A DNA stretch of 34,627 nt from Paracoccaceae bacterium (lineage in GTDB: Bacteria; Pseudomonadota; Alphaproteobacteria; Rhodobacterales; Rhodobacteraceae). Shown in pieces: positions 1 through 34,627 of this stretch (position 1 is its first letter; each line of letters begins with the position of its first letter). A program made the position numbers and the translations under genes. The notes beneath the pieces were generated by a model that saw only the letters and a list, made by a program, of their open reading frames with translations, was not told where the DNA came from and made no database searches. The stretch is taken from positions 1-34,627 of the forward strand of contig JAFGVZ010000133.1 of the NCBI GenBank assembly GCA_016937725.1. Direction: 5' to 3'.

Positions 1-1266
1 ATTGGGCGCCACCCCACGCAGATAGAACAGCGCAAAGCCAAACGGCGGCGTCAGGAAGCTGGTTTGCAGGTTGACCCCGATCATCACGCCCAGCCAGACC
101 GGATCGACCCCCAGCATCAGCAGCGTCGGCGCCGTGATGGGCAGAACGATGAAGATGATCTCGAACGTATCAAGGATAAAGCCAAGGATGAACATCAGGA
201 TCATCACGGTGATCATCGCACCCATCGCGCCGCCCGGCATGGCCGACAGGAATTCATGCACCAGATCGTCACCGCCCATTTGGCGGAACACGATGGCAAA
301 GACCGATGCGCCGAACAGGATGATGAAGATCATAGAGGTGATGACCGCCGTGCGCCGCGCCACATCGACGAAAATCTGCGTTTTCAGCCGCCCGCGCAGC
401 CCAGCCAAAATAGTGGCACCGACCGCCCCGACAGAGGCCGCTTCGGTCGGCGTGGCCACGCCGCCCAAGATGGACCCCAGCACCGCGAAAATCAGCAGCA
501 ATGGCGGGATCAGCGCGGTCACGATCTCACGGCCCAGACCAGCCTTTTCTTCGGGCGGGATAGGGGTGGCGGGGCAGCTTTCGGGCCGCACCACGGCCAT
601 GAACAGAATGTAGGCGATATACAGCGCCACCATCACCAGCCCCGGAATGAAGGCACCGGCGAACAGGTCACCGACCGACACGGTGGTCGGGGCGAAATTG
701 CCAAGGCTCATCTGCACTTGGCTGTGCATGCCCGCGATCATATCACCCATGAAGATCAGCACAGTCGAGGGCGGAATGATCTGACCCAAGGTGCCGCTGG
801 CACAGATGGCCCCACACGCCAGTTTCGGATCATACCCGGCGCGCATCATCGCGGGCAGGGAAATCAGCCCCATCGTCACCACGGTCGCGCCCACAACCCC
901 AGTGCTGGCCGCCAGAAGCGCGCCCACAAGGATGACCGAAATGCCAAGACCGCCGCGCATATTGCCAAACAAGCGGCCCATGGTGGACAGCAATTGCTCG
1001 GCGATATTGCTGCGTTCCAGCATCACCCCCATGAAGATGAACAAAGGCACCGCGACCAGCACTTCGTTCAGCATGTAGCCGGTGTAGCGGCCCGCCAGCG
1101 CGCGCAGGTTCGACATGTCGAACACGCCAAAGTAAAGGCCCGCAAAAGCGAACAGTATCGATGTGCCCGCCAGCGTGAACGCCACCGGAAAGCCCAGCAG
1201 CAGGAACCCGATCACGCCAAGGAACATTGTCCCGGCGAGGATTTCGCCAATCAGAACCGGATCCAT
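1..1266 (-). CDS. dctM: TRAP transporter large permease (DctM family), C-terminus cut by window edge
   Basis: Minus-strand reading from ATG at 1266 gives MDPVLIGEILAGTMFLGVIGFLLLGFPVAFTLAGTS... with hydrophobic DctM-like character; open to the window edge, so absent from the ORF track. Directly follows the small permease gene. Confidence 0.9.
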   Translation of the reverse strand, partial: MDPVLIGEILAGTMFLGVIGFLLLGFPVAFTLAGTSILFAFAGLYFGVFDMSNLRALAGRYTGYMLNEVLVAVPLFIFMGVMLERSNIAEQLLSTMGRLFGNMRGGLGISVILVGALLAASTGVVGATVVTMGLISLPAMMRAGYDPKLACGAICASGTLGQIIPPSTVLIFMGDMIAGMHSQVQMSLGNFAPTTVSVGDLFAGAFIPGLVMVALYIAYILFMAVVRPESCPATPIPPEEKAGLGREIVTALIPPLLLIFAVLGSILGGVATPTEAASVGAVGATILAGLRGRLKTQIFVDVARRTAVITSMIFIILFGASVFAIVFRQMGGDDLVHEFLSAMPGGAMGAMITVMILMFILGFILDTFEIIFIVLPITAPTLLMLGVDPVWLGVMIGVNLQTSFLTPPFGFALFYLRGVAPN

Positions 1267-1267
1267 G

Positions 1268-1849
1268 TCAGGTTTTCTCCAACTCGTATTGGTAGCGGTA
1301 ATCTTCGGGCACAAGGTCTTCGCGGCCCGCGATAATCAGGATGGACCGGATCGCCATGGCAACGCCTTGCAACGCGATCAGCGCAGCGAAGACCAGAATG
1401 AAGCTTTTCAGCACGAACAGGCCGGGCATCCCGCCGGGGTTGGCAGACCCTTCAAGCAACCCGATGGACCGGTTGACAAAAGTGAAGGAATAAATCCAGA
1501 CCACGGCAGCGAAGGGCATGAGGAATACACAAACACCAATCAGGTCCATCCACGCCTTGCGCAGGGTGCTGGCGGGGCGAAAGAAGATATCCACCCGCAC
1601 ATGGTCGTTGCGATACAGGCCATAGCCCGCGACGGCGGTGAACATCACACCATTCATCCATGGATACAAGTCTTGCATCCACAGCCGTGTATTGGCGAAC
1701 AGATAGCGTTCGACCACGACCCAGAAACACACAAGAACAATACCCACCGACAACCACATAAAGGTGTTGCCCACCAAACGGTTCAAGGCGTTGATCGCTT
1801 TCATCAGTGCAGCGAGTGCGGTCATCTTGGCCCTCGTGATCGGGTGCAT
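1268..1849 (-). CDS. dctQ: TRAP transporter small permease (DctQ family)
   Basis: 193 aa, four hydrophobic segments, 'RNDHVRVDIFF' DctQ-type motif; located between DctP and DctM genes. Confidence 0.9.
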   Translation of the reverse strand: MHPITRAKMTALAALMKAINALNRLVGNTFMWLSVGIVLVCFWVVVERYLFANTRLWMQDLYPWMNGVMFTAVAGYGLYRNDHVRVDIFFRPASTLRKAWMDLIGVCVFLMPFAAVVWIYSFTFVNRSIGLLEGSANPGGMPGLFVLKSFILVFAALIALQGVAMAIRSILIIAGREDLVPEDYRYQYELEKT

Positions 1850-1859
1850 GGTTGCCCAA

Positions 1860-1886
1860 AAGGCCCCGGCTCAGGTCCGGGGCCTT
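1860..1886. repeat. Palindrome AAGGCCCCGG-CTCAGGT-CCGGGGCCTT between dctP and dctQ; terminator-like on the minus strand
   Basis: 10-bp perfect arms 1860-1869/1877-1886; on the minus strand followed by TTTT. Shares core and 7-nt spacer with the palindromes at 25541-25562 and 25581-25603. Confidence 0.75.
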
Positions 1887-1909
1887 CGGGGTGGTTTTAA
1901 CGGGTAGCC

Positions 1910-3019
1910 CTAGCCGAGGTCCGAAATATCGAAATATTTCTGACGGGCCAGAGCATAGGTCAGGTCGGTCCGCTCGGTGCGGGTGCGCAGAACGTTCAGG
2001 TTGCTGATGTAGCTTTGCGCAACCTTCTTGGTCAGTTCATCCCCACCTTCAAGGATTTCGCTCAGCAGCTCTTTCGCGGCATTCGCGCCACCCTGCCAGA
2101 TTTCCTCGGGCCAGTTTTCGTGCACGATCACACCGTGGTTATCGACCATGTCGGCCAGCGCGATCGGGTCGTTGGCGTAGAATTCCGACGGCACCTGATC
2201 GTATTCCGCTTGGCAGGCATCGCGCACAATGGCTTGCAGGTTGGCGGGCAGCGCCTGATACTTGGCCTTGTCCACGACAACCTCGGTCGCCAGACCCGGC
2301 TCGTTGAACGAGCTGGTGTAATAATGCTTGCGCAACTGGTGGAAGCCCAGAGCGCGGTCGTTATAGGGGCCGACGAATTCGGCGGCATCTAGCGCGCCCG
2401 ATTGCAGCGCTGCGAAAATCTCGCCACCCGCAAGGTTGGTTACCGACGCGCCCATCTTCTGCCAGACCTGACCACCCAAGCCGGGGGTGCGGAAGCGCAG
2501 GCCCTGAATATCGGCCAGCCCGGTCAGTTCATTGGCAAACCAGCCACCAGCCTGCGTGCCGGTGTCGCCCGACAAGAAGCCCTGAACGCCGAACTGGTCA
2601 TAGACCTCGTCCCACAATTCCTGACCGCCACCATAGCGCACCCATGCCGCCAATTCGCGGCTGGTCATGCCGAAAGGCACGCCGGTGAAGAAGGACAGGC
2701 CGACAGATTTGTTCTGCCAGTAATAGGCCGCGCCGTGGCTCATCTCGGCCGAGCCGTCGATGACTGCATCCAGCGATTGCAGCGCCGGAACCATTTCACC
2801 AGCGGCGAACACTTCCACGGTCAGCGCGCCATCGGATGCGGCGGTGATGCGGTCGGCCACGCGCTGCGCGCCGGTGCCCAGACCGGGGAAATTTCGCGGC
2901 CAAGTGGTGACCATGCGCCACGTGATACGGCCTTGCGCAACAGCCGGTGCGGCCAGCGTAGAGGCAGCGGCAGCAGAGCCACCCAGCGCCGATGTTTTCA
3001 AAAAGGAACGACGATCCAT
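1910..3019 (-). CDS. dctP: TRAP transporter substrate-binding protein (DctP family, TakP-like)
   Basis: 369 aa; Tat-like signal 'DRRSFLKTSALGGSAAAASTLAAPAVAQ'; 'TTWPRNFPGLGTGA', 'AAGEMVPALQSLDAV', 'FVGPYNDRALGFHQLRKHYYTSSFNEPG' resemble 2-oxoacid-binding TakP proteins. Confidence 0.9.
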   Translation of the reverse strand: MDRRSFLKTSALGGSAAAASTLAAPAVAQGRITWRMVTTWPRNFPGLGTGAQRVADRITAASDGALTVEVFAAGEMVPALQSLDAVIDGSAEMSHGAAYYWQNKSVGLSFFTGVPFGMTSRELAAWVRYGGGQELWDEVYDQFGVQGFLSGDTGTQAGGWFANELTGLADIQGLRFRTPGLGGQVWQKMGASVTNLAGGEIFAALQSGALDAAEFVGPYNDRALGFHQLRKHYYTSSFNEPGLATEVVVDKAKYQALPANLQAIVRDACQAEYDQVPSEFYANDPIALADMVDNHGVIVHENWPEEIWQGGANAAKELLSEILEGGDELTKKVAQSYISNLNVLRTRTERTDLTYALARQKYFDISDLG

Positions 3020-3114
3020 TCTTACTCCTCCCGAGTTATTTTATCGGGCATTCCAATGCCCGTGCGCGATGTTAGAGCATACAGCAGCGGTGGAGTGAAT
3101 AAAAAATCTTACCA

Positions 3115-3130
3115 ATGTTATCGGTAACGT
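3115..3130. promoter_or_regulatory. Candidate LacI/GntR-type operator ATGTTATCGGTAACGT upstream of dctPQM
   Basis: Near-palindromic 16-mer about 95 bp upstream of the dctP start; resembles known LacI-family operators (ATGTTACCGGTAACAT type). No regulator in window. Confidence 0.4.
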
Positions 3131-3144
3131 CGCGGATGCGGCGC

Positions 3145-4047
3145 CTAGCCGCCGAAATGCGACAGGCCGCGCTTTGCTGCCAGCGCTATCTGACGTTGCC
3201 GTTCGCGGAACCCATCGCGGCGCTCTGGCGTGAATTCATTGACGCAGTGATGGCATTGCACGCCCTCTTCGTAGTCCGGGCGCTTGGTGTCTTCGGGCCA
3301 AAGCGGACGGCGGCAAGCGTGGCACATGATATGTGGGCCGGGTTTCAGCCCATGTTCGACAGAGACACGCTGGTCAAACACGAAACACGCGCCCTGCCAC
3401 AGGCTTTGCTCTGGCGGCACCTCTTCCAGATATTTCAGAATGCCGCCTTTCAGGTGGTAAACATCCGTCACTCCCTGCCCCAACAGGTAATTGGTCGATT
3501 TCTCGCACCGAATGCCGCCGGTGCAGAACATGGCAATCCGCTTGTTGTGAAAACGGTGGCGATTTTCCTCCCACCACCCTGGAAATTCACCGAACGCCTT
3601 GGTGCCGGGATCTATCGCACCTTCAAACGTGCCGATGGCCACCTCGTAATCGTTGCGCGTGTCGATCACGGCCACATCGGGCGCGCTGATCAGCGCGTTC
3701 CAATCGGCGGGGTCCACATAATGCCCGGTGCCCGCGCGCGGGTCGACATCGGGCTGGCCCATCGTCACGATCTCACGTTTCAGGCGCACTTTCATGCGGC
3801 CGAAGGGCATGTCGGGGGTGTGGCTTTCTTTCCACTCCAGCGCGGCGCAACCGGGCAGCGCCCGGATATGCGCCAGCACCGCGTCGACGCCGTCGCGCGG
3901 ACCTGCAATGGTGCCGTTGATGCCTTCCTGCGCCAGCAGAAGCGAGCCCTTCACACCCGTCGCGCAGCACAAAGCTGCCAACGGCGCTTTCAGCGCAGCA
4001 GGGTCATTAAACCGGGTGAAATGATAAAGTGCGGCCACGGTAAACAT
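3145..4047 (-). CDS. trhO: Rhodanese-domain tRNA uridine hydroxylase TrhO (YceA family)
   Basis: 300 aa; rhodanese active-site loop '[20 protein letters not shown]', '[14 protein letters not shown]', C-terminal Cys-rich 'CHACRRPL...CHHC'. Confidence 0.93.
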
Positions 4048-4143
4048 GCACCCGCTTTACTGCGTGCCTTGCTGTCGCGCAAGATCGGCGGCATTGACGT
4101 GCGCCCGCCCGCCCCTTAGCCCTATGCCAAAAGGAGTGCCGCC

Positions 4144-4740
4144 ATGCCCCATGCCCTGATCGTCATCGACCTGCAAAACGACTTCTGCCCCGGCGGCGCT
4201 TTGGCTGTGGCCGAGGGCAACCAGATCGTGCCCGGCGTGAATGCTCGCATGGCAGAGGCAGAGGCCGTTATCCTGACGCAAGACTGGCACCCGGCGGACC
4301 ATAGCTCTTTCGCCAGCCAGCATATGGGCCGCGCGCCGATGGAGGTGATCGACATGCCCTATGGCCCGCAAGTGCTGTGGCCCGATCATTGCGTGCAGGG
4401 GTCGCAGGGCGCGGCGTTCCATGCAGGGCTGACCACCGACCGCGCCGACCTGATTATCCGCAAAGGATTCCGCCGCCAGATCGACAGCTATTCCGCGTTT
4501 TATGAGAATGACCAGAAAACCCCCACGGGGTTAGAGGGCTACCTGCGCACGCGCAGGTTGACAGAATTGGAATTCGTGGGGCTTGCCACCGATTTCTGCG
4601 TGGCGTGGTCGGCGATTGATGCCGCCAAGCTGGGCTTCAAGGTGCGGGTGCTGACCAGCCTGTGCCGAGGCATAGACCTTGACGGGTCCATGGCCAAGGC
4701 CGCAGAGCAAATGCGCGCCGCTGGCATCGAGTTGGTCTGA
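4144..4740 (+). CDS. pncA: Nicotinamidase
   Basis: 198 aa; 'ALIVIDLQNDFCPGGALAV', 'TQDWHPADHSSFAS', 'GLATDFCVAWSAIDA' isochorismatase-like catalytic motifs; followed directly by pncB. Confidence 0.95.
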   Translation: MPHALIVIDLQNDFCPGGALAVAEGNQIVPGVNARMAEAEAVILTQDWHPADHSSFASQHMGRAPMEVIDMPYGPQVLWPDHCVQGSQGAAFHAGLTTDRADLIIRKGFRRQIDSYSAFYENDQKTPTGLEGYLRTRRLTELEFVGLATDFCVAWSAIDAAKLGFKVRVLTSLCRGIDLDGSMAKAAEQMRAAGIELV

Positions 4741-4743
4741 CCC

Positions 4744-6033
4744 ATGGATATCGCCACCCGCGTCTATAACCACCGCTGGAAGCTGGACCCGATTGTCCGT
4801 TCCCTGATCGACACCGATTTCTACAAATTGCTGATGTGCCAATCGGTCTTTACCAACCGGCCCGACACGCGCGTGACCTTCAGCCTGATCAACCGCGCAA
4901 CCGAAGTGCCGCTGGCCAAGCTGATTGACGAAGGCGAATTGCGCGAACAATTGGACCATATCCGCACCCTGCGCCTGTCGCGCGGCGAATCGACCTTCCT
5001 GCGCGGCAACACGTTTTACGGCAAACGCCAGATGTTCCGCCCCGATTTCATGGAATGGTTCGAGAATTTCCAACTGCCGCCCTACCAACTGGACCGGGTC
5101 GGTGACCAGTATGAGCTTACCTTCGAAGGGTCATGGCCCGAAGCCATGCTGTGGGAAATCCCGGCGCTTGCCGTGCTGATGGAACTGCGCTCGCGCGCCG
5201 TGCTGGGGCAGATGAAACGGTTCGAATTGCAGGTGCTCTATGCCCGCGCGATGACGCGCGTTTGGGAAAAGATCGAACGTCTGCAAGCTCTGGAGGGGTT
5301 GCGCATTGCGGATTTCGGCACACGGCGGCGGCACAGCTTTTTGTGGCAAGACTGGTGCGTGCAGGCCATGCAAGAAGGGCTGGGCACGCGGTTTATCGGC
5401 ACCTCGAACTGCCTGATCGCCATGCGCCGAGAGGTTGAGGCCATCGGCACCAACGCCCATGAATTGCCCATGGTCTACGCGGCGTTGGCCCCCGATGACG
5501 CGGCGCTGGCCCAAGCCCCCTACCGCGTGCTGGCCGATTGGCAGGCAGAGCATTCGGGCAACCTGCGCATTATCCTGCCCGACACCTACGGCACCCAAGG
5601 CTTTCTGGACCGCGCACCCGACTGGCTGGCCGACTGGACCGGAATCCGCATTGATTCGGGCGCGCCCGAAGCCGGGGCCGAAGCCGCGATCCGTTGGTGG
5701 CAGGCCCACGGGCAAGACCCGCGCGAAAAACTTGTCATCTTCTCTGACGGGCTGGATGTAGACCGGATAGAGGCGCTGCATCAGCAATTCGCAGGCCGGG
5801 TGAAAGTCAGCTTTGGCTGGGGCACGCTGCTGACCAATGATTTCCGTGGCTTGGCAGAGGGCGACGGGCTGGCCCCGTTCAGCTTGGTGTGCAAGGCCAT
5901 AAGCGCCGATGGGCGGCCCACGGTCAAACTGTCAGACAATCCGAACAAGGCGATGGGGCCAGAGGCGGAAATCGCGCGTTACAAGCGGGTTTTCGATGTG
6001 GGCACACAACAGGCAGACGCGGTTACTGTGTAA
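4744..6033 (+). CDS. pncB: Nicotinate phosphoribosyltransferase
   Basis: 429 aa; '[16 protein letters not shown]', '[19 protein letters not shown]', '[10 protein letters not shown]', '[11 protein letters not shown]'. Confidence 0.95.
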
Positions 6034-6158
6034 ACTTCGCGGAAACCATCCCGGCATGAATCAGCGCAGAGCACGCGTCCTCTCTCCGATTTTTGGTGAC
6101 AGGTGTCCCGACCTGTGGTGCAATCAAACTGTCGCAATCAGAGAAGGAGGACACTCGA

Positions 6159-6326
6159 ATGTCACTAAACTCGCACCTTGCAGCGCTCCGCGAGAAACAC
6201 GCGCATCTCTCTGAAAAGGTCGACATGATCCAACGAAGCCCCGGAAGCAGCGATCTAGAGATTGCCAGCCTGAAAAAGCAAAAACTGCGGCTGAAGGAAG
6301 AAATCGAACGCCTGTCACACGCCTGA
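6159..6326 (+). CDS. DUF465 (YdcH-like) small coiled-coil protein
   Basis: 55 aa MSLNSHLAALREKHAHLSEKVDMIQRSPGSSDLEIASLKKQKLRLKEEIERLSHA; 'GAGAAGGAGG' RBS at 6141-6150. The ORF-track start at 6093 is probably too early. Confidence 0.88.
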   Translation: MSLNSHLAALREKHAHLSEKVDMIQRSPGSSDLEIASLKKQKLRLKEEIERLSHA

Positions 6327-6349
6327 CACTTATGCCATATCCACACGAG

Positions 6350-6368
6350 CGGCCCGCATTGCGGGCCG
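6350..6368 (+). terminator. Rho-independent terminator after the DUF465 gene
   Basis: CGGCCCGC-ATT-GCGGGCCG followed by TTTTCTTTT. Confidence 0.85.
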
Positions 6369-6393
6369 TTTTCTTTTCGCTTGCCAGCCGCCC

Positions 6394-8415
6394 CTAATTG
6401 CCGCCGAACAATCCGCGCAGGCCTTGGTTTAGCTCCTCGCCAATCCGCTGCTCGACCCCGCGCCGAACCGTGTCTTCCAACGATTCGCCTTCTTGGCGCT
6501 CCACGCCCAACTCGCTTTGAATGCGGGCTTCCGCCTCGGCGCGGGCTTGATCTTCCAAGCGCTGCGCCTCTTCACGGGCCAAGGCTTCCAGCCGTTCGCG
6601 TTCTTCTTCCAAACGCTCGCGCGCCAAGGCTTCCATGTCCAAGCGGAAGCGCGGCGCGCTCCACGGGCCTGTCACGATCAACGGCACGCGCAGGGCGTTC
6701 CCATCGGCATCGCGCAAGGCAGACGGGACAATGCGGTATTCCAAGGTCTGCGCGCCAACGCCGACCTGCCCGCGCCCCTCGACCTGCACCCTTGGAGAGA
6801 CGAGTTGCAGGTCATCATTGCTGAGCACCCCACCCGCCATGGTGAAACTGCCGCTAATGCTTTCGTAAATGGTGCTCGACCCTTCGCCCATATAGCCAAG
6901 GTCCAGATTGCGCAGCATACCCGCCAGATCGAGGCCCAATATCTCGCCTTGCGAAAACGCGATCGCGCCTTGGCCCTGCAAACTGTTCATGATTGCATGC
7001 AGGCTGTTGCCGGACCCAAGCAGGTCGATCTGGGCCTGGGCAGTGCCGTTCAGGCGCTCGAACCCCGCCGTATCGCGCAGAGCTTGCAGCAAGCTTATTC
7101 CATCCGCTTGGATATCTGCCCGGACCGAAAGGCCGCTGCGATTATTGGCCACGAAAGACCCGGTCACATTGCCACCAAAGACGCGCGCTTCGCGAATCTC
7201 GATCACGGCGCGGGCATTCTCGATCGTGGTGCGCAGACGGATCGGGCCGAATGTGCCGCTATCGCTGCGCAATTCGCCCATGTTCAGCGCAATTTCACCA
7301 TCAACCGCCCCAAGGGCCGAAGCATCAATCGGATCGCGCGACCAGCCTTGCGCGGTCTCTGCACTGGCGCTGCCCGCGCCGCCGCCCATGCCGCGCAGAT
7401 CGACCATGGGGATGGACACTTGCGCATTCACCACAGGGCGCGCCCCGCCCAACGTAATATCAGCCGCTCCGCTGGCCTGTAGATCACCCGCGCGAGCGTC
7501 AACCTCGCGCAAGAAAACCTGCCCGTTCGCGGTGCGGGTGATCTGTGCGTCAACAGATACCGGGCGATATGCGGCGGGCAAATCGCCCCCGGATTGCCCC
7601 AAGGCGGCCAGAACCGGCGCCAGCGCGGGCAGCGTGCCTTGCACGCGCCCTTCAAGAACCAGATCGGTCAGGGCCGTGCGCCCTTCGAAACTGGCCTCTG
7701 CCCCGGCGATTTCGGCGCTCAAAGCGATGGTGGTCAAGCTACCGCCCATCAGCGCCGCTGCATTACCCGCCCGCAAGGCTACGGCCACAGGCTGGCCATT
7801 CAGCCGCGCCTGCGCATCCAGCGCAAGCGGGCCATCCATTGCGGGCATGTTGAGCGTGGCCTCCAGCCCCGCCACCTCTAACGACATATCGGTGGTTTCA
7901 TCCACATAGCGCAGGGTGCCATCGACGATCCGAGCCTCTGCCAATGACAAGTCGCGCAGCGTGCCACCCGCCGCGCCCTCTGAAGCGCCCTGTGGGGCAC
8001 TCTCTGCCGCCGCGCCGGGTGCGCCAAACTCCCATGTTGCGCGCCCATCCGCCGCACGCCGCAACGTGACGACCGGGGATTGCAGCACAACCCGCTGCAC
8101 CGCAACAGTGCCGGAAAACAGCGACACAAGATCAACGCCGATATCCATCTCGGCGGCTTGTAACAGCGCACCCTCGCCCGCCCAGGCGGGGTTGCCGATG
8201 GTAATGTCTTGCGCGCGCGCGCCCAGAACCGGGAACACGCTCAGCCCAATTTCACCGCCAATGGTCAGGGGCCGACCGGTCGCCGCCTCGAATTGTTGCG
8301 CGGCAAGGTTTGCCAGCCGTTCTGTCGGGACAAGAAAAATTGCCACCCCCAGCAACAGCACAAGGCCCAGAACGGCCACGAACACGGCTTTGATCAAGCG
8401 CATGAAAAACTCCAC
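6394..8415 (-). CDS. AsmA family protein
   Basis: 673 aa; N-terminal TM 'VFVAVLGLVLLLGVAIFLVP', 'LTIGGEIGLSVFPVLGARAQDITIGNP' AsmA N-domain, AsmA-2 C-domain ('NSLQGQGAIAFSQGEILGLDLAGMLRNL'), charged helical tail. Confidence 0.88.
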   Translation of the reverse strand: MEFFMRLIKAVFVAVLGLVLLLGVAIFLVPTERLANLAAQQFEAATGRPLTIGGEIGLSVFPVLGARAQDITIGNPAWAGEGALLQAAEMDIGVDLVSLFSGTVAVQRVVLQSPVVTLRRAADGRATWEFGAPGAAAESAPQGASEGAAGGTLRDLSLAEARIVDGTLRYVDETTDMSLEVAGLEATLNMPAMDGPLALDAQARLNGQPVAVALRAGNAAALMGGSLTTIALSAEIAGAEASFEGRTALTDLVLEGRVQGTLPALAPVLAALGQSGGDLPAAYRPVSVDAQITRTANGQVFLREVDARAGDLQASGAADITLGGARPVVNAQVSIPMVDLRGMGGGAGSASAETAQGWSRDPIDASALGAVDGEIALNMGELRSDSGTFGPIRLRTTIENARAVIEIREARVFGGNVTGSFVANNRSGLSVRADIQADGISLLQALRDTAGFERLNGTAQAQIDLLGSGNSLHAIMNSLQGQGAIAFSQGEILGLDLAGMLRNLDLGYMGEGSSTIYESISGSFTMAGGVLSNDDLQLVSPRVQVEGRGQVGVGAQTLEYRIVPSALRDADGNALRVPLIVTGPWSAPRFRLDMEALARERLEEERERLEALAREEAQRLEDQARAEAEARIQSELGVERQEGESLEDTVRRGVEQRIGEELNQGLRGLFGGN

Positions 8416-8507
8416 TCTCTGCTTGGCCCAAGCCTAACGGCCCGACAAGTGCTTGTCTTTCACAAATTCGATGGCAAAACTCGCGCCACAGGCAAAGGGA
8501 GGGACAT

Positions 8508-9260
8508 ATGGCAGACCCAAAAGTGGCGCTGGTCACGGGGGCCGCGCGCGGCATCGGGCTGGCCACGGCGCAGGATTTCGCGGCACAGGGCTGGCGCGTT
8601 GTTCTGTTGGACCGCGACCACGACGAATTGGCAAGCGCCGTGGCGCTGGTGCCGGGCGCGTCTGGCGTGATCTGCGACATCTCGGTCCCCGACGCGGTTA
8701 CGGCAGCTTTCGCAGCACTCGACCGGCTGGATTGCCTTGTGAACAACGCAGGTGTCGCGCATTTCGGACCGATAGAGGATTGCGATTTCACCCTATGGCG
8801 CAATGTCATGGCCACCAATCTGGACGGCACGTTCCTGTGCTCTCAGGCCGCTTTGCCGCTTCTGAAAGCCAGCAAGGGCAGCATCGTGAATATCGCCTCC
8901 ATCTCTGGGCTGCGCGCATCCACCTTGCGGGTGGCCTATGGCACGTCCAAGGCTGCCGTCATTCAATTGACCAAACAGCAGGCGGCGGAACTGGGTGAAT
9001 ACGGCATCCGCGCGAATTGCGTCTGCCCCGGCCCGGTGCGCACCAAGCTTGCGATGGCGGTGCACAGCCAAGAGATTATTGACGCTTATCACGACGCAAT
9101 CCCGCTCAATCGCTACGGGTCCGAAGCGGAAATCGCCGCCGCGATCACTTTTCTCGCTTCTGACCGGGCAAGCTATATCACGGGGCAAATTCTGGCCGCC
9201 GATGGCGGGTTTGACAGCACCGGCGTCGGCCTGCCCGCGCTGCGAAAGGACGCGCCATGA
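8508..9260 (+). CDS. Short-chain dehydrogenase/reductase (classical SDR)
   Basis: 250 aa; 'TGAARGIG', 'NNAG', 'YGTSK' catalytic motif, 'PGPVRT'. Confidence 0.93.
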   Translation: MADPKVALVTGAARGIGLATAQDFAAQGWRVVLLDRDHDELASAVALVPGASGVICDISVPDAVTAAFAALDRLDCLVNNAGVAHFGPIEDCDFTLWRNVMATNLDGTFLCSQAALPLLKASKGSIVNIASISGLRASTLRVAYGTSKAAVIQLTKQQAAELGEYGIRANCVCPGPVRTKLAMAVHSQEIIDAYHDAIPLNRYGSEAEIAAAITFLASDRASYITGQILAADGGFDSTGVGLPALRKDAP

Positions 9261-10540
9261 ACCTTGCGCGCCTTGCCGCAGAGCGCGACCGCCCCATCCG
9301 CGTGGCCCTGATCGGGGCGGGCAAATTCGGGTCAATGTTTCTGGCCCAAGTGCCGACCATCGCGGGGCTGAAGGTTGCGGTCATCGCCGATCTGGACCCG
9401 GACCGCGCCCGCGCCGCCTGCCGCAATGTGGGTTGGGATGACACGCTCATCAAAGCCACCCACTTCACCGATAGCGGGCTGATTGCCGCCCGCGCCGAGG
9501 TCGATGTCGTGATCGAGGCCACGGGCCACCCCGAAGCCGGGATCACCCACGCGCGGGCTGCAATCGACGCGGGCTGCCACATCGTCATGGTCAATGTCGA
9601 GGCCGATGTGCTGGCGGGCGCGGAACTCTCCCGCCGCGCCGCCAAAGCAGGTGTCGTCTATTCCATGGCCTATGGCGACCAGCCCGCGCTTGTGTCGGAA
9701 ATGGTCGATTGGGCGCGCGCCACGGGGTTTCAGGTCGCCGCCGCGGGCAAAGGCACCAAGTATCTGCCCGCCTATCACCACGTCACGCCCGATGATGTCT
9801 GGTCGCATTACGGCCTGACGCCCGAGGCTGCCAAAGCGGCGGGCATGAACCCGCAGATGTTCAACTCGTTTCTGGATGGCACCAAATCCGCGATCGAAGC
9901 CGCTGCCATGGCCAATGCATGCGGCTTGGATGTGCCCGAAGCGGGCTTGGGCTTTCCGCCCTGCGGGGTGGATGATCTGGCGCATGTGCTGCGCCCGGAA
10001 TGCGTGGGCGGGCAGCTTGCCCGCGATGGCATGGTCGAGGTGGTCTCCTCGCTGGAACGCGACGGGCGGCCGGTGTTCCGCGATTTGCGCTGGGGCGTCT
10101 ATGTCGTGCTGAAAGCGCCCAATGACTACGCTGCCGCCTGTTTCAAGCAATACGGCCTGCCGACCGACACGACCGGGCGTTACGCGGCAATGTATAAACC
10201 CTTCCACCTGATCGGGCTGGAATTGTCGGTCTCTGTCCTGTCAGTCGCTTTGCGGGGGGAACCCACCGGCCAAACCCGCGACTGGCGCGGCGATGCCGTG
10301 GCGGTGGCCAAACGCGACTTGCGCGCAGGCGAGGTGCTGGATGGCGAAGGTGGCTGGACGGTCTATGCCCGCGCCACCTCGGCACAAGCCAGCCGCGCCG
10401 GGGCGCTTTTGCCCATCGGCCTTGCGCATGGCGTCACGCTTACCCGCGACATTCCCGCTGGCACTACCTTGCGGATGGAGGATGTGGCGCTCAACGAAAA
10501 GCTGCATGGCGTGCAGTTGCGCCGCCAGATGCTGCTTTGA
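9257..10540 (+). CDS. Homoserine-dehydrogenase-like NAD(P)-dependent oxidoreductase with C-terminal SAF domain
   Basis: 427 aa; Rossmann start 'RVALIGAGKFGSMFLAQV', 'VDVVIEATGHPEAG'; C-terminal SAF-like 'AVAKRDLRAGEVLDGEGGWTV...HGVTLTRDIPAGTTLRMEDVAL'. ATGA overlap with the SDR gene. Confidence 0.85.
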   Translation: MNLARLAAERDRPIRVALIGAGKFGSMFLAQVPTIAGLKVAVIADLDPDRARAACRNVGWDDTLIKATHFTDSGLIAARAEVDVVIEATGHPEAGITHARAAIDAGCHIVMVNVEADVLAGAELSRRAAKAGVVYSMAYGDQPALVSEMVDWARATGFQVAAAGKGTKYLPAYHHVTPDDVWSHYGLTPEAAKAAGMNPQMFNSFLDGTKSAIEAAAMANACGLDVPEAGLGFPPCGVDDLAHVLRPECVGGQLARDGMVEVVSSLERDGRPVFRDLRWGVYVVLKAPNDYAAACFKQYGLPTDTTGRYAAMYKPFHLIGLELSVSVLSVALRGEPTGQTRDWRGDAVAVAKRDLRAGEVLDGEGGWTVYARATSAQASRAGALLPIGLAHGVTLTRDIPAGTTLRMEDVALNEKLHGVQLRRQMLL

Positions 10541-10547
10541 CACCACG

Positions 10548-10573
10548 CCAACGGGGGCAACCGCCCCCGTTGG
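10548..10573. terminator. Hairpin between convergent genes (oxidoreductase/ridA)
   Basis: Perfect 11-bp stem CCAACGGGGGC-AACC-GCCCCCGTTGG; no strong T-tract. Confidence 0.6.
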
Positions 10574-10589
10574 ATATGGCAAAGCCTGC

Positions 10590-11009
10590 TCAGGGCATGG
10601 CAACAACTGCATCCACCTCAACCAGCATGGGCGGAATGGCAAGGCAGGGCACAGGCATCAATGTCTGTGCTGGCAATCGAGTGCCGAACACCTCGGTGAC
10701 TGCCTGCGTCAAGAGCGGCAGTTTGGAAGTCTCATGATCCACCACATACACGCCAAGCTTAACCACATGCTCGGGACCAGCACCCAGCGCTCCCAAAACG
10801 GAAACCAGATTGGCATAGGCTTGTCGCACTTGCGCCAGGAAATCGGGAGCAAATTGGCCCTGTGCATCGACCCCCGCCTGACCGGAGATGAAGGCAATCG
10901 ACCTGGCAGGGGCAATCGCGGCAACGCTGTAGCCCAAGGGGCGCGGGTCGGGCAATCCATCTGGGTTCAGGATTTGGGGCAGGTTTTTTGGTGTGTCCGT
11001 CATGGTCAA
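10590..11009 (-). CDS. RidA family (YjgF/UK114) protein
   Basis: 139 aa; 'SVAAIAPARSIAFISGQAGVDAQGQF', 'QVRQAYANLVSVLGALGAGPEHVVKLGVYV', 'PCLAIPPMLVEVDAVV'. The canonical 'R' of the RV motif is replaced (TLMPVPCLAIP). Confidence 0.88.
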   Translation of the reverse strand: MTMTDTPKNLPQILNPDGLPDPRPLGYSVAAIAPARSIAFISGQAGVDAQGQFAPDFLAQVRQAYANLVSVLGALGAGPEHVVKLGVYVVDHETSKLPLLTQAVTEVFGTRLPAQTLMPVPCLAIPPMLVEVDAVVAMP

Positions 11010-11048
11010 AGTCCTTTCTGATTGACGGATGCTGCATAAAACCGAACA

Positions 11049-11065
11049 GTGCCAAAAAATGGCAC
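11049..11065. promoter_or_regulatory. Candidate operator GTGCCA-AAAAA-TGGCAC at the ridA/WYL-regulator divergence
   Basis: Perfect 6+5+6 inverted repeat, between ridA start (11009) and the more likely regulator start (11086). Confidence 0.5.
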
Positions 11066-11085
11066 CTTTCGTTCAGACTGAGCAG

Positions 11086-11817
11086 ATGCAGCGCAACGAA
11101 CGCCAACAGACAATTATCCGCTACCTGCGTCGGAACCATGGGACAACGCTGCAAATGCTGTGCGCCGAAACCGGGGCGGCGCGCCGGACCGTGCTGCGTG
11201 ACATCGCGGCATTGCGCGACCAAGGCTTTATCATCCAGTCGGAAGTCGGGCGCGGAGGCGGGGTGCGGCTTGACCCCAGTTCTGTCCAGACAACCGCGCG
11301 ACTGGCCGTTCCAGAGGTGTTCGCATTGCTTATCACGGTCGCGGCGCAACGCGCGACGCAACCTATACCTTTCTCTGACCTAGCAGATTCCGCGCTGGCC
11401 AAGATTGAACGCGCCCTGCCTCCTGACAAGCTGCGTGACCTGCGCGCGTTTCTGGGCTGTCTCTATATTGGAGAATTGCCATCGGGGCAGGATATCAGCC
11501 AACTTGGCCAGATCGACCCGATGCTGTTGCCTGTTTTCGAGGCCGGGTTTCTAAGCCAAACCCCGATCCGCTTTGACTATTGTGATGCCAAGGGACAGGT
11601 CACATCCCGCACGGTCGAACCGCAAGCCATGCTGATCCTGCCACCGCTTTGGTACATTGTCGCATGGGACCCTGCCCGCGACGGGTTTCGGCATTTTCGT
11701 ATGGACCGGATCGATGCGCCCATTGTGTGCGATGGCCCCCGCTTTCGCCGTCGGCATGTGCCCTTCAACCGGAATGTGCAATCCTATACTGGCCTTGTTC
11801 CACAGCCCGTGGCCTAG
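11086..11817 (+). CDS. HTH + WYL-domain transcriptional regulator
   Basis: ORF open from 11029; conserved part begins MQRNERQQTIIRYLRRNHGTTLQMLCAETGAARRTVLRDIAALRDQGFII (HTH), then WYL-like 'QAMLILPPLWYIVAWDPARDGFRHFRMDRID'. Confidence 0.82.
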   Translation: MQRNERQQTIIRYLRRNHGTTLQMLCAETGAARRTVLRDIAALRDQGFIIQSEVGRGGGVRLDPSSVQTTARLAVPEVFALLITVAAQRATQPIPFSDLADSALAKIERALPPDKLRDLRAFLGCLYIGELPSGQDISQLGQIDPMLLPVFEAGFLSQTPIRFDYCDAKGQVTSRTVEPQAMLILPPLWYIVAWDPARDGFRHFRMDRIDAPIVCDGPRFRRRHVPFNRNVQSYTGLVPQPVA

Positions 11818-11922
11818 CCTGCCTAGCGCTATATTGCACCTTATCCTGTAAGCCCGACTGGAACCAAAGCCCGCGCCAAAAGGGGCTGTCGCCCAAACTC
11901 AAAGAGCATTAACAAACGGCAT

Positions 11923-12366
11923 ATGACCCTACGACCCGAATTCTGGCACACAGTGCCCCTATCCCAGATGACCGCCCCCGAATGGGAGGCGCTTTGCGAT
12001 GGCTGCGGGCGCTGCTGCCTGAACAAGCTGGAAGATATCGACACGGATGAATTGATCTTCACCCGCGTCGCCTGCCGCCTGTTCGATGACAGCACATGTC
12101 GCTGCGCGAGCTACGAGAACCGCAAATCACTTGTGCCAGAATGCGTGGTGCTGACGCCGTCGACCCTGCCCGACATTGCCTATTGGATGCCCGAAACATG
12201 CGCCTACCGGCTACTGCACGAAGGCTATCAACTTCCGCTCTGGCACCCGCTGATTACGGGCGATCCGAATTCGGTGCGGCAAGCGGGCGTGTCGATGCAC
12301 GACCGCACCGTGTCGGAAAGCACCGTGCCGCTGGATGATTGGGAAGATTACCTGCTGGAGGATTGA
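11923..12366 (+). CDS. YcgN/UPF0260 family cysteine-cluster protein
   Basis: 147 aa; 'LCDGCGRCCLNKLEDIDTDELIFTRVACRLFDDSTCRCASYENRKSLVPECVVLTP'. Confidence 0.92.
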   Translation: MTLRPEFWHTVPLSQMTAPEWEALCDGCGRCCLNKLEDIDTDELIFTRVACRLFDDSTCRCASYENRKSLVPECVVLTPSTLPDIAYWMPETCAYRLLHEGYQLPLWHPLITGDPNSVRQAGVSMHDRTVSESTVPLDDWEDYLLED

Positions 12367-13226
12367 GCGCGCCTGTAGCGCATCAGCACCCACAGGTTCG
12401 ACACCAACAAAACCGCCAGCACCACCGCGCCGCCGATCAACGTCCAGACGCCAGGGTCTTCACCCAAGGTGGCCCAGACAAGGATCGGCGCGAGCACCGA
12501 TTCCAGCAAGATCAGCAGCGACACCTCGGCGGAACTGATGTAGCGCGGCCCCAGCGTCATCAGCGAAGCTGCAACCGCAATGAAGAAGCCATGCCCCAAC
12601 AAAAGCGGCCATTGCGACGGAAAAGACCCGGCAATATCGGCAAAGGGTGCCATCAGCAGCGCCGTGCCGATCAACGATACCGGAACCGCCGGCAACATAG
12701 AGCGCGCGCGCAAGCTGCGCACGGCTGTCAGGGCTGCGGCAAAACAGGCCGCAACCACCAGCGCCATCAGATCGCCCGTCCAGTGCGCGCCTGCCGTCTC
12801 GTGAGAGCCGCGCAGGATAATACCCAGCCCCACGAAGACGCCCATCATGGTAAGCATCATACGGATAGAGAGCGCTTCGCCCAAAAAAACGCGGCTGAAC
12901 AGCGCGGCAAAGACCGGCATCGCGGCAAGAATGAAGACCACATTCGCCACGCTGGTATGCGCCACGGCCATGACAAAGCTGATGGACGCAATGCCGAACA
13001 GCACGACATAGGCCAGCCCGGCGCAGCCCGTCTGGCGCAGCGAGGTCACCGCGCGCGGCCCATCCGTCAGCAAGACGAAAGACAGGATCAGCCCCCCGGC
13101 CACAAGATTGCGCCAGAAGGAAATCGTGATCGGCGTGGTCTCTATCAGCCGCACGAACAGCGAATCGGGCACGATGAACAACACACCGAGCGCGGTTAGG
13201 GCCAAACCTTTAACATGTTCATTCAT
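12348..13226 (-). CDS. DMT family transporter (EamA domains)
   Basis: 292 aa, about ten hydrophobic segments, duplicated EamA pattern 'FWRNLVAGGLILSFVLL...LGEALSIRMMLTMMGVFVGLGII'. Confidence 0.88.
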   Translation of the reverse strand: MNEHVKGLALTALGVLFIVPDSLFVRLIETTPITISFWRNLVAGGLILSFVLLTDGPRAVTSLRQTGCAGLAYVVLFGIASISFVMAVAHTSVANVVFILAAMPVFAALFSRVFLGEALSIRMMLTMMGVFVGLGIILRGSHETAGAHWTGDLMALVVAACFAAALTAVRSLRARSMLPAVPVSLIGTALLMAPFADIAGSFPSQWPLLLGHGFFIAVAASLMTLGPRYISSAEVSLLILLESVLAPILVWATLGEDPGVWTLIGGAVVLAVLLVSNLWVLMRYRRAQSSSR

Positions 13227-13253
13227 GCCCTGCTTTTCGGTCCGGCCCGGTGC

Positions 13254-14249
13254 CTAGTCAAGCGCCGGGTGGGTGGCGCGCCAGCTTTTCTGCGTCAAAT
13301 GCGCGGGCGGGTCGGCCAAGTAAACCGCACGCGCAATGGCGCGGGCAAGGCAGGTCGCGGCAGCATGGCCCAGTTCGACCATGTCGAGCGCCGTGGCCGA
13401 TGGCCCCGCACCCGTGGATACCGCGAACACGATGTCTCCGTCGAATTGGGTATGCGACGGCACGACGGCGCGCGCCATGCCGTCATGCGCCGCAATGGCC
13501 AGCCGGGTCAGTTGCGCTTGAGTCAAGGGGGCATCGGTGGCGATTATGGCAAGTGTCGTGGCCTCTCGCGCCAGTTTTGTCATGGGGGGTAGTGCAAAAG
13601 CCGTTTGCGGAGCAGGGCCAAGCCCGCCGAATTCGCCCTGCCACTCAAACGGTGCCGCCCAGAAATGCGGGCCGTCCCCCACCGTCACGCTGCCCACCGG
13701 GTTTGCCGCCACCAGCGCCCCAACGGTCGCGCCGGAAGCCAACACCCAAGACGCAGATCCAATCCCGCCCGCGACATTGGCCGTGGTCGCGCCCAGCCCC
13801 GCACCGTGGCTGCCCAAGGCAAAGTCCGGTGCCGCCGCGTCCAGCGCCGCGCGCCCCAAGGCGGGATAGGGGCTCTCGGCCCAGTCTTTCACACCGCCAT
13901 TGGCCAGATCAAAGAGGATTGCGGCGGGCACAATCGGCACATGCTGCCCCGCCACCGCAAAGCCGCGCCCTTGGGCGCGAAGCCCCGCCATCACGCCAGA
14001 CGCCGCATCCAGCCCAAAGGCAGAGCCGCCCGACAGCACAATCGCGTCCACCTCTTGCACCAAGCGGTCGGGGGCCAGCAATTCAGTCTCTCGCGTGCCC
14101 GGCGCGCCGCCCATGATATGCACACCCGCGCCGAATGGCGCATCACCCACCAGAACCGTGGCACCACTGCCCAGCCGCACGTCCTGCCCATGGCCCACGC
14201 GCAAACCGGCAACATCGGTAATCAGGTTGCGAGGGCCGGGGCCGGTCAC
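13254..14249 (-). CDS. P1 family peptidase (DmpA/S58 aminopeptidase-like)
   Basis: 331 aa from GTG at 14249; 'NLITDVAGLRVGHGQD', 'GGAPGTRETELLAPDRLVQEVDAIVLSGGSAFGLDAASGVM', 'GATTANVAGGIGSASWV'. The longer ORF-track start (14447) overlaps the upstream gene. Confidence 0.88.
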   Translation of the reverse strand: MTGPGPRNLITDVAGLRVGHGQDVRLGSGATVLVGDAPFGAGVHIMGGAPGTRETELLAPDRLVQEVDAIVLSGGSAFGLDAASGVMAGLRAQGRGFAVAGQHVPIVPAAILFDLANGGVKDWAESPYPALGRAALDAAAPDFALGSHGAGLGATTANVAGGIGSASWVLASGATVGALVAANPVGSVTVGDGPHFWAAPFEWQGEFGGLGPAPQTAFALPPMTKLAREATTLAIIATDAPLTQAQLTRLAIAAHDGMARAVVPSHTQFDGDIVFAVSTGAGPSATALDMVELGHAAATCLARAIARAVYLADPPAHLTQKSWRATHPALD

Positions 14250-14587
14250 TCGGCGGCGTCCCGGTGCAGGAAATAGGGGTCTTGGCTCTCCCAGTAAGCC
14301 ACAAGGTCGCAGGCGCGGTCGCCGGGCAGCCCAAGCGCCTGCATCGCGCGCAAATCTGTGGCGATCAGCGTGGCCATCTGCCATCCTTCTCGCGCGCGCA
14401 AGCCACTGGTGCCATCGATGCCGAACATACGCTCGACCGCATCGCACCCGGTGGCGATTGCCAGCACAAGATCAAGGATATGCGCCTGCGGAGACATCTG
14501 CGCCAAGGATGCCGCCAGGCTGCGCACAGGAATACCCTCTGCGCAGAGCGTTTCAATCACACGCTCCGCCATATCTTCAAGCTGCAT
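14246..14587 (-). CDS. Conserved-looking hypothetical protein, translationally coupled to the P1 peptidase
   Basis: 113 aa MQLEDMAERVIETLCAEGIPVRSLAASLAQMSPQAHILDLVLAIATGCDAVERMFG...; stop overlaps next start (GTGA). Confidence 0.65.
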   Translation of the reverse strand: MQLEDMAERVIETLCAEGIPVRSLAASLAQMSPQAHILDLVLAIATGCDAVERMFGIDGTSGLRAREGWQMATLIATDLRAMQALGLPGDRACDLVAYWESQDPYFLHRDAAE

Positions 14588-14685
14588 CGTTCCAGCGCAC
14601 CCATACAAACACAGGCTACCGACGCGCCGGGAAGCGCGCCCACACCCTTCACCCGCCGAAACTATGCCGCAGGTTGCCGCGCCAA

Positions 14686-15051
14686 TCAATCGGAAGAGCG
14701 GTCTTGCCCCAGATGCCCGGCCCAGCGCGTGCCCGCGCGCTCCGGCTTGGGCAAATCGCGCTCGGCCACATGGTTGCGCAACTGCACCCGCGCGATGAAA
14801 AACGCGGTGATGGGCGCGGCCAAGAACAGGAACAGCGTGATCATCAGCTCGTGAAAACTAAGCGCATCCTCGACGCCGAAAAAATAAAGCATCGACGCAA
14901 TCAGCACGCCGCCCACGCCCAGCGTGGTGGCCTTCGTGGGCGCGTGTAGCCGGGTCATCTGGTCAGGCAGCTTTAGTAGGCCGAATGACCCGACAAGACC
15001 GAAAAACCCTGCAATAACAAGCAGCGCCGCAATAACATATTCCAAAATCAT
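14686..15051 (-). CDS. mrpG: Mrp/Pha antiporter subunit G
   Basis: 121 aa; 'GLVGSFGLLKLPDQMTRLHAPTKATTLGVGGVLIASMLYF' MnhG/PhaG signature. Confidence 0.93.
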   Translation of the reverse strand: MILEYVIAALLVIAGFFGLVGSFGLLKLPDQMTRLHAPTKATTLGVGGVLIASMLYFFGVEDALSFHELMITLFLFLAAPITAFFIARVQLRNHVAERDLPKPERAGTRWAGHLGQDRSSD

Positions 15052-15062
15052 GCCAGCGCCCC

Positions 15063-15335
15063 TTATTCGATGATATTGCCGCGGAGGATGTAGCGGCAAT
15101 AGGCCACGGTCGAGATGAAGCCCATCATGGCAAACAGCATCGCCGCCTCGAAGAACACGCCGGTGCCAAAGGCCATGCCGTAGATCACGATCAGCGCGAT
15201 GATGTTCACGACCATCGTGTCGAGCGCGAGAATCTTGTCGCCCGTGCTGTCGGCGCGCACAAGGAACCACAGGTTCATCAGCAGGCCCAGCCCGAAACAA
15301 ACGGCTGCGAAAACCAGAGCATAGGTCAGGATCAT
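15063..15335 (-). CDS. mrpF: Mrp antiporter subunit F
   Basis: 90 aa; 'DKILALDTMVVNIIALIVIYGM' MrpF pattern; operon position. Confidence 0.92.
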   Translation of the reverse strand: MILTYALVFAAVCFGLGLLMNLWFLVRADSTGDKILALDTMVVNIIALIVIYGMAFGTGVFFEAAMLFAMMGFISTVAYCRYILRGNIIE

Positions 15336-15823
15336 TCAAAAATCTCCTTCAGGCGGCGCTCGTAGCGGGATTTGATGTCATGCACCGTGCCGGCTGGGTC
15401 CGGCGCATGCAGGCAATGCACCAGCAGGCTGTTACCATCCTCGGCAAGGTCGGCCGAGACGGTGCCCGGTGTCATTGTAATCGTGCCCGCCAGCAGCGTG
15501 ATCGCTTCGGGCCTGCGGAGTTCCAGCGGCACGGTGATGAAGGCGGATTGCAGGTCTGCGTTGCGCTTGAACAGGATAATCAAGGCCACTTGCACATTGG
15601 CCACGCAAATGTCCCACAGCACGATCAGGATATACCCGATGATTCCAAGTGGATTGCGCAGCTTTGGGCGGTCCGGCCAATAGGCAGCCGTCACCAGCGG
15701 CACGATGGTGCCTAGAATCAGGCCAAAGACCACCGCGTTCAACGTCAGCACATTGACCAGCATGACCCAGACAGCGGTCAGAACCAACGTCAGCAGCGGA
15801 TGGGGGAAAAGTTTACTGAGCAT
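15332..15823 (-). CDS. mrpE: Mrp antiporter subunit E
   Basis: 163 aa; 'LLAGTITMTPGTVSADLAEDGNSLLVHCLHAPDP' MnhE signature; 4-bp overlap with mrpF. Confidence 0.94.
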   Translation of the reverse strand: MLSKLFPHPLLTLVLTAVWVMLVNVLTLNAVVFGLILGTIVPLVTAAYWPDRPKLRNPLGIIGYILIVLWDICVANVQVALIILFKRNADLQSAFITVPLELRRPEAITLLAGTITMTPGTVSADLAEDGNSLLVHCLHAPDPAGTVHDIKSRYERRLKEIFE

Positions 15824-15826
15824 GGC

Positions 15827-17332
15827 TTAACTCCCCCCACCCAGAACCGCGCCGATATAGCCCTCTGGCGCGTAGAGCTGCGCTGCCGTATCGGTCAGGT
15901 AATCGGTCAACGGTCCTGCGGCGACGGTCATCAGCACGATCAGCGCCAACAGCCCCCCCACACCCGCCAACGCGACACCGGTGGCCGGGGCGGCGGGCGT
16001 TGCGTCTGCCTTCACCGCGTGGGCCTTCCAGAACACCACTGACCCGGCCTGCGCAAAGCCCACAACGGCCACCAACGATGTGATCAGCACCACGCCCCAG
16101 ACCCAAACGGACAAGGGATGATCGCGCAGCGCGTCCAGCACGAACAGTTTGCCAATGAAGCCCGACAAAGGCGGCAGGCCGGTTGTGGCAATGGCGGCGG
16201 CGAAGAACAGCGCAGCCACCAACCCCGATTGCACGATCGGCGCGCGCAGTTCCAGCGCGCAGGTTCCGCGCCGCGCCTGAACCATGTCGATCACGAGAAG
16301 CAACGCGCCCGCTGCAAGCGTGGAATGGATCAGGTAGTAAAGGGCGGCCACGGTCGCGCCCTCGGTGAAGGGGGCGATGGCGATGAACAGTGTTCCCATG
16401 GACCCGACAGCCGCAAAAGCCGCCACCCGCGCGAGCGAACCGCCCGCCATGACACCAACCATGCCGACCACGGCCGTGATTAGGGCTGCGGGCATGATCA
16501 GGTCCGAAAACAATGTCCCTGTCAGCGCCAATGACGGGCCGAAGATTAGCGTGAACACCCGCAAAACTGCATAGGCCCCAACCTTTGTCATAATGGCAAA
16601 CAACGCAGCCACGGGCGCAGGCGCATGAGTGTAGGTATTGGGCAGCCAGAAATGCAGCGGCAACAGCGCGCCTTTCACGGCGAAGACCAGCAGCACCATC
16701 GCGCCTGCCGTGCGCACCAATGCGGCATCTTCCGGCGGAAGCGTCGCGGCCTTGGCGGCCATATCCGCCATGTTCAGCGTGCCGAAGACCGCATAGATCG
16801 TGGCCAGCGAAAACACGAACAGGGTCGAGCCTGCCAAGTTGTAGATGATATATTGCACCCCCGCCTGCGTCCGCAAACGACCGCCGCCATGGACCATCAG
16901 GCCATAGCTTGCGATCAGCAGCACCTCGAAGAAGACGAACAGGTTGAAGATGTCACCCGTCATCATCGCGCCGAACAGACCGAAGAGCTGGAACTGATAC
17001 AGCGGGTGGAAATGCGCGCCGCGCGCGTCCCATTTCGTGCCGATGGAATAGATCAGCACGCCCAAGGCCAGCAGCGCGGTCAGCGTAATCATCAGCGCCG
17101 ACAGCCGGTCCATGACCATCACAATACCAAAGGGCGCGTCCCAATTGCCCATCTTGTAGACGGTGATCTCGCCGGTCGCGGCCTGCACCATGAGCATGGC
17201 GCAGATGACGGCCAGAACCGCCGTGGTCACCAGTGACAGCGTGCGCTGAATGGCCAATTGATCTCGGAACAACAAAAGCGCCGGGGCCATGACCGCCGTG
17301 ATGATCAGCGGCAAAACCATGAAATGCGTCAT
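15827..17332 (-). CDS. mrpD: Mrp antiporter subunit D
   Basis: 501 aa; proton-translocating NuoN/M family; 'VKGALLPLHFWLPNTYTHAPAPVAALFAIMTKVGAYAVLRVF'. Confidence 0.93.
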   Translation of the reverse strand: MTHFMVLPLIITAVMAPALLLFRDQLAIQRTLSLVTTAVLAVICAMLMVQAATGEITVYKMGNWDAPFGIVMVMDRLSALMITLTALLALGVLIYSIGTKWDARGAHFHPLYQFQLFGLFGAMMTGDIFNLFVFFEVLLIASYGLMVHGGGRLRTQAGVQYIIYNLAGSTLFVFSLATIYAVFGTLNMADMAAKAATLPPEDAALVRTAGAMVLLVFAVKGALLPLHFWLPNTYTHAPAPVAALFAIMTKVGAYAVLRVFTLIFGPSLALTGTLFSDLIMPAALITAVVGMVGVMAGGSLARVAAFAAVGSMGTLFIAIAPFTEGATVAALYYLIHSTLAAGALLLVIDMVQARRGTCALELRAPIVQSGLVAALFFAAAIATTGLPPLSGFIGKLFVLDALRDHPLSVWVWGVVLITSLVAVVGFAQAGSVVFWKAHAVKADATPAAPATGVALAGVGGLLALIVLMTVAAGPLTDYLTDTAAQLYAPEGYIGAVLGGGS

Positions 17333-17685
17333 TGGCCGCGCTCCTCTGGCGTGACCTCTGGGGCCTCGTTCTCCATGTCCAGCTTATCGGTGCCGCCATT
17401 CAGATAGGCCGTCAGCGCCATGATGACCGCGACCGCCGTCATGCCGAAGGCGATCACGATGGCGGTCAGCGTCAGGGCTTGCGGCAGCGCGTCGGTATGC
17501 GGGCTATCCACATACAGAAGCGGCGGCGAATTCAGCATCAACCGTCCGCTGGCGAACAGGAAGAAGTTCACCGCATAGGCCAGCAGCGACAAGCCCACGA
17601 TAACCGGAAAGGTCCGCATCCGCAGCATCAGGTAAGTGCCCACCGCCGTCAACGATCCGATAATGATTGCAACCAGTAGTTCCAT
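17329..17685 (-). CDS. mrpC: Mrp antiporter subunit C
   Basis: 118 aa from MELLVAIIIGSLTAVGTYLMLR; NuoK-like; ATGA overlap with mrpD. Confidence 0.92.
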   Translation of the reverse strand: MELLVAIIIGSLTAVGTYLMLRMRTFPVIVGLSLLAYAVNFFLFASGRLMLNSPPLLYVDSPHTDALPQALTLTAIVIAFGMTAVAVIMALTAYLNGGTDKLDMENEAPEVTPEERGQ

Positions 17686-17689
17686 GATC

Positions 17690-20539
17690 TTAGCTATCCT
17701 TGGTGGCAGAGCGGATCGCGCCGCCATCCGTGACAATATCCATCGGGTCGGTATTGACCGGCTGATCGGGGTCGGCAGCCACGCCCATGCGCGACAACTC
17801 CGCCAGCGCCAGCATGACCGCGCCCAGAACCGTCAGGAACACGCCCACGTCAAACGCCATGGCTGACGCCAGTTCGAATTTCGACAGGGGCGGGATGGTG
17901 ACATAGCCAAAGGTGCTTTTCAGGAACGGGTAGCCAAAGAACCAGCTTGCAATGCCCGTGGCCGCCGCCGTCAGAATGCCCACCGCGATCATGCCGTGAT
18001 AGGCAAAGCGCTGGCGCGATTGCGCCCATTCAAGCCCCGATGCCATGTATTGCATCAGCACCGCGACCGCAACGACCAGACCGGCGATGAACCCGCCGCC
18101 CGGCTGGCTATGCCCGCGCAGGAAGATGAACGCGCCCACCACGATCGCAATGGGAAGCACCGCGCGCGTGGCCACGACCATCATCAGCGGGTGGCGGTCG
18201 CCGATCTTGACATGGTCCTTCGCCATCTCGCGCAGGCGCTTGCCGCCCGCGCTGCGCATAAGCGCCGCGACCATGGCGAAAATCGAAATGCCTGCAATGC
18301 CCAGAACGATGATCTCGCCAAACGTATCAAAGCCGCGGAAGTCGACAAGGATCACGTTCACCACGTTATTGCCCCCACCGCCGGTGTAGGAGTTCTCCAG
18401 GAAATACCAGCCGATATTGTCGGGCTCGCGCCGCAGAAGCGCATACATCAACGCGCCAATCCCAAGGCCCGCCCCTGCCCCGATCACCGCGTCGCGCGTG
18501 CGCCGGGCGGGGCTGCTTTCCTTGGGCGTTTCCTTGGGGAGGAAATACAGTGCGAGCAACAACAGGATGACCGTCACCACCTCCACCGACAATTGCGTCA
18601 GGGCCAAGTCGGGCGCGGACAGGTAGGCAAAGGCGACCGACAAGATAAGCCCCACCACGCCCATCAATACCAGCGACAGGTAGCGGTTGCGGTGTAGGAA
18701 CGCCAAGGCAGTCGTCGGCACCATGATCAGCACGAAACCAATGATCGAGGCATTGGTCATGGGCAACATGGGCCGTGCGCCTTGCAGGTAATCGGCGCTG
18801 AAAAACGCACCCGCCACGATCACCACGCAAGCGGCGGTGAAAATGGCCAAGTAGCGCGACATCGCCCCGTCATGCAGCAAGTCGGTAAACCACGTGAAGA
18901 ACCGGGTAATTCCACCCAACAAAGCGTCGAAAATCGCCTTCGCCTCTGGCCGGGGGGCGGCGATCCACGCACGGTCCAGCCCCTTGTGCAGCAACAGCAG
19001 CACAGCGCCCGTGGCGACCGCGATCATCGACATGATCAGCGCCGCATTTACCCCGTGCCACAGCGCAAGCGAATAATAAGGCAGCTCATCCGCCTGCGTC
19101 ACGGCTTTCGACACGGTTTCGACCAAAGCGCCCGCCATGGTTTTCGGGAACAGACCGATCAGAATGACCAGCACTGCCAAGAACGCAGGCGCAACCCACA
19201 TCCCAAAGCCCGGATCATGCGGCTTGGCCGGATAGTCGTCGCGCTTCGGGCCAAAGAACACATGGAACACGAAGCGCAGGCTATAAGCGACAGAGAAGGT
19301 CGCCGCGATGGTCGCCATGACCATGAACAGGGTCGAGGTATGCGCGGCCTCGTGCAGCATCATTTCCTTGGACAAGAACCCGTTGAAGGGTGGCAGGCCC
19401 GCCATGGAAAACGCGGCAATCGTGCCGATGGTAAAGGTCACGGGCATCAGGAACCGCAAGCCGCCAAGACGTTTGATGTCGCGAGTCTTGGCCTCGTGGT
19501 CGACGATCCCGGCTGTCATAAACAGCGCCGCCTTGAAGGTCGCGTGGTTAATGATGTGGAATACCGCCACCACCGCCGCAATCTCGGTGCCTAGCCCCAA
19601 AAGCATGGTAATCAGGCCCAAATGGCTGACGGTCGAAAACGCCAGCAGGCCTTTCAGATCATCCTTGAACAGCGCGATCACCGCACCCAGCGTCATGGTG
19701 ATTAGCCCCGCGCCCGCCACAAGGTAAAACCACAGGTCGGTGCCCGACAGCACTGGCCATAGCCGCGCCATCAGGAACAGGCCCGCTTTGACCATCGTGG
19801 CCGAATGCAGATAGGCCGAGACGGGCGTGGGCGCGGCCATGGCGTGCGGCAGCCAGAAATGGAACGGGAATTGCGCGGATTTGGTGAAGGCGCCCAGCAG
19901 GATCAGCAGCAGCGCGGGCACATAGAGATCGCTTTCCTGAATAACCTCGCGGTTTTCCAAGATCACGGTCAGGTCGTAGCTGCCCGCGATATTGCCAAGG
20001 ATCAGCATCCCCCCGATCAGCGCCAAGCCGCCCATGCCGGTCACGGTCAGCGCCATGCGCGCACCTTGGCGACCTTCGGGCAGGTGCTTCCAATAGCCGA
20101 TCAGCAGGAAGGACGACAGCGAGGTCAATTCCCAGAAAATGAGCAAAAGCAGGATGTTGTCGGACAGAACGACCCCCACCATCGCGCCTTGGAACAGCAG
20201 CAAATAGGTGTAGAACTGATCCATCGGGTCGCTTTTATACAGGTAAAAGCGCGCGTAGATGATGATCAGCAGCCCGATCCCAAGGATCAGCCCGGCGAAC
20301 ATGAAGCCCAAACCGTCAAGGAAGAAATTTACGTTCAGCCCCAGCGCGGGCAGCCATTCAAACCGGGCTTGCACCACCTCTCCATTCAGCACGGCGGGCA
20401 GGTGCGACAGCAAGCCCAACAGGGCCAGCAATGTCACCGCGCCGGTGGCTGTGGCGCAGGCATTGCGCCCAGCGCGCAGCATCAGGCCGGGAAGGAGCGC
20501 GCCCAGAAAAGGAAGCGCTGCGATCAGGGCAAGAGACAT
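17690..20539 (-). CDS. mrpA: Mrp antiporter subunit A with C-terminal MnhB-like region (PhaAB type)
   Basis: 949 aa; NuoL-like N-terminus 'AQFPFHFWLPHAMAAPTPVSAYLHSATMVKAGLFLMARL', C-terminal 'GHSQPGGGFIAGLVVAVAVLMQYMASG' (MnhB signature). Confidence 0.94.
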   Translation of the reverse strand: MSLALIAALPFLGALLPGLMLRAGRNACATATGAVTLLALLGLLSHLPAVLNGEVVQARFEWLPALGLNVNFFLDGLGFMFAGLILGIGLLIIIYARFYLYKSDPMDQFYTYLLLFQGAMVGVVLSDNILLLLIFWELTSLSSFLLIGYWKHLPEGRQGARMALTVTGMGGLALIGGMLILGNIAGSYDLTVILENREVIQESDLYVPALLLILLGAFTKSAQFPFHFWLPHAMAAPTPVSAYLHSATMVKAGLFLMARLWPVLSGTDLWFYLVAGAGLITMTLGAVIALFKDDLKGLLAFSTVSHLGLITMLLGLGTEIAAVVAVFHIINHATFKAALFMTAGIVDHEAKTRDIKRLGGLRFLMPVTFTIGTIAAFSMAGLPPFNGFLSKEMMLHEAAHTSTLFMVMATIAATFSVAYSLRFVFHVFFGPKRDDYPAKPHDPGFGMWVAPAFLAVLVILIGLFPKTMAGALVETVSKAVTQADELPYYSLALWHGVNAALIMSMIAVATGAVLLLLHKGLDRAWIAAPRPEAKAIFDALLGGITRFFTWFTDLLHDGAMSRYLAIFTAACVVIVAGAFFSADYLQGARPMLPMTNASIIGFVLIMVPTTALAFLHRNRYLSLVLMGVVGLILSVAFAYLSAPDLALTQLSVEVVTVILLLLALYFLPKETPKESSPARRTRDAVIGAGAGLGIGALMYALLRREPDNIGWYFLENSYTGGGGNNVVNVILVDFRGFDTFGEIIVLGIAGISIFAMVAALMRSAGGKRLREMAKDHVKIGDRHPLMMVVATRAVLPIAIVVGAFIFLRGHSQPGGGFIAGLVVAVAVLMQYMASGLEWAQSRQRFAYHGMIAVGILTAAATGIASWFFGYPFLKSTFGYVTIPPLSKFELASAMAFDVGVFLTVLGAVMLALAELSRMGVAADPDQPVNTDPMDIVTDGGAIRSATKDS

Positions 20540-20683
20540 CGGCGTTTTTTCCGTTTTTTATGGTCCGCGCACGTTCAAGCACGCAGCGCAGAGGGAATGG
20601 GCGCGAAAAAGAGTTCGCCATTCATCAAATACCGCCATGATGAAAGTCAAGGCAAACCGGCGCGATTCCGGATAAAACCGGAG

Positions 20684-22210
20684 TCAGGCGGCAGGCGCAG
20701 GGGCGATTTTCGGCCCCGTGCCGTGGCGTTCGCGCTGAAGCGTGCGGAAATGCGCAATCTCGGAATGGGTCCACGCCGCAATGTCCCATGTGCGCGCCGA
20801 CCGGCGAAGCGCGGCCATACGCGCGCTGGCCTCTTCCATACCCATGGCCAGCGCTTGCTCCAACCCGGAATCCATCGACGAATGCGAAAACGGGTTCACG
20901 GGGATGGCGCCGTCCAGTAGCACTGCGCAGCCCGCAAATTCCGACAGGATGAGCGCGCCGGGATTGGTCAGATCGCGCGCGGCGCAGAATTCCGACGCCA
21001 CAAGGTTCAGCCCATCGGCCAAGGGCGTAATAGACGCAATATCGGCGGCGCGGTAATAGGCCACAAGCTGCGCCAGAGGAATCGCTTGGCTGACCAGCGT
21101 CACCGGTTGCCAATCGAAGCTGCCGAACGTGCCGTTAATGCGCCCGACAAGCGATTCAATCGCCTCCTGCACCTCGGCATAGGCGGTCATGTTGCGGTTT
21201 GCCCCGACCGAAACCAGCATCAACCGCACCTTGCCGCGCAGGTCGGGGCGGCGCTCTAACAAGCGCCCGAAGGCTTCCAATTGTTCGATATTGCCTTTGG
21301 TGTAATCCGTGCGCGACACCGACAGGATCAGCTTCGTGTCGCCCAGTTCGGCGCGGATTTCCCGCACCCGCTCGGCCACTTCGGGCTTGTTCGCCAATTT
21401 TTCGATATAGTCGAAATTCACCCCCACCGGGTTGGTGTGCACGCAGGTTGTCGCCCCCATATGCTCCAGCATCAGCGGCATGCGGCGGTCATTCAGCGCC
21501 ACGCCCGTGGCAGACAGCGTGCTGGGCGTTTCCGCCTCTGATACCAGCCGCGCGCCCTTGATGGACCGCACGACGGCGGCAAAATTCTGAGCATAGCGCG
21601 GAATGTGAAAGCCCACGCTGTCGCAGGTCATCAGGCTGTTGATGATCTCTTCGCGCCACGGCAGCACGTTGAACATATCCGGGCCCGGAAAGGGCGTGTG
21701 GTGGAAAAAGCAGATCGTGGCGTTGGGTTTTAGCTGGCGCAGATAGCCCGGCACCAGCCACAAGTTATAGTCATGAATCCAGATCACGGCATCATCTGTG
21801 GCCTGCTGTGCGGCGGCTTCTGCAAACAGCCAGTTCACCGCGCGGAAGGTTGGCCAATCGACCGGGTCGTAATTATAGCGTTCCTTGAAGCCGTGCAGGA
21901 TAGGCCAGAAGGCTTCTTTACTGGTCACATGGTAGAAGCTTTTGACCTGTTCCTTGGTCAAAGGCAGCCGACTGACCGAATAAGTGCCAAAACTGTCCGA
22001 AATTTCGATCACGCGCTCGAATTCCGGGTTGGCAGGGTCTTCGGCCTCTTTCCACGCCACCCAAGCACCGCGATCCGCCTGCCCCAAAAACCCTTTCATC
22101 GTTGGCACAATGCCGTTCGGGCTGGAGTTTTCGCGGTAATGCACCTTCCCGTCCTCGATCACCTCCTCGTAAGGTTGGCGATGGTAGACGATTACAAGAT
22201 CCGATTTCAT
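20684..22210 (-). CDS. ggpS: GT20 glycosyltransferase, likely glucosylglycerol-phosphate synthase
   Basis: 508 aa; 'SDLVIVYHRQPYEEVIEDGKVHYRENSSPNGIVPTMKGFL', 'SFYHVTSKEAFWPILHGF', 'IWIHDYNLWLVPGYLRQLKPNATICFFHHTPFP', 'RTDYTKGN' match remembered cyanobacterial GgpS far better than OtsA ('VVSNRI', 'GGL', 'RLDYSKG'). Confidence 0.82.
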   Translation of the reverse strand: MKSDLVIVYHRQPYEEVIEDGKVHYRENSSPNGIVPTMKGFLGQADRGAWVAWKEAEDPANPEFERVIEISDSFGTYSVSRLPLTKEQVKSFYHVTSKEAFWPILHGFKERYNYDPVDWPTFRAVNWLFAEAAAQQATDDAVIWIHDYNLWLVPGYLRQLKPNATICFFHHTPFPGPDMFNVLPWREEIINSLMTCDSVGFHIPRYAQNFAAVVRSIKGARLVSEAETPSTLSATGVALNDRRMPLMLEHMGATTCVHTNPVGVNFDYIEKLANKPEVAERVREIRAELGDTKLILSVSRTDYTKGNIEQLEAFGRLLERRPDLRGKVRLMLVSVGANRNMTAYAEVQEAIESLVGRINGTFGSFDWQPVTLVSQAIPLAQLVAYYRAADIASITPLADGLNLVASEFCAARDLTNPGALILSEFAGCAVLLDGAIPVNPFSHSSMDSGLEQALAMGMEEASARMAALRRSARTWDIAAWTHSEIAHFRTLQRERHGTGPKIAPAPAA

Positions 22211-22986
22211 AGCGGCAACTCCGGTGGGGTTGGGTGCAAGGTATGGGCATGGATGGCCTCTATGATCCCGCCCGCGCCGATCTGGCGGCAGCGATGGGCC
22301 CTCGGCAAATGCGCGGTCGCGGCAAGCAATTCGGGCTCCGATCCGCCCACAAGCGCGCCGTGCAGCCCGGTTTCGAACATGGACAGATCGTTGAGCGTGT
22401 CGCCTGCTACTAGCACCTGTTCGGCATTCAGCCCAAGATGAGAGATCAGGCGCAGAAGCGACGGGCCCTTGCTGACACCCTTGGGTAGCACATCGACAAA
22501 GCACCCGTGCGAGACGATGATATCGACCTCCAGCCCGTCCAGAACCGACAAAGCGGCGCGGTCGAACGCGCTGTTGTATTCATAGGACAGGCGATGACGA
22601 AAGGGCGCATCTTGCAAGCGCAGACCTGTCACAGACTCAAGCCGCGCCCGAATCTCGGCATCCAGCCCATGCCACGCTTGCGCGATCGGCGCTTCCAGAT
22701 CGGGGAGCGGGTGCACGCGACCATCGGTAAAACTTGCGATAGTCGTCCCGACATCGCCAATCACAAATTCCGGCGAAGGCACATCACCCTTGGCGCATAA
22801 ATCTGCAATAAAATCCGGGTCACGCCCGGTAACGAAGACAAGCTGCACATCGGGTTGCGCGCGCAGCCATGAATAAAGCAGGTTTCGATGCGTGGCGCTG
22901 CCGCCCAGAAAGGTTCCGTCAAGGTCGGTCGCCAGCACCATGCGGGTGCTTTGCCCGGCGATGGGGCGTTTCGATAAAATTTCCAT
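22207..22986 (-). CDS. HAD-IIB sugar-phosphatase, likely glucosylglycerol-phosphate phosphatase
   Basis: 259 aa; 'LATDLDGTFLGGS', 'FVTGRDPDFI', 'GVSKGPSLLRLI', 'VAGDTLNDLSMFE'; 4-bp overlap with ggpS. Confidence 0.8.
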   Translation of the reverse strand: MEILSKRPIAGQSTRMVLATDLDGTFLGGSATHRNLLYSWLRAQPDVQLVFVTGRDPDFIADLCAKGDVPSPEFVIGDVGTTIASFTDGRVHPLPDLEAPIAQAWHGLDAEIRARLESVTGLRLQDAPFRHRLSYEYNSAFDRAALSVLDGLEVDIIVSHGCFVDVLPKGVSKGPSLLRLISHLGLNAEQVLVAGDTLNDLSMFETGLHGALVGGSEPELLAATAHLPRAHRCRQIGAGGIIEAIHAHTLHPTPPELPL

Positions 22987-23062
22987 ACCATGAAGATGGG
23001 ATGGGCTTGCTCAAGTTCCAACCCGATGCGGGCCCAGACGACCCGAAACAGAGCGCAAAACA

Positions 23063-23089
23063 AAGGCCGCCCATAATCTGAGCGGCCTT
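23063..23089 (-). terminator. Rho-independent terminator downstream of the cold-shock gene
   Basis: AAGGCCGC...GCGGCCTT inverted repeat; minus-strand 3' side TTTGTTTT. Confidence 0.75.
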
Positions 23090-23121
23090 AAGCATTCTTG
23101 CCTAAAAATTAGGCTAAAATA

Positions 23122-23328
23122 TCAGGCGAGTGCCAGGTTCGACGCGGATTCGCGGCCGTCGCGGCCTTTTTCCAGATCGAAGGTCACTTTCTGACCATCA
23201 TCCAGACCGCGCAGACCAGCGCGCTCAACAGCGGAAATGTGCACGAACACATCCTTGGAACCGCCATCGGGTTGAATGAAGCCAAAACCTTTGGTTGCGT
23301 TGAACCATTTCACGGTGCCAGTAGCCAT
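23122..23328 (-). CDS. CspA-family cold-shock protein
   Basis: 68 aa MATGTVKWFNATKGFGFIQPDGGSKDVFVHISAVERAGLRGL... with RNP1 'KGFGFI' and RNP2 'DVFVHI'. Confidence 0.97.
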   Translation of the reverse strand: MATGTVKWFNATKGFGFIQPDGGSKDVFVHISAVERAGLRGLDDGQKVTFDLEKGRDGRESASNLALA

Positions 23329-23490
23329 GTGAATTCTCCTAAATATATCACTGCCCACGACATTGCGGCAGTTCGGCTCAGTCAGTGCAAGATCGAGATC
23401 ACTGTGGCCGATGAAGGAGAACAGAGTCGATAGAGGTAACGTCGCTGCGTCTTCATACAGAGGCGCGCCACACCTAGCAAGGAAATTCGC

Positions 23491-24474
23491 TTAGCCAAAT
23501 TGCGCCACCCGCGCGGCCATATCCAGCATGCGGCACGAAAAGCCCCATTCGTTGTCATACCAGCCGAACACACGCAGCATCCCGCCTTCGGTTTGCTGCG
23601 TCTCTGGCAGCGCCATGACAATGCTTTCCGGGCGGGCCCGCAGATCGGTCGACACGAGCGGCCTGTCCGTCCAGCCAATAACACCGCCGGCCTGTTGCAG
23701 CGCAGCGTTCACCTCGGCCACACTCGGGCGGCGATCCAGCATTACGCACAAATCGACCGCTGAAACCGATGCTGTCGGCACCCGCACCGCCGCACCCAGC
23801 AAACGCCCTTCCATTTCGGGCAAGACCCGCTCGACCAGCTTTTGCGCGCTGGTCGTGGTCGGCACCATCGACAGCGCCGCGGCGCGCGAACGCGCCAGAT
23901 CACCGCGCGGCGCGTCGACCGTGGGCTGGCTACCGGTGTAGCAATGCACCGTGGTCATAAACCCCGTGGCAATGCCCCAGTGATCGTGCAGGAACTTGGC
24001 CAATGGTGCCAGCGCATTCGTCGTGCAGGACGCGTTCGAGATCAGCTCATGCGCAGGCGTCAGGACATGATCATTCGCCCCAAGCACCACCGTGACCTCT
24101 GCCGCGTCAGAGGGGCCGGAAATCAGCACCCGCCGCGCACCTGCCCGTATACCCCGACGGGCCACCTCTGTCCGGTCGGCGCGGCCCGTGCATTCCATGA
24201 CAAGGTCAATATCGGACAGGTCCAGCTCTGACAGGTCAGACTTGTGTGTCAGGCGCAGCGTCGTATCGCTAACACGAAACTGACCGTCCCCGGTGGAAAC
24301 CGGATGCGCTAACCGGCCGAAAACACTGTCATATTCGAACAGGTAAGCGCAGGTCTCGGCATCTGCGATGTCGTTGATTGCGACGATCTGCACATCCGGC
24401 CAACCGCCTTGAAGCCAAGCCCGTAGCACCGTCCGCCCGATCCGGCCAAAGCCGTTGATCGCCACGCGTATCAT
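23491..24474 (-). CDS. gap: Glyceraldehyde-3-phosphate dehydrogenase-like protein (type I, divergent)
   Basis: 327 aa; 'INGFGRIGRTVLRAWL', catalytic 'SNASCTTNALAPLAKFLHD', 'WYDNEWGFSCRMLD'. Confidence 0.9.
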   Translation of the reverse strand: MIRVAINGFGRIGRTVLRAWLQGGWPDVQIVAINDIADAETCAYLFEYDSVFGRLAHPVSTGDGQFRVSDTTLRLTHKSDLSELDLSDIDLVMECTGRADRTEVARRGIRAGARRVLISGPSDAAEVTVVLGANDHVLTPAHELISNASCTTNALAPLAKFLHDHWGIATGFMTTVHCYTGSQPTVDAPRGDLARSRAAALSMVPTTTSAQKLVERVLPEMEGRLLGAAVRVPTASVSAVDLCVMLDRRPSVAEVNAALQQAGGVIGWTDRPLVSTDLRARPESIVMALPETQQTEGGMLRVFGWYDNEWGFSCRMLDMAARVAQFG

Positions 24475-24540
24475 GTCTGTGTCCCCTGCCCTATCGGCAC
24501 TTTCGCGCAGTTAGCCCCGGCGCGTGCCGAGGCGCAAGGC

Positions 24541-25503
24541 CTAGAGCGCGACCTCTATCGCCGTGCCATTGGCGCGTGCCAGATCGACTGCCTTAGACGC
24601 TACGGCAATGTCCTGCAAGCCAACGCCGGTGCCATCGAACAGCGTGATTTCATCGACACTGCTGCGCCCCGCATGCGTGCCATTGATAACCGCACCGATG
24701 GGGGTGATATCCTCTGCCGTGATCAACCCTTGGGCAATCGCATGCTGCGCCTCGCCAATGGTGATGGATTGCGCGACCTCGTCGGTGAACACGGTCGCGC
24801 GCACCAGAAGCGCCGGTTCCACCTCTTGCTTGCCGATCGTGTCGGTGCCCATGCAAGCAATATGCGTGCCGGGACGGACATGCGCATCCATCAGGCTGGC
24901 GGCGGGGCTGGATGTGATTGTGATGATCACATCTGCCTGCGCGCCCAGATCTTCCAGGCTTACTTCCTCGAAAGGCAGCCCTTCTTCGGCCACGGCGGCG
25001 GCCAAACGGTCCATCATGTCGGGGTGGTAGTTCCACGCCACGACCTTTTCAAATTTACGCTGGCGCAGGGCTGCGCGCATCTGGAACACCGATTGGTGGC
25101 CCGCACCGATCATGCCCAAAACCGATGCGTCGGGCCGCGACAGATGCGCAATGGAAATGGCGGAGGCCGCCGCCGTGCGCAAAGCTGTCAGCAGGTTGCC
25201 GCCCACGGCCGCTTGCAAAATGCCCGTGTCGGGGTCGAACAGGAACACCGTGGATTGGTGGTTGATGATGCCTTTCGCGGCATTGCCGGGGAAATACCCC
25301 CCAGCCTTCACACCCAACTGGCCACCGGCGCGGTCCAGACCGGATTTGAAGCCATATTGCCGCCCTTCGCCCAGCGCCTCGCGCACAACGGGAAAGTTAT
25401 AGGCATCTTCCCGCGCCATGGCGGCAAAGGTGGCTTCAACAGCGTCGAACGCGCTTTGGTCATCGACTAGCCCGCCAATGGCGGATTCGGGCACGATCCA
25501 CAT
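24541..25503 (-). CDS. bhcD: Iminosuccinate reductase (ornithine cyclodeaminase/mu-crystallin family)
   Basis: 320 aa; OCD-family Rossmann 'ASVLGMIGAGHQSVFQMRAALRQRKFEKVVAWNYH', 'GTHIACMGTDTIGKQEVEP'; AGGAGG RBS; fourth gene of bhc cluster. Confidence 0.9.
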   Translation of the reverse strand: MWIVPESAIGGLVDDQSAFDAVEATFAAMAREDAYNFPVVREALGEGRQYGFKSGLDRAGGQLGVKAGGYFPGNAAKGIINHQSTVFLFDPDTGILQAAVGGNLLTALRTAAASAISIAHLSRPDASVLGMIGAGHQSVFQMRAALRQRKFEKVVAWNYHPDMMDRLAAAVAEEGLPFEEVSLEDLGAQADVIITITSSPAASLMDAHVRPGTHIACMGTDTIGKQEVEPALLVRATVFTDEVAQSITIGEAQHAIAQGLITAEDITPIGAVINGTHAGRSSVDEITLFDGTGVGLQDIAVASKAVDLARANGTAIEVAL

Positions 25504-25540
25504 GGGACAGCCTCCTGTAAGTTCTGTTCGCAGAGGAAGA

Positions 25541-25562
25541 GGCCCCGGATCAAGTCCGGGGC
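25541..25562. repeat. Palindrome GGCCCCGG-ATCAAGT-CCGGGGC (bhcC-bhcD gap, copy 1)
   Basis: Arms GCCCCGGA 25542-25549 / TCCGGGGC 25555-25562; same family as 1860-1886. Confidence 0.8.
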
Positions 25563-25580
25563 GCGGAGAGAGAGTGCTCA

Positions 25581-25603
25581 GGCTCCGGACCTGATCCGGA
25601 GCC
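25581..25603. repeat. Palindrome GGCTCCGG-ACCTGAT-CCGGAGCC (bhcC-bhcD gap, copy 2, opposite orientation)
   Basis: Arms GGCTCCGGA 25581-25589 / TCCGGAGCC 25595-25603; reverse complement has ATCAGGT spacer like the other copies. Confidence 0.8.
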
Positions 25604-25623
25604 TCGCGGTCATCTGGGCCGGG

Positions 25624-26787
25624 TTAGTATGCCTTGCCGCGCGCGCTGACGGGCCAGACGGTTTCGACCTTGCCATTCCGCACGCCGACATACCAGTCGT
25701 GCACGTTGCAGGTCGGGTCGCAATGGCCGGGTACCAGTTTCAGCTTGTCGCCCACTTTCAGCACACCTTCTGGGTCCGCGACCACGCCATGCTCGTCCGA
25801 GCATTTGACGTATTTCACATCGTCACGGCCATAAATCACCGGCAGGCCGCTATCGACCGATTGCGCTTTCAAACCGGCATCGACAATCGCTTTGTCGGCT
25901 TTTGCGTGGCTCATGACCGAGGTCAGGATGAACAGCGCATTCTCCCACTCGCTCTGGTCAATGCGCTTGCCGTCCTTGTCGAGGATGCGACCATAATCGG
26001 CATCCATGAACGCGTAGGAACCGCACTGAAGCTCGTTATACACGCCCGAATTCGATTCGAAGTAATACGACCCGGTGCCACCGCCGCCGACGATGTCGCA
26101 TTCCAGCCCTTCGGCCTTCAGACCCTCGACCGCGTCACGCACCATCCCGATGGCGATATCGACCTTGGCCTTGCGCTCGTCGTAGCTGTCCATGTGCTGC
26201 ATCGCGCCCTGATAGGCTTGGATGCCCGCAAATTTCAGACCCTCAGCGGCATCCACCGCCTTGGCAATCTCGATCACGGCTTCGGTGGTTGTCACACCGC
26301 AGCGGCCCGCGCCGCAGTCAATCTCGACCAAGCATTCGATCTGTGTGCCATGCTTGACCGCCGCCGCCGACAGGTCGGCCACATTGGTCACGTCATCCAG
26401 ACAGCAGATCGCGCGCGCGCCCAGTTTCGGGATGCGCGCCAAACGGTCGATCTTGGCCGGGTCGCGCACTTGGTTCGAGACCAACACGTCCTTGATGCCG
26501 CCACGTGCGAAAACTTCCGCTTCGGACACCTTCTGGCAGCAAACGCCACAAGCGCCGCCAAGCGACTCTTGCAGCTTGGCCACATCCACGGATTTGTGCA
26601 TCTTGCCATGCACGCGGTGACGCATGCCGTGTTCGCGGGCATAGTCGCCCATTTTCTTGATGTTGCGCTCCAGCGCGTCCAGGTCCAGCACTAGGCAGGG
26701 CGTCTGGATATCCGCTTCGTCCATCCCCGGCAGCGCGGGAACGTCAAAGCCAACTTCAAGCCCTTCGAATTTCGTCGGTGCGTTCAT
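25624..26787 (-). CDS. bhcC: beta-hydroxyaspartate aldolase (DSD1/D-threonine aldolase-like fold type III PLP enzyme)
   Basis: 387 aa; 'IQTPCLVLDLDALERNIKKMGDYAREHGMRHRVHGKMHKSVDVAKLQ', 'CHVHDWYVG'-like C-terminus 'GHCDPTCNVHDWYVGVRNGKVE'; cluster context. Confidence 0.92.
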   Translation of the reverse strand: MNAPTKFEGLEVGFDVPALPGMDEADIQTPCLVLDLDALERNIKKMGDYAREHGMRHRVHGKMHKSVDVAKLQESLGGACGVCCQKVSEAEVFARGGIKDVLVSNQVRDPAKIDRLARIPKLGARAICCLDDVTNVADLSAAAVKHGTQIECLVEIDCGAGRCGVTTTEAVIEIAKAVDAAEGLKFAGIQAYQGAMQHMDSYDERKAKVDIAIGMVRDAVEGLKAEGLECDIVGGGGTGSYYFESNSGVYNELQCGSYAFMDADYGRILDKDGKRIDQSEWENALFILTSVMSHAKADKAIVDAGLKAQSVDSGLPVIYGRDDVKYVKCSDEHGVVADPEGVLKVGDKLKLVPGHCDPTCNVHDWYVGVRNGKVETVWPVSARGKAY

Positions 26788-26809
26788 TTTGTTTACCCCT
26801 GTTGTTCGG

Positions 26810-27781
26810 TCAACCTGCCATCCAAGGCAGCTTGTCCAGATCCACGTTGCCCCCCGTCACGATCACGCCGACACGTTTGCCGCGGAACACTTCGGGGTTC
26901 TTTATGATGGTCGCCAGCGGCACAGCGCAGGACGGTTCCATCACGATTTTCATGCGCGCCCAAGTCAGGCGCATCGCGTCGATGATTTCCTCTTCCGTCG
27001 CGGTCAGGATATCGGTCACATTGTTCGACACAAAATGCCACGTGTTTTCTTTCAGCGGCACTTTCAACCCATCGGCGATGGTATTGGGAGAATCGTCTGC
27101 AATGATATGTCCTGCCTTGAAGCTGCGATAGGCGTCGTCCGCCTGTTCGGGTTCTGCGGCATAGATCTCGACATGCGGCGCGATGTTGGACAGCGTCAGG
27201 CAGCAGCCCGACACCATGCCACCGCCGCCGATGGGCGCGATCACGGCATCCAGCCCCTCGACCTGTTCCATCAATTCGCGCGAGCAGGTGGCTTGGCCTG
27301 CGATCACGCGCGGGTCATTATAGGGATGCACGAAATCCGCCCCGGTGCGCGCCTGCACTTCGGCAAAGACCGCTTCGCGCGAGGTGGTCGACGGTTCGCA
27401 TTCGGTAATCGTGCCACCATAGCCGATCACAGCGTCTTTCTTGGCCTGCGGCGCGGTGCGCGGCATGACCACATGGCACGGAATGCCCCGACGCCCGGCC
27501 GCATAGCTGAGCGACAAGGCATGGTTGCCACTGGAATGGGTAGCAACGCCAAGGGCGGCTTCCTCATCGCTCAGGCCGAACACGGCGTTCGACGCGCCGC
27601 GCACCTTGAAGGCACCGGCTTTCTGGAAATTCTCGCATTTGAAGAACAGGTCTGCCCCGGTCAACTTGTTCATGAATTCCGAGGTCAGGATCGGTGTGCG
27701 ATGGATATAGGGCTTGATCCGTTCATGCGCGGCGATCACGTCATCGAATGTCGGAAGCGGTCTTTCGGCTTGGTCTTTCAT
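26810..27781 (-). CDS. bhcB: beta-hydroxyaspartate dehydratase (threonine/serine dehydratase family)
   Basis: 323 aa from ATG 27781 (GGGGGTG upstream); 'FKCENFQKAGAFKVRGASNAVF' PLP-lysine motif, 'SSGNHALSLSYAA', 'IGGGGMVSGCCLT'. Alternative GTG start at 27826. Confidence 0.92.
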   Translation of the reverse strand: MKDQAERPLPTFDDVIAAHERIKPYIHRTPILTSEFMNKLTGADLFFKCENFQKAGAFKVRGASNAVFGLSDEEAALGVATHSSGNHALSLSYAAGRRGIPCHVVMPRTAPQAKKDAVIGYGGTITECEPSTTSREAVFAEVQARTGADFVHPYNDPRVIAGQATCSRELMEQVEGLDAVIAPIGGGGMVSGCCLTLSNIAPHVEIYAAEPEQADDAYRSFKAGHIIADDSPNTIADGLKVPLKENTWHFVSNNVTDILTATEEEIIDAMRLTWARMKIVMEPSCAVPLATIIKNPEVFRGKRVGVIVTGGNVDLDKLPWMAG

Positions 27782-27802
27782 GTCACCCCCTGATGTTGCG
27801 AG

Positions 27803-27841
27803 GCCAGTGGTAGCAGGCGGTTTCACCTTGCCACCACTGGC
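27803..27841. other. Large imperfect hairpin in the bhcA-bhcB intergenic region
   Basis: 9-bp perfect outer stem GCCAGTGGT (27803-27811) / ACCACTGGC (27833-27841). Confidence 0.6.
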
Positions 27842-27850
27842 GATGTATCT

Positions 27851-29041
27851 TTAGGCAGCCTTGGCGATTGCTTCTGCGGTTGTGCCACGAAGATAGTCCT
27901 GCGCGGCGGCAACGCCACTGCCAAGCTTCACGGGCCAGCCCAGATCGGCCATACACATTTCGGCCGTGGCCAGACCTGCCAGCAGCATGGCATCTGTCAG
28001 GCTGCCCAGATGGCCAATACGGAACAGCTTACCCGAAACTTCGCCCAAGCCAACACCGAAGGCCACGCCGTATTTGCTGGCGGACAGCGTGACAAGGTCG
28101 GTGCCGTTGAAGCCTTCGGGGGCCATGACTGCGCTGACAGTGTCGGAATACAGCTCCGGCCGTGCGGCACAAAGCTTCAGCCCCCAACCGCCCGCAGCGC
28201 GGCGCGTCGCCTCTGCCAAGCGGTGATGACGGGCATAGACATTGTCCAAGCCTTCCGCTTTCAGCATGGCGATGCTGGCGGCCAGACCGTTGATCAGGCC
28301 GACGGGCGGCGTATAGGGGTAGCCCCCAGCCGCATAGCCTTTCAGCATATCGCCGAAATCGAAGAAAGTGCGCGGCAGTTTCGCGGTGTCGCGTGCCGCC
28401 AGCGCCTTGGGCGAGATTCCCAGAATGGCTAGGCCAGCAGGCAGCATGAACCCCTTTTGCGAGCCCGCGACCGCGATATCGACGCCCCAAGCGTCCATAT
28501 GAAACGGCATGGAGGCTATCGAGCTGACGCCATCGACCATGAACAGTGCCGGGTGACCAGCCTTGTCCATCGCGGCGCGCAGCGCGCCAATGTCAGAGCG
28601 CACGCCGGTTGCGGTCTCGTTGTGCGTGGCCAGAACGGCCTTGATGGAATGATCCTTGTCGGCAGCCAGCGCCGCGCCCATGGCGTCTGCCGGGCAGCCT
28701 TCGCCCCATGGGGCTTCGATGATCTGCACGTCCAGGCCATGACGTTGGCACAGGTCAATCCAGCGGTGGCTGAACATACCGTGGCGTGCGGCCAGAACCT
28801 TGTCACCCGGCGACAGCGTGTTGCTGATCGCGGCTTCCCAGCCACCCGTGCCGGTCGAGGGCAGGATGATCACCTCTCCCGCGCTCATGCCAAGCACTTC
28901 TTTCACACCCGCAACGGCGGGCTTGAACACCGCCGCGAAAGCAGGCGAACGGTGGTCGATTGTTGGCATGTCACAAGCCTTGCGCAGGCTTTCGGGCATG
29001 TTGGTCGGGCCGGGAATAAAAACCGGGTTTTGCAAGGACAT
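27851..29041 (-). CDS. bhcA: Aspartate-glyoxylate aminotransferase (class V, Ser/Ala-glyoxylate aminotransferase-like)
   Basis: 396 aa; 'NPVFIPGPTNMPESLRKACDMPTIDHRSPAFAAVF', 'VDGVSSIASMPFHMDAWGVDIAVAGSQKGFMLPAGLAILGIS' PLP-lysine motif. Confidence 0.92.
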   Translation of the reverse strand: MSLQNPVFIPGPTNMPESLRKACDMPTIDHRSPAFAAVFKPAVAGVKEVLGMSAGEVIILPSTGTGGWEAAISNTLSPGDKVLAARHGMFSHRWIDLCQRHGLDVQIIEAPWGEGCPADAMGAALAADKDHSIKAVLATHNETATGVRSDIGALRAAMDKAGHPALFMVDGVSSIASMPFHMDAWGVDIAVAGSQKGFMLPAGLAILGISPKALAARDTAKLPRTFFDFGDMLKGYAAGGYPYTPPVGLINGLAASIAMLKAEGLDNVYARHHRLAEATRRAAGGWGLKLCAARPELYSDTVSAVMAPEGFNGTDLVTLSASKYGVAFGVGLGEVSGKLFRIGHLGSLTDAMLLAGLATAEMCMADLGWPVKLGSGVAAAQDYLRGTTAEAIAKAA

Positions 29042-29087
29042 CTGATCCCCTCCATTTTGTTGAGGCTGTCATCACACCTTTACAGAC

Positions 29088-29110
29088 ATTTTTCAATTTT
29101 TTTGAAAAAT
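29088..29110. promoter_or_regulatory. Perfect palindrome ATTTTTCAA-TTTTT-TTGAAAAAT in bhcA-bhcR divergent region; candidate BhcR operator
   Basis: 9-bp perfect arms; sits between weak bhcA promoter hexamers (minus TTTCAA...17 nt...TGTAAA). Confidence 0.6.
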
Positions 29111-29121
29111 TATTGCCATAC

Positions 29122-29170
29122 GTGAAAAAAGCCGATTTTATGTTATCTATCAGTGGGTAAGGTTTTTCAC
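29122..29170. promoter_or_regulatory. Second inverted half-site pair GTGAAAAA-N33-TTTTTCAC
   Basis: Half-sites at 29122-29129 and 29163-29170 match the half-sites of the 29088-29110 palindrome (7 of 8 positions). Confidence 0.45.
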
Positions 29171-29210
29171 TCTGCTTTCTGCGCTGCGGCACTATGAAAA
29201 AAGGTGGACT

Positions 29211-30038
29211 ATGACACAAATTTCCCGGCGGGGGCGACCCCGCGCCTTCCAAGACAAGACCGCCCAAAACACCATTCAATCCTTGGATCGGGCCATGGCG
29301 ATTCTGGAACATTTGTCGCGCTCCGAAGGCATGACCTTGTCCAACCTTGCCACCGCCTGCGGGCAGTCCACAGCGACGGTCTACCGTGTGCTGGTTACGC
29401 TGCAACAGCGCGACATGGTCGATCTGGACCCGGCGGGACAGGTTTGGCATGTGGGGGTTGGGACGTTTCGGGCAGGCACATCTTTTCTGCGCCGCACCTC
29501 GCTTGTGGAACGCGCGCGCGCGCCCATGCAGGCGCTCATGCGCGACAGCGGCGAAACCGCCAATCTGGGTGTGGAACAAAAGGACGAGGTTCTGTTCCTG
29601 ACACAGGTCGAAACCCACCAAGCGATTCGCGCCTTCTTTCCCCCCGGCACCATCGGCCCCATGCATGTGTCGGGCATTGGCAAGGCGCTGCTGGCTTGGT
29701 TCGACGATGCGCGCGTGGTGCAGGTGGTCGAACGGCGCGGTTTGCAAGCCTTCACGCCCGCCTCGCTGACCACGCTTAGCGATCTGCGCGCCGATTGCGC
29801 CCAGACGCGGGCGCGCGGTTTCGCCTTTGACGATGAGGAACGCGCGATCGGCATGCGCTGCATCGCCGCGCCCATTTTCAACCCTTATGGCGAACCGGTC
29901 GCGGGTGTGTCTGTCTCTGGCCCGGCCTTTCGTCTGGACAAGGACAATTTGGACCGGATCGGCGCGCTTGTGGTGCAGACCGCCGCGCAAATCACAGCGG
30001 CAACAGGGGGTGTGGTGCCCGTGGCGAAAGCGGTTTGA
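29211..30038 (+). CDS. bhcR: IclR family transcriptional regulator
   Basis: 275 aa; HTH 'TIQSLDRAMAILEHLSRSEGMTLSNLATACGQSTATVYRVLVTLQQRDMV', IclR effector domain; divergent from bhcA. Confidence 0.92.
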   Translation: MTQISRRGRPRAFQDKTAQNTIQSLDRAMAILEHLSRSEGMTLSNLATACGQSTATVYRVLVTLQQRDMVDLDPAGQVWHVGVGTFRAGTSFLRRTSLVERARAPMQALMRDSGETANLGVEQKDEVLFLTQVETHQAIRAFFPPGTIGPMHVSGIGKALLAWFDDARVVQVVERRGLQAFTPASLTTLSDLRADCAQTRARGFAFDDEERAIGMRCIAAPIFNPYGEPVAGVSVSGPAFRLDKDNLDRIGALVVQTAAQITAATGGVVPVAKAV

Positions 30039-30120
30039 CATACCCGACTTTTTTTGTCATCTTTATTTCAGAGCCAGCCGCGAGGTCAGCCAACCCCGTT
30101 TCTGACCCATGAGAGATGCC

Positions 30121-30282
30121 ATGAACGCCTATACCCGCTTCGTTCCCGAAACCGAACCTTCCGCCCCCGTCCATGATGTCTACAGCCTGACACGCGGCGG
30201 CAATCTGGCGCAGATCGTGTTGGATGGGAAAACCTACCATTTGCGCATTACCCGCGCGGGCAAACTGATCCTGACGAAATGA
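30121..30282 (+). CDS. hemP: Hemin uptake protein HemP
   Basis: 53 aa MNAYTRFVPETEPSAPVHDVYSLTRGGNLAQIVLDGKTYHLRITRAGKLILTK; C-terminal 'G..Y.LRITR.GKLILTK' HemP signature; GAGAG upstream. Below ORF-track cutoff. Confidence 0.85.
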   Translation: MNAYTRFVPETEPSAPVHDVYSLTRGGNLAQIVLDGKTYHLRITRAGKLILTK

Positions 30283-30312
30283 AAACAGGGGCCAAACGGC
30301 CCCCGTTTTGCA
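30283..30312. terminator. Bidirectional terminator between hemP and aapP/bztD
   Basis: AAAACaGGGGCC-AAAC-GGCCCCcGTTTT, flanked by A-run on one side and T-run on the other. Confidence 0.85.
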
Positions 30313-30329
30313 TTTGAAAGACAGTAATA

Positions 30330-31124
30330 TCAGTGACCCAAAATCTGGCTCAGGAACAGCTTGGTGCGGTCCGATTGTGGGTTGTTGAAGAACTCTTTGG
30401 GTTCATTCTGCTCGACGATCTGGCCTTGATCCATGAAAATCACCCGGTTCGCCACCGCCTGCGCGAAGCCCATTTCATGCGTCACGCACAGCATGGTCAT
30501 GCCCTCTTCAGCAAGGCTGATCATGGTATCCAACACTTCTTTAATCATTTCCGGGTCCAACGCCGACGTGGGTTCATCGAACAACATGATGCGCGGCTTC
30601 ATGCACAGCGAGCGCGCAATCGCCACACGCTGCTGCTGCCCGCCCGACAATTGGCCGGGATACTTGTTCGCCTGTTCGGGGATCTTCACCTTTTCCAGAA
30701 AATGCATGGCCGTTTCCTCGGCCTCGCGCTTGGGAACCTTGCGCACCCAAATGGGCGCAAGGGTGCAGTTTTCCAGAATGGTCAGATGCGGGAACAGGTT
30801 GAAATGCTGGAACACCATCCCGACCTCTGACCGGACCTTGTCGATATTCTTCAGATCGCCCGTCAGCTCGGTGCCATCCACGATAATCTGGCCCGCCTGA
30901 TGCTCTTCCAGCCGGTTGATGCAGCGGATGAGCGTGGACTTGCCCGACCCGGAGGGGCCACAGATCACGATCCGTTCGCCCGCATAGACGGTCATGTTTA
31001 TATCGCGCAGCACGTGGAACGACCCATACCACTTGTTCATGCCGTTGATCTGGATCGCCAGCTCGTCACTGACCTGCATCTTGCTGGTGTCGATATTGCG
31101 TTCTGCGACAGCATTCTCTGACAT
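30330..31124 (-). CDS. aapP: Amino-acid ABC transporter ATP-binding protein (AapP/BztD type)
   Basis: 264 aa; Walker A '[18 protein letters not shown]', '[15 protein letters not shown]', Walker B '[14 protein letters not shown]'. Confidence 0.95.
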
Positions 31125-31136
31125 TAGACAGATTCC

Positions 31137-32429
31137 TTACCTATGGTCGGTCTTCAGCTTGCGTTCCAGATACATGGAATAGCGCGACATGCTGAAGCAG
31201 AAGATGAAGAACAAGGCCCCGATGAATATGAACAATTCCCAGTAGATGCCGGTCCAAGCCGTGTCGGCGCGGATAGCATTCGACAGCCCAAGCGGGTCCA
31301 GAAGCCCGATGAACACCACCAGCGTGGTATCCTTGAAGAGCGAGATGAAGGTGTTCACGATGCCGGGGATCGAGATTTTCAGCGCCTGCGGCATGATGAT
31401 CAGGCGCTGTGCTTTCCAGTAATCCAGCCCCAGCGCATCCGCCGCCTCATATTGGCCCTTGGGAAGCGCCGCCAGACCGCCGCGAATGACCTCTGCCATA
31501 TAGGCGGCGGCGAAGAGCGTGACCATGATGATGACGCGCAGGATAAGGTCGAAATTCGTGCCCGGCGGCAGAAAATAGTTCAACAGCAGCGACGCGGTGA
31601 ACAGCAGCGTAATCAGCGGCACACCACGGATGAATTCGATGAACACCACGCAAACGGTTTTCACGAACAACATATCCGATTGCCGCCCAAGAGCCAGCAG
31701 GATGCCCAATGGAAGGGACAGCGAAATCCCCGTCACACCGATGGTCAGTGAAATCAGGAAACCGCCAAAGGCTTCTGAGCGCACGAATTCCAACCCGATG
31801 GGTGCGATGGAATACATCACCGCATCGAACGGACCGGCCAGCAAGAACCACCATGCAAGGGCTGCCGCAACCGCGCCAATTACGCTGACCAGTGCTGACA
31901 CTTTGGCCAACAAACGGAAAGCGATGTAGCCCGCCACAAAGCCCAAAAGCGCGGAAATCGGGAACCAGACCGACCCACCCCAAAGCAAGTGATAGCCAAT
32001 GAACGGGAACAACCCCGAGAAATACAGCATCTTGCGCGGCAATTCCGCAAACAGGATCGGTGCCAGCGCCACAAGCAGCAGCAAAAGCGCCAAAACCGGG
32101 CGCCAGTAATGCTCTGGCGGGTAGAAGCCGAACAAAAGCTGATGCCAACGATCGGTAATCACGGCAAAACAGGCACCCGGCGCACCGTCCAGAATTGCGC
32201 GGCATTCGCGCAGCGAATCGGCATTCCAGATGGAATTCAGCAGCCACGGCCCAATAGAGGACACGATGTAGACAACAACCGCCAATGCCAGCAAAGTCAG
32301 AATGCTGTTCAGAACCGACGAGAACAGGTTCTCGCGCAGCCATTTCACAATGCCGCGTTCGGTCACGGGGGGTTCTTGCTGCCCAAGCATGGTCTCGCGC
32401 ACATAGCTGATGGGTTTGGTATCACTCAT
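31137..32429 (-). CDS. aapM: Amino-acid ABC transporter permease (AapM/BztC type)
   Basis: 430 aa; polar amino-acid permease motif 'AEVIRGGLAALPKGQYEAADALGLDYWKAQRLIIMPQALKISIPGIVN'. Confidence 0.93.
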   Translation of the reverse strand: MSDTKPISYVRETMLGQQEPPVTERGIVKWLRENLFSSVLNSILTLLALAVVVYIVSSIGPWLLNSIWNADSLRECRAILDGAPGACFAVITDRWHQLLFGFYPPEHYWRPVLALLLLLVALAPILFAELPRKMLYFSGLFPFIGYHLLWGGSVWFPISALLGFVAGYIAFRLLAKVSALVSVIGAVAAALAWWFLLAGPFDAVMYSIAPIGLEFVRSEAFGGFLISLTIGVTGISLSLPLGILLALGRQSDMLFVKTVCVVFIEFIRGVPLITLLFTASLLLNYFLPPGTNFDLILRVIIMVTLFAAAYMAEVIRGGLAALPKGQYEAADALGLDYWKAQRLIIMPQALKISIPGIVNTFISLFKDTTLVVFIGLLDPLGLSNAIRADTAWTGIYWELFIFIGALFFIFCFSMSRYSMYLERKLKTDHR

Positions 32430-32430
32430 C

Positions 32431-33702
32431 TTACCGCTCCTTCAGCTTAACGCGATTGTTGTAGACATTCATCAAGCTGGAGATGGTCAAGCTGACAGCC
32501 AGATAGATGAGCATCATCAGCAGCATCCCTTCCAGCTCGCGCCCCGTCTGGTTGATGGTAATGCCCCCAAGGGTCGAGCGTAGGTCCATATAGCCCACGG
32601 CCAAACCGAGCGACGTGTTCTTGGTAATGTTCAGATATTGCGAAATCAGCGGCGGAATGATGACCCGCAGCGCTTGCGGCAAGATCACAAGGCGCATGGT
32701 CTTGCCCGGTTGCAGGCCGAGCGCGAAGGCGGCCTCAGATTGCCCGCGCGAAATGGCCAGAATGCCAGAGCGCACAATTTCTGCCACGAAGGCCCCGGTA
32801 TAAATGCCCAAGCCAAGCCACATCGCGATCAGCGAATTGCGCAAATGCGTGCCGCCCTGAAAGTTAAACCCGCGCAATTCCGGGTAGTCCAGATGCGCCC
32901 CAAAGAAGACGAACAGCAGGGCCACCGGACCAACCAGCACACCAATGCTTTTCCACCATGTTTTGGGGCGCTCGCCCGTGGCGTTCTGCACGGCAGTTGC
33001 GTGGGCCAGAATGCGCTTGTTGGCATATATACCAACGATAATGACCAAAAGCACCAACAGCCAGTTGATCGAGGGCGAGACAACGCCAAGGTCCAGATTG
33101 CCAAGTTCGTTGGTGAACTGGATTGCGGGTATGTAGACACCCCGGTTGGTCACCGCCACGGAATCACCCAGCAACATGCTTGCTGTGGCGTCATCCCCGC
33201 GAAAGGCATTGGGGGCGGGCATCGATTCCGACATGATCGCGCCGAAAATGATGATCCAGACCAGCGTCGGAATGTTGCGAAACAATTCCACATAGATCGT
33301 CATCAGCCGTGCCACGATCCAGTTCTTGGACAAGCGTAGCACCCCGGCGACAATGCCCAGAACCGTGGCAAGCGCACAGGCCAGAACCGCCAGAAGTGCG
33401 GTGTTCAGCAGCCCGACAAGCGCCGCGCGACCGTGGGTCATCTGGCTGTCATACTCGATCAGACGTTGGTTAATATCGTAACCCGCCGGGTTGCTGAGGA
33501 ATGAAAAACTGAAATCCCGGCCCAGCGCGCGCAGGTTATTGATCGTGTTGTCCACCAGCCACGCGATGCCCAGCATCAGCGCGAAAAGAAAAACAATCTG
33601 GATCGTGATAGACCGGTATCGCTGGTCATAAAGCAGCATGCTTAATGTGAATGCCGCTTTAGGAGCAGCCGACTGCATACGGCCATCGCTGGTGCTTGAC
33701 AT
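32431..33702 (-). CDS. aapQ: Amino-acid ABC transporter permease (AapQ/BztB type)
   Basis: 423 aa from MSSTSDGRMQSAAPKAAFTLSMLLYDQRYRSI; 'AEIVRSGILAISRGQSEAAFALGLQPGKTMRLVILPQALRVIIPPLISQYLN'. Confidence 0.93.
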   Translation of the reverse strand: MSSTSDGRMQSAAPKAAFTLSMLLYDQRYRSITIQIVFLFALMLGIAWLVDNTINNLRALGRDFSFSFLSNPAGYDINQRLIEYDSQMTHGRAALVGLLNTALLAVLACALATVLGIVAGVLRLSKNWIVARLMTIYVELFRNIPTLVWIIIFGAIMSESMPAPNAFRGDDATASMLLGDSVAVTNRGVYIPAIQFTNELGNLDLGVVSPSINWLLVLLVIIVGIYANKRILAHATAVQNATGERPKTWWKSIGVLVGPVALLFVFFGAHLDYPELRGFNFQGGTHLRNSLIAMWLGLGIYTGAFVAEIVRSGILAISRGQSEAAFALGLQPGKTMRLVILPQALRVIIPPLISQYLNITKNTSLGLAVGYMDLRSTLGGITINQTGRELEGMLLMMLIYLAVSLTISSLMNVYNNRVKLKER

Positions 33703-33769
33703 GAAACTCTCCTGTCGCTGCGAAAGGCAGCGTGTCGCCATGGGCGGTCAGGCAGGCAGTTGAAAAAAT

Positions 33770-33798
33770 GGACCGCGCCCAAATGGCGGGCGCGGTCC
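33770..33798 (-). terminator. Intrinsic terminator/attenuator between aapJ and aapQ
   Basis: 11-bp stem GGACCGCGCCC/GGGCGCGGTCC; minus-strand 3' tail ATTTTTT. Confidence 0.8.
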
Positions 33799-33811
33799 GA
33801 TCTGGTGTGGA

Positions 33812-34627
33812 TTAACGGAAGGGCGGGGCGTAGAGCAGGCCGCCTTGGGTCCACTGCGCGTTCAGGCCACGGGCCAGACCGATCGGGGTCTGTTCACCCA
33901 CATTGGCGGCAAACAGCTCGCCATAGTTGCCGCCCGCCGAAATGGCGCGCACGGCCCACTCGGTATCAAGACCGATCATCGCACCAAGGTCACCCTCAGC
34001 ACCCAGCAAACGGTTGATTTCCGGGTTATCGGTGCCAGCCTTCAGCTCTTCGATATTGGCGGACGTGACGCCAAGCTCTTCAGCAGCGATCAGCGCGTTC
34101 AGCGTCCAACGCACAATGTCGCCCCACTGGTCATCGCCATGGCGCACAACCGGCCCAAGCGGCTCTTTCGAGACGATCTCGGGCAGAATTGCATGCGCAC
34201 CCGGCTCTGGGAACGACGCGCGCACAGCAGCCAATGCCGAAGCGTCGGTCGTGTAAACGTCACATGCGCCTGCCAGATACTGCTGCTGCGCTTCTGCGTT
34301 GCTCTCCACCGGAACCGGTTCGTAGGACATACCGTTCACGCGGAAGAAATCTGCAAGGTTCAGTTCGGTGGTGGTGCCGGTTTCGATGCAGACGGTCGCG
34401 CCGTCCAACTCGGTTGCCGAGCCAACACCCAATTCACGCGGAACCATGAAGCCCTGACCGTCATAGTAGGTCACACCCACGAAGGTAAGCTGAAGGTCGG
34501 TATCGCGCGAATAGGTCCAGGTGGTGTTGCGCGACAGCATGTCGATCTCGCTCGACGCCAGTGCCGAAAAACGGGTCTGGCTGGTCAGCGGAACAAAGCT
34601 GACGGCCATCGGATCGCTCAGCACAGC
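33812..34627 (-). CDS. aapJ: Amino-acid ABC transporter substrate-binding protein (AapJ/BztA type), N-terminus cut by window edge
   Basis: Open to window end; '...SDPMAVSFVPLTSQTRFSALASSEIDMLSRNTTWTYSRDTDLQLTFVGVTYYDGQGFMV'. The listed start at 34624 is an internal GTG codon. Confidence 0.93.
   Translation of the reverse strand, partial: AVLSDPMAVSFVPLTSQTRFSALASSEIDMLSRNTTWTYSRDTDLQLTFVGVTYYDGQGFMVPRELGVGSATELDGATVCIETGTTTELNLADFFRVNGMSYEPVPVESNAEAQQQYLAGACDVYTTDASALAAVRASFPEPGAHAILPEIVSKEPLGPVVRHGDDQWGDIVRWTLNALIAAEELGVTSANIEELKAGTDNPEINRLLGAEGDLGAMIGLDTEWAVRAISAGGNYGELFAANVGEQTPIGLARGLNAQWTQGGLLYAPPFR

Follow-up and report, generated by a model that had tools for sequence, protein, structure and literature searches.

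The two genes studied here, encoding a HAD phosphatase and a GT20 glycosyltransferase, are very probably an operon that makes the compatible solute glucosylglycerol, an unfused form of a known pathway. Both lie on the minus strand of the window, i.e. the whole analysed stretch of 34,627 nucleotides from a Paracoccaceae bacterium. The candidate phosphatase gene ggpP (HAD-IIB, S6PP-type glucosylglycerol-phosphate phosphatase, 259 aa, 22207..22986) runs from an ATG at 22986 to a TGA ending at 22207, and the candidate synthase gene ggpS (GT20 glucosylglycerol-phosphate synthase, 508 aa, 20684..22210) starts with an ATG at 22210 and ends at 20684. Stop and start share an ATGA overlap of 4 bp (22207..22210, minus strand), which is kept in nearly all same-genus loci and by which the two genes are probably translationally coupled. 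The positions, gene order and overlap given in the earlier note are thus exact, and the N-terminal stretch quoted there, MKSDLVIVYHRQPYEEV...GKVHYRENSSPNGIVPT, is found in the 508-aa protein; the 606-aa GTG ORF of the mechanical list is the same GT20 frame extended upstream into the HAD gene. Upstream, between ggpP and a cold-shock protein gene (csp), a terminator-like stem-loop of 11 pairs with a T-rich tail (23063..23089, minus strand, a consensus match only) suggests that ggpP-ggpS may be a transcription unit of its own, with terminator-like sites across the region overall occurring at a frequency near chance.

In the proposed route, GgpS would be a retaining transferase that takes glucose from a nucleotide-glucose, ADP-glucose being the most likely one, and places it on sn-glycerol-3-phosphate, and GgpP, the adjacent HAD phosphatase, would then strip the phosphate to give glucosylglycerol, a nitrogen-free sugar-glycerol osmolyte which protects cells against salt. 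We infer the acceptor, the donor, the product and the role of the pair in salt tolerance from the sequence evidence below. The probable glucosylglycerol osmolyte synthesis put forward in the earlier note gains support from the HMM, tree and residue results for the GT20 protein, together with the likeness of the HAD protein to the phosphatase half of GgpPS. The points we count against it are the donor-loop changes, the lower TIGR02398 scores, the missing gpsA linkage and the HAD protein staying under equivalog cut-offs.

By curated HMM, tree and diagnostic residues, the GT20 protein is a predicted GgpS. It reaches 599.4 bits against TIGR02398, the GgpS equivalog of NCBIfam (cut-off 569), whereas it fails the OtsA model TIGR02400 with 384.5 bits (cut-off 564.85) and stays below the cut-offs of all NCBIfam models of bifunctional trehalose enzymes. 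The TIGR02398 scores in the window's genus are about 575-608, compared with about 650-713 for other full-length alphaproteobacterial proteins. The closest named relative is from Roseibaca sp. Y0-43, with 96% identity. NCBI labels the relatives 'ggpS: glucosylglycerol-phosphate synthase', contrary to the earlier expectation that such a protein would usually be auto-annotated as trehalose-6-phosphate synthase. The tree built from 72 GT20 proteins places the window protein among 62 GgpS and apart from 10 OtsA, E. coli OtsA among them, with an SH-aLRT of 100 for the split; the tree was made by a quick method, has long OtsA branches and is without cyanobacterial sequences, for which the TIGR02398 profile serves as stand-in. 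The phylogenetic check that had been proposed therefore comes out on the GgpS side, and clustering with OtsA did not occur. The tree has one group with all alphaproteobacterial GgpS used and a second with the fused proteins of gammaproteobacterial type. Also placed inside the alphaproteobacterial group, on a long branch, is a divergent GgpS from outside Alphaproteobacteria (L047, G422); its upstream HAD is a poor match, and the locus may be arranged differently or have a HAD frame that is broken.

The residues agree with this classification of the GT20 protein as GgpS-type and not OtsA. At 16 positions, the 62 GgpS share a (near-)invariant residue that hardly ever occurs in the OtsA set; in window numbering, these include Y9-H10, N32, I34, P36, K98, N149, W151, R205 and M341. 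In M. thermoresistibile OtsA, the acceptor is contacted by Arg18, Tyr90, Asp144, Gln146 and Arg324, and the donor by Arg286, Lys291, Asp385 and Glu393 (PMC6879718). The donor residues are all kept in the window protein as R300, K305, D399 and E407, and the donor-site catalytic residues are likewise present, including G33 and H171 (roles from PMC6879718). In the C-terminal domain, the Arg that contacts the acceptor glucose-6-phosphate (M. thermoresistibile Arg324, in E. coli R300) is found in 10/10 OtsA, while the same position holds Asn, Ala or Ser in 62/62 GgpS and N338 in the window; the remark that the protein lacks OtsA hallmarks is borne out here.

On the HMM, the tree, the residues and the failure to find any PF02358 trehalose phosphatase (OtsB family) in the own assembly, which is 85% complete and in which absences are weak, we reject the assignment of the pair to the OtsA/OtsB trehalose pathway. 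It is highly improbable that the GT20 protein makes trehalose-6-phosphate and the HAD protein dephosphorylates it: the GT20 fold and family and the donor-site residues are indeed common to both, but the protein falls short of the OtsA models by some 180 bits or more and exceeds the GgpS cut-off, it stands in a separate clade with the acceptor Arg gone, the phosphatase is of the PF05116 S6PP type and not PF02358, and the gpsA linkage of the relatives, described below, also speaks against it.

At the position of mycobacterial OtsA Val363, which is part of the ADP-glucose preference of that enzyme (PMC6879718), the window protein has Ile377, most alphaproteobacterial GgpS have Ile or Val, and E. 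coli OtsA has Phe; Ile377 is weakly consistent with ADP-glucose as the predicted donor. The donor loop at codons 398-406 (window 20993-21019) reads PLRDGLNLVAKE in gammaproteobacterial and many alphaproteobacterial GgpS and PLADGLNLVASE in the window's genus. The substitutions R->A398 and K->S406, relative to both gammaproteobacterial GgpS and the OtsA set, are genus-wide (same-genus loci L003-L026), and the counterpart of the Arg in mycobacterial OtsA is Arg384, which contacts allosteric effectors (PMC6879718). Taken together with the absence of linked gpsA, this genus-wide loss of the donor-loop Arg and Lys could mean that regulation or specificity is altered in the GgpS of Roseibaca and Roseinatronobacter, which we regard as unlikely; if true, these salt-lake bacteria might have a GgpS no longer under metabolite control, or one whose donor or acceptor is shifted.

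The HAD protein matches PF05116 (S6PP) with 138.9 bits (threshold 20.3), and its best solved relative by sequence is the cyanobacterial sucrose-phosphatase 1s2o. HAD motifs I-IV are all present, with DLDGT at 21-25 (D21xD23), VTGR at 52-55 (T53), K173, and GDTLND at 195-200. The protein shares 34-37% identity with the N-terminal half of GgpPS-type fusions, and can be regarded as a putative separate version of the phosphatase half that gammaproteobacteria have within GgpPS. It passes no equivalog cut-off in NCBIfam. The cyanobacterial GgpP family TIGR02399 gave no match for the window HAD and none in the 36 genus genomes, a search run without a positive control.

The pairing of the two genes is kept in almost all related alphaproteobacterial loci. 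Two genome sets, which overlap, gave 127 loci in total: in 117 of them GT20 is directly preceded by the HAD gene and in five the HAD part is fused to its N-terminus, while four are cut by a contig edge and one is unclear; all five fused cases lie outside Alphaproteobacteria, in other classes of the same phylum. The -4 overlap is retained through nearly the whole genus. The phosphatase-then-synthase order is not chance, and two parts that are neighbours in one lineage but a single fusion in another strongly suggest sequential steps of one pathway. The description of the pair as unfused but ordered as in GgpPS thus stands for the order and the separate ORFs, but the arrangement is not particular to this genome, being the normal alphaproteobacterial layout. 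That the HAD gene is an unrelated housekeeping phosphatase gene upstream by chance, with another enzyme dephosphorylating glucosylglycerol-phosphate, would fit the missing equivalog match, but is extremely improbable given that it is next to GT20 or fused with it in practically every one of the 127 loci, that its product shares 34-37% identity with the phosphatase half of the fused proteins, and that, as far as a search without positive control can tell, the genus lacks a cyanobacterial-type GgpP.

As for the distribution of the synthase, GT20 matches over the cut-off are found in 28 of 60 genomes (own included), comprising 27 of the 36 of the window's genus and one from another family. In wider samples ggpS is sporadic, with 14 of 385 genomes of the class and 12 of 399 of the phylum. 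The closest loci belong to genomes and MAGs of Roseibaca and Roseinatronobacter, most of which stem from saline and soda lakes. A scan of viral contigs found no relatives. In addition, a record titled Microbacterium excoecariae (L073) carries a typical alphaproteobacterial gpsA-ggpP-ggpS operon with 64% identity, and may be contamination or a mislabelled genome.

Of 82 related loci checked, three are too short to judge; in 58 of the other 79, the HAD gene is immediately preceded by gpsA, which codes for the NAD(P)H-dependent glycerol-3-phosphate dehydrogenase, a confirmed member of the NF000942 family. For example, operons on plasmids in Dinoroseobacter shibae (pDSHI02) and Falsirhodobacter algicola begin with gpsA, followed by HAD and ggpS. 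A gpsA or glpD gene near ggpS is also known from some cyanobacteria (PMC6753628). Among the 21 loci without gpsA, 14 belong to the Roseibaca/Roseinatronobacter/Rhabdonatronobacter group and have a GAPDH gene on the upstream side instead. One gpsA is retained elsewhere in 34 of the 36 genus genomes, the own genome also having one, and this single gpsA kept in the genus is the housekeeping copy. The linkage in the relatives points to glycerol-3-phosphate as the probable acceptor, for which it is the best indirect evidence.

The same linkage bears on whether the pair could make another phosphorylated glucoside, such as glucosylglycerate from 3-phosphoglycerate, after specificity drift in the clade. 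We consider this very improbable, because the third gene conserved across the wider clade is gpsA, whose product makes glycerol-3-phosphate, because the GT20 protein scores over the GgpS equivalog cut-off, and because GpgS (glucosylglycerate synthase), which we take to be of a different, GT81-type family, has no match over the cut-off in the genus. What can be said for it is that the donor-loop substitutions are specific to the clade, that the S6PP/MPGP phosphatase superfamily takes in glycerate-type phosphatases, and that the nitrogen-free solute of D. shibae is given as alpha-glucosylglycerate/alpha-glucosylglycerol (Kleist et al. 2017, as cited in PMC9062515). We also count this statement for the glucosylglycerol reading, D. 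shibae having a GgpS of 61% identity, and the coupling of the two solutes against it, no single product being singled out in the citing passage. Turning back to glucosylglycerol as the expected product, the own genome has glgC (ADP-glucose pyrophosphorylase) over the cut-off and only one GT20 protein. EctB is not found over the cut-off in the own 85%-complete assembly and is present in 30 of the 36 genus genomes.

The neighbouring genes are all on the minus strand. The cold-shock protein gene (23122-23328) lies between ggpP and the GAPDH gene (23491-24474), the latter scoring 344 bits against a type I cut-off of 367 and being conserved in the genus at the place where other Rhodobacterales carry gpsA. 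Further upstream, bhcA-bhcB-bhcC-bhcD (24541-29041) make up a complete beta-hydroxyaspartate cycle set, each over its NCBIfam equivalog cut-off. Directly downstream of ggpS are genes for the A, C, D and E subunits of an Mrp/Pha-type monovalent cation/H+ antiporter (15332-20539). We rejected a functional tie between ggpS and the antiporter, as it is not conserved: only some of the close relatives have MrpA after ggpS in the same direction.

On the whole, the analysis adds a widespread alphaproteobacterial form (Rhodobacterales, Hoeflea and others) to a pathway described mainly from cyanobacteria and a few gammaproteobacteria, and the gpsA-ggpP-ggpS operon would provide a simple genomic marker for marine and soda-lake heterotrophs able to make glucosylglycerol. 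It changes no concept. The chemistry is well known, many relatives from the sea share the pair, and the ggpS name is already in the NCBI annotation of relatives. Our literature search for an alphaproteobacterial ggpP-ggpS or gpsA-ggpP-ggpS operon gave gene-list mentions only, which is no proof of absence, and the literature searched yielded no biochemistry of the window GT20 or its clade. Paraoceanicella profunda is listed with a glucosylglycerol-phosphate synthase (PMC7002103).

Among the known systems, it is established that cyanobacteria keep the two genes separate and that some heterotrophs have a ggpPS fusion (PMC10873239, PMC6753628). The gammaproteobacterial GgpPS of Pseudomonas, Stenotrophomonas, Azotobacter and Marinobacter (PMC10873239) matches the window pair in its two domains and in their order, with identities of 41-42% for GT20 and 34-37% for HAD between the window and GgpPS-type fused homologues, but it is one fused gene, whereas the window has two separate genes with a 4-bp overlap. 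The cyanobacterial GgpS and GgpP (Synechocystis sll1566 / slr0746) are encoded by separate genes (PMC10873239), as in the window, and the synthase also belongs to TIGR02398; unlike them, the window genes are adjacent and overlapping, and the phosphatase has no TIGR02399 match. OtsA/OtsB likewise consist of a GT20 synthase and a HAD phosphatase, often in one operon, but differ from the window pair in GT20 clade, acceptor residues and HAD family. On the D. shibae plasmid pDSHI02 and the F. algicola plasmid, the HAD gene adjoins ggpS, so named by NCBI, in the same way as in the window, with GgpS identities of 61% and 69% respectively; the difference is that these two operons start with gpsA, while the window's genus is without the linked gene.
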